Below are positions 1 to 64,000 of a stretch of 64,000 nucleotides of DNA, piece after piece; positions within the stretch are counted from its first letter, which is position 1; each line of letters opens with the position of its first letter. The position numbers were made by a program, and so were the translations under genes. Source of the stretch: Seongchinamella unica (GTDB lineage Bacteria > Pseudomonadota > Gammaproteobacteria > Pseudomonadales > Halieaceae); the NCBI RefSeq assembly GCF_004354085.1, contig NZ_SMSE01000006.1, positions 1 through 64,000 on the forward strand, read 5' to 3'. A model generated the notes under the pieces. That model did no database searches, was not told where the DNA came from, and worked only from the letters and a program-made list of their open reading frames with translations.

Positions 1-122
1 TCTGGTCAGGGCTCAGCATTATCGGGAGCTCAGGGTTAGTGCGTTCGCTGAATGGAGCAGGGTGGTTGCTTGAGAATCAAGGTCGGATTAACGCTGTCTC
101 CAAAAGTTAACTTGCCGATACC
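1..122 (+). mobile_element. Right end of an IS6-type insertion sequence, cut by the window edge
   Basis: Bases 2-73 encode the last residues of an IS6-family transposase (ending HYRELRVSAFAEWSRVVA, then TGA). The same C-terminus can be read from the relics at 13.8 and 2.9 kb. About 50 bases later comes the terminal repeat, GTTAACTTGCCGATACC, ending near 122. The transposase body lies outside the window, so I cannot say whether this copy is intact. Its C-terminal frame has no damage, which makes it the best-preserved IS6-type copy visible here. Confidence 0.75.
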
Positions 123-175
123 TCCATGGCTGCCGCTCATGCTAAACTTGGCGACCCTTTCAGCGGGCGCCTGTC

Positions 176-610
176 TTGATTTCACGTTTCGCCGCACATC
201 GCCGCAATGCAACACCGCCACAGCGCGCCCTGGTTCTCCTGGCGCTGCTGGCCTACGTGGTTGCGGGGGCGATTGTGCCGCAGGGCCATATGGCGGCCCC
301 GATATCCAGCGGTACCCCGTTTCACCTCTGCCCCGGCGATTCGCGCAGCGCCCAGATCATCGCCGCGCTGCCTATGCCGGCAGGGGAACATCATCACCGG
401 CATCACGGCCATCACGATGCCGGCGGTGTCGATAAAACCGCCGCGGATCCTGGCTGTACATTTGCCGGGTTTGGCAGCGCTGTCGCGGATTTCCAGGCCG
501 GTGTCCTGGAGAATCGCGGGGTCATAGCACCTGCGCCCGCGAGACGGTCAACACCCGGCACACTGTCGCCGGCCTGGCTGCGACCGCCAGCACGATCGCC
601 CCCCGCCTGA
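176..610 (+). CDS. DUF2946-like small exported protein, possibly copper-related
   Basis: A protein of about 144 residues with a hydrophobic N-terminal segment (LVLLALLAYVVAGAIVPQGH). It is followed by a conserved-looking LCPGD segment and a histidine-rich run (HHHRHHGHH) near residues 71-79, which suggests metal binding. This layout matches small DUF2946 proteins often found beside TonB-dependent copper receptors, and the next gene, 88 bases downstream, is such a receptor. The start is uncertain: the frame opens with TTG at 176 and has no ATG nearby or clear ribosome-binding site, so the true start may differ. Role inferred: periplasmic or membrane copper handling together with the receptor. 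Confidence 0.6.
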   Translation: MISRFAAHRRNATPPQRALVLLALLAYVVAGAIVPQGHMAAPISSGTPFHLCPGDSRSAQIIAALPMPAGEHHHRHHGHHDAGGVDKTAADPGCTFAGFGSAVADFQAGVLENRGVIAPAPARRSTPGTLSPAWLRPPARSPPA

Positions 611-698
611 TACTCCACTGAACAACTAACAACGATGTCCCGGCCGCCCTGGCGGCCCGGGTTGTTCGTGCGCGCCTGCGCACCCAAGGAGTAACAGA

Positions 699-2774
699 AT
701 GCGAATAAAGAGTATCTGCGGCGGGCTCACCGTTGCACTGCTGACGCCCATGGTGTCGGCACAGGAACTGGAAGAACTGGTGGTGTCGAGCCGGCATGAC
801 ACCCGCACCATCGACGTGGCCGACACACTGTCGGTGTCACCGGATGTGGCAAAGCTGCTACGCGAGGCCCCCGGAGCCAATGTGAATACCAACGGGCCCA
901 TTACCGGGATTCCCCAGTACCGAGGGATGTTCGGCCCGCGCATAGCGGTATCCCTGGACGGCAATCAGCTGGCCCCCTCAGGGCCCAACTGGATGGATCC
1001 GCCTCTGTCCTATGCAGTCTCTGCCCAGCTGGAATCACTGGAAGTATACCGCGGCATAGCGCCGGTCAGCGTCGCCCAGGAAGCGATCGGTGGCGCCATC
1101 GACGCACGCAGGCGTCGCATCGACTTCGGCAGCAGCGACGCCTTCACTGTTGAGGGCAGGGTGGCCGGCAGCGCGCAGTCCGCCAATGCGGGTTACCAGC
1201 TTGACGCCGACTTGCAGGCTGCCAATCAAACCCAACGTTTCAAAGTGGGGGCCATGCTCCAGGATGGCGATGATGCCGAGTTTGCCGGCGGGGAAATCCT
1301 GCCAAGCCGCTACGAACGTCGGCGCTATGACATTGGCTACGGCCTGCGCCTGGGTGATCACAGTCTCCAGGTTGAATACGGCTACAACGATACTGGCGAA
1401 TCCGGTACGCCTGCGCTGCCGATGGATATCGACTCCTTCGAGGGCGACCTGTACGACCTAACCTACCGCTTTGCGCCCGCTGGCGACCTGGCGCTAACGA
1501 CCTCCTTCTACGCCTCCGATCTTGATCACGACATGACCAACTATCACCTGCGACAGCCCCCCGGGCTGGCCATGTGGCGCCAGAACATTGCCACCACCGA
1601 TAACCGTGGCTTCAAACTCAAAGCTACTCTTAGCGATGATGCGGGCACCTGGACAGCTGGCATCGACGGTTTCAGCGAGGACCACGATTCCGATATCGAC
1701 AACCCGAACAGCCCAACGTTTTTTGTGGTGAACTTCAACGCCGCCGAACGCGAGGTACTGGGCGCATTTATTGAGCGCCAGCAGGACCTGGGCGGTCAGT
1801 GGTCCGGCGAGCTCGGGCTGCGGGTAAATCGGGTCAGCACAGATGCCGGTGAGGTCAATGGCACTCCCGCGATGATGATGCCGCCGGCACAGGTATTGCG
1901 AGATACCTTCAATGCGGCCGATCGCAACCAGCGCGATACCAATGTCGACATTGTCGCCCGGCTCGAGTACGACATGTCACAGTCGCTGAGCCTTTACGTT
2001 GGACTGGCGCAGAAGCAGCGCTCGCCTAGCTACCAGGAGCGCTATCTCTGGCTGCCGCTGGAAGCCACCGGCGGGTTGGCCGATGGCCAGGTGTATCTCG
2101 GCAACATCGAACTTGATCCGGAGCGCTCTCTCGGCCTGGAGTTTGGTATCGACTTTCAGCAGTCCGGCCTAAGCCTACACCCTCGACTGTTCTACAGTCG
2201 GGTCGACGACTACATCCAGGGTACACCCTTGGGTACCAAGCACCCGGCCACGATGATGGTGCGCATGATGAACATGGCCAATGGCGGCAACAGGGCCGAC
2301 CCGCTGCAGTTCAATAACGTCAATGCCGAATTGTATGGCTTTGATATGGACTGGCGCTGGCAGCTGTCCCCGAGCTGGTCGCTATCGGGGCTGGTGAACT
2401 ATGTGCGCGGTGAACGTCGCGATGTTAGCGACGACCTCTACCGCATAGCACCGACCAACGTGGCCAATCGCCTGACCTTCGCAGCGAACCGGTGGGATGT
2501 CTCGGTCGAGAGTGTGCTTTACGCCTCGCAGGACAGGGTCAGCGGTACCAATCGTGAGCCTGAGTCGGCTGGCTACGGAGTTATCAACCTGAGCGCGCGC
2601 TGGCGGCTTACACCGGCGCTGGAGCTGGCGGGTGGAGTGGACAACGTGTTCGACAAGACCTATCGCCCACATCTTGGCGGATACAATCGCGCCCGCAATC
2701 CCGACGTCGGTATCGGCGAACGCCTGCCGGGATACGGCACCAACGTGTTCGCCCGGGTCAGCTACACGTTGTGA
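699..2774 (+). CDS. TonB-dependent receptor, copper type (OprC-like)
   Basis: A 691-residue outer-membrane receptor. Residues 1-22 form a signal peptide ending VSA-Q. A short TonB box-like stretch (LEELVVSS) follows, then the plug domain (NGPITGIPQYRGMFGPRIAV), then a 22-strand-type barrel with many aromatic-alternating strands and a terminal SYTL. A methionine-rich loop (MMVRMMNMANGG, about residue 517) resembles the TonB-dependent copper receptor family typified by OprC. The start is fixed by AAGGAG seven bases upstream of ATG 699. The preceding DUF2946-like gene supports a copper role. Substrate assignment is by family resemblance and is not proven. Confidence 0.85.
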   Translation: MRIKSICGGLTVALLTPMVSAQELEELVVSSRHDTRTIDVADTLSVSPDVAKLLREAPGANVNTNGPITGIPQYRGMFGPRIAVSLDGNQLAPSGPNWMDPPLSYAVSAQLESLEVYRGIAPVSVAQEAIGGAIDARRRRIDFGSSDAFTVEGRVAGSAQSANAGYQLDADLQAANQTQRFKVGAMLQDGDDAEFAGGEILPSRYERRRYDIGYGLRLGDHSLQVEYGYNDTGESGTPALPMDIDSFEGDLYDLTYRFAPAGDLALTTSFYASDLDHDMTNYHLRQPPGLAMWRQNIATTDNRGFKLKATLSDDAGTWTAGIDGFSEDHDSDIDNPNSPTFFVVNFNAAEREVLGAFIERQQDLGGQWSGELGLRVNRVSTDAGEVNGTPAMMMPPAQVLRDTFNAADRNQRDTNVDIVARLEYDMSQSLSLYVGLAQKQRSPSYQERYLWLPLEATGGLADGQVYLGNIELDPERSLGLEFGIDFQQSGLSLHPRLFYSRVDDYIQGTPLGTKHPATMMVRMMNMANGGNRADPLQFNNVNAELYGFDMDWRWQLSPSWSLSGLVNYVRGERRDVSDDLYRIAPTNVANRLTFAANRWDVSVESVLYASQDRVSGTNREPESAGYGVINLSARWRLTPALELAGGVDNVFDKTYRPHLGGYNRARNPDVGIGERLPGYGTNVFARVSYTL

Positions 2775-2791
2775 TTTCCGGCACTGCGAGT

Positions 2792-2815
2792 AGGGGTGCA
2801 TCGCCCCCCTTTTAT
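2792..2815 (+). terminator. Weak terminator-like hairpin after the copper receptor
   Basis: A GGGG / CCCC stem with a seven-base loop is followed by TTTTAT, about 18 bases after the receptor stop codon. The stem is short, so this is only a possible rho-independent terminator. Confidence 0.35.
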
Positions 2816-2843
2816 ATCGATGCGCCCTTCAGGTGCCGGAAAG

Positions 2844-3107
2844 CGTATGACAAGTTGAATTTCCAAGGCGGCTGAAACCAGGAGGTGTGTTTCAAGCAAC
2901 CGACCTGCCCCACTCATTGAACAAACTGACGCTGAGATTCCGATAATGTTCGACCCGAATCAGGTGCCATCCGGGATTGAACAAATTCCTGGCAGCGGCA
3001 TGGGCAGGCAAAAATCGCTCAACCTGGTCGACAGAACTGAACTTCCGCATCCTGCGCTATCCTGGCCGGTTAGCCTCTTGTGCCTGTCAAGCTGGACATT
3101 GTCACAC
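2844..3107 (-). mobile_element. Decayed 3' part of an IS6-type element
   Basis: Read on the minus strand, about 3075 to 2892 gives a C-terminal transposase segment (MRKFSSVDQVERFLPAHAAA ... ending EWGRSVA then TGA). It parallels the C-terminus of the copy at 13.8 kb residue by residue. A stop codon lies just upstream of that segment and the N-terminal part is missing. A degraded terminal repeat (ATGACAAGTTGAATT) sits near 2848. The relic ends where the 161-bp repeat element begins (3108). Confidence 0.7.
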
Positions 3108-3268
3108 TGTTGAATTGCGCCCAAAATTGACCCTGCAGTTGCACCGAATATTGTCCCGGGTGAATTTCGCCAAGTGCCAGACGTCGGTGCATATCTTTGC
3201 GGAACGACGGGTCACTCCGTTATGCAAATAACCCCTCAAAATGGATCAGATTCCGATGCAAATCAACA
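3108..3268. repeat. 161-bp inverted-repeat element, copy A
   Basis: First of three copies of a short non-coding element (others at 8053 and 19170), each with exactly the same 161-base span. Ends are TGTTGAATTGCGCCC and, inverted, the complement of GATGCAAATCAACA. Inside the left end a second similar unit follows (GCACCGAATATTGTCCC), giving a tandem repetition of the terminal motif. No long open frame and no obvious target-site duplication. It has the form of a miniature inverted-repeat transposable element. The repeated terminal units recall IS21-family ends, but that is only a guess. Confidence 0.75.
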
Positions 3269-3320
3269 GGCTACGCTGAATGATTCGACCAGCGCTAGAA
3301 ATTTCCGGCAGCCGATGTTC

Positions 3321-3605
3321 CTATAGCTGGGACTTGAAGTAATTGTAAGAATGCTTGAATGCATCACTGATTTTTTCCATTTCCACGACCGTATCTTCCC
3401 ATGCATCGTCTCCGGCTTTCTTGAGCTCATCCAGTTTGGCATTTGCCTTGCTTGATTGTGCCCGCAGATCAGACATTTGCTGCGTGTACTTAGCCTGCAT
3501 TTCCTTCTTCGCGCTCTTGGATTTATCCGCCAGCTTGTCGATCTGTGCGTTCATCTCGTCGAGTTGGGATTTCATCTTCGCGACGTATTCATCTCTTGTT
3601 TTCAT
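3321..3605 (-). CDS. Small coiled-coil protein of unknown function
   Basis: A 94-residue, highly charged, almost entirely helical protein (MKTRDEYVAKMKSQLDEMNA ...). Heptad-like spacing of L, M, I and A runs through residues 10-70, and Cys and Pro are absent. No signal peptide or membrane segment, so it is probably cytoplasmic. The frame is open further upstream, but ATG at 3605 is chosen because it carries AAGG nine bases upstream and the extra residues do not look coding. Similar short coiled-coil proteins are common in proteobacteria without an assigned function. It stands alone between mobile-element relics. Confidence 0.75.
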   Translation of the reverse strand: MKTRDEYVAKMKSQLDEMNAQIDKLADKSKSAKKEMQAKYTQQMSDLRAQSSKANAKLDELKKAGDDAWEDTVVEMEKISDAFKHSYNYFKSQL

Positions 3606-3979
3606 AGGTATATACCTTTCTAAGTTTGCGGACGGGATCGTGAAATGAGTCACCAGCCCAAATTGGCTGCGACAGTATGGCTGGAAACCTGCGGTCTTTC
3701 TGTTCGCTACCATACATTGCAAGGCTGTTTCGATAGGAAACCAGGTTCAGTGTGCGGGGCGTACAGACGGTGATCCGCCACTGAGTCATCATCGCACACA
3801 CTGACTGACGTCACAGCACCTGCCGTGATCAGATCAGGAACTGTCACTAATGCGTCAGCGTACTGTCCAATGACTGACGGTCAAACCGGAATTTAAGGGG
3901 AAGGATGTGGACTGGCGCCCAATATTGTCCCCTGTTGGCACGAGTGGTTCCACTCAAATGTCTAACTAACCCATTGAAG

Positions 3980-4075
3980 GAAAAGTCAATTTTGACGATG
4001 ACTTCGTCGATATAGAGGGTATCGCCGTACCCACAATGCTTGCGTTTCAGCCTTCGAGCGCACACGGCGCAAGGC
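3980..4075 (-). pseudogene. Internal fragment of an IS6-type transposase
   Basis: Minus-strand translation gives RRLKRKHCGYGDTLYIDEVI followed by VKI. This matches RRLKRKQRGYGDTFYIDEVF in the 13.8-kb copy and includes the first catalytic Asp region (YIDE) of the IS6 DDE domain. No flanking transposase sequence or terminal repeats are recognisable. The rest of 3606-4128 contains nothing I can identify. Confidence 0.65.
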
Positions 4076-4128
4076 TGCGCAGGGGTCAATACAGCCTCAA
4101 AGCTTCGATGATCAATTCTCGTTTCTCA

Positions 4129-5307
4129 CTAAATGACCGCATGCGGGTAGTCTGGCTGTCGATTCTGGAATGCCAGAATATCTGTTTTAAGTATCTCCCC
4201 TTTATCGATATTTATCGCTCTGCGAATGGTCTCATTCTTCTGCCACGCGTCGGCGCCTGACACAATCGTAGGTAAATGGACAATCAACGCGGCCGAGATG
4301 GATCTAGAGGCACTTTCCCAGAAATAACTTGGCGTGTGATCTACCGCGTAGTAATCCACCCTCTCAACTTGAAACATCGGCTCCTTGAAGGTAGTAGGTT
4401 TAGCGAAGTAGAAACCCATATTCTCGTCGCAACTGACATCAATAATCAGGCAACCCGGATTGAGGCAGGCTTTCTCTTCTTCAAGAACAAAATCAATGGG
4501 ATTGTTGGTGTCCTGATAGGTGCCGTTAATAATAATGCCGGCCTCGTTGATCAATTCAGTTAAAGGCCTTTGCGAGCCGTCATGCTCAACAACAATCAGG
4601 CGTGCTTCATCCTCCCCTCCCATTCTCAATCTCACATAGTGACAGTCGAGCACTTCTTCGCGGACTTCGTGGTCAGGCCGCTGGATACAGATCGTAATGT
4701 CGCGAAACCCATGCGCCTTCAGCGCGTAGATCGCGCCACGGCTCACCGCGCCAAAGCTGAAAATGACGACTTTCCGCTGGTTACCATAATGTCCATCAAT
4801 TCCCTTTATTTGCAGCGCGTGAATCACTCCACAGTAGCCGGCCATCTCATTATTTTTATAGAAGGTATGCCTGCCAACCTGACCTTGTGGACCCCAGACA
4901 AACATATCCTCAAAGGCGATAAGAGTCTGTTTTCGATCTATGGCAGTTTGGGTGATCTGTTGCTGCTGTATGCAATGGGGATACCCCCACAGAACGCCAT
5001 ATTCGCGAAGCTTCTGAAAATCCTGGAGCAAGGGCTTGGCGATTATCACCGCGTCCATGTTCTCCAGTAACTCGTCGCGTGAAGCAATCCCACCAACCTG
5101 CCTGGCAAGCTCTAGATCCGACACGCCAAATCGCTCACCATAACCCGCTTCAAAAACCAGCTGTTTGCGCAGTGCCCCGGCCAGCCGCGGCAGGTGCTCG
5201 GGGTGAATTGGCACCCGTCGCTCATCCTCCTTCCTTGATGTTCCGATAACGCCTACTGATAATGCATTCAATGTATTTCTTTTGCCTCCGTAGAATTTTA
5301 AATTCAT
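4129..5307 (-). CDS. Carboxyethylornithine synthase / alanine dehydrogenase-family enzyme
   Basis: A 392-residue protein of the alanine dehydrogenase / pyridine-nucleotide-transhydrogenase fold. The N-terminal domain opens with the family signature around residues 17-35 (VGVIGTSRKEDERRVPIHPE). Residues 125-160 carry an IAFEDMF...GRHTFYKNNE stretch, and residues 180-200 the Rossmann start (VVIFSFGAVSRGAIYAL). The C-terminal part (IIDVSCDENMGFYFAKPTT, YYAVDHTPSYFWESAS) most resembles N5-(carboxyethyl)ornithine synthase, an NADPH-dependent reductive condensation of pyruvate with ornithine. The glycine-rich loop is GAVSRG rather than the usual GxGxxG, so cofactor or substrate choice may differ. 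It is monocistronic. Exact substrate uncertain. Confidence 0.7.
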   Translation of the reverse strand: MNLKFYGGKRNTLNALSVGVIGTSRKEDERRVPIHPEHLPRLAGALRKQLVFEAGYGERFGVSDLELARQVGGIASRDELLENMDAVIIAKPLLQDFQKLREYGVLWGYPHCIQQQQITQTAIDRKQTLIAFEDMFVWGPQGQVGRHTFYKNNEMAGYCGVIHALQIKGIDGHYGNQRKVVIFSFGAVSRGAIYALKAHGFRDITICIQRPDHEVREEVLDCHYVRLRMGGEDEARLIVVEHDGSQRPLTELINEAGIIINGTYQDTNNPIDFVLEEEKACLNPGCLIIDVSCDENMGFYFAKPTTFKEPMFQVERVDYYAVDHTPSYFWESASRSISAALIVHLPTIVSGADAWQKNETIRRAINIDKGEILKTDILAFQNRQPDYPHAVI

Positions 5308-5498
5308 AAAAACCGGCGCCAGAGAACGGTTCCAGTAATATTTTTGGCAGCAGTTTGCGGTGAGCCGGGTGATCCATCAGGAACAATAAAAACCGTAGTC
5401 GGAAGCGCAGAGAAAACTCCCTATCTGTGAACCCGTGGTGATGATGCGGATAAAGCCCCCGAATTAAGCTTTATCGCAAACTGAAAAACTTGCTGCTT

Positions 5499-5630
5499 TC
5501 AGCTGTCCTTCACGATGAATGGGGTGTGCCCGCCAGCATTCTTTTTTTCCCGTTTCGCTGCTTTTCTTTCCTTGGCGGTAAGGGTGGATGGCTTCTTGGA
5601 TTCCTTATTACTACGCTGATTTTTTGACAT
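5499..5630 (-). CDS. 43-residue lysine-rich basic protein
   Basis: A short gene encoding MSKNQRSNKESKKPSTLTAK and a further 23 residues ending VKDS. Fifteen or more of 43 residues are Lys or Arg, concentrated in an alanine/lysine-rich helix (KERKAAKREKKNAGG). ATG at 5630 is preceded by GGAG at eight bases, a good ribosome-binding site, which supports real translation. I recall similar small proteins in other proteobacteria annotated only as hypothetical. A nucleic-acid or ribosome-associated role is a guess from its charge. It lies upstream of and in the same direction as the carboxyethylornithine-synthase-like gene. Confidence 0.6.
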   Translation of the reverse strand: MSKNQRSNKESKKPSTLTAKERKAAKREKKNAGGHTPFIVKDS

Positions 5631-5731
5631 GATGGTGTCTCCGAGCCCGAAACAGGCGTGCACGGCCAAGACAGGCCTTGATGCCTCTCCACTATAGACC
5701 TATACAGGCGTTAAATCCGTTTTAATTCCTG

Positions 5732-5833
5732 CTGGCCCGGCACATCGTCCTAGACGCCCTGATGACCGCGGTGTGGCGACGTCGACTGCTGAGCGGTGTC
5801 AGTCCCGGGGCCTTCGAGGCGGCCTCATTGTGA
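5732..5833 (+). pseudogene. IS3-family transposase (OrfB) relic with internal deletion
   Basis: The frame reads ARHIVLDALMTAVWRRR and then, without the normal catalytic core, LLSGVSPGAFEAASL before TGA. The first block matches the integrase-core segment that precedes HSDRGSQY in IS3-family OrfB proteins, and the second matches their usual C-terminus (GGVSPEAFE...). About 80 residues between them are missing, so this is a dead deletion product. Nothing else is recognisable in 5631-6030. Confidence 0.55.
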
Positions 5834-6030
5834 GGCTGGCCGGTATTTCTTTATCGGGGGAAGTCCACATTTTTACATGACAGACTCAGGTCCAAAGTGG
5901 TTTACTCAACCCGCTCATTCGGTGGACGACTCCTTCGGTTATGAAGCGTGAAACGAGTGCTGAGAACTTTGTTGATGGCCTGTTCAGCACACCGAATTTT
6001 GCCAATTTGATTTTCCCGTAAGCGCCGCCC

Positions 6031-6942
6031 ATGCAAGCACCACAACCAAAACACTGGATATTGCTGATACTGCTGAGCCTGGCATGGGGCTTCGCATTCT
6101 ACCTGATTGCAGTCGCGCTTGAGTCATTCCCGCCGCTAACGATCGTCAATATACGCCTCGCGGTCGGGGCGGTGACCCTGTTCCTGGTAATGCATTGGCA
6201 AGGGCATCGCCTGCCACGGGAGTCAGCTTGGTGGTGGCGATTCGCATTGCTAACAACCATCGGCAATCTGGTTCCCTTCTCGCTGATTACCTGGGCAGAG
6301 ACAGAGATCAGCAGTTCACAGGCTGGCCTGCTAATGGCCTTGATGCCGATCAGCACCATGGTGCTATCTCACTTCTTCGTTCATGAGGACTCGCTGACAC
6401 CACGCCGACTGTGCGGCGTTATCCTCGGGTTTGGCGGCGTGCTTGTGTTGATCGGAGGGAAGGCGTTAATGGGCATTGGCGGCAGCGCATTGCTCGCACA
6501 ACTGGCAGTGATCGGGGCAACCCTGTCCTATGCCAGTAACGCGGTGTACACCAAACGCTTACCACCCATAAATACTATCGTGGTGGCCACCGGCTCGCTT
6601 GGCATCGGGACCGTGCTGCTGTTGCCATTTAGCCTCTACCTGGAGCACGCGTACTGGGTGGCCCCCTCTTTCAATGGACTGGCCGCGACTCTGACGCTGG
6701 GCGTCGTCTCAACGGGGCTTGCAACCTGGATCTATTTCCGGCTGATATCAGACTGCGGCCCCTTATTTCTGTCTATTATCAACTACATTATCCCTGCCAT
6801 TGCCTTCGCCGCCGGGGTAATCTTCCTGGGCGAGAGCGCGCAGCTTAGTCAGTTCGCCGGGTTGCTGTTGATTCTGGCCGGCATAGCACTAACCCAAAAC
6901 CGCTCACCGGCATCAAGAAATTTTGCCAGGGAAGACGCGTAG
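6031..6942 (+). CDS. EamA/DMT-family inner-membrane transporter
   Basis: A 303-residue protein of ten predicted membrane segments in two EamA repeats (about residues 8-140 and 150-290). The first repeat has the typical opening LAWGFAFYLIAVAL...IVNIRLAVGA, and the second closes with FLGESAQLSQFAGLLLILAG. The family exports or imports amino acids, metabolites and drugs with proton coupling; the substrate cannot be read from sequence. ATG at 6031 begins MQAPQPKHW just before the first membrane helix and fits family length. No operon partner: the next gene starts 122 bases on with its own ribosome-binding site. Confidence 0.85.
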   Translation: MQAPQPKHWILLILLSLAWGFAFYLIAVALESFPPLTIVNIRLAVGAVTLFLVMHWQGHRLPRESAWWWRFALLTTIGNLVPFSLITWAETEISSSQAGLLMALMPISTMVLSHFFVHEDSLTPRRLCGVILGFGGVLVLIGGKALMGIGGSALLAQLAVIGATLSYASNAVYTKRLPPINTIVVATGSLGIGTVLLLPFSLYLEHAYWVAPSFNGLAATLTLGVVSTGLATWIYFRLISDCGPLFLSIINYIIPAIAFAAGVIFLGESAQLSQFAGLLLILAGIALTQNRSPASRNFAREDA

Positions 6943-7064
6943 CTGGCTTATGCAAGGCCACTAAAGCATTCGATCCGGGTGAACGTGCATTGTGTGCGCT
7001 ACACTCATTAATTAGCCGGTTATTAACCAATACAAAGCAGATTCCACCGCACAGAGGGCACCTT

Positions 7065-7844
7065 ATGGCCGAGCAAATAATCCATGTAGCGGAAAACTTT
7101 TGGAATATCCGGGGCTCCTTCCGAATAGGGGGCGTTGTGGACATTGGCACTCAGGCCTCACTTGTCCAACTGTCCAGCGGCAGTTTCCTGCTTTTGGATT
7201 CGTATTCAATCAGTGAGCCCCTGCGAAAAGAAATCGATGCTATTGTGGGCGATGGCGAAATCGAAGCCATCTTGAACCTGCATCCCTTCCATACGGTACA
7301 CGTGCAACGCATGCATGAATTGTTCCCCGATGCACGTCTTCATGGTACCCAGCGGCATCTTGATCTATTCCCCGAACTGCCATGGGAAGAGGTGCGAAGC
7401 GAAGACCAGGAGCTTCATGATTGGTACGCCGACGAACTGGATTTCACCATCCCGAGAGGTGTGGATTTCATTTCCGCCAATGAAAACATTCACTTTGCGT
7501 CCGTCCTGGCCTACCACCGGGCATCCGGCACCATCCACGTGGATGATACCTTGATGTATATACGTCTCCCGCGCCTCCTGAGCCTTGTCGGTTTGTCCGA
7601 CCGGGTCAGCTTCCATCCCACACTGGCAATGGCGCTGGAAAAACGAAAAGGGGCCGCCGCGGAATTCAGGGAGTGGACGAAGGAATTGTCTGACGCCTGG
7701 GGCGAGGCTGAAAATCTCTGTGCCGCACATTCCGGCAACCTGTTAGCCGAATCCAATCGTGGGGCCTCAATCGGCGAACGCATACGCAAAGCCGCAGATC
7801 GCTGCGAACTGATTCTCGGGAAGCATCAGCGCCGCTACGGCTGA
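7065..7844 (+). CDS. Metallo-beta-lactamase-fold-like protein with a degenerate metal motif
   Basis: A 259-residue soluble protein. Residues 7-45 form the usual opening sandwich strands (HVAENFWNIRGSFRIGG...SFLLLDSYSI). The metal-site loop reads NLHPFHTVHVQRMHELFPDA instead of the canonical HxHxDH, followed by HGTQRHLDLFPELPWEEV. Later HVDDTLMYI takes the place of the bridging-Asp strand. It resembles DUF4336-like MBL-fold proteins, in which catalysis is unproven. The start is ATG 7065, with GAGGG six bases upstream; the frame upstream of it lacks coding character. Confidence 0.6.
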   Translation: MAEQIIHVAENFWNIRGSFRIGGVVDIGTQASLVQLSSGSFLLLDSYSISEPLRKEIDAIVGDGEIEAILNLHPFHTVHVQRMHELFPDARLHGTQRHLDLFPELPWEEVRSEDQELHDWYADELDFTIPRGVDFISANENIHFASVLAYHRASGTIHVDDTLMYIRLPRLLSLVGLSDRVSFHPTLAMALEKRKGAAAEFREWTKELSDAWGEAENLCAAHSGNLLAESNRGASIGERIRKAADRCELILGKHQRRYG

Positions 7845-7876
7845 AACGCGTTGCCAGGTTCGCTGCTTATGACAGC

Positions 7877-7972
7877 TCAACTATATTGTTGCCAGTTGCT
7901 GCCTGGATAAATCTCCAGCGGTTCGCCATCAATACGCATCAGCTATAGCCAGCGATTGTCGAGTGTGGGCTG
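7877..7972 (-). pseudogene. C-terminal relic of a second dabA (DUF2309) gene
   Basis: Minus-strand translation ends LDNRWL-stop-LMRIDGEPLEIYP and closes with NWQQYS and TGA. The intact DabA in this window ends LLDNRWLHLMRLEGKQMEFY, so more than half of these residues align, with one internal stop (TAG at 7946-7948). Only about 30 residues survive; upstream similarity fades near 7972, about 80 bases before the 161-bp element at 8053. The rest of the gene is gone. Confidence 0.6.
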
Positions 7973-8052
7973 GCGTCCAATTCTGACTACTTATGGCATC
8001 GAAATCTGGCCAGGCCACAAACTGGATCGGCATGTATATCAGACACCAAGCA

Positions 8053-8213
8053 TGTTGATTTGCACCCAAATTTGACCCTGCATTTGCACTGAATTTTGCC
8101 CCGGGTGAAGGGCGCCAAGTGTGTGACATGCGGGCATATCTTTGCGCGTAGATGGATCACTCCGTGATGCAATTATCGCTTCAAAAAGGGTCAGATTTGG
8201 ATGCAAATCAATA
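8053..8213. repeat. 161-bp inverted-repeat element, copy B
   Basis: Second copy of the element seen at 3108 and 19170. Its ends pair almost perfectly: TTGATTTGCACCCAAATTT on the left against the complement of AGATTTGGATGCAAATCAA on the right. A second unit of the terminal motif (TTTGCACTGAATTTTGCCCC) follows the left end. The right end runs directly into the zntB fragment and supplies its apparent ATG. Confidence 0.8.
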
Positions 8214-8446
8214 CCCATGAGGAACTGGTGACCCGGGTGTCGGAGGAAATGAACCGGCGCTCTTACGTGTTTACGGTGGTGGCGACCATATTCCTTCCAC
8301 TGGGTTTCTTCACCGGCCTGATGGGTATCAACGTGGGCGGCATGCCAGGTGTGGACGCGGATGCCGCGTTCTGGATAGTAGTGGCCATGTGCGCCGGCAT
8401 CATGGTGGCGCTGGCACTGTTGTTTCGCCTCAATCGATGGCTTTAA
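8201..8446 (+). pseudogene. Truncated ZntB/CorA-type metal transporter (C-terminal fragment)
   Basis: The frame encodes only the last 80 or so residues of a CorA-superfamily transporter. It has the end of the long stalk helix (THEELVTRVSEEMNRRSYVF), then TM1 with LGFFTGLMGINVGGMPG, which is the ZntB-type variant of the CorA GMN pore motif, then TM2 and the positively charged tail RLNRWL. The roughly 240-residue cytoplasmic domain is absent. The first codons (MQIN) come from the right end of the 161-bp element, so insertion or deletion at that element removed the 5' part. Probably non-functional, though a short membrane peptide could still be made. Confidence 0.75.
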
Positions 8447-8485
8447 TCAAATCCATCCACGTGAGCAAATAAGGCCTGCGCAATC

Positions 8486-10123
8486 TTATTCGAGCGGGCT
8501 GAGGAAGCCGCAGGGGCACAGCTCGATGCACTTGCCACATCCCTCACAAATATCGGGATCGAAGCTAAAGTAGTTGCCGGGTGTGGGATTCTCGACGGGC
8601 GTAAAGCTGCCGGCATTGCAGTACATCCAGCACTGGAAGCAGCCCAGGCACGAACCGCAGGACAGGCAGCGCTCGGCCTCGGCCAGGAACTCCCGTTCAC
8701 TGATCGTCTCAGCGACTTCGAGCGCGGGATTGCGCAGGCGCAACTCTGCGCTTGCCTCGTGGTCGGCGACCCGGTCGATGTGAACGTAGCGTTCGGTCTT
8801 GACCTTTGGCGATTCGTGTTCCTCGGAGCTTTCGGAGGGTTCGATGTCACAGGCCCTCAACGCGGCCTGCTTCCCTTCGGCGATGGCGGCGCTGGCGATT
8901 CCCTGATGCAGCACGTCGCCACCTGAACTGACTCCCGGAGGTGCCGCCTCAGGGCCTGGACCTTCGGGTACCGCCTGCTCCAGCCCCTGCCAGTCGGGCT
9001 CCTGCGAAACCGCAATGACCACCGTCGTGGCGGGTAGCTCCGTGGCGCTGTCCTGAATGGGCTCTGGCACATGCCGGCCGCTGCCATCGGTCGGCCCGGT
9101 GCGCATGTGCTGTACGACCAGTCCGCGCAGCTCGCCTGATGGGGCGTGCAGGATCTCCAGGGGAACGGTCAGCCCCATGAACTCGACGCCCTCGGCCCGG
9201 GCCTGTTCGATCTCCGCAGCGATGGCCGGCATCTCTGCGAGTTCGCGCCGATAGACGACGGTGACCTCGGCCCCGTACCTGCGCCCGACACGCGCCACGT
9301 CGATGGCGGTGTTACCGCCGCCTATAACCAATAGCTGATCTCCGGCGGATATGGGCTGTTCGGTGTTATGGCGCTCCAGGAATTGGGTGCCGGTCCATAC
9401 GCCGGGCCCGGTTTCGCCCGGCACATTGAGCATGCGGGCCCGTTGCGCTCCCAGACCGAAAAACAGGGCCTGGTGCCGGTCCCTGAGTTCATCCAGGGTC
9501 AGGTCCCTGCCGATGCGAACATCGGTCTGTATCTCCACCCCGAGGTCGACGATCCGCTGAATTTCCCCGTCCAGCACGTCGTGAGGCAGCCGGTAGTCCG
9601 GCACACCATAGCGCAGCATGCCTCCCGCGTGTGGGTGCCAGTCATAAACGGTGACCGCGTGACCACGGCGTGCCACCTGGTAGGCAAACGAGAGTCCTGC
9701 TGGACCGGCACCGATCACGCCAAAAGAACGACGCTCTTCGGCGGGCGTGAGACAGGGCAGTTGCAGGCCCTTGTCCAAGGCCCAGTCCCCCAGGAAACGT
9801 TCCATGCTGCTGACGGCGACCGCCGAATCTGTATCGCTACGATTGCACTGCGACTCACAGGGGTGGGGACAGATTCTGCCCATGACTGCGGGAAACGGGT
9901 TATTGTCCACGATCCGCTCCCAGGCCTGGGTGTAGGCGTCCTCGGTGGACAGTCCCATGCTTTCGCGCTGCGCAATCGGGGCGATCCAGTCACGGATGCT
10001 GGTCCCGCAGGGACAGTTGTCCTGGCAGGGGGCCACCTTGGGTGCCAGGTCCGGTTTCAGTGGACTAAAAGCGAAGCCCTCCCCGGACGGAGGGGCTCCC
10101 TTGTCAGTGGCGTCGGTGCTCAT
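8486..10123 (-). CDS. GltD-like NAD(P)H/FAD oxidoreductase with C-terminal ferredoxin domain
   Basis: A 545-residue flavoprotein of the glutamate-synthase small-subunit type. The N-terminal Fe-S helical domain (CQDNCPCGTSI, RICPHPCESQCNRSD) binds [4Fe-4S] clusters. FAD (GVIGAGPAGLSFAY) and NAD(P) (LLVIGGGNTAIDVA) Rossmann motifs follow. The C-terminus adds a cysteine-rich segment (CLSCGSCLGCFQCWMYC) and a ferredoxin-type CEGCGKCIELCPCGF, absent from ordinary GltD. It should move electrons between NAD(P)H, flavin and several clusters to a partner protein. ATG overlaps the stop of the upstream cNMP-binding gene (ATGA), with GGGAGG six bases upstream. Fourth and last gene of the leftward cluster; no GltB partner is present. 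Confidence 0.85.
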   Translation of the reverse strand: MSTDATDKGAPPSGEGFAFSPLKPDLAPKVAPCQDNCPCGTSIRDWIAPIAQRESMGLSTEDAYTQAWERIVDNNPFPAVMGRICPHPCESQCNRSDTDSAVAVSSMERFLGDWALDKGLQLPCLTPAEERRSFGVIGAGPAGLSFAYQVARRGHAVTVYDWHPHAGGMLRYGVPDYRLPHDVLDGEIQRIVDLGVEIQTDVRIGRDLTLDELRDRHQALFFGLGAQRARMLNVPGETGPGVWTGTQFLERHNTEQPISAGDQLLVIGGGNTAIDVARVGRRYGAEVTVVYRRELAEMPAIAAEIEQARAEGVEFMGLTVPLEILHAPSGELRGLVVQHMRTGPTDGSGRHVPEPIQDSATELPATTVVIAVSQEPDWQGLEQAVPEGPGPEAAPPGVSSGGDVLHQGIASAAIAEGKQAALRACDIEPSESSEEHESPKVKTERYVHIDRVADHEASAELRLRNPALEVAETISEREFLAEAERCLSCGSCLGCFQCWMYCNAGSFTPVENPTPGNYFSFDPDICEGCGKCIELCPCGFLSPLE

Positions 10124-10512
10124 ACACCACCTCCCCGCTGGCTTTCCAACTGTTGCTTCAGGTGCGCGATGTTACCATCCAGGTTGCGTACGCGATGGCA
10201 CAGTACTTCCAGGACACTCATGGCCAGGGAAGGATCCTCCTGGATGCGCCGCATGAAGGTCTTGCGATCGATGGTAATTGCGCGAACGGTGCCGCGAGCC
10301 TTCACGGTAGACGACCGAACTGTATTCTCGACGATAGCCATTTCTCCGAACAGCTCACCCGCTTCCATGGTATCCACAACGGTGGGCCGTCCTTCCTCCA
10401 TGCGGATAACATCGGCGGTACCCTGTTGGATGATGTACATACAATCGCCCACTTCGCCCTCGGTGATGATGATTTCACCGTCCTGGTATACGCGGCCCAA
10501 CTCTTCGTTCAC
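10120..10512 (-). CDS. Stand-alone cyclic-nucleotide-binding domain protein
   Basis: About 130 residues making a single Crp-type beta-roll. GEIIITEGEVGDCMYIIQQG lies at the front, and the phosphate-binding cassette GELFGEMAIVENTVRSSTV has the FGEM-A...RS pattern that contacts cAMP or cGMP in the family. A helical tail (CHRVRNLDGNIAHLKQQLE) follows and there is no DNA-binding domain, so it is a ligand sensor, not a transcription factor. A much longer open frame exists, but translation most likely starts at GTG 10512, which overlaps the upstream stop (GTGA) and has GGGGGG about eight bases upstream. Four-base overlaps with both neighbours imply coupled translation. Confidence 0.8.
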   Translation of the reverse strand: MNEELGRVYQDGEIIITEGEVGDCMYIIQQGTADVIRMEEGRPTVVDTMEAGELFGEMAIVENTVRSSTVKARGTVRAITIDRKTFMRRIQEDPSLAMSVLEVLCHRVRNLDGNIAHLKQQLESQRGGGV

Positions 10513-12017
10513 GATGCGGTTACCCCCCGTTTTCTCGCAGACGGCAAACGCAGGTTTGCCGCGGCGAGATTCCATAGCAGCCGGGATATGAATACAGGGT
10601 GTAGCGTACGCAGCAACACTTCCCGATAAGGAGCGCTGCCTGTAAACACGTCCCACAGTACACTGCTCATTCGCGGTGCCACGCCGGCACCGTATTGCTC
10701 CTGTTCTGTCATTCTCAGTACGCCCCGTCGGGCAAAGGTCAGCCTCTGTATCAGGTGGCAGACACCGAATACACATTTCCCGATCATGTTGTCGAATACG
10801 ATCTTGCGGCAGGCAGGCCAGTAATGTTCTTTGAAATTGCGCTCGGAATAGCCGTACAGGGCTACGCAGTTCGCCGCCGCTTTCGCGGTTCGATAGGCCG
10901 AGCCGATGCCATCCTTGTAGAGGCGAGCCACGCCACTGTCGCCAATGAATACGACGCGATCGGCGTAGGGCTTGCGGGCGTGGGTGACGTTGAGCCGCGG
11001 CAGGCACTGGCAGATGTTCTGCGGAGGTCGGTTGTCCGGGAAGCACCTTCTGACTTCTTCGGCATTCAGGAAGGCATTCACCAGCCCCTCGTCCACCTTG
11101 TCGCCCAGCATGACCAGTGTCACGTAGTCCCCCTTGGGAATCAGCGCGGCGAACTGCAAATGCGGCAGGTCCAGCAGGAACACGTTCATAGAGCTTCCCA
11201 GGTGCCGTTCCACGGCGGCGGCACCGAGTTTGAATTCGGCCACGAATGACTTTGCCATTTGCGGGCGACTGAAGCCGCGGCCGGTCTGCTCGACGAGTCC
11301 GAGCAGGGCACTGTTGAGCCCGCTGGCAACCACCACCAGGTCATAGGATTCCTTGCGGCCGTCTGCCAGTTTAATTTGTGGGTGCCCGCTGTCGAAATCC
11401 ACCGAGGTAACCATGTGGGGTCGGTGATGGGCGCCTGCCCGTACGGCCTCCCGCAGCAGGTAGTGATCAAAGCCGGTGATGTGGGATTGCTCGGATTTTT
11501 TCGGCCCATGGCCTCGGTAAACGGCCGCGATTCGTTTCTCCTGCAGGGGCGTGTCGATCCTGACGCTGCCGACGTCCATATGCATGACATACGAATCTAT
11601 GCCGCGTTGCACGGTTTCATCCGGAAGAATAATGCCGTCCGCGGCCAGCAACTGCACCAGTGATTCCGAGACGACGCCGCCGCAGTGGTTGCACCCCGCC
11701 GGACCACAGTAGTTGAAGTTTCTCGGTTCGAAGATGTCCAGCTCGATGTGGGTGCCGATGCGTCGCAGCGTGCGCATCAGGAAACGGGAAAACAGGGTTC
11801 CTGCGGGACCGCCTCCAACTACCGCAACACGATTGCCGTCGGTCAGGCAGAGACCGTCGGTAGAGTGGGGATCTGGTGCGTTGTTATGTCCGGATCCGCT
11901 GCCGGTCCCGGTCCGCCACGAGTCCGGGTCGGTAAGAATGCGAACAGCCTCGGGCTGAACCTTATTCCCGTCCTTTTCGTCGGGCCTGGAAATCTTATTG
12001 TTGTATTTCTGAACCAT
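10509..12017 (-). CDS. FAD-dependent oxidoreductase, geranylgeranyl-reductase-like, Cys-rich
   Basis: A 502-residue protein. After a polar 60-residue N-terminal extension comes a Rossmann FAD motif (VAVVGGGPAGTLFSRFL, residues 64-80). Then comes an unusual cluster, YCGPAGCNHCGG (Cys104, 109, 112), in the position where geranylgeranyl reductases and related group-2 flavoproteins bind substrate. DLVVVASGLNS and VVFIGDSGVARLYKDGIGSA are the later FAD-contact motifs (GD motif). The C-terminal ~100 residues are helical and may be membrane-associated. It probably reduces an isoprenoid, quinone-like or other hydrophobic substrate. GGAG about seven bases upstream supports ATG 12017. It is coupled by overlap to the cNMP protein. 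Confidence 0.75.
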   Translation of the reverse strand: MVQKYNNKISRPDEKDGNKVQPEAVRILTDPDSWRTGTGSGSGHNNAPDPHSTDGLCLTDGNRVAVVGGGPAGTLFSRFLMRTLRRIGTHIELDIFEPRNFNYCGPAGCNHCGGVVSESLVQLLAADGIILPDETVQRGIDSYVMHMDVGSVRIDTPLQEKRIAAVYRGHGPKKSEQSHITGFDHYLLREAVRAGAHHRPHMVTSVDFDSGHPQIKLADGRKESYDLVVVASGLNSALLGLVEQTGRGFSRPQMAKSFVAEFKLGAAAVERHLGSSMNVFLLDLPHLQFAALIPKGDYVTLVMLGDKVDEGLVNAFLNAEEVRRCFPDNRPPQNICQCLPRLNVTHARKPYADRVVFIGDSGVARLYKDGIGSAYRTAKAAANCVALYGYSERNFKEHYWPACRKIVFDNMIGKCVFGVCHLIQRLTFARRGVLRMTEQEQYGAGVAPRMSSVLWDVFTGSAPYREVLLRTLHPVFISRLLWNLAAANLRLPSARKRGVTAS

Positions 12018-12094
12018 CCTCCCTCTCCTTTCACCTACTGGATGATTCCTATATTTAAGCTAACACTAGTTTTCTGACGGATACATGCGATAGG

Positions 12095-13567
12095 TCAATA
12101 ACTCGTCTCTTCTTCCCCGCGGGATTCGATGTATTTCTGGAAAGCGCCCATCACCACGCGATGAATAGCGGCCTGGGTGGCGAGGTAGAAGTGCCAGGGC
12201 AGGGCTGGAGCGAAGTCGTGAATCGCTATCATGGCGTGGCTGCCCCCCGGTACCTCGCGAAACTCCATGCGGCCGTGGCTGTTGCGTGCGCGGGAGGCCA
12301 GCAGGCCCTCGGTGATGGCATAGACCCGCCGGTCAGCGCTGCTGCGCTCCGGACTGAACTCCAGGCGTAACAGGCAGGTCTTCAGGCCGTTGATACGCAT
12401 GCAGTAGGATGAATTTTCCAGTGTCTGACACTCAATAAAGGGGTTGAGATAGGCCGTCAGCCAGTTGAAGTACCTGCGTGACAGCCAGCTGGCATCTCGA
12501 CCAGGTGGCAGTCTGACGCGCTGAATTGAACGCACGGTATTGGAAGATCTCAGTTGCTCGCCGTAGCTGTCTCGCAGCCTGCGGCGAAAGCGCACTGCCT
12601 GGCGTACCTCGTCCTTCCCCCTGACCAGGTTGATCGCGTCCAGGGCGGGTTGCAACTCCGGCTGCAGGAAGTGCTGCAGGGGGTTGTCATGCGCGATGGT
12701 GTCGAATTGCAGGTTCTCGACAAAGAGCTGCAGTGCCTCGGGATGCGCCCCGGGACGCACCTGTCGCAGAAGCCATGCATAGACCCGCGGTGAGAGTCGC
12801 CGCGTGCGGAAGAACTTCGGCCGGGCGCCGGTCAGCTTTGCTGCTGCCTCCAGTAATTCCTGCCAATGTATCTTCTCGGGTCCGCCGATCTCGAACCTGC
12901 CGACGAACTGCGAGGGCTGCTGCAGGCAGTGTCGGAAGGCGCGCACGAGATCATCCACCGCGATGGGCTGCATCGCCTGCAGGCTCCAATAGGGTACCGG
13001 TACGAAAGGGGAGCGCTTCACCAGGTTTCTGATCAGCCTGATCATGGCGCTGCCGGGTTCAATGACGAGTCCCGAGCAGATGACGGTGAGCGGTGTTTTG
13101 TAGGCGCCCATAATTTCCCCGATCTGGTGATGTCGGATCTGGGCGTCACAGACAGTGCCACCGGTAGGCAGCAGTGAGCGGAGACAGTAGATGTGCTTCA
13201 CCTGGCACTCTTCGGCAGCACGGGCAAAATTTTCCGCCATGAGCAGGTCCATATCACCGCAGTTGGCCTGGTGCAGGCGGGAGTTGGGCAGGCCCGAGTG
13301 CGCCATGAAAATGGCGTACTGCGAGCCCTCGAGAATGCGTTGCATCTCGGTGAGGGAAAACAGGTCGCAGTGCTGCCATGTAACCCTGCCGTCCGGGTCT
13401 CCCGCGCTCGCTCGGGTCTCGATGCCGGTTACCGCGAGCACGTCATAGTCACGGGCCAGTTCATGGCTCAAGGTTTCCGCGATACTGCCGGCAGCGCCTA
13501 CGATGGCAACGCGACTGCGGGGCTGGCCAGCCTGCAACTGCTCATTCTCTGTTGGCGGAAATGTCAT
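12095..13567 (-). CDS. NAD(P)-binding SDR-like protein with large C-terminal domain
   Basis: A 490-residue protein. Residues 18-300 form an atypical/extended SDR domain: VAIVGAAGSIAETLSHEL for cofactor binding, then ICSGLVIEPGS and FEIGGPEKIHWQELLEAAA, typical of NmrA/complex-I-NDUFA9-like SDRs. A classical YxxxK is not evident (HHQIGEIMGAYKT stands near that place), so it may bind NAD(P) without catalysis. Residues 330-490 resemble SRPBCC/DUF2867-like extensions but are not assigned. It is the first gene of the leftward cluster, 77 bases before the FAD reductase, in the same direction. An A/T-rich stretch in that gap could hold a second promoter. Confidence 0.65.
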   Translation of the reverse strand: MTFPPTENEQLQAGQPRSRVAIVGAAGSIAETLSHELARDYDVLAVTGIETRASAGDPDGRVTWQHCDLFSLTEMQRILEGSQYAIFMAHSGLPNSRLHQANCGDMDLLMAENFARAAEECQVKHIYCLRSLLPTGGTVCDAQIRHHQIGEIMGAYKTPLTVICSGLVIEPGSAMIRLIRNLVKRSPFVPVPYWSLQAMQPIAVDDLVRAFRHCLQQPSQFVGRFEIGGPEKIHWQELLEAAAKLTGARPKFFRTRRLSPRVYAWLLRQVRPGAHPEALQLFVENLQFDTIAHDNPLQHFLQPELQPALDAINLVRGKDEVRQAVRFRRRLRDSYGEQLRSSNTVRSIQRVRLPPGRDASWLSRRYFNWLTAYLNPFIECQTLENSSYCMRINGLKTCLLRLEFSPERSSADRRVYAITEGLLASRARNSHGRMEFREVPGGSHAMIAIHDFAPALPWHFYLATQAAIHRVVMGAFQKYIESRGEEETSY

Positions 13568-13733
13568 TCTGCGATGCCGTCTTGTGAACCGATCGAGAGT
13601 GTTGGCAGCTGCCGCTTCGGGGCGGCCATTTATTTAGCCGCCAACGTCCGAGCCATTCTGTTACTCCTGAGTGTAGTCGTTGCTGGCGTCAGTCAGGGCC
13701 TGTCTTGACAGGAACGTGGCAATCTCCTCCAAG

Positions 13734-14286
13734 GGTACAGGCAAGTTAACTTCTAAAGACTGTCCTAATCCTACCTTGAATCTCAAGCAACCGCCCTACC
13801 CCAATCTTCAAACGCACTTACCCTCAGATTCCGATAGTGTTCAGTTCTGACCAGGTGCCTACCTAGATTGAACAGATTGGAAACAGCCGCATGGGCACCG
13901 AGAAATCTCTGTGCCCGCCCAATTGATTTGAATCGCCTCATCCCTCGCTCTCTCACCCTGGTCTACAGCACGCCACAAGTAATGTCGCTTACCGTTTATC
14001 TTGACGAAGACTTCATCGATGTAGAAAGTATCACCATAGCCTCTTTGCTTTCGCTTCAATCTTCGAGTGTAGATAGCTCCGAACTTGATACACCAAAGGC
14101 GGATGGACTCTCGGCTGACGGTTATGCCTCGCTCGGCCAGTAAATCTTCAATATCGCGGTGGCTCAGATTGAAGCGATAGTAGAGCCAGACGGCGTAACT
14201 TGTGATGTCGGGCGGGAATCGGTGGCGTTTGTAAGTGTTCACATGCCGATTCTAGCCGAAATCAGCGACTTAACTTGTCAGTACCC
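13734..14286 (-). mobile_element. IS6-type element with both terminal repeats and an internal deletion
   Basis: Both ends are visible: GGGTACAGGCAAGTTAACTT at 13734-13753, and at the right end the inverted GGGTACTGACAAGTTAAGTC finishing at 14286. They agree at about 16 of 20 positions. Between them lies a transposase that has lost most of its DDE core, leaving a 553-bp element where an intact IS6 element would be roughly 0.8 kb. No 8-bp target duplication is visible. This is the best reference for recognising the other relics in the window. Confidence 0.8.
13783..14242 (-). pseudogene. IS6-family transposase, internally deleted and frameshifted
   Basis: The N-terminal part (MNTYKRHRFPPDITSYAVWL onward) has the helix-turn-helix segment SHRDIEDLLAERGITVSRES and the first catalytic Asp region YGDTFYIDEVFVKINGKRHY. 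After about residue 96 the frame breaks. The C-terminus continues in another frame as MRRFKSIGRAQRFLGAHAAV and ends DWGRAVA with TGA at 13783. Roughly 100 residues, including the second Asp and the Glu of the DDE triad, are missing, so it cannot be active. Confidence 0.85.
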
Positions 14287-14334
14287 TTGAAGACCCGTAC
14301 GGCATTCCCCGGAAATGCGCGAGGAACCAAATTA

Positions 14335-14412
14335 TATCGGGTGGAAATCTATGTCGCTTGTAGGTGTTTATCGCCAGATTATGTCATTTCGGTGAGTTAA
14401 CTTGGCGATACC
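14335..14412 (-). mobile_element. Terminal fragment of another IS6-type element
   Basis: Sequence here (GTGGAAATCTATGTCGCTTG ... GAGTTAACTTGGCGATACC) parallels the last ~80 bases of the 13.7-kb element, including the terminal repeat, in the same orientation. It lies 48 bases beyond that element's end, so two copies or a duplication of the end once sat side by side. Confidence 0.6.
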
Positions 14413-14486
14413 AACGCAGCACATGGACGCCTGTTAGCCGTATTATCACATCTGAAGTGTAGCTCCCTTCGACCCTTTTGAATCGA

Positions 14487-14515
14487 TTGACAAGATGCTG
14501 TCGGGAGCCTATAAA
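14487..14515 (+). promoter_or_regulatory. Strong sigma-70-type promoter for the IPTL-CTERM gene
   Basis: TTGACA at 14487-14492 and TATAAA at 14510-14515 are separated by exactly 17 bases. Transcription would start near 14522, giving an untranslated leader of about 80 bases before ATG 14605. This is the best consensus-like promoter I found in the window, and it excludes the open-frame ATG at 14518 as the start. Confidence 0.75.
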
Positions 14516-14604
14516 GGATGAGATTCGGACAAGAAAAACCTAGTTTTAATTACAAAATTCTGTCCGGCGTACGCCAATACACCAAAAAAATAGGCGCTAA
14601 TCCC

Positions 14605-15819
14605 ATGAAAAATTCAGCAGCAACTAAAATTGTGCTTCTGGTTTTACTGCTTTGCGGTTTCTCCGGCGTTGCACAGGCGAGCCACTTTCGTGGTGGTACA
14701 TTTACTACTGCCACTATCGATAGTAACGGCGTTGTTACCGCGACGATGGAGACCAGTTGGCGGAAAAATGCCGGTGATGGCACCGCTTCTTTCAATGTCT
14801 ATGCCATAGGCGACACAACCAGAGCAACGTCACTGGGTTTTATCCAAGTTCCCAGCCCGCGAACAGATTCAAGCGATCCAGACTATGACGTGCATACCGC
14901 CAACCTGGCTTGGGACCTGTCTGCCATACCGCTGGCTCAGGGAACCTACATTATCCGTTACTCGAGTTGTTGCCGTATCGGGGCAATTGCCAATGCTGTC
15001 TCCGGTGATTTCGCCGTCGAGACTGTGGTCAATTACAGTGGTAGCACCAATAGCGCTCCGGTCATTTTCTCCGACCCCAACTTCCGTATCGCCATCGGCC
15101 AGCCCTTCAGCCAGAACCTGAACGCCAATGATCCAGACGGCGACTTGCCGCTGACCTACGTGTTTTTAACCAACACCACTGATCCCGAGTATGGCGCAGC
15201 GCAGGTTGCGGGCCTGAGCGTAGACAGTGACGGACAATTGTCCATGTCTGGTGCAGATACTGGCAATCTCAACGATGGAGATAACCTCGTCGCCAAGATT
15301 CGCATCACGGATTCCACTGGTGCCTGGTCTGATCGCGATATCATGTTTATTGCCGCCAATACCGGAAACAGCCCCCCGGTTATCAGTGATCCCCTGCCGG
15401 GTGGCAATTCCCGCACCATTCAGGTGGGAGATAGTCTGGTTATCAACGTAACGGCTACCGACCCTGATAGCGGGCAGCTCATTACCCTGACTGCAACCGG
15501 GGTGCCCGCGAATGCTACCTTCGTCCCAGGCTCGCCTGGTAATCCTGTCAGCGGCACCTTCACCTTTAACCCGGATAACAGCCAACAGGGCCAGGTATTC
15601 GGGATAAACTTTGACGCGCAGGATGATGACGGGACGTTCCCCTTGACTGACAGTGTCAACCTGCTGGTGGGTGTTGGTACGGCCCCAACCCGTGGTGGGG
15701 GCGATCCGGCCGCCGAATCGACTCCCATTCCCACGTTGAGCGAGTGGGCCATGATCATGCTGGTGCTGTCTCTGGGTCTGTACGGTGGCTACCGGGCGTC
15801 CCGACGAATGGAGACCTGA
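14605..15819 (+). CDS. Exported protein with Ig/cadherin-like repeats and IPTL-CTERM sorting signal
   Basis: A 404-residue protein. A signal peptide (KIVLLVLLLCGFSGVAQA) is cleaved before SHFRGG. An N-terminal ~150-residue domain is followed by two tandem Ig/cadherin-like modules of about 95 residues, each opening with NSAPVI or NSPPVI and carrying the DPDGD / DPDSG calcium-type motif. A proline/glycine linker precedes the C-terminal tripartite tail IPTLSEWAMIMLVLSLGLYG plus a YRASRR basic end. That tail is the IPTL-CTERM signal, processed by an exosortase-like enzyme, so the mature protein should be surface-anchored or released. The start is chosen from the promoter and signal peptide. A perfect terminator follows 28 bases after the stop, so this is a single-gene unit. 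Function of the ectodomain unknown. Confidence 0.85.
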   Translation: MKNSAATKIVLLVLLLCGFSGVAQASHFRGGTFTTATIDSNGVVTATMETSWRKNAGDGTASFNVYAIGDTTRATSLGFIQVPSPRTDSSDPDYDVHTANLAWDLSAIPLAQGTYIIRYSSCCRIGAIANAVSGDFAVETVVNYSGSTNSAPVIFSDPNFRIAIGQPFSQNLNANDPDGDLPLTYVFLTNTTDPEYGAAQVAGLSVDSDGQLSMSGADTGNLNDGDNLVAKIRITDSTGAWSDRDIMFIAANTGNSPPVISDPLPGGNSRTIQVGDSLVINVTATDPDSGQLITLTATGVPANATFVPGSPGNPVSGTFTFNPDNSQQGQVFGINFDAQDDDGTFPLTDSVNLLVGVGTAPTRGGGDPAAESTPIPTLSEWAMIMLVLSLGLYGGYRASRRMET

Positions 15820-15847
15820 TTGAGTTCTCCCTTGCGCTAACCAGAAA

Positions 15848-15874
15848 GCCGGAGCCTGTCTCCGGCTTTTTCTT
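15848..15874 (+). terminator. Rho-independent terminator
   Basis: Perfect seven-base stem GCCGGAG / CTCCGGC with loop CCTGT, followed by TTTTTCTT. It lies 28 bases after the IPTL-CTERM gene and may also serve the convergent arsM gene only weakly, as the reverse strand has just a short AAA lead. Confidence 0.9.
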
Positions 15875-15994
15875 GATTGGCTGGTTACCGCGGAAAGACC
15901 GGCTTCGGCATCAGTGGACTTTCTCAGCTGAGAGCGCCTGTCTGACCGTATCCCATTAATTCGAGCCATGATGATGTGGGATTTCTATCTATTT

Positions 15995-16798
15995 TCAAAG
16001 TGGTTTACGACCCATAAACCTGGCACTCCAGACAGAGCCCGCATACTGCCGCAACAACCCGTCCACCTGATCACAATCGAGGTCAAAGCCTGGAATATCT
16101 TCACTGAGAATGGCGCGGAGCTGAGCTGCATCGTAGACCAATCGCTCACTCACCTCGACGTCCTCAAGTCCTGCCTCGCGTAAACCGGCACTGTATTCAT
16201 TTTCCGAGATGGCCCCGGCCACACAGGCAGACCATGCCGCCACACTCTCGCGAATAACCTCGGGCAGGTCACCTACAACCATATCCGAGATCATGAACCG
16301 CGCCCCCGGTTTCATTACACGGGCAATCTCACGGAAGACCGCGGTTTTGTCCGGTGACAGGTTGATCACACAATTTGAGATCACCCAGTCCACTGAGCCA
16401 TCTTCTACCGGTAAGTGCTCGATCAAACCCTTGCGCACTTCGATGTTGTCGAATCCCGCCCTGGCAGCGTTCCGTCTCGCCGCGAGCACCATCTCATCTG
16501 TCATATCGACCCCTATGACCTTGCCACTCGGACCGGTTTTCTCCGCTGCCAGTAGCAGGTCCAGACCGCCTCCGCAGCCCAGGTCGAGCACCGTGTCACC
16601 CTCGCGAACGCCCGCGAAAGCAACGGGGTTCCCGCAACCAAGGGAGGCGCCAGCCGCTTCAGAGTGTTTGGCTGAATCGCCGTACCCAGCCAATTTTGCC
16701 GTCGGGCTGGTCGCGCAGCAGCTACCCTGTTCCTGCGCTTTTTTCAGCATGTCCGCATAACTTTTCCTGACGATGTCATGGGTTTCGGAAGCTTTCAT
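15995..16798 (-). CDS. arsM: Arsenite S-adenosylmethionine methyltransferase ArsM
   Basis: A 267-residue class I methyltransferase. The SAM motif VLDLGCGGGLDLLLAA lies at residues 70-85, and GVDMTDEMVLAARRNA forms motif II. Three cysteines characteristic of ArsM are present: Cys55 in ASLGCGNP, Cys143 in SNCVINLSPDK and Cys192 in WSACVAGA. A CC pair lies at residues 27-28. It converts As(III) to methylated and ultimately volatile arsenicals using SAM and thiols in the cytoplasm. Length and order of motifs are normal. No arsR, arsC or pump gene is adjacent; it stands alone, convergent with the IPTL-CTERM gene. Confidence 0.9.
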   Translation of the reverse strand: MKASETHDIVRKSYADMLKKAQEQGSCCATSPTAKLAGYGDSAKHSEAAGASLGCGNPVAFAGVREGDTVLDLGCGGGLDLLLAAEKTGPSGKVIGVDMTDEMVLAARRNAARAGFDNIEVRKGLIEHLPVEDGSVDWVISNCVINLSPDKTAVFREIARVMKPGARFMISDMVVGDLPEVIRESVAAWSACVAGAISENEYSAGLREAGLEDVEVSERLVYDAAQLRAILSEDIPGFDLDCDQVDGLLRQYAGSVWSARFMGRKPL

Positions 16799-17046
16799 GG
16801 AACTTCACCTCGCAGCGGTTTTTGACCCTCTGCACTGAAGTTTGGATGCTATTTCCAGAAGTTCAACCTGAATCCTGAGATACGGATAGCAGGAGTTGTT
16901 ACTGTCAGTTGCGCGGCTTTGTATTTATCAGAATGCCGAAGTGTTCCTATTTACGACGAAGATCTGAACGCATAACCACTGACTGTGGGTCGGAGAATGT
17001 TCTGCCGCCAATAGTGATCAATATTTGACGCCTGGCCACAGCTTCA
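16799..17046. other. Intergenic stretch without recognised content
   Basis: This is the leader of arsM (to the left) and the tail of the tautomerase gene (to the right). I see no open frame with coding character, no IS similarity and no clear operator here. Confidence 0.5.
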
Positions 17047-17072
17047 GAGCGAGACGCCTGCGCGTCCCGCTC
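17047..17072 (-). terminator. GC-rich hairpin downstream of the tautomerase gene
   Basis: An eleven-base stem, GAGCGAGACGC / GCGTCCCGCTC, with a four-base loop and a single mismatch, 28 bases after the stop codon of the leftward tautomerase gene. It lacks a T tract, so it may be a transcript-stabilising hairpin and not an intrinsic terminator. Confidence 0.45.
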
Positions 17073-17100
17073 CTGCCCTTGGGAGCTCAGCGGCGCGTCC

Positions 17101-17325
17101 TCAGGCTGCCTCGCCCTTTTGCAGGGCGTGGACGTCCGCAGCAGCGAGGCACTTGCCTCCAATGGCCCAGTCCCCGCCCTCGATCTCCTGGATGCGGACC
17201 CAGGTGACAGAGCGCATATTTTCGCCCTCCACAGCGACCATGGCTTCCGTGACCTTTTCGATCAGGGCCTGCTTCTGGTCCGGGGTGAATACGTTTTTAA
17301 TGACATCGATGGTTACGAGTGGCAT
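17101..17325 (-). CDS. 4-oxalocrotonate tautomerase-family protein
   Basis: A 74-residue protein starting [20 protein letters not shown]. After removal of Met, Pro1 is the catalytic base of the tautomerase superfamily. The sequence shows the usual beta-alpha-beta layout ([36 protein letters not shown]). It probably forms hexamers or dimers and catalyses keto-enol tautomerisation or a related reaction; its substrate is unknown. AGGAG at seven bases supports the start. Divergent from the CadC-like regulator that begins 163 bases away, so the regulator may control it. Confidence 0.85.
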
Positions 17326-17488
17326 GTGAGTTCTCCTGTTGCCCTATGGCAGTTGTTTCGGTCTGAGGCCGCGTTATTGCGACGACAGGTGCATTGTCGT
17401 CATAATCGGTCTGGAAGGCATGGAGAGACTGTGGAGGTTTTGTGGATTTTTTGCGGATGCTATCTCAGCCTTGGTCTATGCTCCGCTC

Positions 17489-19081
17489 ATGATCTACGCA
17501 TTCGATGATTTCGAGCTCGACCTGGCCCGTGCCGAATTGCGGCGCGGAGGGGCGGTTTGCCCGGTGGAACCGCAGGTGTTTGCACTGCTTGCGCTGCTGC
17601 TGGAGAACCGGGACCGGCTGGTGTCGCGGGACGAGATTCTGGAAAAGATCTGGGAACATCGCGTGGTCAGCAATTCGGCCCTCACCAGCCGGATCAAGTC
17701 GGCCCGCCGTGCGCTGGGGGACGACGGTAAAGTCCAGCGCTATATCCGCACGGTACACGGGAAGGGACTTCGCTTTGTTGCCACAACGCAGATTCGCAGC
17801 AGGCAGCAGCCGCTACCGTCACCGTCGGCGGCACCCGCTGAGCCGGCGGAGCCTTCCCAGGCAGTGGAACTGGCAGCAGACGCTCGGCCCTCTATCGCGG
17901 TACTGCCGTTTCGTACCCACGGCCAAGCTGGCGACTGGCTCAGCATTGCCGATGGCCTGCCGCACGAGCTTGTTACCGAACTGTCCCGCCTGCGCTGGCT
18001 ATTTGTGGTGGCGCGCGCCTCCTCCTTCCGGCTCCGGAGCGATAACATCGAACCCTGCGAGGTGGGCAGGCTTCTGGGCGTACGCTACTGTCTGTCGGGT
18101 GCGGTAGAGGTTAGCCGGGAGCGACTGACTGTTACCACCGAGTTGGCAGACACGGCCGGCGGCGACGTGGTGTGGGCAGAGCGCTACGCTGGATCGCTGG
18201 ATGATGTACACAGCGTGCGCGAGCAGATCTGTGCCAGTGTCCTTGCGCACCTGGAAATTCGAATTCCCCAACATGAAGCCTCCAGTGCACGGCTAAAGGT
18301 GCCGGACAATCTCGACGCCTGGTCGGCCTACCATCTGGGCTTGCAGCATCTGTACCGCTTCAACCAGAAAGACAATGCGATTGCAGCGGATATGTTCGGC
18401 CGCGCCGTACGACGCGATCCGGGGTTCGCCCGCGCCCATGCGGGACTGTCGTTCGTGCACTTCCAGACCGCATTCCTGCGCCAGGCCAGTGACGTCGATG
18501 CGGAGGTGGCGAAGGCGAGGCAGTGCGCAGAGCGGGGGGTCGATCTCGATCCGCTGGACCCCTTCGTCAACTTCACCATGGGCCGCACCTACTGGCTCGA
18601 ATCTGACCTCGATCGAGCCTACGGCTGGCTTGAGCGAGCCACCTCGCTGTGCCCGAACTACGCCCAGGGCCTGTACGCCAAGGCCTGGACCGAATCGATG
18701 GCCGGTGCGGCGCTCGATGCGCGCGCCCACCTCAGCCTGTCCATGCGTCTGAGCCCTCTCGACCCGCTGTACTACGGCATGCTCTCCGCCCGCGGCCTGA
18801 CCCACGTAACCCTGGGCGAGGACCTGGAGGCAGCCGACTGGACCGATCGCGGCGCCCGTGCACCCGGCGCCCACGCCCTCATTGCCTTGATCGCGGCAGC
18901 AGCCGCCCAGTTGGCCGGGCAGGAGAAGCGCGCGCAGACCTGGGCCACCGACGTCCGGCGGCGCCTGCCGGGCGTCACCCGCACGGATTTCTTCCAGGCC
19001 TTCCCCATCCGCGACCCGCGGCAGCGCCAGAGAATGGCAGAAGCACTGGCCCAGTTGGGGTTCAAAGGCGCCCTACCCTGA
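17489..19081 (+). CDS. CadC-type winged-helix regulator with adenylate-cyclase-like and TPR domains
   Basis: About 530 residues. Residues 1-100 form an OmpR/PhoB-type winged helix (FELDLARAELRRGGAVCPVE ... RIKSARRALGDD ... YIRTVHGKGLRFVA). A Pro/Ala linker leads to a TolB-like/FlgO-like domain opening PSIAVLPFR and containing WAERYAGSLDDVHSVREQI. TPR-like helices (residues ~290-500: AIADMFGRAV, WLERATSLCPNYAQGLYAKA) follow. Such proteins are one-component regulators, usually with a membrane helix; none is obvious here, so it may be cytoplasmic. The frame is open to 17339, but MIYAFDDFELD at 17489 matches family N-termini; its ribosome-binding site is poor, so the start is tentative. Confidence 0.75.
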   Translation: MIYAFDDFELDLARAELRRGGAVCPVEPQVFALLALLLENRDRLVSRDEILEKIWEHRVVSNSALTSRIKSARRALGDDGKVQRYIRTVHGKGLRFVATTQIRSRQQPLPSPSAAPAEPAEPSQAVELAADARPSIAVLPFRTHGQAGDWLSIADGLPHELVTELSRLRWLFVVARASSFRLRSDNIEPCEVGRLLGVRYCLSGAVEVSRERLTVTTELADTAGGDVVWAERYAGSLDDVHSVREQICASVLAHLEIRIPQHEASSARLKVPDNLDAWSAYHLGLQHLYRFNQKDNAIAADMFGRAVRRDPGFARAHAGLSFVHFQTAFLRQASDVDAEVAKARQCAERGVDLDPLDPFVNFTMGRTYWLESDLDRAYGWLERATSLCPNYAQGLYAKAWTESMAGAALDARAHLSLSMRLSPLDPLYYGMLSARGLTHVTLGEDLEAADWTDRGARAPGAHALIALIAAAAAQLAGQEKRAQTWATDVRRRLPGVTRTDFFQAFPIRDPRQRQRMAEALAQLGFKGALP

Positions 19082-19169
19082 TTGCGGGGTAATACGCGCC
19101 GGCAACAACTGTTCGCGGTCCCCTGCTATGCGTCCCGTGCGATGACTGATCGCAACAGTCCCACGTAAT

Positions 19170-19330
19170 TGTTGAATTGCGCCCAAATTTGACCCTGCAT
19201 TTGCACTGAATATTTTCCCGGGTAAAGTTCGCCAAGTCTTTGACACTTGATCATATCTTTGCGGGCCAATGGGTCACTCGGTAATGCAGATATCGCCTCA
19301 AAATGGTTCAGATCTCGATGCAAATCAACA
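19170..19330. repeat. 161-bp inverted-repeat element, copy C
   Basis: Third copy, between the CadC-like regulator and the GST gene. Ends TGTTGAATTGCGCCC and (inverted) GATGCAAATCAACA match copy A, and the span is identical to copies A and B. The interior follows the same order of blocks (TTTGACCCTGCATTTGCACT, CATATCTTTGCG, GGTCACTC, ATCGCCTCAAAATGG). No target duplication is obvious. Confidence 0.8.
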
Positions 19331-19372
19331 GTTTTGCGGAAAAAGTCACAAGGTGGCGTCCGACACAGTTTC

Positions 19373-20050
19373 CTAGAACCCGTACAGTTTTTTCAGGTGC
19401 GCCATGAATCCCGGCTGGTCAGCCGCCGCGTCCGCCCTGATGGTCTTCACGTGGGGACGCTCCTCCATCCGGGCATGATAGGCATCGAGGCCCGGAACGT
19501 CGGACAACAGGTCTTTGCCAAAATAACGCTTGCTCACCCTGCGGACGATAGGCAGGTTGAGAATCGCTGCAATGTCCGCCAGGGTGAACTGGTCACCATA
19601 AGCGAAGTTCTCGAACCGGGACAGTTTAGGCAGAGCTTGTGCTGCCCTGGTCAGAGCGGCTTCAACTTCCTGCAACACGGTTGGGTCGGGTTCCATACCC
19701 CCCAGCAGGTTGGGAATCAGGCGTCTTGCCACCAGTTCAAAATAAAGCTCAATGAACTGTGACAGTTCCTGCACCTTGCCAACATCAAATGGCGAACCCG
19801 GCAGCAGGGTCGGCGTCGGATAGGCACGTTCAATGTATTCAAGAATGGCCCGCGACTCACTGATGAATCCTTCCGGGGTTTCCAGGCAGGGCACCTTGCC
19901 GAGCGGGCTCTTGTCCAGGTACTCGGGTCGGTACTTGGGCCCAACACCGGTATAGGAAACCACTTCCTGAAAAGGCACCCCTTTTTCCAGTAGCGCCAGC
20001 TTCGGTGCGTTGTAATAGTTGCTGGAAGAAAAGCCGTAAAGTTTGAGCAT
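19373..20050 (-). CDS. Glutathione S-transferase family protein
   Basis: A 225-residue two-domain GST. The N-terminal thioredoxin-fold half carries SSSNYYNAPKLALLEKGVPF and the glutathione-binding SPLGKVPCLETPEGFISES (the cis-Pro and the ES contact). The helical C-terminal half contains FTLADIAAILNLP, the N-capping box region. It conjugates glutathione to electrophiles or reduces peroxides; class not assigned. ATG 20050 is preferred over GTG 20056 because AGG lies eight bases before it. Single gene, convergent with the regulator across the 161-bp element. Confidence 0.85.
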   Translation of the reverse strand: MLKLYGFSSSNYYNAPKLALLEKGVPFQEVVSYTGVGPKYRPEYLDKSPLGKVPCLETPEGFISESRAILEYIERAYPTPTLLPGSPFDVGKVQELSQFIELYFELVARRLIPNLLGGMEPDPTVLQEVEAALTRAAQALPKLSRFENFAYGDQFTLADIAAILNLPIVRRVSKRYFGKDLLSDVPGLDAYHARMEERPHVKTIRADAAADQPGFMAHLKKLYGF

Positions 20051-20282
20051 GGTCACCGCCTGGTTGGAAAAACACGCAGTGTATCACCGCCTGAACCCGC
20101 AATGGACAGGTACTGGCTATCATTTAGCGCATAGCGCGTAATTGCCGCCGCGCGGGTCACCAAAGCCGGATACCGGTGCCAGGAGACTGAGTCACCTCAG
20201 TCCTTGCAGTTGCCCTGACTGCTTACCCTGTATAAAGTGCCAATCGGACACTTCAGAGTGACACGTTTCGGAGGATCATCAG

Positions 20283-21164
20283 GTGCTGGATTTAGAAGGC
20301 AAGACAGCCGTCATCAGCGGTGGCGCTGGCGGCATTGGCTTTAACCTGGGCATGACCCTGGGGAAGGCCGGCATGAATATCGTGCTGGCCGACATCGAGG
20401 AGCCGCAACTTGCCAGCGCTGAGTCAGCACTACGCGACGCAGGTATCGAGGTGCTTGCCGTGGCCATGGACGTGGCCCTGCGTGAGGACTGGGCGCGGAC
20501 GGCTGAGGTGGCCGTGCAGCGTTTCGGTAGCGTACATATGCTGGTCAACAACGCCGGCGTGGGCGGTGGTATCGGTGCCCTGGAAACACTGGACGAGCCA
20601 GGCTGGCGCTGGGCGATTGATGTCAACCTGATGGGCGTTGTGTACGGCGCCAATACCTTCATTCCACTCTTGAAGGAGCACGGTGAGTCAGCGTGGCTGA
20701 TCAACGTTGCCTCCATGGCGGGTATGGCGGGTGCGCCCCTTGGCGGCGCGTATACCGCCACCAAGGCCGCGGTGGTCGCTTTGTCCGAGTCATGGCATGA
20801 CGAGCTGAAAAACACCCCCGTACAGGTATCCGTGTTGGCTCCAGCCTTCGTGAAAACGCGTATCCACCTGTCGCATCGCAATCGACAGGCCCGTTATGCA
20901 CCGGTCTCAGCACCCACTCCCGACGTATTGCACATAGCAAAAGTCACCGCCAAAGCGGTGGAGAACGGTATTGACGTTGAGGTAGTGGGCGCGCGCGTGC
21001 TGGAAGCGCTGGAGCAAGGCGAACTGTATATCTTCACTCACCCCAACTACAGTGTGGTGCCACAGCAACGCAGTGCCGCTATCGCCGCTGCGTTTGAGCG
21101 CGCCGCCCAGAGTCCGATTCTGGAGGGAATATCAGATCAGGAAGTGACGCGGTTTGACCGCTGA
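20283..21164 (+). CDS. Short-chain dehydrogenase/reductase (SDR)
   Basis: A 293-residue classical SDR with the cofactor motif SGGAGGIGFNLG (TGxxxGxG variant with Ser first) near residue 13. NNAG lies at about residue 91, a catalytic Ser region in INVASMAGMAG, and the active-site YTATK at about 158-162. The Asp in LADIEEP after strand 2 favours NAD over NADP. The C-terminal ~60 residues extend beyond the minimal fold (YSVVPQQRSAAIAAAFERA). The start is GTG 20283, set by GGAGG eight bases upstream. Substrate unknown. A TATAAA lies about 50 bases upstream, without a clear -35. Confidence 0.85.
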   Translation: MLDLEGKTAVISGGAGGIGFNLGMTLGKAGMNIVLADIEEPQLASAESALRDAGIEVLAVAMDVALREDWARTAEVAVQRFGSVHMLVNNAGVGGGIGALETLDEPGWRWAIDVNLMGVVYGANTFIPLLKEHGESAWLINVASMAGMAGAPLGGAYTATKAAVVALSESWHDELKNTPVQVSVLAPAFVKTRIHLSHRNRQARYAPVSAPTPDVLHIAKVTAKAVENGIDVEVVGARVLEALEQGELYIFTHPNYSVVPQQRSAAIAAAFERAAQSPILEGISDQEVTRFDR

Positions 21165-21482
21165 AAAGAACGACCAACGGTCACCAGAAAAATCTTATTC
21201 AGGCGTTCGCACCCGCGTATCTCAAGGGTGACGGCAGCTGCGCCAGGGTAAGAAAGGGGTGCAATTCCAGGGCAGCCGGCCCCTGCCACCCAAGCCGGAT
21301 CTGCGGCAATAATTCTCAAAAATTCAGTGCTACCTCGCAGGTCGGAATAGGCGATGATGGGCGGCAGAGGCCGCCCGCAGCTGCCTTCCTGCTGCGGCAA
21401 TGCCAATCCCTGACACCCGCTCGCTGTGGCGATCACCTGCGCGGCAGCGCCCGATACTTTTTACACTGTGAAATTTGTAACG
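21165..21482. other. Intergenic stretch without recognised content
   Basis: Between the SDR and MgtC-like genes there is a GC-rich inverted repeat (GGGCGGCAG AGGCCGCCC) near 21360. There is no coding, IS or repeat similarity that I recognise. Confidence 0.4.
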
Positions 21483-21974
21483 ATGAATAACTCACTTCCG
21501 TTCCATGAATGGCTTTCAATCCATCCCCTTGAATGGAGTGCGGTGGGGGCGGCCATTATGTGCGGCACCATTATCGGCCTGGAGCGCCAGCTGCGAGGCA
21601 AGCCCGTTGGCATTCGCACGTCGTCGCTGATCGTGCTCGGCACCTACGTCTTCATCGCGATCTCCAACTTTACCGCCAATGAGCTGATGGATTCCTCGAG
21701 GATTATCGGCCAGGTAGTTACCGGTATCGGCTTTCTTGGCGCCGGCGTGATGCTGGCCAAGGAGGGCATGGTAGTGGGAGTGACCTCGGCCGCCACCATC
21801 TGGGCCCTTGCGGCCGTCGGTGTAGTGATCCCGCTGGCCAGCGAAGCCACCGCCATCAAGCTTTCGCTGGTGATTGTAGGTATCCTCTACGGTGTCGACC
21901 TGCTCGAGGATTATTCCTCGTCCCTGACCCGGGGAGTGCACAGCCGATACACCGGGTGGCGGCGCCGCGACTGA
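21483..21974 (+). CDS. MgtC/SapB-family membrane protein
   Basis: A 163-residue protein with four or five membrane helices. The family hallmark lies at residues ~20-40 (AAIMCGTIIGLERQLRGKPV, then GIRTSSLIVLG). TGIGFLGAGVMLAKEGMVVG and TSAATIWALAAVGV follow in the conserved order. In the family MgtC modulates F-type ATPase or metal homeostasis, while many environmental homologues are unassigned. It lacks the soluble C-terminal domain of Salmonella MgtC. ATG 21483 is chosen because the upstream extension looks non-coding, though no strong ribosome-binding site is present. Confidence 0.85.
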   Translation: MNNSLPFHEWLSIHPLEWSAVGAAIMCGTIIGLERQLRGKPVGIRTSSLIVLGTYVFIAISNFTANELMDSSRIIGQVVTGIGFLGAGVMLAKEGMVVGVTSAATIWALAAVGVVIPLASEATAIKLSLVIVGILYGVDLLEDYSSSLTRGVHSRYTGWRRRD

Positions 21975-22064
21975 CCCTGGGATACCGAGCCTGGTGGCTG
22001 CGCCTTCACCGTAAGTCGGCCAGGAGATGCTTGCAAACGCCCTGCTTCAAGCCCTCCTAGCCAA

Positions 22065-24512
22065 TCAGGATTCCCAGCTGCCGTTGCGATAGAACTCCAT
22101 CTGCTTGCCCTCCAGACGCATCAGGTGCAGCCAGCGATTATCCAGCAGCTGCCGCACGACCTGATGCTTGTCGATCACGCCCTCGATCGCGTCTCGGGGC
22201 GCTGCGATAACCACCGTCAGCCGCAACGGGTTGTGTAGCCAGCGTTCGCCATCGTTCAGCGACTGCCAGGGCAGCCCGATGCGCAGGTCGCCGCCATTGC
22301 CCTCAAAGACGCCGATGCGCCCTCCGGCCACGTTGTGCAGCGTCTTGTTGCCACTGCCAAACCGCCTGTTGTCCACGGTCGAGGCGTAGTACTGCATGTT
22401 GATCCAGTGGGTGACGATCATGGGCGCAGTCATGATCAATTCCAACAGGCTGCCGTCGATGTCCTTACGGTAGTCGTAGTCATGGAGGAAACTGCGGCCC
22501 TGTAAGTTCACACCCCGGGTCCTGGCTCGCGGCGCAATAATGAAGGCGGCATTGTTTGCCAGCCCCCATTCGGGCCGCGTCTGGGCCCAATCATCAGCGC
22601 GCTGGCGCAGCGCCTTCTGCAGGGCCTCCGGTTCCTGCGCCAGCCCCCCCAGACCCAAGGCGGGCGCTCGCTCTGCGCGAGCGGCTGCGCCAGCCGCGGC
22701 AAGCTGTGCCTGCACACGCTCGAGTTCCTGGCTGTGGCTCGCGGGCACGTCGTGCAAATCAAAGAGAGTGACTTCGTCGGTGGTGGTATTGTGCAGGCCG
22801 GCGATAAAGTGTGTGCTTTCGGGCACATGTATTCCTCTGGTCGCCAACTGCTGACGTACCGCAGCGTCGTTGAGCAGCCCGGCCAGGGCCCGGGCATTGA
22901 CCTCACCGGTCTGCCCGCAACAGGCGCCGCAGTCCAGGCCAGCCCGGTGCGGGTTGTTGCGGTTTTGGCTTCCGTGCCCGACCAATAGTACCAGCGGCGC
23001 AAAAGACTCGCCCAAACCCATACCGGCCAACACCTGGGCCGCGATGTCCGCCTGGCCCTCAACGCCACCCGCTGTGGCCGCGTCCAGCGTCGGTTTTACC
23101 TGTGCTGCTTGCCGGGCACCCAGACCCAGCGTGTCCGCGGAGGCCGGAGGCGTCTCTGCGGGCAAGGTGCGCTTGATCAGTTTGCCCAGATATCCCAGCC
23201 CCAGCGACTCCACCAGGGTAAAGCTGGACAGCGGCACTGACTCAAACACCCGCCAGCCCGACATCGCGCGCAGCTTCCGGGCCCTGTGGACGACAATGTC
23301 AGCATCCCGGGCGGCATTCCCGGCGCTGTCCGTGATAGCCAGCTTCGGTGCCAACAGTCCGGGCAGCTGGGGCCGCCGCGCCCGGGTTCCCAGTGGGGCG
23401 TAGCTGATCGGCAAACCAAAAAAACCGGCAAATCCCAGACTCTGGATATCAGCTGACTGGGCCTCCAGATGGCGCCGAAACACTTCCGAGCGCACATCGA
23501 TACAAAACGCCGCCTGCAACGCCGGCTCCACGGTCACGTCCGCGGCCGGTGCCGACAGCAGACTGTGGCGTAAACCTCGCTGATAGCTGAGCTCATGGGC
23601 ACGCTGCCAGACAAGCGAGACCTGGAGCGAGCTGCAGTCCTCGTCGGCAGAGCGCTTGAGCCAATCTTCTCGCCACGCCGACCACTGGGAGTTGTAGCCC
23701 CTGCTGCCATCGTCCAGAAGCGCCTCCCAGCTCAGGCGAATGGCAAGCAGGTCGATCAGGGTGTCGTCATCACCGCCATCAAGGCGCGCCTGCCAGCGCA
23801 GGTAGGCACACCAGGCAGCCCAACCGCTCACCCGCATCAACACGGCCTGGAGATAGCCCGGCCATTCAGATTCCGGTACCGCCAGCTGCACCAGTGTGTC
23901 CAGAATCTGTTGCTGCGGGTCCTCCGCCAGGGCTGTCGCCTTGGCGGGAATATGCGGTGCACGCATCAGCAAAGCCACGCTGTGGTCATCGCCCAGCGCG
24001 CTGCGCCAGCTGGCATAAAGCCGGCCGCCCTGGTCCGGGTGCCAGTCAGCCTGCTCGCGGTCGAAGTAGGCGGCACAGAACTGGGACACCTGGTGGGTTA
24101 TGGTGTCGCACCAGGCCGGCTCCTGTTGCAGATCACGTTTGCGATCCAGCACATCGCTCAGCAGTGGCAGCGGGACCGGCGCAGGTTGCGGTGACTCCAG
24201 CGCGGCGATGAGTTGTCCCACACTGAGCTCGCTGTCGGTCTCTGCCAGCGCCAGCTGCAAGTCTGGCTCAGTGATGTCACCACGTTTCCAGGCAGCGGCG
24301 TAGTCTCGCAACGGCAGGGTCATGGGAGAGCCGGCGCAACGCGCCATGGCTGCGGCCACTTTGTCGAAGGGTTGATCAATCCACCCCCAGTAGGGATTTA
24401 CCGCAATCATCCTGTCCAGCGGCCAGGTCGGAGCGATGCTATCAATAGCGGCGGCAATGGCCGAAGGCAGCGTTGCAACATTCGGCAACAAGGGTTTGAC
24501 GGGAGCGTTCAC
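22065..24512 (-). CDS. dabA: DabA-type inorganic carbon accumulation protein (DUF2309)
   Basis: An 815-residue cytoplasmic-face subunit of the DAB inorganic carbon pump. The beta-carbonic-anhydrase-like zinc ligands are in place: Cys337 and Asp339 in FCIDVRSEV, His513 in VGHGSQNRNNPHRAG, and Cys528 in LDCGACCGQTGE. The 15-residue spacing of the last two fits the family. The complex hydrates CO2 to bicarbonate inside the cell, driven by the cation gradient through DabB. Translation starts at GTG 24512, overlapping the dabB stop (GTGA), with AAGGAG seven bases upstream, so the two are co-translated. A dead second dabA tail lies at 7.9 kb. Confidence 0.9.
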   Translation of the reverse strand: MNAPVKPLLPNVATLPSAIAAAIDSIAPTWPLDRMIAVNPYWGWIDQPFDKVAAAMARCAGSPMTLPLRDYAAAWKRGDITEPDLQLALAETDSELSVGQLIAALESPQPAPVPLPLLSDVLDRKRDLQQEPAWCDTITHQVSQFCAAYFDREQADWHPDQGGRLYASWRSALGDDHSVALLMRAPHIPAKATALAEDPQQQILDTLVQLAVPESEWPGYLQAVLMRVSGWAAWCAYLRWQARLDGGDDDTLIDLLAIRLSWEALLDDGSRGYNSQWSAWREDWLKRSADEDCSSLQVSLVWQRAHELSYQRGLRHSLLSAPAADVTVEPALQAAFCIDVRSEVFRRHLEAQSADIQSLGFAGFFGLPISYAPLGTRARRPQLPGLLAPKLAITDSAGNAARDADIVVHRARKLRAMSGWRVFESVPLSSFTLVESLGLGYLGKLIKRTLPAETPPASADTLGLGARQAAQVKPTLDAATAGGVEGQADIAAQVLAGMGLGESFAPLVLLVGHGSQNRNNPHRAGLDCGACCGQTGEVNARALAGLLNDAAVRQQLATRGIHVPESTHFIAGLHNTTTDEVTLFDLHDVPASHSQELERVQAQLAAAGAAARAERAPALGLGGLAQEPEALQKALRQRADDWAQTRPEWGLANNAAFIIAPRARTRGVNLQGRSFLHDYDYRKDIDGSLLELIMTAPMIVTHWINMQYYASTVDNRRFGSGNKTLHNVAGGRIGVFEGNGGDLRIGLPWQSLNDGERWLHNPLRLTVVIAAPRDAIEGVIDKHQVVRQLLDNRWLHLMRLEGKQMEFYRNGSWES

Positions 24513-26062
24513 AGCGGTTCTCCTTGCAGGGCAGATTCTCGTATGGCGAGGGTTTGGGCCTGGGTGGCGCTCAGTTTCACCGGCCAGATTTTAAAGGTGA
24601 GCCGGGTGTAGGTTTCATCGAGGTAAAACCCACAGTAGGCCCAGGGATAAAAGGCCCGGGCAAAGCGGCCTTGCGGGTGGCAACGCAACCAGACCTGGGT
24701 GCCATAGAGCACCACAAAGCTCAGCATGACCCAGGCAACCAGTGGCGAGGCAACGTCCGCCGGCGCCGGGGCCAGTGCCGCAAATGCGACATGCCAGAGC
24801 AGGTAGAGCTGAGTGAGAGCCAGAATCTGCAGGACACCGCGAATCAACAGCTCGCCGTTGCTCTGCTGTTCCATCCACAGCAGGGGCGCCAGGCCCAGGG
24901 TCACAACCAACAGCGCCACCGGCGGCACAGACAGGGAGGGCAGGAAAAACTGCCAGGCAGCGGTGGACCCAGCGACCAACGCCGCGCTGAGACCCACGGC
25001 AGCCAGGTACCAGACGGGGGTGCGTTTCGAGGCTCCGGGCGACAACAAATCGTTACTGCGCGCAGTGCGCACGGCCTCCCCCGCACTCAGGAAAGCGTGT
25101 GCCTTGTAAAGTGAATGCGCCACAAGGTGCAGCAATGCCAGCTCGTAAAGCCCCAGTCCTATCTCCATGAGCATAAAGCCCATTTGTGCACAGGTTGACC
25201 ATGCCAGTCGCACCTTGATGCTGATACGCGTCAGCATCACCAGGCCGGCCAGCACTGCAGTGAGGCTGCCCACGACAACCAGCGCCCACTGTGCGGCGGG
25301 GGCCAGCGAGAGCAGGTCTGCCAGCCTGATCAGGATGAATCCACCCATGTTGACGATACCGGCATGCAGTAGCGCTGACACCGGCGTGGGTGCCTCCATG
25401 ACCTGGATGAGCCAACCATGCAACGGCAACTGCGCTGTTTTCAGGATGGCGGCCAGTGCGAACAACAGCGCCGCCCAGTGCAGGGCAGTGGGCAGTGAGG
25501 CGGCGCTAGACAGGTACTCATTGAGGCCATCCAGTGACAGCGTACCCACCGATTGGTAAACCAGCAGCAGTGCAATGGCCAGGCAGACCTCGGCAAAGCG
25601 GCTGACCAGGAATTTCTTGTGCGCCACGATCTGGGCGGCCTTGCGCTCATGATAAAAGGTCAACAGGTAGTGCAGCCCCACGCTGGTTCCCGTCCAAGCC
25701 AGCACAATAACCAGGAGGTTGCGACTGGTGACCAGCACCGACACCGCCGCCAGGGTGAACACCATGGCGCGAATAAACCGAACCTGGTTGGGCTCGCCAT
25801 TCAGGTAGCGGGAGGAATAATTGACAATCACCCAGCCCAGTAAGGCGACCAGCAGGGCCACCGTGAGCCCCGGCGCGTCAACGCGCAAGGGAGCGAGTTG
25901 CGCCCACACCAGTGCCAACAGCGTCATTGCGCCGGTAGCGAGCAGACCTGCGGTTGCGGTGGTACGAGCCAGCTGCCATTGCTCGTGATCTCGCAGGCAT
26001 AACAGGATAAAACCTGCCGTGTAAATCAACGGTAACAGCCAACCGCCATGAAAATCTGTCAT
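24509..26062 (-). CDS. dabB: DabB-type membrane subunit (NuoL/MrpA-like)
   Basis: About 517 residues with 13 or so membrane helices of the complex-I NuoL/Mrp antiporter type. Conserved pieces include VNYSSRYLNGEPNQVRFIRA, the lysine-bearing FALAAILKTAQLPLHGWLIQ and APTPVSALLHAGIVNMGGF. HLVAHSLYKAHAFLSAGEAV carries the discontinuous-helix His/Lys. In DAB pumps this subunit carries the cation that powers DabA. ATG 26062 with AGGGGA about seven bases upstream is preferred to the longer frame. First gene of the leftward dabBA operon, divergent from a LysR gene. Confidence 0.9.
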   Translation of the reverse strand: MTDFHGGWLLPLIYTAGFILLCLRDHEQWQLARTTATAGLLATGAMTLLALVWAQLAPLRVDAPGLTVALLVALLGWVIVNYSSRYLNGEPNQVRFIRAMVFTLAAVSVLVTSRNLLVIVLAWTGTSVGLHYLLTFYHERKAAQIVAHKKFLVSRFAEVCLAIALLLVYQSVGTLSLDGLNEYLSSAASLPTALHWAALLFALAAILKTAQLPLHGWLIQVMEAPTPVSALLHAGIVNMGGFILIRLADLLSLAPAAQWALVVVGSLTAVLAGLVMLTRISIKVRLAWSTCAQMGFMLMEIGLGLYELALLHLVAHSLYKAHAFLSAGEAVRTARSNDLLSPGASKRTPVWYLAAVGLSAALVAGSTAAWQFFLPSLSVPPVALLVVTLGLAPLLWMEQQSNGELLIRGVLQILALTQLYLLWHVAFAALAPAPADVASPLVAWVMLSFVVLYGTQVWLRCHPQGRFARAFYPWAYCGFYLDETYTRLTFKIWPVKLSATQAQTLAIRESALQGEPL

Positions 26063-26132
26063 CCGGGTTCCCCTGTTGCGCGACCATAGTGACTCTTGAT
26101 GGCGACATCCTGAGGCCAATTCATCCTTTTGT

Positions 26133-26150
26133 ATAATATATTGTTATTAT
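26133..26150. promoter_or_regulatory. AT-rich palindrome in the dabB-lysR divergent promoter
   Basis: ATAATA, six bases, TATTAT inside a run of A/T in the 117-bp gap between dabB and the LysR gene. A TATAAT at 26132-26137 could serve as a -10 for the LysR gene. LysR regulators bind T-N11-A dyads in such gaps, so this is the likely operator and promoter overlap for dabBA and its regulator. Confidence 0.5.
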
Positions 26151-26179
26151 ATTATCGTTCTTTTTTGGAGAACTATGCG

Positions 26180-27079
26180 ATGCGCAATCTCAACTTTCAT
26201 CATCTCTATTACTTCTGGGTCGTGGCCAAGGAGGGGCATCTCACCCGCGCCGCACAACAGCTCCATGTCTCTCAATCCGCCTTATCAACACAGATACGCA
26301 AGCTGCAGGAGCAACTGGGTCACGAGCTGTTCAACCGCGATGGGCGCAATCTCAGGCTCACCGAGGTGGGGCACGTGGTTCTCGAATATGCCGAGAGCAT
26401 TTTCAGCCTTGGCAGTGAATTGCTGGCACTGACCGAAAGCGGCGACCTGCAACGCCTGCAGCGGCTGCGCATCGGCTCGGTGGCGACCCTGTCGCGCAAC
26501 TTCCAGGAGAACTTCCTGCGCCCGGTCATTGGTGAGGCGAAAATCAAACTGACCCTGCACTCCGCAACCCTGGACGAACTCCTGGAACAGCTCCGGGTGT
26601 ACAAGCTGGACCTCATCCTGTCCAACCGGGCTGTTGCGGCAGACAACTCCACGCCCTGGCGCTGCCAACAGATAGCGCAGCAGCGCGTGTGCATTGTGGG
26701 GCCACCTGGAAAGGCCGCGAAGCAGTTTCAGTTCCCCCGCGACCTCGGCCAATTGCCCCTGCTACTGCCGGGGCCTAGCAGTGACATTCGCAGCCAGTTC
26801 GACCTGCTGTGCGAGGAACATGGCGTAGAAGTAGACCCCTACGCCGAAGTGGACGACATGGCCATGCTGCGGCTATTGGCACGCGACTCCGGTGGACTGT
26901 CGATAGTGCCCGAGGTTGTCGTTCAGGACGAACTGCAGAACGGGCGGCTGCAGCGTTACTGCATTCTTGAAGACGTGGTGGAACGCTTCTACGCGATCAC
27001 GGCAAAAAGGCACTTCGAGCTGGTGGCCCTGAATACCCTTCTGGAACAATCCCAGCAAAGCCTGGAGGCGCTGGACTAA
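26180..27079 (+). CDS. LysR-family regulator of the DAB operon (NhaR-like)
   Basis: A 299-residue LysR regulator: an N-terminal winged helix (FHHLYYFWVVAKEGHLTRAA, then QQLHVSQSALSTQIRKLQ) and a C-terminal two-lobed effector domain starting near residue 90 (LRIGSVATLSRNFQENFL). FHHLYYFW is typical of the NhaR/DabR-like subgroup. Divergent placement against dabBA with a shared AT-rich gap implies it controls that operon, presumably in response to inorganic carbon limitation or ion state. ATG 26180 has GGAG nine bases upstream; a longer open frame exists but starts inside the promoter. A hairpin (ACGCCTGC / GCAGGCGT, 27082-27105) follows the stop. Confidence 0.85.
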   Translation: MRNLNFHHLYYFWVVAKEGHLTRAAQQLHVSQSALSTQIRKLQEQLGHELFNRDGRNLRLTEVGHVVLEYAESIFSLGSELLALTESGDLQRLQRLRIGSVATLSRNFQENFLRPVIGEAKIKLTLHSATLDELLEQLRVYKLDLILSNRAVAADNSTPWRCQQIAQQRVCIVGPPGKAAKQFQFPRDLGQLPLLLPGPSSDIRSQFDLLCEEHGVEVDPYAEVDDMAMLRLLARDSGGLSIVPEVVVQDELQNGRLQRYCILEDVVERFYAITAKRHFELVALNTLLEQSQQSLEALD

Positions 27080-27152
27080 ACACGCCTGCGACTACTTGCA
27101 GGCGTAACGCAGTGGCAGTGACTTCTCTGGATACAATTAGGCCTCGCTGAGC

Positions 27153-27176
27153 CAGTCAGTCAGTCAGTCAGTCAGT
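27153..27176. repeat. (CAGT)6 tetranucleotide microsatellite
   Basis: Six uninterrupted CAGT units. They sit at the inner edge of an IS6-type relic, where better-preserved copies have a single CCAGTAAATCTTCAATATC. The array therefore looks like an expansion of one transposase-derived CAGT. Confidence 0.85.
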
Positions 27177-27177
27177 C

Positions 27178-27316
27178 TTTAATATCCCGGTGGCTGAGAT
27201 TGCATCAACAGTGGAGCCAGACAGGGTAGGAAATGCTATCTGGTGGGCATCGGTTGAGTAGATAGATGCTCATGGGCCATTCTTGGCAATTTCGGTCCGT
27301 TAACTTGCCAGCACCC
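27178..27316 (-). mobile_element. 5' end relic of an IS6-type element
   Basis: Follows the 5' end of the 13.7-kb element in order: TTTAATATCCCGGTGGCTGAG, GAGCCAGACAGGGTAGGAAATG, then the terminal repeat CCGTTAACTTGCCAGCACCC ending at 27316. It contains only the transposase start region, disrupted by substitutions. Together with the microsatellite it fills most of the 27080-27422 gap. Confidence 0.7.
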
Positions 27317-27422
27317 GCAACCCTCCTGCGGCACACTGGCGCGCCGCATCGGATCTGCAGTTTGTTCCATCCGCGACAATGAACCATACTGCGGAAAGCG
27401 CTCATAAAGCCGGAAACAAACT

Positions 27423-29342
27423 ATGACCTACGACTGGAAGGCCTCTCTGGGCGAAGTGTCCGATGCGCAACTGCGCGCTGCACTAGAGCAGGCCCATATT
27501 CCTGCCTTGTTGGCGTCGATCATTCACCTGACGGGTAAAGCCGACCATTTTCAACAGGTCCAACCTCGATTTGAGCTGTTTGCCGAGAATGACGATGGCC
27601 TGACCGAGGAAGAGCGATCGGGCGCGCGCAAACTGGCGTTTGATGCGCTTAAGGACTATCGCGCTCATGGCGAATTGATAGAGCCATCCGCCGCAGTGAT
27701 TGTGGATACGATGCAGCGTATTACCGGGGAACAGTTTCCGGAGCATCTACTTCCCATGTTGCGCGAGGAACTCAATTTATTTGCTGAGGATACTCGGCGG
27801 GTCGATATCGATACGCAATCCATGACCTCTGATTTTCAGGTTTTGATTATAGGTTCGGGTATGTCGGGAATCGCTGCGGCATTTCGCCTGAAGCAGCAGG
27901 GAATCCCTTTTCTGGTATTGGAGAAAAACCCTGAAGTTGGCGGTACCTGGTATGAAAACACCTATCCGGGCTGCCAAGTGGACTCCGCCAATCATCTCTA
28001 CAATTATATTTTCGATCACAACACCCAGTGGCCTAACCACTTCTCGGGTCAGGCGGAGTTGTATCAGTATTTCAGTGACGTTGTCGATAAGCATGATCTG
28101 CGCCAGCACATACGAGTGAACAGTACCGTTTCCAGGGCTCGCTACGATGAAACGACAGGCCTGTGGACTGTGACCATTGAACAGAATGGCCTTCAGCAGG
28201 AACTCCTAGCCAATGCGGTTATCAGTGCAGTTGGCCAGTTGAATATTCCCAAATATCCCGAGTTCAAAGGTTTCGAGGATTTTTCCGGAACCAGCTTCCA
28301 CTCCGCGCGCTGGGATCATCAATACGACTTGTCGGATAAGCGGGTTGCGGTAATTGGCACGGGTTGCAGCGCAGTTCAGTTCGTGCCGGAGATTGCCCCT
28401 TCGTGCAGAAAGCTGACAATTTTTCAACGCTCTCCACCCTGGTTGTTACCCGTGGATGAGTATCACACGCCAATGACGGAAGAGGAGCTCTGGCTCTTTC
28501 GTGAGTTGCCCTTCTACGGGCGCTGGTACCGTTTTTTCCTTTTTCGTACACGGGCAGTGGACGGCGAATTGCCCCTTCTCTATTCCGACCCTGACTGGAG
28601 TGGGCCTCCCAATACAGTGAGTGAAGGGAATCAACTGCTGCGTGACGCGCTCATTGACTCGGTAACTGAGCAGTGCGCAGGAGATACGGAACTGTTGGAA
28701 AAGCTGATTCCCAGCTATCCACCGGGAGGTAAACGCCCGGTGGTAGATGATGGTTCCTGGATAAGAACACTCAAGCGCGACAACGTGAATCTGGAAACAG
28801 ATTCCATCAAACAAGTCGTCACGAGTGGCATCGTCACCGAGGGCGGTGAGCTCCACGAGTGCGACGTCATCATCTTCGGCACCGGTTTTACGGCAGACGA
28901 GTTTCTCGCGAACATGCAGATATACGGCCGCGAGGGAAAGAGGCTCGCCACGGTGTGGGGTGGTAACGCCCGTGCCTATAAAGGCGCGATGGTGCCCGGT
29001 TTCCCCAATTTCTATACGCTCTACGGGCCCAATACCAATATCGTTGTTGGCAGCAGCATTATATTTTATGTGGAGTGTCAGCTGCGTTATGTGCTGGGCT
29101 GCCTCAAGCTGCAATTGGAACAGGGCCACCGCGCATTGGAGTGCCGCGAGGAGGTGATGGAGGCTTACAATCAGCAAATCGATGCGCTCAACCGCCAGCG
29201 GGCATGGGGAGCTTCGCAGGTTTCAAGCTGGTACAAGAATCGACAGGGGCGTGTAACCCAGAATTGGCCGGGAACGCACTGGGAGTTTTGGAAACAGACC
29301 CGGAGCCCTGAGCCTGACGAGTTGGTATTCGACAAGCACTAG
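27423..29342 (+). CDS. Baeyer-Villiger flavin monooxygenase, 4-hydroxyacetophenone-monooxygenase-like
   Basis: A 639-residue type I BVMO. After a ~140-residue helical N-terminal extension it has the FAD motif LIIGSGMSGIAAAF (Gly144 onward) and GGTWYENTYPGCQVDSANHL. The BVMO fingerprint FSGTSFHSARW (F-x-G-x3-H-x3-W) lies near residue 288, and the NADPH motif is VAVIGTGCSAVQFVPEI. Length and extension match 4-hydroxyacetophenone monooxygenase (about 640 residues) rather than ~540-residue cyclohexanone monooxygenases. It inserts oxygen next to a ketone to give an ester, using O2, NADPH and FAD. No esterase or regulator is adjacent; the gene is flanked on both sides by IS6-type relics, which hints at acquisition. 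Confidence 0.9.
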   Translation: MTYDWKASLGEVSDAQLRAALEQAHIPALLASIIHLTGKADHFQQVQPRFELFAENDDGLTEEERSGARKLAFDALKDYRAHGELIEPSAAVIVDTMQRITGEQFPEHLLPMLREELNLFAEDTRRVDIDTQSMTSDFQVLIIGSGMSGIAAAFRLKQQGIPFLVLEKNPEVGGTWYENTYPGCQVDSANHLYNYIFDHNTQWPNHFSGQAELYQYFSDVVDKHDLRQHIRVNSTVSRARYDETTGLWTVTIEQNGLQQELLANAVISAVGQLNIPKYPEFKGFEDFSGTSFHSARWDHQYDLSDKRVAVIGTGCSAVQFVPEIAPSCRKLTIFQRSPPWLLPVDEYHTPMTEEELWLFRELPFYGRWYRFFLFRTRAVDGELPLLYSDPDWSGPPNTVSEGNQLLRDALIDSVTEQCAGDTELLEKLIPSYPPGGKRPVVDDGSWIRTLKRDNVNLETDSIKQVVTSGIVTEGGELHECDVIIFGTGFTADEFLANMQIYGREGKRLATVWGGNARAYKGAMVPGFPNFYTLYGPNTNIVVGSSIIFYVECQLRYVLGCLKLQLEQGHRALECREEVMEAYNQQIDALNRQRAWGASQVSSWYKNRQGRVTQNWPGTHWEFWKQTRSPEPDELVFDKH

Positions 29343-29353
29343 TCGGGTTCGGC

Positions 29354-29595
29354 GACCCTCAGATTCCGGTAGTGTCCAGATCTGACCCAGTGCCTCCCCA
29401 AATTGGAAAGACTCTGGAAGCAGCATAGGCAGTGACGAATCTCTGAGCCCTGGGGTCTTCAATATCCCTATGGCTCATATCAAAGCGATAGTAGAGCCAT
29501 CCAGCGTAGCTGGTGATGTCGGGAGGGAATCGGTGGCGTTTATAGGTATTCGTCCACCGATTCTACCAGTTTCGCGCAGTTAAACTGACAATCCC
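29354..29595 (-). mobile_element. Miniature IS6-type derivative with both ends
   Basis: The left part (29354-29445) matches the transposase C-terminal end of the 13.7-kb element (CCCTCAGATTCCGGTAGTGT...). The right part (29455-29595) matches its 5' end (TCTTCAATATCC...GTTAAACTGACAATCCC). Almost the whole transposase has been lost, leaving about 240 bases. It looks like a more advanced stage of the same internal deletion. Confidence 0.7.
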
Positions 29596-29605
29596 GGGTA
29601 CATTG

Positions 29606-30178
29606 CTAGTCGATATCTACGACGAATATGCAGTCCGCGGTTAGCTCATTTCCTGTAAACATATTATCGAGATTTGCAAGACCTGAGAGACGGGAAATCC
29701 CTGTGGCGTTCTTGAATCGCTTAGTGCCTCCAATTACCACACTCCCTTCTCCGTAGTAAGCTGAGAAATGCGTCATTGGCCCCACTACAGGAGATGCCAC
29801 GCCCGGCCAACCATCCTGTAAAGCTGCGACCGTAGTTAATCCCTGGGTAGTAATGGATCCCTGGGGAAGGTTAAACGTTGTCGTCGTCACAACACGAATG
29901 AACTCGAAGTCACCCAGGACGTCCTGGATGGTCTGGCAGTCCACGACCGTACCTAGTTCTCGCCGAGTTTTTACCTCAAATAAATCAAACTCAAAACAAT
30001 TCGCTTCCATCAATTCACCAGGATTATCTGGGTCGGGTACCTCTTGCAATTCTCCTGTGGCCGTACCCACAAGGCTGAATATGTAGCGTTTGCCACCGCC
30101 CTTATCTTTCCCAAACGCTCCTCCTGAAATGGATAACGCCAGGACGAAGCCCATGAACAATATCAATGAATTTTTCAC
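29606..30178 (-). CDS. Exported protein, possibly dirigent/allene-oxide-cyclase-like barrel
   Basis: A 190-residue protein with a signal peptide (NSLILFMGFVLALSISGGAF, cleaved before GKDKGG). The mature part is rich in short beta strands: SLVGTATGELQEVPDPD, FNLPQGSITTQGLTTVAAL, and near the end SVVIGGTKRFKNATGISRLS. The last, a glycine-rich GGTxxFxNATG turn, resembles dirigent and allene oxide cyclase-like beta barrels. I do not recognise a specific family and no function is assigned. A four-Cys pattern (one near residue 59, one in VVDCQTI, one in DCIFVV) could form disulfides. No partner gene: di-haem gene further right in the same direction, 585 bases away. Confidence 0.7.
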   Translation of the reverse strand: MKNSLILFMGFVLALSISGGAFGKDKGGGKRYIFSLVGTATGELQEVPDPDNPGELMEANCFEFDLFEVKTRRELGTVVDCQTIQDVLGDFEFIRVVTTTTFNLPQGSITTQGLTTVAALQDGWPGVASPVVGPMTHFSAYYGEGSVVIGGTKRFKNATGISRLSGLANLDNMFTGNELTADCIFVVDID

Positions 30179-30241
30179 AATCTGCCTCCAGTCTTACTTG
30201 GCTAATTGGGCTACAGAGATCAACCCTGTTTCCCCGAAGGG

Positions 30242-30313
30242 GTGTTTATTATAGACGATGATCCAGACGGTGAAGTCGAAGATGCTCTTGGTGCACTCTT
30301 CAATAACCATTAG
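30242..30313 (+). other. Possible coding remnant (acidic C-terminal peptide)
   Basis: An open stretch reads VFIIDDDPDGEVEDALGALF then NNH and TAG, preceded by a CCCCGAAGGGG hairpin. The composition looks coding, but there is no start or upstream continuation. The remaining 30314-30710 holds nothing I recognise. Confidence 0.25.
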
Positions 30314-30710
30314 TTATATCCAAGCAATTTAATAACCCCACGGAACCATGACCCGACTCTGGGCCGACATGATTGATCCATAATTCCTGCTGTATCTTGA
30401 ACAGGAAACCGCAAATACAGTGATCAAATACCCAGGACGCTGTTGACACCTCTGTCGCAAATGCACAGGATCACCCCTTCAGTCCTGCTACGGGTGATCA
30501 GTCGCGACTGATCTACTATGCCTGTCACGACTTCGTCCGAACCAAGCTAGCTGCTTGCCAACGTCTTCATTACTTATTTTCGGCAACCCTCCCCGGCGCA
30601 AAGGGCCACTCCCATCCTGGCCACATCGAAAAGAATCCGAGTGATAGCCCCGCACTGTGCGTCGACAAAGGATATGGTACCCATCGGGTGGGGAAGTGAC
30701 GTTTGGGAGT

Positions 30711-30744
30711 GCATCCGGGGCGTGAGGTCGCTCACCCCGGATGC
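30711..30744 (-). terminator. Long hairpin downstream of the di-haem gene
   Basis: GCATCCGGG pairs with CCCGGATGC and GTGAG with CTCAC around a GTCG loop, with a two-base bulge. It begins 20 bases after the stop codon of the leftward gene. There is no T tract, so termination or mRNA protection are both possible. Confidence 0.5.
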
Positions 30745-30763
30745 CGGTGTCGCCGGGGAGCCG

Positions 30764-32308
30764 CTAAGGAGAATGAGCCAGGGAGTGCAAGCGCTGCTGC
30801 CATAAGCCGTTGCCCCTATGGTCGCCTGGAGGTACAACCTGCAGGCTTTTCAGGAACTGCACCAGCGCCCTCTGATCAGACAGCGAACTGGCCTCGAAAG
30901 TGTCCCGGGCGACGCGGCCCTCGCCGCCGTGGGCGAGGATGGCCTCAGTGATGGTTGTCAAATCTCCCCTGTGACCGTACGGAGCCGAGTTGCCCACATC
31001 CCACAGCTTGCGGGTTAGAAAGAATTCACTGCCGGGTTTGCCGTCCTGATCCGGCCGGCCCTGGGCGAGTGTCTCGTTGCAGAAATGGCGTATGGCGCCG
31101 GGTCCGGGTTCGTCGCAAAGGTTGTGGCGCTTGAGGTCCGTGTAGGCGCGAACCACCGCCTTGCCTTCGGGCCGCTTTTCCAACAGCGGGCCTTCCCCCT
31201 GGCTGGTCATGTCGTAGACGTACTCGGGGCAGGCAATCGGGTCGCTGCAGGTACCGGGTGGGTTGAACGGATTCGGCTCGCTGAAAAGGCGGCTGTTCAG
31301 GGTCAATTCCGGTGTGTGGCAGGCGGCGCAGCCGATGTCCTCAAACACCGTGGCACCGTGCCTGACGCTCGCTTTACCGACGCTGCTTTTGGGCAATACC
31401 TGGCTGGGAACGCCCAGTTGCGCTTGCCACAGGCTGAGCGCGGTAATATCGCCGATGGTCAGTTCCCTGTTGTAGCCGTCTTCATCGAAATCAAATCCCT
31501 TGTCCGGGTTCAGGTCGAACCGTTCTTCCGCCTGGATACCGTGGTGGTGGTTCATGGCGTTGTTGGAGAACTCGCGTAGCGATACCACCTTGCCTGCCTG
31601 ATGGAAGGGCTTTATCACCAGATCGTGGTCTATGCCGCGGGCATCGACGACATTGCCGTCCAACAGTTTCACATCGAACTCGACACCTTTGGTAATCAGC
31701 GTGTGCCAGCCGTCCGGGAGTCCCTGGACCTGCGACTGCAGGTCGACTGTCATTTCCCTGGCTAGCATTTCAATCGGCCCCGATCCATTCATGCCCAGGG
31801 TATTACGGCTGTTACTATGCATGGCGCTGGTCGAAAAGGTTACCGGGTCCAGTGTCTGCGCCAACACGAAAACATTGGCGACGAAGTCCCCGGCACCCCC
31901 TACCGCGGGCTGCGCGTGGCAGCCGGCGCAGGAATCAGAGTCTGGCGCAGAGGTGCGCAATTTCGCCACCTGCCCATCCGTGAGAAGCTCACCATTGTCG
32001 GCTATCACCGGTATGGATCGCTTGTCGCCGCCGCCGGTAGTCGCGGGGCGACCGGCGCCATCACAGGTATTGAAAGGTGCGATAAACAGTGCCTTGCCGT
32101 GATCAACGATCTCCTGGAAGGTGTGCAGTCCTAGAGCAATGTCCGCCTGTTCCAGGTGAGTGCCGATGATGGCATCGTCTGCTTCCAGTGGCGGGAGGCA
32201 ATCGTGTGCCAGAGCACTGGAAGTGGTAAGCATGACGAGGGCGGCGAAAACGGGCCCCGCTACGCCGGTAGCCATCCGTGCTGTGAAAATTACCGATGTG
32301 TTACTCAT
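30764..32308 (-). CDS. Di-haem cytochrome c / di-haem oxidoreductase (DUF1111-like)
   Basis: A 514-residue exported protein with a signal peptide (VAGPVFAALVMLTTSSALA). Two c-type haem sites are visible: C127AGCH131 (DSCAGCHAQPAVGG) and C327AACH331 (IGCAACHTPEL). The domain layout matches the periplasmic di-haem oxidoreductase or thiol-oxidoreductase-like family related to cytochrome c peroxidase, with the usual GDITALSLWQAQLGVPSQ and HRGDLTTITEAILAHGGE late blocks. An extra CSDPIACPEY loop might form a disulfide. ATG 32308 has TGGAGA at about six bases. Divergent from the porin gene 412 bases away. Electron donor or acceptor unknown. Confidence 0.85.
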   Translation of the reverse strand: MSNTSVIFTARMATGVAGPVFAALVMLTTSSALAHDCLPPLEADDAIIGTHLEQADIALGLHTFQEIVDHGKALFIAPFNTCDGAGRPATTGGGDKRSIPVIADNGELLTDGQVAKLRTSAPDSDSCAGCHAQPAVGGAGDFVANVFVLAQTLDPVTFSTSAMHSNSRNTLGMNGSGPIEMLAREMTVDLQSQVQGLPDGWHTLITKGVEFDVKLLDGNVVDARGIDHDLVIKPFHQAGKVVSLREFSNNAMNHHHGIQAEERFDLNPDKGFDFDEDGYNRELTIGDITALSLWQAQLGVPSQVLPKSSVGKASVRHGATVFEDIGCAACHTPELTLNSRLFSEPNPFNPPGTCSDPIACPEYVYDMTSQGEGPLLEKRPEGKAVVRAYTDLKRHNLCDEPGPGAIRHFCNETLAQGRPDQDGKPGSEFFLTRKLWDVGNSAPYGHRGDLTTITEAILAHGGEGRVARDTFEASSLSDQRALVQFLKSLQVVPPGDHRGNGLWQQRLHSLAHSP

Positions 32309-32720
32309 AAGAGTCTCCAGTCCATGGTAGGAAATCAATCAATCTGCAATAGATACCGACAATTGAATGGGGGGCAATGCCGCAGGCAGGCGCTGAGTGG
32401 CAGCAGAATGTTGCGCTGCGGGCTGTGTGAATGACGCGCTCGAAAGCGCTCACACCAACCAGGTATCTGCGGTAAGCCAAATGAAAACGTCCCTGTTTGT
32501 ATAGCGTGAATACTTATAGGGAGAAGTAGAGGCGATGTTATCGATCAAGGCAACATAAATCTGCGCTTTCCCTGAAACAGGCAAAGTGCGCCCACCAAAC
32601 AGGCCGGACATCGGGCACTGGCAGCACCGACAAAACCGGGCTCCCTACTGATCCGTGACTTTTCCCAGATTTGCTTTAAGGTTGGAACACCCTGGATTAA
32701 GTCGAGATCGCTTTCGTCCC
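32309..32720. other. Divergent intergenic region, no identified element
   Basis: This region separates the di-haem gene from the porin gene, so it must carry both promoters. I see no convincing sigma-70 pair or dyad and no IS or repeat similarity. Confidence 0.4.
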
Positions 32721-34400
32721 ATGAGACACCTCGTCACACTGATCGCCGCACTGTACCTGCTGACAGCCATGCCAGGTTACGCGCAACAACTGAAGGACAC
32801 TTTCAGGGAGCCGGTACCAGCAAACAAGCCGCGATCGATCCTGTTGCGCAACGTCGTGTTGATCGACCCGGCCAGGCCCGCCGAAACCCTCCGGGTCAAT
32901 ATTCTGGTAAAGAATGACCGATTGGACCTGATCTCCGAAGACCTGATTCCTCTCAATGAGGCAGAAATCGCCTACGACGGCCGGGATGGCGTAGTCCTGG
33001 GACAATTGAACCTGGGCGAACCCGCAAGTTTCCTCCTGTTGGACGGCGACCCTCGCGAAGACGTGGGTATCCTGCTCGATACCAGGGTCCACGGTATTTT
33101 CGCCATGCGCGAGGGCAAGATCGTACGCAATCGATTACTCACCATCATCGATGAAACTGCGGAGGAACGGAGAAGATCCGAGTTGGGATGGCTGGCCTAC
33201 TCACCCCCGCCGCTGGCGGTACCCCTTGACTACCAGGATACTGGCAAGTTGAACCGATTTGAAACCGCCCCGGTTTCCGGGATTTTCACCGGTGGCCTGG
33301 GGCTGGACAGAATGTACTGGCTGGACCAGAGCGCCGACAGCAGACAGCAGGTCGGCGACCTGAAAGGGTTCGAAGGTGGAGAAATCCGCGCCCTGCGCAT
33401 GGGTGCTTTTGGCACCATCAATTTCAATCGCCCCTGGGTCTGGGCCCTGTATGGCGCCACCCATTCCTACGACAAGGGCTTCGACGATAAGGACGATGAC
33501 ACATTCAGCTGGACCGATGTTCGGCTGGACATCCCGATCGCGGAAAAAGCCAGCTTGTCTATTGGCAAGCAGAAGGAGCCTATTTCGATGGAGCGATTGA
33601 TGTCACTCGTCCATCTGCCCATGCAGGAACGGAGCAGCGTAGCCGACGCGCTGCTGCCCTCGCGTAATGTGGGGGTAGTGATCTCCAGCACGATTTTAAA
33701 TGACCGTGTGGCACTCGCGGGCGGCGCTTTCAATAACTGGCTGGACCGGGATCAACCCAACTCATTCAGTGACAATACCATCAACTACGTCGGGCGTGCG
33801 ACATGGGTACCCTTCGAGGACGACTCCCGCAGCAGCCTGCTCCACCTTGGCCTGGCTTACCGCTACTCTGATGCCAAGGAGAGCACACGCGTGTCCACGG
33901 AACCCGAGTTCAACCAGTCACCGGACTTTATCAGCAGCGCGGTGTTCAATGCCGAAGAGTTGAACACTTACCGGGCAGAGACATCATGGCGCTCAGGCAG
34001 GCTCTGGCTTCACGGTGAGTACACACGCACCAATGTCGACGCCGAGGCGCTCCGCGATCCGACGGTGAAGGGGTACAGCGTCACCGCATCCTGGTCACTG
34101 AGCGGTGAAATGCGGCCATACAAGAAGCGTGTCGGCGTATTCCAGCGCCTGCCCATCGCCCGCACCGTAAACCAGAATGGCTGGGGCGCCTGGGAAGTCG
34201 CGGCACGCTACTCAACCCTGGATGCCAACGACGGTCTGCTTGAGGCAGGTGATATGGACATCTGGTCAGCGGGCCTCAACTGGTGGTTGTCGCCCTACCT
34301 CAACCTCAACTTCAATTACCGCTATATCACCCTGGACAGGAACGGTCTGGAGAGCAGCAGCCAGGGCATAAACTCACGGCTTTTGCTGATGCTGGAGTAA
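32721..34400 (+). CDS. OprO/OprP-type porin with an N-terminal amidohydrolase-like beta domain
   Basis: A 559-residue outer-membrane protein. A signal peptide (LIAALYLLTAMPGYAQ) is followed by ~115 residues that copy the outer beta domain of amidohydrolases: ILLRNVVLIDPARP (40-53) as the N-terminal half, and FLLLDGDPREDVGILLD plus HGIFAMREGKIVRNRL (104-138) as the C-terminal half. The TIM barrel and its metal ligands are absent. From about residue 170 the sequence is a phosphate-selective-porin-like barrel (LGLDRMYWLDQSAD, ASLSIGKQKEPISMERLMSL, GGAFNNWLD, NLNFNYRYITLD). Function inferred: anion or small-molecule channel. The start is chosen at the signal peptide; its ribosome-binding site is weak. 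Confidence 0.75.
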   Translation: MRHLVTLIAALYLLTAMPGYAQQLKDTFREPVPANKPRSILLRNVVLIDPARPAETLRVNILVKNDRLDLISEDLIPLNEAEIAYDGRDGVVLGQLNLGEPASFLLLDGDPREDVGILLDTRVHGIFAMREGKIVRNRLLTIIDETAEERRRSELGWLAYSPPPLAVPLDYQDTGKLNRFETAPVSGIFTGGLGLDRMYWLDQSADSRQQVGDLKGFEGGEIRALRMGAFGTINFNRPWVWALYGATHSYDKGFDDKDDDTFSWTDVRLDIPIAEKASLSIGKQKEPISMERLMSLVHLPMQERSSVADALLPSRNVGVVISSTILNDRVALAGGAFNNWLDRDQPNSFSDNTINYVGRATWVPFEDDSRSSLLHLGLAYRYSDAKESTRVSTEPEFNQSPDFISSAVFNAEELNTYRAETSWRSGRLWLHGEYTRTNVDAEALRDPTVKGYSVTASWSLSGEMRPYKKRVGVFQRLPIARTVNQNGWGAWEVAARYSTLDANDGLLEAGDMDIWSAGLNWWLSPYLNLNFNYRYITLDRNGLESSSQGINSRLLLMLE

Positions 34401-34468
34401 CAGGTGGGCGAACGCTGCGATCCAGTCATAAGCACCGGTAGCAGAGTCCGCGAGAATGACCCGCTAGC

Positions 34469-34855
34469 TCAATCCATGGGTTCCCGGTGCAGGACGGTAT
34501 CGACATATTGCTGAAACCGCACAGCCTTGCCATCTTTGACCGTCCAGGCGTGGGCGAAGGGTGACCTGAAGCTCCTGCCAGTGGCTTTGTAGCTGCCGCT
34601 GTATTCACCCAGTACGACAACGCGATCGCCGTCGGCCACAAAGTCCTGGGGCATTGCGGTAAATCCGTTCCAGTCATCACCCAGCTTCATGAAGACACCG
34701 TCGAGTATCGCCTGAGGGCCAACGTACACTCCCCCATAAGGTCCCCCCGCAGCTTCCGTCCAGCTGCAGTCATCAGCGAGGAGCTCGAGTACGGCCGGAA
34801 TATCGCCATTGCCGAAGCCTTCATAGACACCGCGCACTACGTCAATCGTTTGCAT
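34469..34855 (-). CDS. SnoaL-like / NTF2-fold protein
   Basis: A 128-residue single-domain protein: VVRGVYEGFGNGDIPAVLEL, then LADDCSWTEA and HAWTVKDGKAVRFQQYVD, the standard SnoaL-like polyketide-cyclase layout. In this superfamily a cone-shaped pocket binds small hydrophobic ligands; some members are isomerases or cyclases, many are unassigned. Length is typical. It lies in the same direction as the ODP gene 133 bases upstream and could be co-transcribed with it. Confidence 0.85.
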   Translation of the reverse strand: MQTIDVVRGVYEGFGNGDIPAVLELLADDCSWTEAAGGPYGGVYVGPQAILDGVFMKLGDDWNGFTAMPQDFVADGDRVVVLGEYSGSYKATGRSFRSPFAHAWTVKDGKAVRFQQYVDTVLHREPMD

Positions 34856-34988
34856 TTACTAACCCTCTGAACAGTTTTTGATGCCAAGCACCTGCAGATC
34901 GATAAGCTTACTTCTGGCGAACCAAGAGTGACAGGCATCCATTGGAGTCGAAGGAACTGGTTAGCGATCTTCGACGGTAGAGCGCTGT

Positions 34989-35711
34989 TCAACCAGCGCC
35001 GCAGAGTCGGTCGGCCAGTTTGCGCAGTTGCGCTGCGCCATCTCCCTGAAAGGCGCTGCCATGCATGCAGGCCAGGGTTTGCGGCTGCAGGGCCGCCAGC
35101 CGTTCCAGCACCGGGCCGGTATTTGCGCCGTGGGCGAAATAATCCATGGTGCGGCGCATCTGCTCGCTGCTGTCCAGAACATCATCCGATACCGGAGCGT
35201 GCTCACTGCCCGGCTGGGTGAAGAGGTCACCACAGAACAGCAGCCTGGTGGTCTGTTCGAATAAAAAACCGTTTTCCCACCCGTGTGGAACATGGGGTGC
35301 ATCGAGCCAGACCACCGTGCGCGCACCCAGTGACAGCGCCTCACCATCGGATAACGCCCGCGGTGGCCGGTCGGCCAGGTCCGCTACGCTGGTCATTGCC
35401 GCGACCTGACCGCACAGCACTTCGGCCCGGGGGGCTGCCTGGAGAAATTCATTGAGTGAGCCGCACTCATCGGCTTCCACGTGACAGAAGGAGATGTAGC
35501 GCAGCTCGTTCAATGGCAGCACCGATTCGATGGCCCGGCTCACAGGCTCAAATAGCCTGCGCAGGCCGGTATGGAACAACAGCGGCGCCTCGTCCACCAA
35601 TAAATACTGATTAAAGCTGAACCCTCCCGGTACCGTATCGGGTGAAACGGGGGTGCTGATTCGGTACAGGCCATTACCAATATCGTCGATACGGGTGCCC
35701 GGTGTATTCAT
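34989..35711 (-). CDS. Oxygen-binding di-iron protein (ODP)-type metallo-beta-lactamase fold protein
   Basis: A 240-residue protein. The metal motif HVEADECGS (His77, Glu79, Asp81) is the H-x-E-x-D form of flavodiiron/ODP proteins rather than HxHxDH of hydrolases. DAPHVPHGWENGFLF, LLFCGDLFTQPGSEH and ACMHGSAF supply the remaining ligands. ODP members bind or reduce O2 or act in redox sensing; there is no flavodoxin domain here. The second ATG (35711) is chosen because GGGGAG lies eight bases before it, whereas it is only two bases before the first ATG. Confidence 0.8.
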   Translation of the reverse strand: MNTPGTRIDDIGNGLYRISTPVSPDTVPGGFSFNQYLLVDEAPLLFHTGLRRLFEPVSRAIESVLPLNELRYISFCHVEADECGSLNEFLQAAPRAEVLCGQVAAMTSVADLADRPPRALSDGEALSLGARTVVWLDAPHVPHGWENGFLFEQTTRLLFCGDLFTQPGSEHAPVSDDVLDSSEQMRRTMDYFAHGANTGPVLERLAALQPQTLACMHGSAFQGDGAAQLRKLADRLCGAG

Positions 35712-35819
35712 GCTCATATCTCCCCATCCGGCGTTGGCGACTTGCTACTGACCGCCAGTTCAAATACCTTGCAAAGCGCACCTGAAGCATAGACTGAAAT
35801 CGATCGCGCGGGGAAAACA

Positions 35820-35918
35820 ATGGTCAGGATTATTGGCTCCTATATTTCACCCTATGTGCGAAAGGTGCTGGTGTTCTTGCTCGTGGGAGTACACCTCTAC
35901 AAAGTGCTAATCCCCTAG
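35820..35918 (+). pseudogene. N-terminal relic of a glutathione S-transferase
   Basis: ATG at 35820 opens MVRIIGSYISPYVRKVLVFL and ends after 32 codons. IIGSYxSPYVRKVLV is the classic start of a GST thioredoxin fold (substrate-side active-site loop SPYVRKV). The reading frame is lost at about the point where family members continue to the cis-Pro region. It is different in sequence from the intact GST at 19.4 kb. Confidence 0.65.
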
Positions 35919-36113
35919 TTCCCCAATGCAGGACAACGAGCACACTCGGGGCGCCCCGTATCACCGAATGACCCAGGGCAAAATCGCACGCTATCTCCGG
36001 TCGATGAATAATTCTGCTCTCCGGAAGAATTCTGCTCTCAGGTTGCGAGCTTACCCACAGAGAGTCTGGCAGGCTGTTCGGCGAGTGGCACCTTGTCAAT
36101 GTCTGAGCGTGCG

Positions 36114-36372
36114 CTAATGGATGGAAATACCGCCGTCGATATGAATACAGTTGCCAGTGATGAATGATCCCGCCTCGGAGCAGAGATAAAGTATCAGTCC
36201 CGCCATGTCCGATGGCCAGCCCACCCGCTTCAGGGGCAGCTGCTCTGCCACGGTTTGTCCGCAGGACGTCTCAGGCCGGCCGTTTGGCGCAGGCGAGGCC
36301 TCGTCCGTGACCAGGCGATAGGGTAACTCCGGCGCGCACTGACTATACCTCTGCGTAGCAATCGACTGGCGC
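36114..36372 (-). pseudogene. C-terminal relic of a short-chain dehydrogenase
   Basis: Minus-strand translation ends PLKRVGWPSDMAGLILYLCS then EAGSFITGNCIHIDGGISIH and TAG. This is the standard SDR tail (R-x-G-x-P-x-D-x-A ... S-x-F-x-T-G-x-x-x-x-x-D-G-G). Upstream the frame stays open to a stop near 36372 but lacks NNAG, YxxxK and the cofactor motif. Only the last ~85 codons remain. Nothing recognisable follows in 36373-36784. Confidence 0.7.
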
Positions 36373-36784
36373 TACCGGTTGGTAGAGAGTTACTCGATAC
36401 GTGTAATAGTGGTTGAAGGCGTCTGAAACCAACAATGCGAAGCGGGCCCGGGAGGGTGACAAAACGACAGTTCAGGCAAGACGGAACAGTCTCGCCTAAT
36501 CCACCAACCCTGTCCGTCGCGCTTTGGTTTCTGTTGTAACCCAGATGAGTACTTATGCTTAGTGGGTTGAGTATTCAAGCTCATTGTCGCGCCATGCTGA
36601 AACGAGTAGGTTCAGGATTCAGTATGCGCGATGTACCTTGCATTTTACCGACCACCCAACCCAAGGTCCAAAGCCACATCGCTTTTTCGACCTGAAAGAT
36701 GTCGGTCAAATCTTGAGAAGCACCACCGATCGATCACCTCTGGATTACACCTCAGGCGAAGAGTCCAACAAAAGGGAGCCAGCC

Positions 36785-39247
36785 GTGAACGATTTGCAGG
36801 AAGACAAGGCCACAAAAAGACGTTCATCCACCTCTCCTGGACGAACATTTTCAGCCGCTCTAGGCGCTCTCGTGTTGTTGTTGATGCTGACGGCACAGGC
36901 GGCACCCGCAAAAGCCGGGGAGACGCTGATCGACGGCCTCGCATGGCGGGCGCTGACCGACACCGCGGGCGCCGGCCTGTCGTGGAGCGACGTGGCCACG
37001 GTCTGCCCCCTGAACGAAACCCCTTGCAAAGGTAGTGTCAACGGCATTGACTTCACCGGTTGGACCTGGGCTTCCAAGTCTCGCGTGGAAGCAATGCTCT
37101 ACCAACTCACGGGCTGGAGTATCGGTGATTCAGGGCCCTACTACGGTTCAACGCTGGACTTGTTTTTCGACCAGTTCGCTCCGGTAAAGGAAACCGATGG
37201 CGTGAAACTGTCTCACGCCATCTACGCGTTGCCGGAAATCCCGGGTGACGCGATGGTGGGGGCCATCTGGATTATCGATGCCAAGGTCCCGGCGGGAACT
37301 GACGCCATTGATGAGCAGCCGATTGATGTTACCGCAACAGAGGCCGGCGGCACTTTTTTTGGCGGTCAGCCCATCGGGGTGTTTCTGGTCCGGGATCCTG
37401 CGCTGGAGATATGCAACAACGGCATCGACGACAACGGCGATGGGCTGGCCGATATCGATGATGAGGCCTGCACAGCCCTTAATCCAGTCATCAACGGGCG
37501 TGAGTGGCGGCAGCTTACAGTGACACAGGGCATGGCATTCTGGGATGTGGCCGCCGTTTGCCCCGCCGGCGGACTTCCCTGCAGCGGCTCGGTCGGGAAC
37601 GTTAATTTCGATGGCTGGATCTGGGCCAACAGCGTCGAGGTTTATTACATGTTTCAAGCACTGACCGGATACGGTGCATTTGAGTCGATTCCCGCCGACC
37701 CGACGGTGGTACCCAAGGTGTTCGACAAGTTCAGTCCCACCGCTTCATTGGCTACGGCCGATATCCTGTTTGGTAACACCTATGACAGCATCCGCAGCGA
37801 GAGCCCATCCAGGTCAGGCGACTTCTGGTACGCATTCTCCGCCATCAATAACGGCGTGGAGGATTTCGGCGACCCGCTTACCTGCCGCAATGGCCTCGAC
37901 GACAATCTCAACGGCTCGGTGGATTTTGCAGACCCCGCCTGTTACAGCTCCAGGATTTTCTCGGTTGTCGATTATTTTGACGATGACCCCCTTGAAGACT
38001 TTATAACTACTGCTCCAGGGCCAAACATCGGCGATACATACACCCCCAACCCCTTCCACGGTTACTTTCTTTCCCGCGAGCCGAGGCTCGCCACACGCGA
38101 GTCCTGTGATAACACCTTCGACGATGACGGCGACGGCCTGATAGACAGAGCCGACGATGATTGCGCCACGTACGAGCCTCCCGTCGGTCTTCTCGTGCGC
38201 TGCATCCACGAGCCCCTGTGGCCGCAGGACAACGAACCGATCACCATTCACGCGGAAGCAATTGACAAGAACGGCGCCGACCTGATCGCAGATCGAGTAG
38301 AAATCTATGTCAACGATACCAGCAATCCTGTTGCTGCTCTGGATACCACCAGTGGCTTACAGACCAGTACCGTCGCATCCGGCCGGAGCCTCCACTATGG
38401 ATGCCGGGCAGAACTGGGCGATGAAGCGACGTTCAGTGGCTGGCGAGACGTTGACGTCGGTGAACCTGAAATGGGCGGGTATCGCGCGGTGCCGGTCGTG
38501 TATAACGGGCCGGTAAAGGAAAAACTGGACCTGGTCTTCATTCCCGAAATCAATCGCCATTCAGGCACAGCAGGCTGGGCCCTGTTCCAGAGCGATATCT
38601 ACCAGGTAGTCAGAGAGGGTTTGCTTGAAATCCCCTGGTTCGTGAAGCACCAAAGCGAGATCAATATCTGGCTCGGGCGTGATTTCGCAACCGTAACGCC
38701 AAAGGACGCCAATAACGCATCCTCGAAATGCAAAAAAGACAAGCCCGCTGTGTACCCGAATGGTTATGAATTTTCAGATGCAACGGGGACGATTCACGAC
38801 CGGGAATGCAGGGACAACTCTTCCATGGATTTTTTCACCACCAAATTCAAGCTTGATAGACTGCAAGTCGTTGCCCATGAAATCGGACACGCTGCGTTCA
38901 GCCTGTCCGACGAATACCAGGGGGAACCCTCGCTGTATTTCACACTACCGGATTTTCCGAACCTCCTGACTAGTGAGAACGCCTGTAAAAATGCCGCTCA
39001 ACGTCGAGATAAGGACCCGAACGCGTGCCGATATCTGTCTGAAGCCAGGGGCGTTTTCCTACTCAATGCAACTTGGATATTCGAGCCAGACTATCGCACT
39101 ACCAGCCCGCCTACACCGGACCTGATGCAGCAGTCCGGATCTGGGAGCTGTAGCAGCGCTGACTCATGCGCCCAGTATGGCGTGGGCCCTTCCGAGATTG
39201 ATCGAATGGAGTGGAAGATCAATAAGTGCAAGGCGGGGAGGTGCTGA
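36785..39247 (+). CDS. Secreted M64-type metallopeptidase with calcium-binding repeats
   Basis: An 820-residue exported protein. A hydrophobic segment (SAALGALVLLLMLTAQAAPA) acts as signal or anchor. Two homologous ~120-residue modules follow (DGLAWRALTDTAGAGLSWSD; NGREWRQLTVTQGMAFWDVA). Three acidic repeats of the C-x-N-x-x-D-D-x-x-x-G-x-x-D type come next (CNNGIDDNGDGLADIDD, CRNGLDDNLNGSVDFAD, CDNTFDDDGDGLIDRAD). The C-terminal peptidase domain has HEIGHAAFSLSDEY (His698, Glu699, His702, Asp709), the HExxH-xxxxxx-D form of family M64. GTG 36785 with GGGAG six bases upstream is preferred; the frame is open to 36584. The next gene starts two bases after its stop. Confidence 0.8.
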   Translation: MNDLQEDKATKRRSSTSPGRTFSAALGALVLLLMLTAQAAPAKAGETLIDGLAWRALTDTAGAGLSWSDVATVCPLNETPCKGSVNGIDFTGWTWASKSRVEAMLYQLTGWSIGDSGPYYGSTLDLFFDQFAPVKETDGVKLSHAIYALPEIPGDAMVGAIWIIDAKVPAGTDAIDEQPIDVTATEAGGTFFGGQPIGVFLVRDPALEICNNGIDDNGDGLADIDDEACTALNPVINGREWRQLTVTQGMAFWDVAAVCPAGGLPCSGSVGNVNFDGWIWANSVEVYYMFQALTGYGAFESIPADPTVVPKVFDKFSPTASLATADILFGNTYDSIRSESPSRSGDFWYAFSAINNGVEDFGDPLTCRNGLDDNLNGSVDFADPACYSSRIFSVVDYFDDDPLEDFITTAPGPNIGDTYTPNPFHGYFLSREPRLATRESCDNTFDDDGDGLIDRADDDCATYEPPVGLLVRCIHEPLWPQDNEPITIHAEAIDKNGADLIADRVEIYVNDTSNPVAALDTTSGLQTSTVASGRSLHYGCRAELGDEATFSGWRDVDVGEPEMGGYRAVPVVYNGPVKEKLDLVFIPEINRHSGTAGWALFQSDIYQVVREGLLEIPWFVKHQSEINIWLGRDFATVTPKDANNASSKCKKDKPAVYPNGYEFSDATGTIHDRECRDNSSMDFFTTKFKLDRLQVVAHEIGHAAFSLSDEYQGEPSLYFTLPDFPNLLTSENACKNAAQRRDKDPNACRYLSEARGVFLLNATWIFEPDYRTTSPPTPDLMQQSGSGSCSSADSCAQYGVGPSEIDRMEWKINKCKAGRC

Positions 39248-39249
39248 TC

Positions 39250-40194
39250 ATGAACATTCCTAACATTCGAATCGCCGCCTTCTTGGGAATGACCTTTTCC
39301 CTCCTGACTCCGCATGCCTCTTCCTTGGAGGCCGACCCCTCCACGTCACCGGTTCCAAACATAAGCGAACTGATCCTGGATAGCAGGCGTGGGATCTACA
39401 TCGAGCTTTCTGTATTTGCAGACGGCAGCACACAGCTTCTCGGATCCGGGGTAACCGACCTTCCCCCCGGCGCAACTGATGACGACCCACCGCTTCTGCT
39501 GTTGCAATTCCTCGATGCGAGTGGCCAGATCATTGGCGTCCAGAATGGGTGGGACCCGCGCTACGAATACGAGCAAACAGGGACAGGAGAACAGGTTGTC
39601 CTGCTTGCAGAAGGGATTGGCCGTTTTCAGGTGCCATTCGACCACAGGATCACACATATCCGGTTCCTGGACCAGCAATTGGCGACCCCACTGGAACTCG
39701 TGGACGTTGATGTCAGTGACCTGGTGCAGGCGTTTTGCCTGGGCAATCCTGCCGACGACAACTGCACGGGCTTTGAAACCGAAGACCGGGATGGTGACGG
39801 CGTCATCGACAGTGAAGACAACTGCGCCGACGTCGCCAATCCGGATCAGGCCGACGCCGATGGTGACACTATCGGCGATGCTTGCGACGATAGTCCCGGC
39901 GGCGATGACAGCGATGGCGACGGCATAGTCGACACTCGGGATCTTTGCCCCTCTACTCAATTTCCGGAGTCAGCGCCAACATCCGGGGTCCTCGGACGCA
40001 ATCGCTGGGCACTTGATGCCGGTGGCAACTTTGTACAGGCGCCTCCCCAGGAGGGAACAGAGCATACCTTTACACTTTCGGATACCCGCGGCTGCTCCTG
40101 TGAACAGATCATTGCCGCCGCCGGATATGGTTCGGGCCACTTGAAGAGCGGATGTTCGACAAGTGCGCTGATAAACTGGGTCCAATCGGAGTAA
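39250..40194 (+). CDS. Exported thrombospondin type 3 repeat protein
   Basis: A 314-residue protein with signal peptide (IAAFLGMTFSLLTPHASS) and a ~150-residue N-terminal beta-rich part. Two TSP3-type calcium repeats follow (DRDGDGVIDSEDNCADVANP, then DQADADGDTIGDACD and DSDGDGIVDTRDLCP). A cysteine-containing tail (DTRGCSCEQIIAAAGYGSGH, LKSGCSTSALINWV) closes it and looks like a conserved C-terminal module of unknown role. GGGAGG eight bases before ATG 39250 and a two-base gap after the M64 gene show that the two are co-expressed. It may be a substrate, inhibitor or surface partner of the peptidase. Confidence 0.8.
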   Translation: MNIPNIRIAAFLGMTFSLLTPHASSLEADPSTSPVPNISELILDSRRGIYIELSVFADGSTQLLGSGVTDLPPGATDDDPPLLLLQFLDASGQIIGVQNGWDPRYEYEQTGTGEQVVLLAEGIGRFQVPFDHRITHIRFLDQQLATPLELVDVDVSDLVQAFCLGNPADDNCTGFETEDRDGDGVIDSEDNCADVANPDQADADGDTIGDACDDSPGGDDSDGDGIVDTRDLCPSTQFPESAPTSGVLGRNRWALDAGGNFVQAPPQEGTEHTFTLSDTRGCSCEQIIAAAGYGSGHLKSGCSTSALINWVQSE

Positions 40195-40444
40195 CTTCCC
40201 CTGTCAGTGGCACTACTGATCGGAATTTGTGAGCCTCTCGTGTTTACGGCTTCTGCGCAGTTCGCGAATTGGTAACATGGCATTGGGTCACTGTGATGGC
40301 CCGGCCCAGACATCAATACGACGCTTGCTCTTGACCTGCATTACTTCAGCGCCAGGTATGCCTATAATAATTCCTGCGCGGGGCATCGCCAGTCTCAGGT
40401 AAATCGATTTTTCGCAAAATCAGTCTAGTGCATGCCGGTGCCCG

Positions 40445-40478
40445 CCGGTAATGATAAAAAGCCACTTGTCATTACCGG
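40445..40478. promoter_or_regulatory. Perfect 10-bp dyad upstream of the VOC gene
   Basis: CCGGTAATGA and TCATTACCGG are separated by 14 bases, 50 bases before the VOC start. It could be a repressor operator, with half-sites about two helical turns apart, or an RNA hairpin in the leader. There is no T tract after it. Confidence 0.5.
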
Positions 40479-40527
40479 GCCAGCCACAAACACTGGGCGT
40501 GATCGAAGCGGGCAGGGAGCTAGACAG

Positions 40528-40950
40528 ATGCTCACCAGGGTTCACCACATCAATTTGCTGGTCCGGGACCTGGACGCCGCGGTGGCGCGCTATCGCGCCG
40601 CATTTGCCATCGCCAGGTTTGAGTTCGGCGATCTGCCAGAGCGTGGCGTACGCACGGCCCGCTTCCGCGCCGGGGAAAGCTGGATAGTACTGGTACAACC
40701 CACCGACCCCGACAGCGTGCCCGGACAACAGCTGGCTGCCCACGGAGAGGGCCTGTTCCTGCTCTCGCTGGGTGTAGACTCGCTGGCGTCGGCACGGGAG
40801 ACGGTTCTCGCCGGGGGCGGAGCGTTTACCCAGGACAAGCCGCGCACCGGTCTCGAGGGCTGGCAGGTTCTGGACCTGGACCCGGCGCTTTTCTCCGGCG
40901 CCCTATTGCAACTCACTGAAGAAAAACCGACAGATTTTGATTCAGAATGA
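40528..40950 (+). CDS. VOC-superfamily protein (glyoxalase/methylmalonyl-CoA epimerase-like)
   Basis: A 140-residue protein of two beta-alpha-beta-beta-beta modules. It opens VHHINLLVRDLDAAVARYRA, typical of methylmalonyl-CoA epimerases and glyoxalases, where the first His is a metal ligand. GEGLFLLSLGVDSLASARET begins the second module. The C-terminal Glu ligand may be in LLQLTEE. It probably acts on a CoA thioester or small metabolite. ATG 40528 is fixed by AGGGAG eight bases upstream; the longer frame runs through a dyad. A terminator follows before the CoA-transferase operon, so it is a separate unit. Confidence 0.8.
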   Translation: MLTRVHHINLLVRDLDAAVARYRAAFAIARFEFGDLPERGVRTARFRAGESWIVLVQPTDPDSVPGQQLAAHGEGLFLLSLGVDSLASARETVLAGGGAFTQDKPRTGLEGWQVLDLDPALFSGALLQLTEEKPTDFDSE

Positions 40951-41039
40951 AATATTTATTTCAACCTGAACATTTTCGCTGACACTTGGCGTACACTAGC
41001 TATCAGGCTCCGCTCGCAGCAAATAATAGCGCCTTCGAC

Positions 41040-41067
41040 AACCTGCTGATTTTTATCAGGTTTTTTT
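41040..41067 (+). terminator. Rho-independent terminator after the VOC gene
   Basis: AACCTG / CAGGTT stem around an 11-base loop, followed by TTTTT, about 90 bases after the VOC stop codon. It separates the VOC transcript from the sigma-54 operon. Confidence 0.7.
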
Positions 41068-41101
41068 AAAGTTAGCGCCGAAATGCGGAGCAGGTACAGC
41101 C

Positions 41102-41119
41102 GTTGGCATGGTTCCTGCG
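41102..41119 (+). promoter_or_regulatory. Candidate sigma-54 (-24/-12) promoter of the catabolic operon
   Basis: TTGGCATG, four bases, CTGCG: the GG at 41105-41106 and GC at 41117-41118 are exactly ten bases apart, and the -24 block matches YTGGCACG at seven of eight positions. Transcription would start near 41129, with ATG 41174 about 45 bases later. A sigma-54 activator gene lies in the same operon, which supports it. It rules out the open-frame ATG at 41108. Confidence 0.7.
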
Positions 41120-41173
41120 ACCAAGGCTGGAGAAGTCTGCCTTACGCAACCCATGCACAGGAGTCAGCCCATA

Positions 41174-42373
41174 ATGAAAAAACCGCTCGCCGGCCTGCGA
41201 ATACTGGACCTGACCCACATGCTGTCTGGCCCCTACGGCGCGATGATTCTCGCCGACCTCGGTGCCGAGACAATCAAGGTTGAACCCCTCCAGGGCGAGG
41301 GTACGCGCAAACTGCTGGCCAGTGATCCCGCCCATTCCCTCAATGGCATGGGCGCCTATTTCCTCACGCTCAACCGCAACAAACAAAGTGTCGCCATTGA
41401 CCTGAAGAGCGAAGAAGGTCTCGCCCAGTTCTATCGCCTGGTTGAAAAATCCGATGTTGTGATCAGCAATTTTGGCGCTGGTGTGCCCGAGCGCCTGAAG
41501 ATTGATTTCGACACCCTCAACCAGATTAACCCACGCATCATCACCTGCGCTGTTACCGGCTTTGGTTCAGACGGTCCGGGCAGCAAGCGGCCAGCCTTCG
41601 ACCAGGTTGCTCAAGCCACCGGCGGCGGGATGTCTATTACCGGCACGGACCCGGATCATCCGGTGCGGGCCGGGATACCGATCGGCGACCTTGGCGGTGG
41701 CATGTTCGGAGTGATGGGCATACTGGCGGCCCTGTACGAGCGTGAGCGCAGCGGCCTGGGTCAGCACGTGGATATCTCCATGCTCGACTGCCAGATATCC
41801 CTGCTCAATTACATGGCAACCATGCACTTCCTTTCCGGAGAGGATCCGTACCCCATCGGCAATTCACACTTCGTCCACGTACCCTATAACACGTTCCGCT
41901 GTGCTGACGGGTTTATCGTGATCGCTGTCATTACCGATAATTTCTGGCAAAACCTGAAACAGGTGGTGCCCTGCGACGAATTTGATGACCCCGCGCTGGA
42001 CGGGCAACCCGGCCGCTGGGCTGCGCGCGACATGATCAACACCCGGCTCAACGAGTTGCTCAGTGCAAATACCTGTGACTACTGGCTGGAACAGCTCGAG
42101 GAAAAGCGTATTCCCTGTGCGCCAGTCAACCGTTTCAGCCAGGCCCTGGCGGATCCCCAGGTACAGCATCGCAATATGGTAATTGACCTGCAGCACCCCG
42201 ATGGCCCCGCCACTCGCGGCCCCGGCAACCCGATCAAGCTATCGCGTACCGCCGAGGAATCCTTTACCCCCGCGCCGCTCCTGGGCCAGCACACCGAAGC
42301 CGTGTTCAAGGGCTTGCTGGGCTGCAGCGCCGAGGAAATCCAGGGCTTGCGCGATAGAGGAGTCATTGGCTGA
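41174..42373 (+). CDS. Class III CoA-transferase (CaiB/BaiF family)
   Basis: A 399-residue enzyme: PLAGLRILDLTHMLSGPYGA at the N-terminus with the family LDLT...GP...LADLGAETIKVE signature. FLTLNRNKQSVAIDLKSEEG follows, then the catalytic Asp in ISMLDCQISLL (about residue 200) and the late GNPIKLSRT. Such enzymes move CoA from a donor such as succinyl-CoA to a carboxylic acid. First gene of the sigma-54 operon; AGGAG ten bases upstream supports ATG 41174. Its stop codon overlaps the next gene's ATG (TGATG), so the CoA-ester it forms is probably the substrate of the lyase-like enzyme that follows. Confidence 0.9.
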   Translation: MKKPLAGLRILDLTHMLSGPYGAMILADLGAETIKVEPLQGEGTRKLLASDPAHSLNGMGAYFLTLNRNKQSVAIDLKSEEGLAQFYRLVEKSDVVISNFGAGVPERLKIDFDTLNQINPRIITCAVTGFGSDGPGSKRPAFDQVAQATGGGMSITGTDPDHPVRAGIPIGDLGGGMFGVMGILAALYERERSGLGQHVDISMLDCQISLLNYMATMHFLSGEDPYPIGNSHFVHVPYNTFRCADGFIVIAVITDNFWQNLKQVVPCDEFDDPALDGQPGRWAARDMINTRLNELLSANTCDYWLEQLEEKRIPCAPVNRFSQALADPQVQHRNMVIDLQHPDGPATRGPGNPIKLSRTAEESFTPAPLLGQHTEAVFKGLLGCSAEEIQGLRDRGVIG

Positions 42374-43272
42374 TGTCGCAACACATCGTTATCAATGAGG
42401 TAGGTCCCCGTGACGGACTGCAGAGCCAGGACCGGCACCTGAATCTCGACCAGCGCCAGCAGTTGATCGAGGCTTTGCTCGGGGCAGGCCTGAAACACAT
42501 CGAGGCCGGCAGTTTCGTGTCACCCAAAGCGGTGCCACAGATGGCGGGAACCGGCGAACTGCTGGCCCGCCTGCGCATACCAGACGACGTTGAGCTGAGC
42601 GTTCTGGTACCCAACATGAAAGGCTATGAACTCGCTCGTGAAGCCGGTGCGGGTACGGTAGCCCTGGTGGCCTGTGCCACCGAGACCATGAATCAGAAAA
42701 ATATTGGCATGGACCTGGCGCAGACCTTCGCCGTCGCGCAGGCCATTATCAACCGCGGCAAGGCTGAGGGCGCTCGGGTACAGGCCTACCTGTCGGTAGC
42801 TTTCGAATGCCCGTTTGAGGGGCCGGTGGCCGACGAGATCATCGTTGAGCAGGTTCGCCAACTCGCCGACTGGGGTGCTGATGAGGTGGTGATCGCCGAT
42901 ACCATCGGTGCTGCGAACCCGGCTGCGGTACGCCGTCTGATGGATGCCCTTGTTGCGGAGCATGGGGCGCAGCGACTGGCCTGTCATTTTCACGACACCC
43001 GCGCCATGGGCCTGGCAAATGTGTTTGCCGCTATCGAAAGCGGCGTGCGCAAGTTCGACAGTGCCATCGGCGGCCTCGGCGGCTGCCCGTTCGCACCGGG
43101 TGCCAAGGGCAACGTGGCCACTGAGGACGTAGTGATGTTGTGTGAGCAAATGGGCTTTACGACTGGCATCGACATGCCAGCTCTGCTCGCGGCTGTACAA
43201 CTGTCGAGCGAGCTGACCGGCTACACTCAGGGTGGTCGGGCCTATTACTGGTTGAGCAATAACGCCGCCTGA
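42373..43272 (+). CDS. Hydroxymethylglutaryl-CoA lyase-like enzyme
   Basis: A 299-residue DRE-TIM metallolyase. INEVGPRDGLQSQ at residues 6-18 is the HMG-CoA lyase start, with catalytic Arg and Asp; IEAGSFVSPKAVPQMAG follows. The C-terminal metal and signature motifs are CHFHDTRAMGLANVFA and GGLGGCPFAPGAKGNVATED, with the catalytic Cys in GGCPFAPGA. It should cleave a 3-hydroxy-3-methylacyl-CoA to acetyl-CoA plus a ketoacid or ketone. Translationally coupled to the CoA-transferase, which would supply the CoA ester. Whether the substrate is HMG-CoA itself or an analogue is unknown. Confidence 0.9.
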   Translation: MSQHIVINEVGPRDGLQSQDRHLNLDQRQQLIEALLGAGLKHIEAGSFVSPKAVPQMAGTGELLARLRIPDDVELSVLVPNMKGYELAREAGAGTVALVACATETMNQKNIGMDLAQTFAVAQAIINRGKAEGARVQAYLSVAFECPFEGPVADEIIVEQVRQLADWGADEVVIADTIGAANPAAVRRLMDALVAEHGAQRLACHFHDTRAMGLANVFAAIESGVRKFDSAIGGLGGCPFAPGAKGNVATEDVVMLCEQMGFTTGIDMPALLAAVQLSSELTGYTQGGRAYYWLSNNAA

Positions 43273-43307
43273 CAAACAAACGATGTAAAGACGAGGAGAC
43301 AACAGGG

Positions 43308-45368
43308 ATGGCATACCGATTGGGTGTCGATGTCGGCGGAACCTTTACCGACTTTCTGCTGATGAATGAAAAGACCGGCGAGACGCACACCGCCAAGGTC
43401 CCTTCCACACCGGAAGATTCATCCATAGGTGTACTCAATGGCGTGGGGCGCATCTGCGAAGAATCAGGTATAGACCCCAACGAAATCAAGCTGGTGATGC
43501 ACGGGACTACCGTGGCGACCAATGCAGTGCTTACCGGCAAGGGTGCAACCGTGGGCCTGGTAACGACCTCAGGGTACGAGGACACCCTGCAGGTGGCCCG
43601 CTCCTATTGCCCGGGTGGCCTGGGTGGCTGGGTCAGCTATGTGAAAAATCCTTTGCTGGCACCGCTGGAGCTGACCATCGGCGCACGGGAGCGAATTGCG
43701 GCAGACGGCACCGTGGTGGAACCTCTGGATGAGGAGAAGCTGCGTCAAGACCTTGAAGCCCTGCACGCGAAGGGCGGCATACAGGCACTGACCATCTGTT
43801 TTATCAACGCCTACCTCAATGGCGAGCACGAACGCAGGGCGCGGCAGATCGCGGCCGAGATATTCGGTGACACGCCCGTTTCCATCTCCTGTGAGGTGGT
43901 GCCTGAAATGCAGGAATACGAGCGCACCGAGACCACGGTGGTGAACTCCTATGTGCGCCCGGAAGTAGCGCGCTATGTAAGAAACCTGCAAACCGCACTC
44001 GAGGATCGGCTGGGCGACGACACCCAGCTCTCCATACTTCGCTCTGACGGGGGCCTTGCCTCCGCCAGGGCCTCCGCTGAATCGCCGGTGAACCTGCTCA
44101 TGTCCGGTCCTGCCGGCGGTGTTGCCGGGGCGATTTACTTCTGCAGCCGGGCGGGCTTTTCCGACATACTCACCTTTGACATGGGCGGCACCTCCACCGA
44201 TGTGGCATTGATTCAGGACTCGCGAGCGAGCGTACGCCGCGAAACCATCGTCGGGGATGTCCGGGTGCGCGCGCCATCGGTGGATGTACGCACCGTAGGG
44301 GCCGGCGGCGGCTCCATCGCGTTTGTCCCCGAGCTGACCAGGGCACTGCGAGTGGGTCCGGAATCCGCCGGAGCGGTCCCCGGCCCGGCCTGTTACATGA
44401 AAGGTGGTGATCAGCCTACGGTATGTGATGCCAACGTGGTACTCGGCTATCTCCCGTCTGACGTGCAGCTCGGCGGCAAAATGGAAATCAACCGCGACGC
44501 TTCCGTCAAGGCCGTACAGCAGGTGGCCGATGCGATGGGTATTGAGCTGATGGAGGCGGCCGAGGGCATCATCAAGATCGTCAATGAATCAATGTTTGGT
44601 GCCCTGCGACTGGTGTCGGTGGAGCAGGGCTACGACCCGCGCGACTTCGCACTGGTGGGCTTCGGCGGTGCGGGCCCGCTGCACGCCAATGCCCTGGGTA
44701 TTCTCAGCAATGCCTGGCCGGTTATAGTGCCCCCCGGCCCGGGAGTTCTCTGTGCCTACGGTGACGCTACTACCCAGGTGCAGGACGAGGCGGCACGGAC
44801 CTATCTCACCATAGCGACCGATATATCCGATGAACAGCTGCACGCCGATCTGAAAGAGCTGCAATTGCGCGCGGGGGAATCCCTGCTCGCGGACGGTATC
44901 CCGCTGGAAGAGCACGAGGTGACCTATCAGGCAGACCTGCGTTATGCGGGCCAGGCATTCCAGATTACGGTGGATTTTACCGAGGCTGACCTGGCGGAGC
45001 GCGGTATCAAGCTGCTCACCGACCAGTTTGATGCTGAGCACGAACAACTGTTCACCTTCAAGCTCGGTGACGGTCACGAGATTCTGATGATTCGCGCGGT
45101 TGCCAAAGCCAGGGCCAGGACCATCGCCGAGCTTCGCGTGGGCAAGGCCGAGACAACACTGGAGGACTGCAAGATTCACGACAGCCGTTTCTACTACGAG
45201 GGCCAGTGGTATGACATTGCTATTTACGATCGCGGTCGGTTGCACGAGGGCCTGGTGGTCCCGGGACCGGCGATCATCGGCGAAATGGATTCCACCACGG
45301 TTGTATTGCCGGGCTACGATGCGCAGGTCGACGCGATCGGCAATCTGTTAATCAATCCGGTGGCCTAA
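43308..45368 (+). CDS. Hydantoinase/oxoprolinase family protein, subunit A (HyuA)
   Basis: A 686-residue ATP-binding subunit of the acetone/acetophenone carboxylase, N-methylhydantoinase and oxoprolinase superfamily. It opens YRLGVDVGGTFTDFLLM, the actin-like ATPase phosphate-1 loop. LVMHGTTVATNAVL, YERTETTVVNSYV, ILTFDMGGTSTDVALI (phosphate-2) and GFGGAGPLHANAL are all in order. The subunit activates the substrate by phosphorylation using ATP. Together with subunit B, 13 bases downstream, it forms the hydrolase or carboxylase. GAGGAG about ten bases upstream supports ATG 43308. Confidence 0.9.
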   Translation: MAYRLGVDVGGTFTDFLLMNEKTGETHTAKVPSTPEDSSIGVLNGVGRICEESGIDPNEIKLVMHGTTVATNAVLTGKGATVGLVTTSGYEDTLQVARSYCPGGLGGWVSYVKNPLLAPLELTIGARERIAADGTVVEPLDEEKLRQDLEALHAKGGIQALTICFINAYLNGEHERRARQIAAEIFGDTPVSISCEVVPEMQEYERTETTVVNSYVRPEVARYVRNLQTALEDRLGDDTQLSILRSDGGLASARASAESPVNLLMSGPAGGVAGAIYFCSRAGFSDILTFDMGGTSTDVALIQDSRASVRRETIVGDVRVRAPSVDVRTVGAGGGSIAFVPELTRALRVGPESAGAVPGPACYMKGGDQPTVCDANVVLGYLPSDVQLGGKMEINRDASVKAVQQVADAMGIELMEAAEGIIKIVNESMFGALRLVSVEQGYDPRDFALVGFGGAGPLHANALGILSNAWPVIVPPGPGVLCAYGDATTQVQDEAARTYLTIATDISDEQLHADLKELQLRAGESLLADGIPLEEHEVTYQADLRYAGQAFQITVDFTEADLAERGIKLLTDQFDAEHEQLFTFKLGDGHEILMIRAVAKARARTIAELRVGKAETTLEDCKIHDSRFYYEGQWYDIAIYDRGRLHEGLVVPGPAIIGEMDSTTVVLPGYDAQVDAIGNLLINPVA

Positions 45369-45381
45369 GGAGACCAGGACT

Positions 45382-47256
45382 ATGGCTGCAAAAATAATCC
45401 AGACCAACGACGCCCAGATTAATACGGTAGAGGTTGATGGCGTCACCGTGGACATCATCGAGAACGCATTGCGTAATGCCCGCGAGGAAATGGACGCGGT
45501 GTTGTTTCGCACCGCCATGTCCCCGGGCATCCGCGAACAGGGTGACTGTTTCCCGATGATCGCCAACCGCGAGGGCAAAATGGTTGTGGGCCAGTTCGGC
45601 TCATTTATCGGGCCTTTCCTCGAGGCCTACGATGCGGAGATCGAAGAGGGAGACATCATTCTCACCAACGATCCCTACCTGTGCAACGCGGCGGTATCGC
45701 ACCTGCCGGACTGGGTTGTGCTGGTGCCGGTATTCAAGGACGGCCGCCACATCGCCTGGTCGGCGATGTTTGGCCATATGTCGGATAACGGTGGCATGGT
45801 ACCTGGTTCAATTCCGATCCAGGCAACCACCATTTACCAGGAAGGCATTCGTATTCCGCCTACCAAGCTGTACAAGCGAGGCGTGCTGCAAACCGATCTG
45901 CTGGAGCTCATTCTGCACAATGTGCGAACCCCCCAGTGGAACCGCTTTGATCTCAATGCCCTGGTGGCAGCCTGCAACACGGCGGCAAAGCGCTGCGTCG
46001 AACTGGCTGAGCGATTTGGTGACGACGTGTTGATGTCGACCATGGATATCATGCTGGATCGCAACTATCGGGCCATGAAGCACATCATTGAGATGTTCAT
46101 CCCGGAAGAGCCCCGGGAGTTCGAGGACTATCTGTGCGATGACGGCATGGGTATGGGGCCCTACAAGATAAAATGCCGGATGTGGCGTGAAGGCTCGACC
46201 GCAATCTTCGATTTCGATGGCACGGATCCGCAGGCACAGAGTTCGGTGAACTTTTACCTGAACGAGGACATGTTCAAGATGTTCTTTGGTTCCTTCACCA
46301 TCAACGTTGTGGACCCGCAGATCGTTTTCAACGATGGGTTTTACGAACTGGTCGACGTGCGTATCCCCCAGGGAACCCTGCTCAAGCCAAATTTCCCCGC
46401 CGCCCTCTCTGGCCGCACGCACGCGCTTGGTCGGATTTTCGACCTGCTCGGCGCCCTGCTCGGCATGGGCGCGCCGGAGCAGATGCTCAACGCCGCCGGA
46501 TTTTCCGACTCACCTCACCTGTTCTATTCCGGTTATGACAACAACGGCGAGTGGTTCCAGCTATTCCAGATCGGGTTTGGCGGCATCCCCGGTCGCCCGG
46601 TAGGGGACGGCCCCGACGGGCATTCACTGTGGCCGGGCTTTACCAATGTTCCGAACGAGTTTATCGAATCCTACTTTCCACTGCGTATCGAGCGTTATGA
46701 GACGATTTGCGATTCGGGTGGCGCCGGGCTGCATCGCGGTGGTAACGGGCTGAGCGTCGCTTACCGCTTCCTGGCCGACGGCGAGATCGGCATTCACGAC
46801 GAGCGCTGGCTGACCTATCCCTGGGGTGTCCTGGGCGGCGAGACCGGCCTGCGCTCCACCAAGCGCCTGGTGCGGACTGACGGCAGCGAACAATGGCTGC
46901 CAGCCAAGATCGAAGGTGTAAAGGTACGTGCAGGTGACATCCTTTACTTCAACACCTGGGGAGGCGGCGGCTGGGGAGACCCTTACGAACGTGATCCGGA
47001 GCTGGTCCGCCAGGATGTCGAACGGCGCCTGGTCAGCCACGAAGGTGCCAGGCGCTACGGTGTGGTAATGGGCGATGACGGAACCATAGACGCCTCGGCT
47101 ACAGATGCCCTGCGGGCGGAGTTACGCGCCGAGCGCGGTGACATTGAACTGTTCAACCGTGGTGGTACGATCGAGGAATTGAAAGCGCGGTGCCTTGAGG
47201 AGACCCACTTGCCGCCACCTGAATCGCCGAGCTTTATCGGCAGCAGCCCGGCCTGA
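45382..47256 (+). CDS. Hydantoinase/oxoprolinase family protein, subunit B (HyuB)
   Basis: A 624-residue partner of the preceding gene. ENALRNAREEMDAVLFRTAM at the N-terminus, then ILTNDPYLCNAAVSHLPDWV and GHMSDNGGMVPGS, carry the family metal- and substrate-site residues. The C-terminal ICDSGGAGLHRGGNGLSVAY and FNTWGGGGWGDPYERDP are classic HyuB/acetone-carboxylase-alpha signatures. Length exceeds many HyuB proteins (about 520-590), with an extended C-terminus. It may be an ATP-dependent amidohydrolase acting on a cyclic imide, hydantoin or lactam, or a biotin-independent carboxylase of a ketone; sequence alone does not choose. Confidence 0.9.
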   Translation: MAAKIIQTNDAQINTVEVDGVTVDIIENALRNAREEMDAVLFRTAMSPGIREQGDCFPMIANREGKMVVGQFGSFIGPFLEAYDAEIEEGDIILTNDPYLCNAAVSHLPDWVVLVPVFKDGRHIAWSAMFGHMSDNGGMVPGSIPIQATTIYQEGIRIPPTKLYKRGVLQTDLLELILHNVRTPQWNRFDLNALVAACNTAAKRCVELAERFGDDVLMSTMDIMLDRNYRAMKHIIEMFIPEEPREFEDYLCDDGMGMGPYKIKCRMWREGSTAIFDFDGTDPQAQSSVNFYLNEDMFKMFFGSFTINVVDPQIVFNDGFYELVDVRIPQGTLLKPNFPAALSGRTHALGRIFDLLGALLGMGAPEQMLNAAGFSDSPHLFYSGYDNNGEWFQLFQIGFGGIPGRPVGDGPDGHSLWPGFTNVPNEFIESYFPLRIERYETICDSGGAGLHRGGNGLSVAYRFLADGEIGIHDERWLTYPWGVLGGETGLRSTKRLVRTDGSEQWLPAKIEGVKVRAGDILYFNTWGGGGWGDPYERDPELVRQDVERRLVSHEGARRYGVVMGDDGTIDASATDALRAELRAERGDIELFNRGGTIEELKARCLEETHLPPPESPSFIGSSPA

Positions 47257-47261
47257 ATCGA

Positions 47262-47870
47262 ATGCCTGATCTAGCCCGCCAATCACAGTCTCTCGGCCAG
47301 CGGCCGGCACTGGTGCTGGTGGACATGATCAATGGTTTCACAGATCCAGCCTGCCCCCTGGGCAGCGAATGCGATAGTGTGGTTGCGGTAAATCTGAGCC
47401 TGTTGCAGGCTTTTCGCCGCCACCGGCTGCCCATCTATTTCACTACGGTTGTCTACCACTCAGATAAGCAGGCCCAGGTGTTTCGCGCGCGGCTCCCGGC
47501 TCTCAATGTGTTGCAGCCGGGGTCTGCCTGGGTCCAGGTCGACCCAAGGCTACAGCCCCTGGGCACAGAGGCGGTGATTGAGAAACAGTATGCCAGCGCC
47601 TTTCACGGCACCGATCTGCTCCAGCGCCTTCGCCAGGACAGCGTGGATTCTCTTGTTGTCACCGGCATGACTACCAGTGGATGTGTGCGCGCGACGGCTG
47701 TGGATGGTTTACAGAACGATTTTCCAGTGACTGTGGTGGCTGACGCCGTTGGCGATCGCAACCCGGACGCACATCTGGCCAACCTGGACGACCTGGATGC
47801 CAAGTATGCCGATGTCACAGACAGCGCGGCAGTGCTGGCTCATCTCGACGCACTGGAGGATGGCCCATGA
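47262..47870 (+). CDS. Cysteine hydrolase, N-carbamoylsarcosine amidase-like
   Basis: A 202-residue isochorismatase-fold hydrolase with the catalytic triad visible: Asp21 in ALVLVDMINGF, Lys108 in VIEKQYASAF and Cys141 in MTTSGCVRATAVDG. EKxxxSAF and TTSGCVRATAVD are those of N-carbamoylsarcosine amidases and related ureido-acid hydrolases. These release CO2 and NH3 from an N-carbamoyl amino acid. It starts five bases after the HyuB stop and overlaps the next gene (ATGA). Following a HyuAB pair, this fits a hydantoin-to-carbamoyl-amino-acid-to-amino-acid sequence. Confidence 0.85.
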   Translation: MPDLARQSQSLGQRPALVLVDMINGFTDPACPLGSECDSVVAVNLSLLQAFRRHRLPIYFTTVVYHSDKQAQVFRARLPALNVLQPGSAWVQVDPRLQPLGTEAVIEKQYASAFHGTDLLQRLRQDSVDSLVVTGMTTSGCVRATAVDGLQNDFPVTVVADAVGDRNPDAHLANLDDLDAKYADVTDSAAVLAHLDALEDGP

Positions 47871-49486
47871 GTACCGTGGTTACCCAGAAGGTACGCATCC
47901 TGATTGTTGGCTACCGCAAGTTCAGCGAACTTATCAATGCAATCATGCCGGAGTTTGCGGACGAAGCGGAGGTGACCATTGTCGAGTCGGTCGCCAGCCA
48001 CAATACCGAGTACCATAGCCTTGTCGCCCGTCACAATCCGGACGTCGTGGCCAGTGCCGGGTCCAATGCGGCGTACCTGGCCAACACCCTTTCCGTGCCC
48101 GTCATTGGCCAGCCGGTTACCGATACCGATATCATTGAGGCACTGGCCAAGGCCTGTCGCATTGCGGGCCGCGTTCACCTCTTTACCTACCAGCCCGAAA
48201 ACATGCCGCCAGGGCGACTTTTCCTGAGTCTGCCAGAGCTATTGGATATCGACCTGGTGCATCACAGCTACAGCACATCGGGTGAGGCGAACGAGCGCCT
48301 GCAGCTCGCTATCGCAGAAGACGATCCCCAGGTCGTGGTCGGTCCCTCATACACCTGCCACATGGCGGAGCAAGAGGGCGTGGCGACGATTCTGCTATAC
48401 AGCAAGGAGTCTGCGCGGCAGATGCTGCGCGAAGCGATAGAGGCCGGTCGCAACCGGCTCAGTTTCTCGCCGGTTCAGAGTGCGTCCGCCGAGCACGAAC
48501 AGTTTGTTATCCGATCGCCGCTGATGCGGGAGGTTGCTAACCTGGCTCAGACCTACGCGCTAAGTTCCGGCGCGGTATTGGTGGAAGGTGAAAGCGGAAC
48601 AGGCAAGGAACATATAACCCGGGAAATTCACCGCCACAGCGAATACCGGGACGGACCACTGGTTGCGGTGAACTGCGGCAGCATTCCCAATGAATTGTTC
48701 GAAAGCGAGTTTTTTGGCTATGTAGACGGCGCCTTCACCGGCTCCCGCCGGGGTGGCCGGCGCGGACTCGTAGAGCAGGCCAACGGCGGTGTGCTGTATC
48801 TCGACGAAGTGGGAGAATTACCGCCGACGCAACAGGTGAAACTGCTGCGTGTACTTCAGGAGAAGCGCTTTCGCCCGGTCGGCGGTAACCGCGAGATTCC
48901 GGTTGACTTCAAACTGATCGCGGCAACCAATCGGGATCTGCGGGATGCGGTCAGCAGTGGACGTTTCCGCGACGACCTTTACTACCGACTTAATGTATTC
49001 TCACTCAAGCTGCCACCGCTGCGGGAGCGCCCCGAGGACATCGAGGCGATGACGCAACACTATCTTCAGCGCTATGCGCAGCAATACCGGCTTAACACCG
49101 ACCTGGATTTGCTCTATCAGGCTGTCGCCATCGACTTCCTCCGCTATCCGTGGCCGGGTAACGTGCGCGAACTGCAGAATTTCGTCGAACGTATCGTCGT
49201 CAGTCGCATTTCCTGTCCCGACGAAGAGCTGGGTGGGGAGCAAGTACAGCGAATTCTTCCCGAACTCCACCAACGTGTTACCGGGACGGACGCCAATGGT
49301 GGTTCATTACGCGACCAGGAAGAAGAGGCCATCCGCAGCGCCATGCAGAAATTCGCTGGCGACAAGGCAAAGGTGGCCCAGTATCTCGGCATCAGCACCA
49401 CGACTTTGTGGCGACGGCTGCGAGCGATGACCCAGACAGGTGAAGAGAAACCTACAAAGTTTTCAAGCAACACTCAATCCAGGTGA
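47867..49486 (+). CDS. PrpR-type sigma-54-dependent transcriptional activator
   Basis: A 539-residue regulator. Residues 1-190 are a PrpR_N-type ligand domain (VRILIVGYRKFSELINAIMP, VPVIGQPVTDTDIIEALAKA). Residues 210-440 form the AAA+ domain with Walker A GESGTGKE (241-248), the sigma-54 contact loop GAFTGS (288-293; PrpR-like Ser in place of Ala) and Walker B VLYLDEVGELP. A C-terminal Fis-type helix-turn-helix (KAKVAQYLGISTTTLWRRLR) follows. PrpR itself senses 2-methylcitrate, so a CoA-pathway intermediate may be the effector here. The candidate sigma-54 promoter at 41102 is its probable target. Start overlaps the upstream stop. Confidence 0.9.
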   Translation: MSTVVTQKVRILIVGYRKFSELINAIMPEFADEAEVTIVESVASHNTEYHSLVARHNPDVVASAGSNAAYLANTLSVPVIGQPVTDTDIIEALAKACRIAGRVHLFTYQPENMPPGRLFLSLPELLDIDLVHHSYSTSGEANERLQLAIAEDDPQVVVGPSYTCHMAEQEGVATILLYSKESARQMLREAIEAGRNRLSFSPVQSASAEHEQFVIRSPLMREVANLAQTYALSSGAVLVEGESGTGKEHITREIHRHSEYRDGPLVAVNCGSIPNELFESEFFGYVDGAFTGSRRGGRRGLVEQANGGVLYLDEVGELPPTQQVKLLRVLQEKRFRPVGGNREIPVDFKLIAATNRDLRDAVSSGRFRDDLYYRLNVFSLKLPPLRERPEDIEAMTQHYLQRYAQQYRLNTDLDLLYQAVAIDFLRYPWPGNVRELQNFVERIVVSRISCPDEELGGEQVQRILPELHQRVTGTDANGGSLRDQEEEAIRSAMQKFAGDKAKVAQYLGISTTTLWRRLRAMTQTGEEKPTKFSSNTQSR

Positions 49487-49506
49487 TTTAAGGCAGGAGG
49501 AATGCC

Positions 49507-52029
49507 ATGTACCTTAAGAAGAAGCCATTGGTAGTGGGACTGGCAGCGGCGGCTGCTGTAATGACAACAGCGCCGGTTGCGGTGGCGCAGTCCGAGAGCT
49601 TTGCGATAGAGGAAATTGTGGTAACCGCCCGCAAACGGACGGAGAACCTGCAAGAGGTTCCGATTGCCATCAGTGCCATTGACGAAACGACAATTTCTCG
49701 TGCCGGTATCGAACGAGCATCGGATTACATCGGTTTGATACCCAATGTAACCCTCGTCGATGCGGCCAACGTTGGTGACACGCAAGTCAGCATACGGGGT
49801 GTCGTATCCACCCGGGATGCAGAATCAACGTTTGCCTATGTCGTTGATGGCGTGTTGAGCACCAATCCCAACAGCTTTAACGAAGAACTGTTTGATGTGC
49901 AGCAGATTGAAGTTCTGAAAGGCCCCCAGGGCGCACTGTACGGTCGCAACGCGGTAGCAGGCGCTATCCTCGTTACCACCAAAGAGCCCACCAATGAAGT
50001 CGAAGCAAAAATTGGCGGAGGTATCGGCAATAACGATGCCTACAAAGTCAATGCAATGATTAGCGGACCGATTATTGAAGACACCCTGCTCGGGCGTTTC
50101 GCTATCAGTACCCGCGAGACTGACGGCTTTTACAAGAACATATTTACCGGTTCAGATAACTCCGTAGACTATCTGGAGGACACCAGCGCCCGGGGCCGCC
50201 TGATCTGGAATGTCAATGAAGACCTGTCCTTCGACTTTCGCGCCGGCTACTCCGAAGTGAAAGGTGGCGCAATCAACTTCAATGCTGCATTCGCCATTCC
50301 GCAATTCGAAGCCGCCTTCGGGTCACCCGAGTTCTATAAAGACGTGAATGACCTGGACTTCAAGTTCATTTTCAACACACCGGGCGAGAACGAGCAGGAA
50401 ACGCTGGATTTAGCCCTGAAAGCTGACTGGAACCTGGGCTTTGCAGATCTGGTGGCAAGCATTGCCTACAACGACCTGGAAGAGTATCTGCTGTCGGACG
50501 GTACCAGTGCCACATTCTACGGCTATGAGTTTACCCCGGCCTGCGAGAGTGACCGGGAAACGCTGAATAGTTTCACCAGGCCAGACCTGTTCGGACCGCC
50601 GGGGCAGCCTTTCCTGGTGTTTCCGCCGGGAGAGGGCCTGGGTGTCTACGGGCCATATACTGCGACGTCCTGCGACGGTTACCAGTACCAGGAGCGCAAC
50701 CAGGAAGACCTCAGCCTGGACGCACGCCTGGTTTCACCGGGCGACCAGGCTATTCGCTGGATCGGCGGCCTGTATTTCGCCGAGATCGAACGAGAAGTTG
50801 TGGTGGCCTACGGTGCCGACCAGGGCCAGGGTTTTGCACGTCGGCCCTACGTTTCGCCTACCGGGCCCAACCCGACAGACCTGTTGTTCTGGGACCAGTT
50901 TGATACCACGGTTTATGCCGCCTATGGCCAGATCGAATTTGATTTGAGTGAAACGGTCGAGGTTGCGTTCGCCGCGCGTTACGACCGGGAAGAACGAGAA
51001 GTGGATAACCAGGTGCCGAACGTAAACAATTCGGGGCTCAATTCAAACCTGCTGGATCCGGTAACGGGTCTGCCGGGCCCAATCAACCCCGCATTTGCTT
51101 CCAATCCGGGTGGGATCCCCAAACGTGACGACACCTACAGCCAGTTCCAGCCCAAGCTGACACTGAACTGGGCCGCCGGTGACAACATAAACCTCTACGC
51201 AAGCTATGGCATCGGCTTCCGCAGCGGTGGTTTTAACTCTGTGGGCACCGAGGATTTGCTGAACTTTTGGTTCAACGCCGGCTACGGAGGCCCTGGCGAG
51301 GCAGTTGATGCAAAGCTCAAGGTCACTGACGACTATGACAAAGAGGTGTCCGAAGCGTTTGAGATCGGCATGAAGTCAGAATTCATGGATCGTCGCTTGC
51401 GACTGAATGCGGCGGTTTTCCGGACCGACGTGGAGGACAATCAATTCTTCGAATTCTTCGCCGGGCCGTTTGGTTTATTGCGTTCAGTCACCACAATCGA
51501 TGAAATGTATATCCAGGGCTTCGAAGCAGATTTCACCTTTGCAGCGACGGAGGGCCTGACTCTTTACGGAGGCATTGGCCTGATGGACTCAGAAATCGAG
51601 AAGAACGATAACCGGCCACTGTCCGAGGGCAATGATGTGCCTCAGGCGCCTGATACTACGGGCAACCTCGGCCTTGAGTGGGTATTCCCGGTGAAGGGAG
51701 ATATCAACCTGGTAAGCCGTCTTGACTGGCAGTATGTCGGCGAGATGTGGTTCCACACCCTGCAGGGTGAGGAAACACCGACCATCTGGAACGTGTTCTT
51801 CGGGCCTGGCTTCAACCAGAATTTCTCCAAGGCCAGTCGTGACGCCTACGATACCCTCGACCTCAGAATCGGGTTGGAGGCGGAGCACTGGGCGGTTACC
51901 GCCTGGGGCCGCAACATTACTGATGAGGACTATTTACAGGAGGTCATTCCGGCTCCGGAATTCGGCGGCAGCTTCAACCACCCGTCAGCCCTGCGATCGT
52001 ACGGCGTGGATTTCTCGTACCGGTTCTGA
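49507..52029 (+). CDS. TonB-dependent receptor of the catabolic operon
   Basis: An 840-residue outer-membrane receptor with signal peptide (VVGLAAAAAVMTTAPVAVAQ) and TonB box/plug start (IEEIVVTARKRTENLQEVPI). Plug motifs are SIRGVVSTRDAESTFAYVVD and VLKGPQGALYGRNAVAGAIL. A long barrel ends SYGVDFSYRF with a terminal Phe. It is the large subtype common in Sphingomonadales and marine gammaproteobacteria for aromatic, terpenoid and other organic substrates. AGGAGG eight bases upstream and a 20-base gap to the activator gene place it in the same operon. It probably imports the substrate of the CoA-transferase/HyuAB pathway. Confidence 0.9.
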   Translation: MYLKKKPLVVGLAAAAAVMTTAPVAVAQSESFAIEEIVVTARKRTENLQEVPIAISAIDETTISRAGIERASDYIGLIPNVTLVDAANVGDTQVSIRGVVSTRDAESTFAYVVDGVLSTNPNSFNEELFDVQQIEVLKGPQGALYGRNAVAGAILVTTKEPTNEVEAKIGGGIGNNDAYKVNAMISGPIIEDTLLGRFAISTRETDGFYKNIFTGSDNSVDYLEDTSARGRLIWNVNEDLSFDFRAGYSEVKGGAINFNAAFAIPQFEAAFGSPEFYKDVNDLDFKFIFNTPGENEQETLDLALKADWNLGFADLVASIAYNDLEEYLLSDGTSATFYGYEFTPACESDRETLNSFTRPDLFGPPGQPFLVFPPGEGLGVYGPYTATSCDGYQYQERNQEDLSLDARLVSPGDQAIRWIGGLYFAEIEREVVVAYGADQGQGFARRPYVSPTGPNPTDLLFWDQFDTTVYAAYGQIEFDLSETVEVAFAARYDREEREVDNQVPNVNNSGLNSNLLDPVTGLPGPINPAFASNPGGIPKRDDTYSQFQPKLTLNWAAGDNINLYASYGIGFRSGGFNSVGTEDLLNFWFNAGYGGPGEAVDAKLKVTDDYDKEVSEAFEIGMKSEFMDRRLRLNAAVFRTDVEDNQFFEFFAGPFGLLRSVTTIDEMYIQGFEADFTFAATEGLTLYGGIGLMDSEIEKNDNRPLSEGNDVPQAPDTTGNLGLEWVFPVKGDINLVSRLDWQYVGEMWFHTLQGEETPTIWNVFFGPGFNQNFSKASRDAYDTLDLRIGLEAEHWAVTAWGRNITDEDYLQEVIPAPEFGGSFNHPSALRSYGVDFSYRF

Positions 52030-52048
52030 TTGGCCCGCTTGATAAAAC

Positions 52049-52075
52049 TGCGCGGCTAACACCGCGCATTTTTTT
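52049..52075 (+). terminator. Strong rho-independent terminator ending the catabolic operon
   Basis: TGCGCGG / CCGCGCA, a perfect seven-base stem with a six-base loop, followed by seven T residues, 20 bases after the TonB receptor stop codon. Confidence 0.92.
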
Positions 52076-52153
52076 GCCTGCCTGTTCCAACGAATACCGG
52101 TCATGCGCGCGGTGGATTTCCCACGGTGTCGTAGACGGTTTGGTTAGGATGAA

Positions 52154-52288
52154 TTCCTCATATTGCAGTGAGCTCAAGTTCCCGACTGAGCCGTGGGATC
52201 TCAAGCAACTGGAGAATCGTTCAATGTAATCGAACACGTCCTGCCGTCTGCGGTCGTGCTGCCGATGGATCCGCTCCCGCTGCCCTTT
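52154..52288 (-). pseudogene. IS3-family transposase C-terminal relic
   Basis: Minus-strand translation gives KGQRERIHRQHDRRRQDVFD, YIERFSSCLRSHG and GNLSSLQYEE. It follows the IS3 OrfB C-terminus (R-x-A-x-x-D-V-F-D-Y-I-E-x-F-Y-N ... L-G-x-L-S-P-x-x-F/Y-E-E), with FYN replaced and the RRH motif lost. No other part of the element is recognisable in 52076-52345. Confidence 0.65.
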
Positions 52289-52345
52289 CGATCCCGGAGG
52301 CGCTAGACTATAAACTGGCCAGTCAACGCCGGTAGGCAGCATTCC

Positions 52346-53749
52346 ATGGAGCAGCTATCCGGGCTGGATGCCGCGTTTGTCCACCAGGACAGTGCGCGCA
52401 CGCCCATGCATGTCACCGCCATCCTGCTCTACGAAGCCGGAGGGCGTTCCCTCGACCTGCACACCCTGCGCGGAGTCGTCGAGCAGCGCCTCCTGCAGCT
52501 GCCGTTGTTCCAGCGCCGCATGCAGCGGGTCACCCTGGATATGGACACGCCCTACTGGGTTGCCGCCGGCCCGGTGGACTGGCGCTATCACCTGGGGGTG
52601 GAGGACGCCGACGGTCTGCCCTGGTCACAGTACCAGTCCCGGCTGGGAAAGTTCCACGCGCGCTGCATGAACCTGACAAAACCCCTGTGGCAACTGCGCC
52701 TGGTGAGTAATATTCATGGGGTGCCCGGTATAGAAGAGCCCTGCCAGGCGCTGCTGCTGAAGGCGCACCATGCAGCCATCGACGGTATCAGCCTGGCCTC
52801 CCTGCTGCACCGGCTGCACGACCAGGGCCTGCAGGACACTCAGCAGTCCGGGAGCGCTCCCCCGCAGCCGAGCCCGTGGCAGCTGTGGTCCCGGGTCAAC
52901 CAGAACAATCTGCTGCGGCAGGTAAAGCTGGCGGACACGGTGGGGCGCCTGCTCCCCGCACTCACCCGTTTCAACGGGGTGAAGCCAAAGGAGAAACTGC
53001 CGCCGGTGCGGCGCTTTCGAGCGCTGTTCAATGCCCAGATCAGCAGCGGTCGCAGTGTCGGGGTGGTATTGCTGCCGCGGGAGGAAGTACAGCACATCAA
53101 GCGCGCCTTGCGTCGCGTCACCTACAATGACATCGCGGCCAGCATCATTGCCGGGGCCCTGCGCCGCTATCTGTCAGGCCGCGGCGAACTCCCTGACAAA
53201 AGCCTTGTCGCCGGGATGCCAATCAACCTGCGTGGCGGCGATACCCGGCGATCGGGCAGCAACCAGATCGCCACCATGGCGGTTGGTCTGGGAACCCAGG
53301 TGGCAGACCCCATAGCGCGTACCCGCTTATTGCATCGCTACGCGGTGGCCGGCAAGCGCAATATCGATGCCCTGGGTACCGGCACCATCATGGACATCAG
53401 TGACAGCCTCAACCCCGCATTACTGGCGGGCGGGTTGCGCACCCTGGCCGTGGCCGGCAGCCTGGGCTCGATGCCGGTGCCCTTCCACACCATGATCTCG
53501 AACGTACCGGGACCGACCGGTGAGATATCCCTGGATGGCTTGCCCTTGCTGGCCTGCGCCGGACTGGGCCCGGTGCGGGACAACATGGGCCTGTTCCAGA
53601 TAATCAGCAGCAGCGACCACTACGTCAGCCTGACGTTCAGTGCCTGCAGCAAGTTGCTTCCGGATGCAGACAACTACCGCAGAATGCTGCTGCAGTCGCA
53701 CCAAGAACTCCTCGATGCGGCGACTAACGCCGGGACACAATTTCTCTGA
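52346..53749 (+). CDS. Wax ester synthase / diacylglycerol acyltransferase (WS/DGAT)
   Basis: A 467-residue bifunctional acyltransferase. It opens MEQLSGLDAAFVHQDSARTP, and the catalytic HHxxxDG motif is LLKAHHAAIDGISLASLLHR (His141, His142, Asp146). The later MISNVPGPTGEISLDGLPLL (the NVPGP motif) and SLTFSACSKLLPD are conserved in WS/DGAT proteins. It joins acyl-CoA to a fatty alcohol or diacylglycerol at the inner membrane to form storage wax esters or triacylglycerols. ATG 52346 has AGGCAG about six bases upstream. Monocistronic, but a lipid theme continues downstream (RND/LolA-like/DUF1302). Confidence 0.92.
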   Translation: MEQLSGLDAAFVHQDSARTPMHVTAILLYEAGGRSLDLHTLRGVVEQRLLQLPLFQRRMQRVTLDMDTPYWVAAGPVDWRYHLGVEDADGLPWSQYQSRLGKFHARCMNLTKPLWQLRLVSNIHGVPGIEEPCQALLLKAHHAAIDGISLASLLHRLHDQGLQDTQQSGSAPPQPSPWQLWSRVNQNNLLRQVKLADTVGRLLPALTRFNGVKPKEKLPPVRRFRALFNAQISSGRSVGVVLLPREEVQHIKRALRRVTYNDIAASIIAGALRRYLSGRGELPDKSLVAGMPINLRGGDTRRSGSNQIATMAVGLGTQVADPIARTRLLHRYAVAGKRNIDALGTGTIMDISDSLNPALLAGGLRTLAVAGSLGSMPVPFHTMISNVPGPTGEISLDGLPLLACAGLGPVRDNMGLFQIISSSDHYVSLTFSACSKLLPDADNYRRMLLQSHQELLDAATNAGTQFL

Positions 53750-54053
53750 ACCATTGACCGGGATCAGCAAGTATGAACACACATGGGCGAGATTGGTCTA
53801 CCAAATGGAATCCCTGGGCGTGACGTTGGAGGTTAAACATATGGGTGTTATCTGCGCTCGCATTACCCGTCTCTCGTTATTCCAAGCTGTTCGTGCTCGG
53901 CGCGTCACCAGGCGGCCGCGCGCAGGCGGATGGTATTGGTCCGGCATGCGGGGCTGGCGGGTTCCTTTCGGGGGCACTGCAATATATGCTGACAACTGAC
54001 TAATACGGAACAACCAGTCGGTAGGTTCGTCGGCGATGGGAAAGGAGGGTTCT
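53750..54053. other. Intergenic stretch without recognised content
   Basis: The gap between the acyltransferase and sulfatase genes. I found no IS, repeat, coding relic or convincing promoter. Only the AGGAGG ribosome-binding site of the sulfatase is visible at its right edge. Confidence 0.4.
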
Positions 54054-55517
54054 GTGAGCGCAAAAATCCAACAATTCAATGCAGGAGCATTATTCCTGGC
54101 GGCCGCTCTGCTGGCCAGCCTACTCGTCGCTGGCAGCGTCTCTGCAAACGAGAAACAGCCCAATATCGTCCTGATCGTGATGGACAATCTCGGCTGGGGA
54201 GAGCTCGGGGTCTACGGCGGCGGCATCCTCCGCGGTGCCGAAACACCGAAATTGGACCAGCTGGCCGCCGAAGGGATGCGTTTTCTCAACTTCAACGTTG
54301 AGTCCCAGTGCACACCGAGTCGGTCGGCATTGATGACCGGCCGACACCCGATACGCTCGGGCACCACCAAGGTGGTCTGGGGCCAACTCTACGGACTGAC
54401 CCAGTGGGAATACACCATCGCCGAGGCGCTATCTGACGCAGGCTATGCCACCGCCCTCTACGGCAAATGGCATCTCGGTGATACGGTGGGTAGATTCCCG
54501 ACCGATCAGGGGTTTGACGAGTTTTACGGCATCGCGAACACGTCGGACGAGTCGGTCTACGCGGCGGGATTACAGTTCGACCCCGAAAGCGTGTCCCCTC
54601 CCTATATTTTCGCCAGCAACAGGGGCGAGAAACCTCGAAAGATCAAACCCTATGACCGTGCCGCGCGGCGCCAGATCGACGCCGAACTCGCGGAGCGATC
54701 GATTCGCTTCATGGAGCAGAATGTAAAGGCCGGCAAGCCTTTCTTTGTCTATCTTCCCTTCACCCAGGTGCATGTGCCGGCGTTGCCGAACGACGATTTC
54801 GAGGGCATTACCGGCAATGGGCGCTGGGCTGATGTCCTGGCCGAGGTCGATCATCGCTCCGGACAGGTTATCGACGCATTGGATCGCCTGGGCATACGCG
54901 ACGAAACCATCATTATTTTCATGAGTGAAAACGGACCTGAACAGGTCTATCCGTACAACGGAACTGCGGGCCCCTGGCGCGGCACCTACTTCACAGCACT
55001 CGAAGGCTCGCTGCGGGCACCCTTCATCATCCGCTGGCCTGGCAGAATCGAGGCTGGCGCCGTCCACAACGAAATCATGCACATTACGGACGTCTACCCG
55101 ACACTGGCCAGCATCGTCGGTGCCAGGGTCCCCGATGACCGATACATCGATGGCCTGGACCAGTCTGCCCTGCTCACTGGTCGCACCAGGAAGGGTGTAC
55201 GCGATGGGTTTCCGGCGTACAACGGAGATCAACTGCAGGCCTACAAGTGGAGAAACTGGAAAGTGCATTTCCTGACGCAGAATTCAATGCTGGGAGACAT
55301 CGATCGGCCGGGTATGCCGCAAGTATTCAACCTACTCAGCGACCCCAAAGAGCAATACGACATTTATAAGTACGGAGGTCCGCATGGCGAGGACAGCATG
55401 TGGGTGACGCCGGCCGTGATGAAGCTGGTACTGCAGCACCAGCAGACCCTGATTGAAGAGCCCCCCATCAAGTTGGGCACGCCTGATCCTTACCTGCCCG
55501 CCAAGGCCCGACCATAG
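54054..55517 (+). CDS. Exported arylsulfatase-type sulfatase
   Basis: A 487-residue sulfatase with a signal peptide (GALFLAAALLASLLVAGSVS). IVLIVMDNLGWGELGVYGGG supplies metal ligands, and the sulfatase signature C-T-P-S-R with Cys86 (SQCTPSRSALMTGRHPIRSG) is the residue oxidised to formylglycine. YGKWHLGD follows at the usual spacing. It hydrolyses sulfate esters in the periplasm or outside the cell. It is of the CxPSR type and needs a formylglycine-generating enzyme, which is not encoded in the window. GTG 54054 is the start: AGGAGG lies five bases before it and inside the longer ATG frame. Single gene; substrate unknown. Confidence 0.9.
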   Translation: MSAKIQQFNAGALFLAAALLASLLVAGSVSANEKQPNIVLIVMDNLGWGELGVYGGGILRGAETPKLDQLAAEGMRFLNFNVESQCTPSRSALMTGRHPIRSGTTKVVWGQLYGLTQWEYTIAEALSDAGYATALYGKWHLGDTVGRFPTDQGFDEFYGIANTSDESVYAAGLQFDPESVSPPYIFASNRGEKPRKIKPYDRAARRQIDAELAERSIRFMEQNVKAGKPFFVYLPFTQVHVPALPNDDFEGITGNGRWADVLAEVDHRSGQVIDALDRLGIRDETIIIFMSENGPEQVYPYNGTAGPWRGTYFTALEGSLRAPFIIRWPGRIEAGAVHNEIMHITDVYPTLASIVGARVPDDRYIDGLDQSALLTGRTRKGVRDGFPAYNGDQLQAYKWRNWKVHFLTQNSMLGDIDRPGMPQVFNLLSDPKEQYDIYKYGGPHGEDSMWVTPAVMKLVLQHQQTLIEEPPIKLGTPDPYLPAKARP

Positions 55518-55574
55518 AGTTATCGCACATATCGCGAACTGAGACGGGTTTTTGGGTGGGGCCCCCCGGGGATA

Positions 55575-55832
55575 TCACCCAATCGGGCAAACAGGCTCAG
55601 AGTATGCTTTCTGTGTGCTGTTGGACAGGCTGACCGAGGTGTGTGCAGTCCAGGCCTCCTGCAGCAGGCAGCAGGTATACCATCGTGGCGGCCGCTCGAG
55701 CAAGGTGAACTGCTGATGATTTCCGCTGGCCGCGTGGTCGGATAACAAGAACCTGAGGTGCTGCCAAACCTGGGCCTGCAGTTCAGGCGGTTTCCATCCA
55801 TTCTCTGGTAGGGTGACTGAACCGCTCAGCCG
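55575..55832 (-). other. Possible gene or pseudogene with coding-like composition
   Basis: A minus-strand frame reads LPENGWKPPELQAQVWQHLR, then ERPPRWYTCCLLQEAWTAHT and a tail ending PVCPIG with TGA at 55575. Aromatic- and leucine-rich composition looks like protein, but no ATG or GTG with a ribosome-binding site exists before the frame enters the RND gene. I do not recognise a family. Either a relic or a chance frame. Confidence 0.25.
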
Positions 55833-55901
55833 GGGGACGGTTGACTGATCACTGACGGGTCGACTATAACTGACCGATACGCCCCACAACCGGCACCCGG
55901 C

Positions 55902-58334
55902 ATGGAAGCAATCTATCGTTTTGTAGAGGACATTTTTGCCGGCCTGGCGCAGATCATCTACCGCCACTCCTTATCCGCGCTTTTGCTGGTTGCGTTCGCC
56001 ACGATCGCCCTGGTGACGCAGCTGCCTAAACTGACCCTGGATACCTCCAACGAGGGCTTCTTCCACGCCGACTCGCCAGAGCTGTTGAATTATATGGCCT
56101 TCAAGGAAGAGTTCGGCCGGGAAGACATGATCATTGTCGCCACCGAGACCGAGAACGTGTTCGAACCCGTCTTCCTGCGTCGGCTCCGCTCCCTGCACGA
56201 AGCCATGGAGGCACAAGTTCCCTACCTCAATGAAGTCACCAGCCTCCTGAACGCGCGCAATACGCGCGGTGAAGGTGACGAGTTGATCGTAGAGGACCTG
56301 TTTGAGTCATGGCCAGAGACCGATGATGCGATGGAGGCCCTGCGACAAAGAGCCATCTCCAACCCCCTGTATCGCAATCTGCTGCTATCAGCCGACGGAC
56401 GGGTAACCGCACTGGTTGTGAGACCAAGCCCTTTTGCCGTCCCTGACTACGAAGGCGACATCATGGCCGGTTTCGAGGATATGCCAGTGGGGGATAGCGC
56501 GGCACCGGCCGAGTTTCTCAATGACCGGCAAACCGCGGAATTCGTGGCGGCCACCCTGGAGGTCGTACAGCAGTTCCAATCCGAAGACTTCCGGCTCAGG
56601 GTCGGCGGCATGCCCGTGATGACCGAGGTAGTCAAGCAGCTCATGCGCCAGGATATGGCACGCTTCCTGCTGGCCGCCATAGTCGGTATCACCTTGTTAC
56701 TTTATCTGATGTTCCGGCGGATATCCGGCGTTGTGCTGCCGCTGCTCTCCGTACTGTTAACCCTGCTGTGTACCCTCGGGCTGATGGGCCTCACCGGTGT
56801 TGCGTTCAAAGTACCCACGCAGATACTCCCCTCGTTCCTGATAGCGGTCGGGGTGGGCTCCTCGGTACATATACTCAGCCAGTTCTACTGGCGCTTCGAC
56901 GCCGGCGATGAAAGGATCGAGGCACTCACGGGGGCGTTGAGGCAGAGTGGCGCACCGGTCCTGGGCGCCGCTTTGACCACCGCAGTGGGCATGATGTCGT
57001 TCAGCAGCGCCAGCCTGGCCCCGCTTGCAGAAATGGGTATATTCGCCGGCGCCGGCATTCTGATTTCCCTGTTGTACACCCTGATTCTCATACCGGCTTT
57101 GCTCGCGCTCGTGCCCATCAGGCGCAAGGCACCGAAAGGTTCCACGGGCACACGCATGGATCGATTTCTCGCTGGCTGCGCCGACTTCGCGATCCGCCAC
57201 CGGCGCACCAACATGCTGGCAGCGGCCGTCATCACCCTGCTCGCCGTTCTGGGGCTGACCCGACTACAGTTTGAACACGATCCGCTGCAATGGTTTCCGG
57301 ACGACCACACCCTGAGGACTGATATCGAGTCACTGAATGAGTCCCTGAAGGGCGTGATGACCATGGAACTGGTGATCGATACCGGCGAGGAAAACGGTCT
57401 TTACTCCCCGCCACTTCTACAGACAATCGATTCCCTGGCAGGGGATGTTCTGGCAATAGAGCACCGGGGTATGTCGAGCGACAAAGTTTTATCCATTACC
57501 GATGTGATCAAGGAGATCAACCTGGCTCTGAATGCGGACCAACCGGAGCACTACATCATTCCGGACAACAGGGAACTTGTGGCCCAGGAACTGTTCCTGT
57601 TCGAAAACACCGGTACCGATGACCTGGAGGATTTCGTGGACAGCCAGTTCCGTAAGGCCCGGTACACCGTCAAGCTACCCTGGATGGGGTCCACGATTAT
57701 CTACGGCTACGGCAATGCGCTGCTCGACACCATCACCAACGCCCTGCCAGAAAACGTCACTACACAAATTACCGGTATCAGTCTGTTATTCGCTTCTGTT
57801 TCGGTCAAGTCTCTGGACAGCATTCGGCAGAGCTACCTGCTGGCCGCGGTGGTCATTTCCATTCTTATGGTGGCTTTCATCGGTGACCTGAAGCTCGGAT
57901 TGGCGGCGATGATTCCCAATCTCTCACCGATTCTCATTTCGCTCGGTGTGCTCGGCTGGTCGGGTATTCCCCTTAACGTATTCACGATGTTCGTGGGCTC
58001 CATCGCCCTGGGGCTGGCCGTGGACGATACGCTCCACTTCCTGCACGCGTTCAAGCGGGCCCACATGGAATGCGGCAGCACCGAAGCAGCGATCAGGCAG
58101 AGTTTCCAGAGCACAGGCAGAGCCCTGGTTGTGACCACCGTTGCTCTTTCACTGGGCTTTTTCCTGTTCGCCTTTGCTACCATGCAGAGCGTGATGCTGT
58201 TCGGGCTGCTGACCGGCTTCACTATCGTCCTTGCCCTGGTCGCGGACTTTATCGTCATGCCCGCGATACTGGTCTGGATGATTCCGGACAGGAGCCCCGT
58301 TGCACCAGATGGGATATTGGAGGAAAGCCCATGA
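55902..58334 (+). CDS. RND-superfamily (MMPL-like) exporter
   Basis: An 810-residue inner-membrane protein with two repeats of one plus five membrane helices: TM1 near residues 26-42, TM2-6 ~253-405, TM7 ~430-450, TM8-12 ~645-790. Each repeat has a periplasmic domain in its first loop. The helix 4-type segments with acidic residues (LIAVGVGSSVHILSQFYWRF; GSIALGLAVDDTLHFLHAFK) mark proton coupling; the second keeps the Asp pair, the first does not. The family exports lipids, hopanoids or hydrophobic compounds. It overlaps the next gene (ATGA) and forms one unit with the LolA-like and DUF1302-like genes. Confidence 0.88.
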   Translation: MEAIYRFVEDIFAGLAQIIYRHSLSALLLVAFATIALVTQLPKLTLDTSNEGFFHADSPELLNYMAFKEEFGREDMIIVATETENVFEPVFLRRLRSLHEAMEAQVPYLNEVTSLLNARNTRGEGDELIVEDLFESWPETDDAMEALRQRAISNPLYRNLLLSADGRVTALVVRPSPFAVPDYEGDIMAGFEDMPVGDSAAPAEFLNDRQTAEFVAATLEVVQQFQSEDFRLRVGGMPVMTEVVKQLMRQDMARFLLAAIVGITLLLYLMFRRISGVVLPLLSVLLTLLCTLGLMGLTGVAFKVPTQILPSFLIAVGVGSSVHILSQFYWRFDAGDERIEALTGALRQSGAPVLGAALTTAVGMMSFSSASLAPLAEMGIFAGAGILISLLYTLILIPALLALVPIRRKAPKGSTGTRMDRFLAGCADFAIRHRRTNMLAAAVITLLAVLGLTRLQFEHDPLQWFPDDHTLRTDIESLNESLKGVMTMELVIDTGEENGLYSPPLLQTIDSLAGDVLAIEHRGMSSDKVLSITDVIKEINLALNADQPEHYIIPDNRELVAQELFLFENTGTDDLEDFVDSQFRKARYTVKLPWMGSTIIYGYGNALLDTITNALPENVTTQITGISLLFASVSVKSLDSIRQSYLLAAVVISILMVAFIGDLKLGLAAMIPNLSPILISLGVLGWSGIPLNVFTMFVGSIALGLAVDDTLHFLHAFKRAHMECGSTEAAIRQSFQSTGRALVVTTVALSLGFFLFAFATMQSVMLFGLLTGFTIVLALVADFIVMPAILVWMIPDRSPVAPDGILEESP

Positions 58335-59128
58335 TTTCAATTTTTCGCTTCGTAGTGCTTTGCCTGCTGTGTGCGGCGTTTCAGGCCCATGCCGACGATC
58401 CACGGGCCAGGGAGATCATGCAACAGGTCGAGGACCGGGACGACGGCGATAATCGAACCTCCGATATGCGTATGGTGCTGATAGACCGCAAGGGCAACCA
58501 GCGCACCCGGGAAATCCAGTCTTACGCCAAGGATTTTGGCGAGGATACCTACCGCATGATGTTTTTCCGGGAGCCCGCCGATGTTCTGGGTACCGGCTTT
58601 CTGACCTACGATTACGACGATGAAAGTCGCGACGATGACCAGTGGCTGTATCTTCCGGCGCTGCGCAAAGTCAAGCGTATCGCATCCCAGGACAAGAGCG
58701 GCAGCTTCATGGGTTCCGACTTCAATTACTCCGATATGACCTCACGCAACCTAAGCGATTATGACTTCACTCTGCAAAAGGAACTGCCGCTTGGGGAACA
58801 CACCGTGTGGGTCATAGAGGCTATCCCCCGAAGTGAGGACGTCATCGACGAAACCGGCTACAAGAAATCGCTGCTGCTGGTTCGACAGGATAGCCACGTG
58901 GTCGTTCGCGCGGTGCATTGGACGGCCGATGGCAATAAGCAGCGCTATTTCGACACCCTCTCACTGGATCTCATCGACGGGATCTGGACCCCGCTGGAGG
59001 TCACCATGACCACCAAACAGGGTAAACAGACCCTGCACAAGACGGCCATCAGCTTCAGCAATGTGAAATACAACCAGGACCTGGACGAGTCCCTGTTCAC
59101 GGTGCGCTACCTGGAGCGAGACCTCTAG
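58331..59128 (+). CDS. Periplasmic LolA-like outer-membrane lipoprotein-sorting family protein
   Basis: A 265-residue exported protein: signal peptide FRFVVLCLLCAAFQAHA cut before DDPRAREIMQQVEDRDDGDN. A LolA/LolB-like half-barrel follows, with strand signatures RTSDMRMVLIDRKGNQRTRE, FFREPADVLGTGFLTYDYDD, DDQWLYLPALRKVKRI and SGSFMGSDFNYSDM. The family pairs with RND proteins and likely carries a lipid across the periplasm. ATG 58331 overlaps the RND stop codon (ATGA), and its own stop is directly followed by the start of the porin-like gene. Confidence 0.88.
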   Translation: MISIFRFVVLCLLCAAFQAHADDPRAREIMQQVEDRDDGDNRTSDMRMVLIDRKGNQRTREIQSYAKDFGEDTYRMMFFREPADVLGTGFLTYDYDDESRDDDQWLYLPALRKVKRIASQDKSGSFMGSDFNYSDMTSRNLSDYDFTLQKELPLGEHTVWVIEAIPRSEDVIDETGYKKSLLLVRQDSHVVVRAVHWTADGNKQRYFDTLSLDLIDGIWTPLEVTMTTKQGKQTLHKTAISFSNVKYNQDLDESLFTVRYLERDL

Positions 59129-60556
59129 TTGCGATTCGCGCGGCCAGGATCGATAGCCAGCGCGGTCTTGTCGTTGCTGCTGTTCGCACCATTGGCCGTT
59201 GTTACGGCGGAGAACGACATCGAGGACGCACTGTCCGGATTTGATGAGCCCGGGGCAGATGACAACCTGGAGGACACACTGTCGGGCTTTGACGACGGGG
59301 AGCTTCCGGTTGAAGACACCGAGTCTGCTCGGTGGCTCTCGGGAGAGAACTGGCGAATCACCGGCGACACGGGCGTATCCGCAGCCTGGAACTATGCTCA
59401 CCAGCGGCCCGGGCCGGGTGAAACCGACTGGCGCGGACTGTCCCGTTTACGTGCCCGTCTGCGGCCGGAACTTCGCCTGGACCTCGGTAACGACTGGGAC
59501 GCCAGGGTGCGGGTTAACGGCTTTTACGACTTTGCCTACCTGATCAACGGTCGTTCCGGGTACACCAACCAGGTACTCAGGCATTACGAATCTGAGCTCG
59601 AATTCCAGGACACCTACCTGCGTGGTTCCCTGGGGACTAACCTGGACATCAAGCTGGGACGACAGATTGTGGTCTGGGGAAAGTCCGACAACCTGCGGGT
59701 AGTCGACGTACTCAACCCTCTGGATCGTCGCCAACCGGGCATGACGGATATCGAGAACCTGCGCCTGCCCGTGACCATGAGCCGACTGGATTATTTCACG
59801 GGCGACTGGCGAGTGACCGCATTGGCGTTGCATGAAGTGCGCTTCGACAAGCTGCCCGTAGTTGGCAGCGACTTTTATCCCTACAGCAATCCGCCGCCAG
59901 AAGAGGACGACATCCATGATGGCGGCAGCAACACCGAGTATGCCCTGGCGCTGTCGGCCGTTATGCCCGGTTGGGACCTTTCCTTTCACCTGGCCAGACT
60001 GTTTGACGAGGAGACACACCTTGCAGTGATTGACGATGGCGCTGAACTCGTCCACGCACGCATCGATATGCTGGGCGCTGCCACGAATATAGTCTTCGCT
60101 GACTGGTTGTTGAAAGTAGAGTCAGCCTACTTCGATGGCCTGCGTTACAGCGCGGCGCCGGGAAAGGACTTTGCACGCACAGACCTGCTGCTTGGTGTCG
60201 ATTACAATGGCTTCGACAATACGACGCTGACGCTCGAGTCAGCGCTCCGTCACATTCACAGTTACGACAGGCGCCTCGAACTGGGACCCGTTCCCTATCA
60301 ACGCAACCGCCTGGAGACAGCTTTCCGTTATAGCGCGGACTTCCTGAACGATCGGTGGAACGCGATCATCGTTGCCACCCGTTTTGGAGAGGCGCTGAAT
60401 GAGGGAGGCATCACCCGCATCCAACTGGGTTATGAGTTACGGCAGGCACTGGAGTTGACAGGTGGATTGGTGCTCTACCATGGCAGGGTTCAGTGGCCCT
60501 TCGACAGCATCGCAGACAATGACCGCGTTTTCCTAGAACTGAAATACAGCTTTTAG
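59129..60556 (+). CDS. DUF1302-like outer-membrane beta-barrel protein
   Basis: A 475-residue exported protein with an acidic linker containing two near-identical units (DALSGFDEPGADDN and DTLSGFDDGELPVED) after the signal peptide. A long beta barrel follows (LRARLRPELRLDLGNDWDAR; LGRQIVVWGKSDNLRVVDVL). That WGKSDNLRVVDVLNP stretch is characteristic of DUF1302-like proteins. The start appears to be TTG 59129, immediately after the preceding stop codon (TAG-TTG); there is no better start, so it may be translated by reinitiation. It probably forms the outer-membrane exit for the RND/LolA-like system. Confidence 0.8.
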   Translation: MRFARPGSIASAVLSLLLFAPLAVVTAENDIEDALSGFDEPGADDNLEDTLSGFDDGELPVEDTESARWLSGENWRITGDTGVSAAWNYAHQRPGPGETDWRGLSRLRARLRPELRLDLGNDWDARVRVNGFYDFAYLINGRSGYTNQVLRHYESELEFQDTYLRGSLGTNLDIKLGRQIVVWGKSDNLRVVDVLNPLDRRQPGMTDIENLRLPVTMSRLDYFTGDWRVTALALHEVRFDKLPVVGSDFYPYSNPPPEEDDIHDGGSNTEYALALSAVMPGWDLSFHLARLFDEETHLAVIDDGAELVHARIDMLGAATNIVFADWLLKVESAYFDGLRYSAAPGKDFARTDLLLGVDYNGFDNTTLTLESALRHIHSYDRRLELGPVPYQRNRLETAFRYSADFLNDRWNAIIVATRFGEALNEGGITRIQLGYELRQALELTGGLVLYHGRVQWPFDSIADNDRVFLELKYSF

Positions 60557-60788
60557 CCAAACCTGCCGGTAGACACCCGGCCGATAAAATAGCATTGCGA
60601 AAACTGGCCACGGGACCGTGAGGTTTTGCAAGCAATCGCCACCAGGTCGACCATTATCCGTTCTAATCGCTGTTGCCAGGCCAGGCCCCTAAATAAATGG
60701 TTGCCCTGTAAGGGTCAGTATGTTTGTATATCACTGATAATCAGAAGTAGTCATATCCGCAATGGCATCACCAACAGGGAGGTGATAT

Positions 60789-61874
60789 ATGTCATTCAGT
60801 CCTTTACGACGGCACTCCACGCTACTCGCTTGCTTCCTTACATCAGCTTTTTCCCACTACGCGGCCGCACAGGCACCTCCCACCGGCGCCGTAACCTACG
60901 GACCTGCAGTGGTCGCAGCAGTGCCTACCACCAGCGGTATCGCGCTTACTGTTCTGGCACTGGTGATGGCTTTTCTCGCTATCAAAGCCCTGCGTAGTCG
61001 CCATGGGATGCACAAGGCGATTAGCGTCACCGTTTTTTGTACCGCCTCCGCCGTGAGCTTGATTTACGGGCTACGGGCCATGCACGTGGAAGCCATTGTG
61101 GCGGACGTCACTGTGGATGGGGCCGAATGCGCGAGCGAAAACACGGAACCCTACGACCCATCAGCAACCGGGGTGCGCCTAGTTAGTAACTGTCCGGACA
61201 ATGACATTGTCATCAGCGCGCTAGATCTGGAAGGCTGCGCAGCTGCTACCCCCGATGCGGACACCTGTACTACTGGCACATCACTGTCCGATACCGAGTC
61301 CTGTGGTCTACCCAGTTGTGAGAATACACCCCCACCGGTGGCCGGCGCCTGCCAGGGCGGCGCAGTGAAACTCTCTACCAGTCCCGGCGGCGACATGGTG
61401 GTTTGTGATGATCCCACAAACACCACTTGTGAAGAGGACGCGGAGACACTGTGCCCAGTAGGCATGCAGCTCTGCAACTTCGACCAGTATAACGAGCGTA
61501 ATGATGGATGGGACTATCCCGTCGGCGGCCCGACGAATCCGATTGTAGTAGCCGAAATTTTCTGCCGCGTAGACTCCGGCGCCGGGCATTTCACCCTGGG
61601 GCCTTACGGCGGCGTGACCAATCTCGGGCAAGATACCACTATGAACTGTGGCTACGGCAGTTCCCGCGAGAGCTGCACAGCAACCTATGGTTGTAACGAG
61701 CAGAGCGTGCAGGCCCTCTGCTGCTTCCCGTCACCCACTTGTGGTAACGGTGTCGTCGATTCACCCGAAGAGCAATGCGATGATGGCAACGCCGACGAAA
61801 CGGACGACTGCCTGAACAGCTGCGCGTGGCGCGTGCCGGGAGACCATGGCTTCTCTACTGCAACAGGCTGCTAG
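60789..61874 (+). CDS. Midcut-by-XrtH-like exported protein with Cys-rich repeat
   Basis: A 361-residue protein. Residues 1-28 form a signal peptide. VPTTSGIALTVLALVMAFLA with a basic end (IKALRSR, residues 45-71) is an exosortase-type tripartite signal placed near the N-terminus and not at the end, as in midcut-by-XrtH proteins. A second membrane helix lies at 77-98. The rest is rich in Cys (more than 20) and ends with CGNGVVDSPEEQCDDGNADE then TDDCLNSC, a myxococcus-type cysteine-rich repeat. The ribosome-binding site GGAGGTGAT before ATG 60789 is near-perfect. Cleavage inside the protein would release the C-terminal Cys-rich part. The exosortase itself is not in the window. Confidence 0.75.
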   Translation: MSFSPLRRHSTLLACFLTSAFSHYAAAQAPPTGAVTYGPAVVAAVPTTSGIALTVLALVMAFLAIKALRSRHGMHKAISVTVFCTASAVSLIYGLRAMHVEAIVADVTVDGAECASENTEPYDPSATGVRLVSNCPDNDIVISALDLEGCAAATPDADTCTTGTSLSDTESCGLPSCENTPPPVAGACQGGAVKLSTSPGGDMVVCDDPTNTTCEEDAETLCPVGMQLCNFDQYNERNDGWDYPVGGPTNPIVVAEIFCRVDSGAGHFTLGPYGGVTNLGQDTTMNCGYGSSRESCTATYGCNEQSVQALCCFPSPTCGNGVVDSPEEQCDDGNADETDDCLNSCAWRVPGDHGFSTATGC

Positions 61875-62069
61875 TCACAGGCTGTGTATTGTTCTCTGGC
61901 ATATGTCCTGACTTTCACGAGGGCCAGTGTTCACTCATTCCGCCTTCCTTCGTAGACATCAGCCTGTGCTAGGTTGTCCAGGGACTCTTGATATCGTTCG
62001 ATCCTGCCTTGGGTCATCGGGGAGGGCTGCTAGTAGGAATCTGTACCCAGCGGTAGGCGCAGGGTGCGC

Positions 62070-63032
62070 TCATAATGGGTTGCTGGTGGACCCGTCTACA
62101 GCAAGCAGGTCTACCACGGTCCTGCGAATCAGCGCTTCCGCATCAGGTCTCCGAAAACTGCCTTCGGTAGTGCTCCCGGGGACGGCGATTGTAGTAACTC
62201 TTCCCTCTGTCGATGGAAATCGACCCTCGATACTGCGAACCCATTGCGCCCGATACTCCTCTTGAGGCCATCCGCCCCCGGTACCGCGCGAGTAGACCAG
62301 AAATCTTGTATCGCGGTTGCCCTGACTCAAAAACCCCAACAGGGCCACCAGCTTGTTGTCCGCAATTTCGTAAAGCCGTCGAAACTGTTCCGAGTAATCC
62401 TCCGATCCTGTGGGATAACCCACCCCCAGATCCTGGTTCATTGAATGGAAAAAAGCAGACCGATGAATAAGCACCAGACTTGGTTGCTGCTTCAGTAGTT
62501 GATTTTCCCGATCCCATGTAGAGCCAATAGTTTCCTTCTGGATAATAATTGGCAAATCGCTCAGCATATCGCTCAACACATCTGCATTCGTACCGCTCTT
62601 GCGTCGAGTCTCCTCATCATAGACACCGCGGTCCGCATAGGTGTCCATCAGGATCACCACGGGCACCGCCCGGCTTCCGCTCGCGACTTCGCTCTCTCCA
62701 TGGGTGATATCCCGAAAAATCAACCAGCCGATACCGACGATGAGCAGCAACAGCAGTGCTACCTCCAACCCGCCCCGCACACCAACAGAATTACCCGCAT
62801 CTGCAGCCGTTCGAGTGGGGCCGTCCGGGCCAATGTCGAATATCCAGCTGAAAATTATCGCAATCGGAAATCCGCCTCCCAAAAGAACAATCGTTATGGA
62901 TGAAAACCAATCGGGAAGGTTCAGTGGTTCTCCAATGACATCCACAACCTGTAGAATCCCCCAAGCCACGAGCACATAAACAGCGGCTACACGGAAAACT
63001 TTTCGCTGCTTCAGTTCGCGGAGAATCGACAT
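62070..63032 (-). CDS. Membrane protein with a cyclase/TPR-regulator-type N-terminal segment
   Basis: A 320-residue protein. ILRELKQRKVFRVAAVYVLV, then AWGILQVVDVIGEPLNLPDW at the N-terminus, matches the opening of membrane adenylate cyclases and TPR/TolB-like regulators, including two closely spaced helices. A third helix lies at about 88-105 (GGLEVALLLLLIVGIGWLIF). The C-terminal ~200 residues (VPVVILMDTYADRGVYDEET; SLVLIHRSAFFHSMN) do not resemble cyclase or TPR domains and are unassigned. The alternating beta/alpha look of that part could be a Rossmann-like or TIR/caspase-like fold, but I see no catalytic motif. Single gene, facing left. Confidence 0.65.
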   Translation of the reverse strand: MSILRELKQRKVFRVAAVYVLVAWGILQVVDVIGEPLNLPDWFSSITIVLLGGGFPIAIIFSWIFDIGPDGPTRTAADAGNSVGVRGGLEVALLLLLIVGIGWLIFRDITHGESEVASGSRAVPVVILMDTYADRGVYDEETRRKSGTNADVLSDMLSDLPIIIQKETIGSTWDRENQLLKQQPSLVLIHRSAFFHSMNQDLGVGYPTGSEDYSEQFRRLYEIADNKLVALLGFLSQGNRDTRFLVYSRGTGGGWPQEEYRAQWVRSIEGRFPSTEGRVTTIAVPGSTTEGSFRRPDAEALIRRTVVDLLAVDGSTSNPL

Positions 63033-63149
63033 GACGTTGTTATTGATAGGGGTAGATCAACAGACTATCAGGAGTCCAGCTTCAGGGCCATCCCGTTCAA
63101 TCGCTCGTCGATGATAGTGCCGCTTGCCATTGACCCTGTCCTGCAGTTC

Positions 63150-63303
63150 ATTAACTGAGAAGGTCGCCATACCTCCGATGGCTAGGATTGATCACGCAGT
63201 GCAGCCAGACGGCATTAGCCATGACATCCGGCGGCGACCGGTAATGCCTGTCACTATTCATCGGTCGAATCTAGCAGTTTCGGCTCGCTTACTTTGCAGT
63301 ACC
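63150..63303 (-). mobile_element. Heavily decayed 5' end of an IS6-type element
   Basis: Blocks match the 13.7-kb element in order: GTGCAGCCAGACGGCATTAG, GACATCCGGCGGCGACCGG, ATCGGTCGAATCTAGCAGTT and a terminal CTTACTTTGCAGTACC ending at 63303. Divergence is greater than in the other relics. It fills half of the 63033-63348 gap; the rest shows nothing. Confidence 0.55.
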
Positions 63304-63348
63304 AACTAGAATCCTGGAGCGGTCTGGAGAAATTCAAGAGGTGATCAT

Positions 63349-63816
63349 ATGGGCAGGAAAGCAAACCAGGCACTCTTCCCGGTTGTGATCCTGATGGTGC
63401 TTACAATGCTTGCGAGCAAAGGATACACAATGTCTGACGAGTCAAATCCAGAGTCACTGCGCCAACAGGTTGAAAGGACCGAACAGGCATTCGCCGCGAC
63501 CATGGCGGAACGCGATTTCGAAGCCTTCAAAACCTTCCTGGACGAGAACGCCATTTTCTTTTCAGGGGAAAAACCCTTGCGCGGCGCTGAGCAAGTTGCC
63601 CTGGCCTGGGAGAGTTTTTTCCAGGACGAGGCTGCACCTTTTTCCTGGACGCCCGATACCGTCGAAGTGTTGGCCACAGGTGACCTTGCACTCAGTTCCG
63701 GACCGGTCTACGACCCGCAGGGCAAACTCGTCGGCAGGTTCAATTCAATCTGGCGCCGCCAGTCATCGGGTGAGTGGCGGGTCGTTTTTGACAAGGGCTC
63801 TGACGCCTGCCCATGA
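63349..63816 (+). CDS. Exported SnoaL/DUF4440-like protein
   Basis: A 155-residue protein: hydrophobic N-terminal segment (ALFPVVILMVLTMLASKGYT) as signal or anchor, then an NTF2-fold domain (VERTEQAFAATMAERDFEAF ... LDENAIFFSGEKPLRGAEQV ... RQSSGEWRVVFDKGSDACP). The aromatic and acidic lining and the final WRVVFDKG strand are typical of DUF4440/SnoaL-like proteins; ligand unknown. A strong GAGGTGAT lies four bases before ATG 63349. A second Met at 63430 could serve as a cytosolic start, but the ribosome-binding site favours the exported form. Nothing further is recognised up to the window end. Confidence 0.8.
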   Translation: MGRKANQALFPVVILMVLTMLASKGYTMSDESNPESLRQQVERTEQAFAATMAERDFEAFKTFLDENAIFFSGEKPLRGAEQVALAWESFFQDEAAPFSWTPDTVEVLATGDLALSSGPVYDPQGKLVGRFNSIWRRQSSGEWRVVFDKGSDACP

Positions 63817-64000
63817 AATCCAACTCATGTTGCTCTAAATGATGCAGGCTGGTCCTCTGCAGGCCAGGGGATCACCAGCGACTTGCTATTACTGTCCACT
63901 CAAGTCAAACCGGCGGGTGAGTGAGCGAATACTATAGCCCGGGTTCCATCGCAGAGAGAGGGGGTCGGATGCCGGCCAATCAACATCAGAGTGATCAATT

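Follow-up and report, generated by a model that had tools for sequence, protein, structure and literature searches.

Most of the cAMP and cGMP receptors known in bacteria either act on DNA or exist as fusions with an enzyme or channel. What role, then, could a stand-alone cyclic-nucleotide (cNMP)-binding protein have when its gene overlaps two flavoprotein genes, as it does in Seongchinamella unica?

A tandem cluster of four genes

The window (the whole stretch of DNA analysed, 64,000 nucleotides of contig NZ_SMSE01000006.1) carries four genes in tandem, all on the minus strand. They encode an SDR-like protein, a geranylgeranyl-reductase-like (GGR-like) protein, the cNMP protein and a GltD-like protein:

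12095..13567 (-), SDR-like protein, 490 aa; optional member
10509..12017 (-), GGR-like FAD protein, 502 aa; core member
10120..10512 (-), stand-alone cNMP-binding protein, 130 aa, GTG start; core member
8486..10123 (-), GltD-like FAD/Fe-S protein, 545 aa; accessory member, seen in Halieaceae
10509..10512 (-), GTGA stop/start overlap from GGR-like to cNMP gene, read from the sequence
10120..10123 (-), ATGA stop/start overlap from cNMP to GltD-like gene, read from the sequence

This is the layout given by the initial annotation, whose two overlaps joining the last three genes are borne out on the sequence; its descriptions of a lone Crp-type cNMP domain without a DNA-binding or enzymatic partner domain, and of a GltD-like flavoprotein with an added ferredoxin domain and no GltB at the locus, also hold (see below). 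The spacing between the SDR-like and GGR-like genes is 77 bases, and a CorA-type fragment (8201–8446) is the other neighbour of the GltD-like gene, opposite the cNMP gene. A search of a plasmid collection gave no match.

The GGR-like and cNMP genes form a conserved pair

The GGR-like family was collected from 46 loci in 33 genomes of two phyla, and pairs were counted from six-frame profile searches. A cNMP gene is found within 1 kb of the GGR-like gene in 34 of the 46 loci; among the other 12, five are cut by contig ends and seven have full flanks without an adjacent cNMP gene. As there are 669 cNMP matches in 95.9 Mb (24 carrier genomes with 12–52 matches each), only about 1.7% (roughly 2%) would be expected by chance. 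Counted by domain, the 46 loci have 36 cNMP domains no further than 1 kb from the GGR-like gene and four in the remaining ∼460 kb. A paralogue of the GGR-like gene has no cNMP domain at any of its 10 loci (nine genes), eight of which have flanks of only ∼1.5 kb.

The partners are also related to each other: the window's cNMP protein scores 160–532 with each of the 33 remaining GGR-adjacent cNMP domains, always above its scores (46–154) with seven of the 10 cNMP domains found at other sites in the S. unica genome. Pairwise distances within the two families are correlated (r = 0.915, a value inflated by shared species history), with none of 2000 permutations equally high, and the cNMP partner is retained under differing arrangements on the GGR tree. 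The two genes are an old, co-inherited pair, associated far above chance.

The partner takes three forms: stand-alone, or as a fusion with either a degenerate GGDEF or a degenerate HD domain. Thirteen partners encoded upstream align across a GGDEF-type domain (the Pfam match was run on L086 only), and an HD_5 domain is fused in L021 and L105 (by Pfam) and in L095 and L096 (by motif). The GG[DE]EF motif is missing from all 13 fused GGDEF domains and the fused HD domains read YD in four out of four (positions by eye in both cases), so these domains are unlikely to be active enzymes.

Other genes are found near the pair. In L102 and L107 a hybrid histidine kinase gene (Pfam) follows it, in L017 a gene for a PAS/kinase-like protein (named by eye) does so, and a PAS-GGDEF-EAL gene is close by in L086. 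Directly upstream of the GGR-like gene in L121 is a gene whose product has a divergent region resembling a cyclase (18.1 bits versus a Pfam cut-off of 21.9); a single-sequence search with this region found nothing similar in 47 loci and the window. Nine loci have a metallo-beta-lactamase gene upstream of the GGR-like gene. An ODP/flavodiiron identity for this gene was dropped, as HxHxDH is present in 9/9 and the two proteins scanned fit PF00753 over PF19583.

Four cysteines are invariant in the GGR-like family

The GGR-like protein matches TIGR02032 (geranylgeranyl reductase) with 44.4 bits, where the curated cut-off is 158.8, and PF13454 with an E-value of 9.7e-6. Near its N-terminus, residues 68–73 (GGGPAG) form a GxGxxG dinucleotide-binding motif, which is invariant in 21/21 aligned rows except for A72, nearly so. 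The YxWxFP catalytic motif is in none of the 51 rows of the GGR-like alignment (46 family and five paralogue rows); FAAxIPK is found in 31 of the 46 family rows, at the aligned YxWxFP place as judged by eye. With this motif absent and the score far under the cut-off, the protein is not a true geranylgeranyl reductase, and that identity was dropped.

What is conserved is a set of four cysteines:

11682..11693 (-), C109-x2-C112, first half of the four-cysteine set, invariant in 46/46 family and 5/5 paralogue rows
11004..11012 (-), C336-x-C338, second half of the four-cysteine set, invariant in 46/46 family and 5/5 paralogue rows

C112 also belongs to a CGG-type motif (C112-G113-G114; the cysteine is invariant in 46/46 rows) and may be a structural counterpart of Cys47 of SaGGR. 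The set (CxxC...CxC) probably either ligates an Fe-S cluster or acts as a redox-active dithiol pair. In the initial annotation the protein was a geranylgeranyl-reductase-like FAD protein with a CxxxxCxxC cluster, acting on a hydrophobic substrate. The CxxC half of the cluster is kept in 46/46 rows, while its first cysteine (C104) is in only four of the 46; the resemblance stands as a weak TIGR02032 match, not as an identity; and the hydrophobic substrate is not supported, having been based on a resemblance in which the substrate motif of these reductases fails. We propose that the GGR-like proteins are an FAD oxidoreductase family of their own, with geranylgeranyl reductase as the nearest curated model. 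A structure model of the protein (from an alignment of four rows) reached a pLDDT of 47.9, and a profile search of PDB with 21 GGR-like rows gave short, weak flavoprotein matches only.

The stand-alone cNMP protein

PF00027 (1.1e-21) is the sole Pfam domain in the 130 aa of the cNMP protein, and neither an HTH nor an enzymatic domain came up in Pfam and curated profile searches. The longest mechanical open reading frame in its frame (10120–11046) would overlap the GGR-like gene far more; the short form fits, since the relatives have open reading frames of similar size (130 aa in L015 and 143 aa in L016). The AF2 model (mean pLDDT 75.2) has a beta-roll followed by a long C-terminal helix (94–127), and CRP-type proteins and Bd1971 are its nearest Foldseek matches. 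The putative ligand site is the phosphate-binding cassette, whose Glu and Arg are the ligand contacts in cAMP/cGMP-binding CNB domains:

10297..10350 (-), phosphate-binding cassette FGEMAIVENTVRSSTVKA (Glu57, Arg66), from the sequence

Both residues are present in 25 of the 34 GGR-adjacent cNMP domains, the window's included. The other nine partners are without Glu, Arg or both, so nucleotide control cannot apply to all of them. Four of them (L021, L095, L096 and L105), all HD-fused, are without both residues and are still paired, and the cNMP fold may thus also act as a docking module. In the S. unica genome, three PF00211 (class III cyclase) matches exceed the cut-off.

The GltD-like and SDR-like genes are local additions

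The GltD-like protein has the domain order Fer4_20, Pyr_redox_2 and C-terminal Fer4_7. Its match to NF009410 (PRK12771) is close to the cut-off yet below it (481.4 bits versus 516, over profile positions 45–560 of 566), and it is below cut-off for the GltD models as well (268 versus 471.75 for TIGR01316 and 218.4 versus 482.95 for TIGR01318). The C-terminal domain scores 26.6 for Fer4_7 (cut-off 27) and 22.1 for Fer4 (cut-off 21.1), and has additional cysteines (486, 489 and 538) that are invariant in 3/3 rows. At this locus the flanking genes are the cNMP gene and the CorA-type fragment, with no GltB gene beside it. Its marked features are:

9245..9253 (-), Y291-R292-R293 (YRR) in the NAD(P) domain, invariant in 3/3 aligned rows
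8510..8668 (-), C-terminal ferredoxin-type domain, cysteines 492–502 and 526–536, each CxxCxxCxxxC, in 3/3 rows

The SDR-like protein has an N-terminal NAD(P)-binding epimerase-type domain (PF01370, 1.3e-7); its C-terminal part (12095–12601 of the window) has zero Pfam matches at E ≤ 1. An orthologue at E = 0 was found in G000 and G1214 only, among 136 relatives.

We searched for both proteins by tblastn (E ≤ 1e-10) in the 46 loci, L121 and the paralogue locus L038. The GltD-like gene is found in the window, L015, L023 and L121, plus L038, where it is 34% identical and lies beside the GGR paralogue without a cNMP gene. The order GGR-like, cNMP, GltD-like is present in all four Halieaceae carriers and nowhere else among the 46 loci and L121, and the SDR-like gene adjoins the pair in two of these four clusters (the window and L015). 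Of the four-gene system implied by the initial annotation, the pair is thus conserved as a neighbourhood, whereas the unit of four is partly refuted by that annotation's own criterion, regular separation of the four genes; an obligate four-gene system was dropped.

What the pair may do

Our leading interpretation, tentative and at somewhat less than an even chance, is that the two proteins form a redox module in which the cNMP protein is a trans-acting subunit, and to which the GltD-like protein would supply NADPH electrons in Halieaceae. The small cNMP protein would bind the GGR-like flavoprotein, probably as a dimer via its long C-terminal helix, and binding of cAMP or cGMP would alter its grip and thereby switch flavoprotein activity, in the way that the regulatory subunit of PKA controls the kinase. 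Gating by cAMP or cGMP, which the initial annotation suggested, is kept here as a proposal. The Halieaceae module would have gained an electron supply, running from NADPH to the FAD of the GltD-like protein and through its C-terminal ferredoxin domain to the GGR-like protein. We regard it as possible, if doubtful, that the free receptor is a dedicated regulatory subunit of a new four-cysteine (Fe-S or dithiol) flavoprotein family, and is fused elsewhere to degenerate c-di-GMP-type domains; an electron-transfer reaction would then be under second-messenger control. With such fusions in other lineages, one redox switch would be the meeting point of cyclic mononucleotide and dinucleotide signals.

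The main rival to a trans-acting subunit is a redox- or ligand-sensing module: the GGR-like protein would do the sensing, with the cNMP-fold protein coupling its state to GGDEF-type, HD-type or histidine kinase outputs and, in Halieaceae, the GltD-like protein setting or reading the redox state of the sensor. The GGDEF-type domains of the 13 upstream partners, the four HD fusions and the kinase, PAS/kinase-like and PAS-GGDEF-EAL genes of L102, L107, L017 and L086 are what such a module would use, but the fused domains are probably inactive and the Halieaceae clusters have no such output gene beside the pair, and we consider it somewhat unlikely. Less probable again is a conventional flavoenzyme whose partner is structural, its cNMP fold only docking or stabilising without responding to nucleotides: pairing does survive the loss of both contacts in four loci, but those are all HD-fused, and the window's domain and 24 others retain Glu and Arg. 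Finally, a bacterial polyprenyl/geranylgeranyl reductase fed by an NADPH:ferredoxin-type protein, as the initial annotation implied, would agree with the weak TIGR02032 match, the active-site-type Cys-Gly-Gly and the ferredoxin-type donors thought to supply reducing equivalents to these reductases (PMC6309074), but is very improbable with YxWxFP missing from every row, a score far below the curated cut-off and a CxxC...CxC set that is not among the motifs described in the cited sections.

If the trans-acting subunit is real, bacteria would have a counterpart to the regulatory subunit of PKA, a free receptor accompanying the same flavoprotein in more than one phylum, and electron flow would be linked directly to second messengers. 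The analysis in any case exposes a flavoprotein family that has four invariant cysteines and fails the family tests for geranylgeranyl reductases.

Comparison with known systems

A literature search found no description of a flavoprotein/cNMP pair system; recurrence of the pair in distantly related bacteria points to a putative, previously undescribed redox reaction or signal controlled by a second messenger. Several known systems, compared here as far as the cited sections describe them, share parts of it. The cNMP-fused thioredoxin reductases (ATII-TrxR and its Cupriavidus relatives; PMC6544261) likewise combine a cNMP domain with an FAD oxidoreductase that has cysteine centres, but as one fused Pyr_redox_2 protein, whereas here there are two proteins, another flavoprotein and CxxC...CxC. 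Bd1971, a cAMP-sensing c-di-GMP phosphodiesterase (PMC6717892), likewise uses a short cNMP domain of the CRP type to control an enzyme, but the domain is fused to an active EAL domain, without a flavoprotein. For family 2B encapsulins (PMC8346489) a cNMP domain has been suggested as the trans-acting regulator of a metabolic protein; no shell protein was recognised in the window's cluster. The archaeal and chlorophyll geranylgeranyl reductases (TIGR02032; PMC6309074, PMC10821996) have in common with the GGR-like protein the dinucleotide-binding motif, a Cys-Gly-Gly (near the flavin in these reductases) and a plausible ferredoxin-type donor; the GGR-like protein differs in lacking YxWxFP, in its score (44 versus a cut-off of 159), in its extra conserved cysteines and in its usual cNMP neighbour.

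The GltD-like protein shares with DsrL/PRK12771-type proteins (PMC7596348) the order of N-terminal Fe-S, FAD and NAD(P) domains and C-terminal two-cluster ferredoxin domain. Its YRR is as in DsrL-2, and is taken in that paper as a sign of NADP(H) preference. Unlike DsrL, it adjoins the GGR-like and cNMP genes, with neither dsrAB nor GltB recognised beside it. Elsewhere in the window's phylum, outside its class, three of the four GltD-like loci from families f230–f256 (L140, L141 and L142) have neighbours that resemble DsrA/DsrB by eye, and their GltD-like proteins may therefore be DsrL.

Conservation of the GGR-like and cNMP gene pair

Four genes that the initial annotation had joined into one redox unit are confirmed in place, all on the minus strand of the window:

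12095-13567, minus strand: SDR-like gene (NAD(P)-binding protein, 490 aa)
10509-12017, minus strand: GGR-like gene (FAD protein weakly similar to geranylgeranyl reductase, 502 aa)
10120-10512, minus strand: cNMP gene (cyclic-nucleotide-binding protein, 130 aa, single PF00027 domain)
8486-10123, minus strand: GltD-like gene (FAD/Fe-S protein, 545 aa)

The overlaps between the GGR-like, cNMP and GltD-like genes (GTGA and ATGA) are borne out by the sequence, and the cNMP protein is indeed a lone domain, with PF00027 as its sole domain and no HTH match. The finding, however, is a pair and not a quartet: a cNMP domain lies within 1 kb of the GGR-like gene in 34 of 46 loci (six-frame profile search), but the GltD-like and SDR-like proteins are not regular members (a direct search of the 46 loci and locus L121 found the former only in the window, L015, L023 and L121, and the latter only in the window and L015). 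The 46 loci, from 33 genomes, comprise the window, L015, L017, L021, L023, L037 and 40 further regions, a non-random choice of the best-scoring among more matches in the window's phylum, plus second copies; L038 (a paralogue) and L121 (found later) are outside this count.

The association between the GGR-like and cNMP genes is real and conserved. PF00027 matches number 12-52 per genome in 24 carrier genomes, and from 669 matches in 95.9 Mb about 1.7% of genes are expected by chance to have a cNMP domain within 1 kb. Across the 46 loci, 36 cNMP domains are found within 1 kb of the GGR-like gene, versus four in the remaining ∼460 kb; at the loci of GGR paralogues (nine genes in nine genomes) the count is 0 out of 10, with flanks of only ∼1.5 kb in eight. 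Five of the 46 loci end at a contig end, and the six-frame profile search found no adjacent cNMP domain in seven (L069, L070, L073, L077, L087, L088 and L097); L073 has one with a similar phosphate-binding cassette elsewhere on its contig, at a distance of ∼6.8 kb.

The 34 partners differ in placement: of those that share the strand of the GGR-like gene, 18 are downstream and 13 upstream, and the other three are on the opposite strand. Stop-to-stop frames are 122-193 aa for 14 of the 18 downstream partners; the others are the window (frame of 406, protein of 130 aa), L100 and L101 (frames of 405) and L105, which is fused to an HD domain. HD fusions are found in L021 and L105 by Pfam and in L095 and L096 by motif. 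For all 13 upstream partners the alignment spans a GGDEF-type domain (Pfam scan on L086 only).

Co-inheritance of the pair

In a GGR tree of 51 rows the window groups in a clade with L015 and L023 (100/100), to which first L017 and then L037 attach, both of the actinobacterial phylum (98/96), and in all five the cNMP gene is directly downstream of the GGR-like gene. Scored against the window cNMP protein, all 33 other GGR-adjacent partners exceed the cNMP domains of its own genome (seven out of the 10 others were compared). GGR and cNMP pairwise distances are correlated over 34 pairs (r = 0.915, which still includes shared species history; none of 2000 permutations was as high). From tree, scores and correlation together, we read the two genes as probably moving and evolving as a single pair.

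Distribution of the GGR-like family

Distribution was searched with the window protein alone or its four-row alignment A1; loci found repeatedly were counted once (L010, L016 and L023 are the same locus, in genome G022; L015 and L122 likewise, in G1214). A single-sequence scan of genome contigs, which detects close relatives only, gave three loci: Halioglobus L015, Haliea L016 and uncultured actinobacterium L017. Among 58 relatives searched, four match at E<=0.001: the window's own genome (G000) and G022 with the family proper, G006 and G035 with a weaker paralogue only. Ten of 140 genomes of the window's family match, four with the family proper (G000, G1214, G022 and G1219) and six with paralogue-type proteins only (two partial). 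In the class sample two of 369 genomes match at 1e-20 (G000 and G386), and in the actinobacterial phylum of L017 two of 396 (G425 and G722); in the window's phylum 40 of 398 match, namely G000 and 39 from families outside its class. Within these samples, few genomes of the class or of the actinobacterial phylum carry the family; in one group outside the class it is common. No GGR-like protein was found in the plasmid collection searched.

Features of the GGR-like protein

The GGR-like protein matches known families weakly (TIGR02032, 44.4 bits versus a cut-off of 158.8), and none of the 51 rows of the alignment has the GGR substrate motif YxWxFP. Of the window's 11 alignable cysteines only four are invariant, C109, C112, C336 and C338 (46/46 rows and 5/5 paralogues). 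The CxxxxCxxC motif proposed initially thus survives in its CxxC half (C109 and C112), but its first cysteine, C104, is found in only 4/46 rows. A CxxC plus CxC set suffices for any of three candidate types: a 4Fe-4S cluster, a zinc site or a dithiol relay. The same four cysteines are found in a longer protein of the window's genome, with an extra C-terminal part that has no Pfam match:

G000:C5 11629-12975; locus L022:5976-8003, minus strand: GGR-like paralogue, 675 aa

Similar proteins are found in several further Halieaceae and in G425.

GltD-like and SDR-like genes

The order GGR>cNMP>GltD is intact in all four Halieaceae carriers (the window, L015/G1214, L023/G022 and L121/G1219). The GltD-like protein scores far under the GltD models and is nearest to NF009410/PRK12771 (481.4 versus a cut-off of 516); it carries YRR at 291-293, a motif linked to NADP(H) in PMC7596348. 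Few close relatives turn up in the class sample (1/274 at 1e-120); some match at 1e-60 is found in all 26 carrier genomes tested, in the loci examined beside GGR only in G1219. Among 136 relatives the SDR orthologue (E=0) is only in G000 and G1214, 14 others being distant (1e-21 to 1e-25).

Directly upstream of GGR>cNMP>GltD in L121 (5119-7293, plus strand) is a gene for one protein with RyR, TPR-S and a C-terminal region, seen once, that covers 4-181 of the 183 positions of PF00211 under the Pfam cut-off (18.1 versus 21.9 bits); by this match it resembles a class III cyclase in divergent form. In the window's genome PF00211 gives three matches above cut-off, one of them 1.2 kb from another cNMP domain.

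Possible roles of the cNMP protein

The window cassette is FGEMAIVENTVRSSTVKA. In profile comparison the regulatory domains of PKG and PKA come closest to the cNMP set; by fold the window model (pLDDT 75.2) is nearest to CRP-type proteins and Bd1971 (TM about 0.5-0.6). Both cassette Glu and Arg are kept in 25 of the 34 partners, and Arg in 29. We tentatively favour a regulatory subunit: nucleotide binding by the small cNMP protein would control the GGR-like flavoprotein, which in Halieaceae may receive electrons from NADPH through the GltD-like protein. These biochemical roles are putative.

The strongest alternative, a redox-sensing module, is suggested by kinases and by the GGDEF-type and HD-type fusions, and we consider it somewhat less likely than the regulatory subunit. 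The GGDEF-type domains are degenerate in 13/13 upstream partners (GEDRF, GADRF, AEDRF, GRSRF and the like) and the HD domains have YD in 4/4 (places by eye in both). With their catalytic motifs lost, these domains are poorer candidates for an enzymatic output, but they could still serve as a scaffold. The four HD-fused partners have lost both cassette Glu and Arg; that the pairing persists without these nucleotide contacts suggests that docking alone may be part of what the cNMP protein does, a reading we rate as less probable than the two above.

Among open-licence PMC papers, none was found on geranylgeranyl reductase together with either a cyclic nucleotide-binding domain or Halieaceae; as far as this literature was searched, the pair is undescribed.

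Other neighbouring genes

The window cluster is flanked by a 127-aa IS240-type transposase fragment (13859-14242, minus strand) and, on the other side, an 81-aa C-terminal piece of a CorA/ZntB-type transporter (8201-8446, plus strand); such flanks would be consistent with horizontal transfer of the segment. Near the cluster, a methyltransferase that looks ArsM-like by eye is encoded both in the window (15995-16798, minus strand) and in L015 (13087-13938, plus strand), at differing positions. At 22065-26119 (minus strand) a DabA-type inorganic carbon transporter subunit and a Proton_antipo_M membrane subunit are encoded with a 4-base overlap. The GGR-like gene is preceded, within 400 bases and in the same orientation, by a metallo-beta-lactamase-type gene (HxHxDH) in nine loci (L068, L088, L091, L092, L097, L098, L102, L103 and L106). 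In L038 (3-2474, minus strand; actinobacterial G425) a GltD-like protein is inserted in a molybdenum-hydroxylase FAD subunit in a single frame (by eye).
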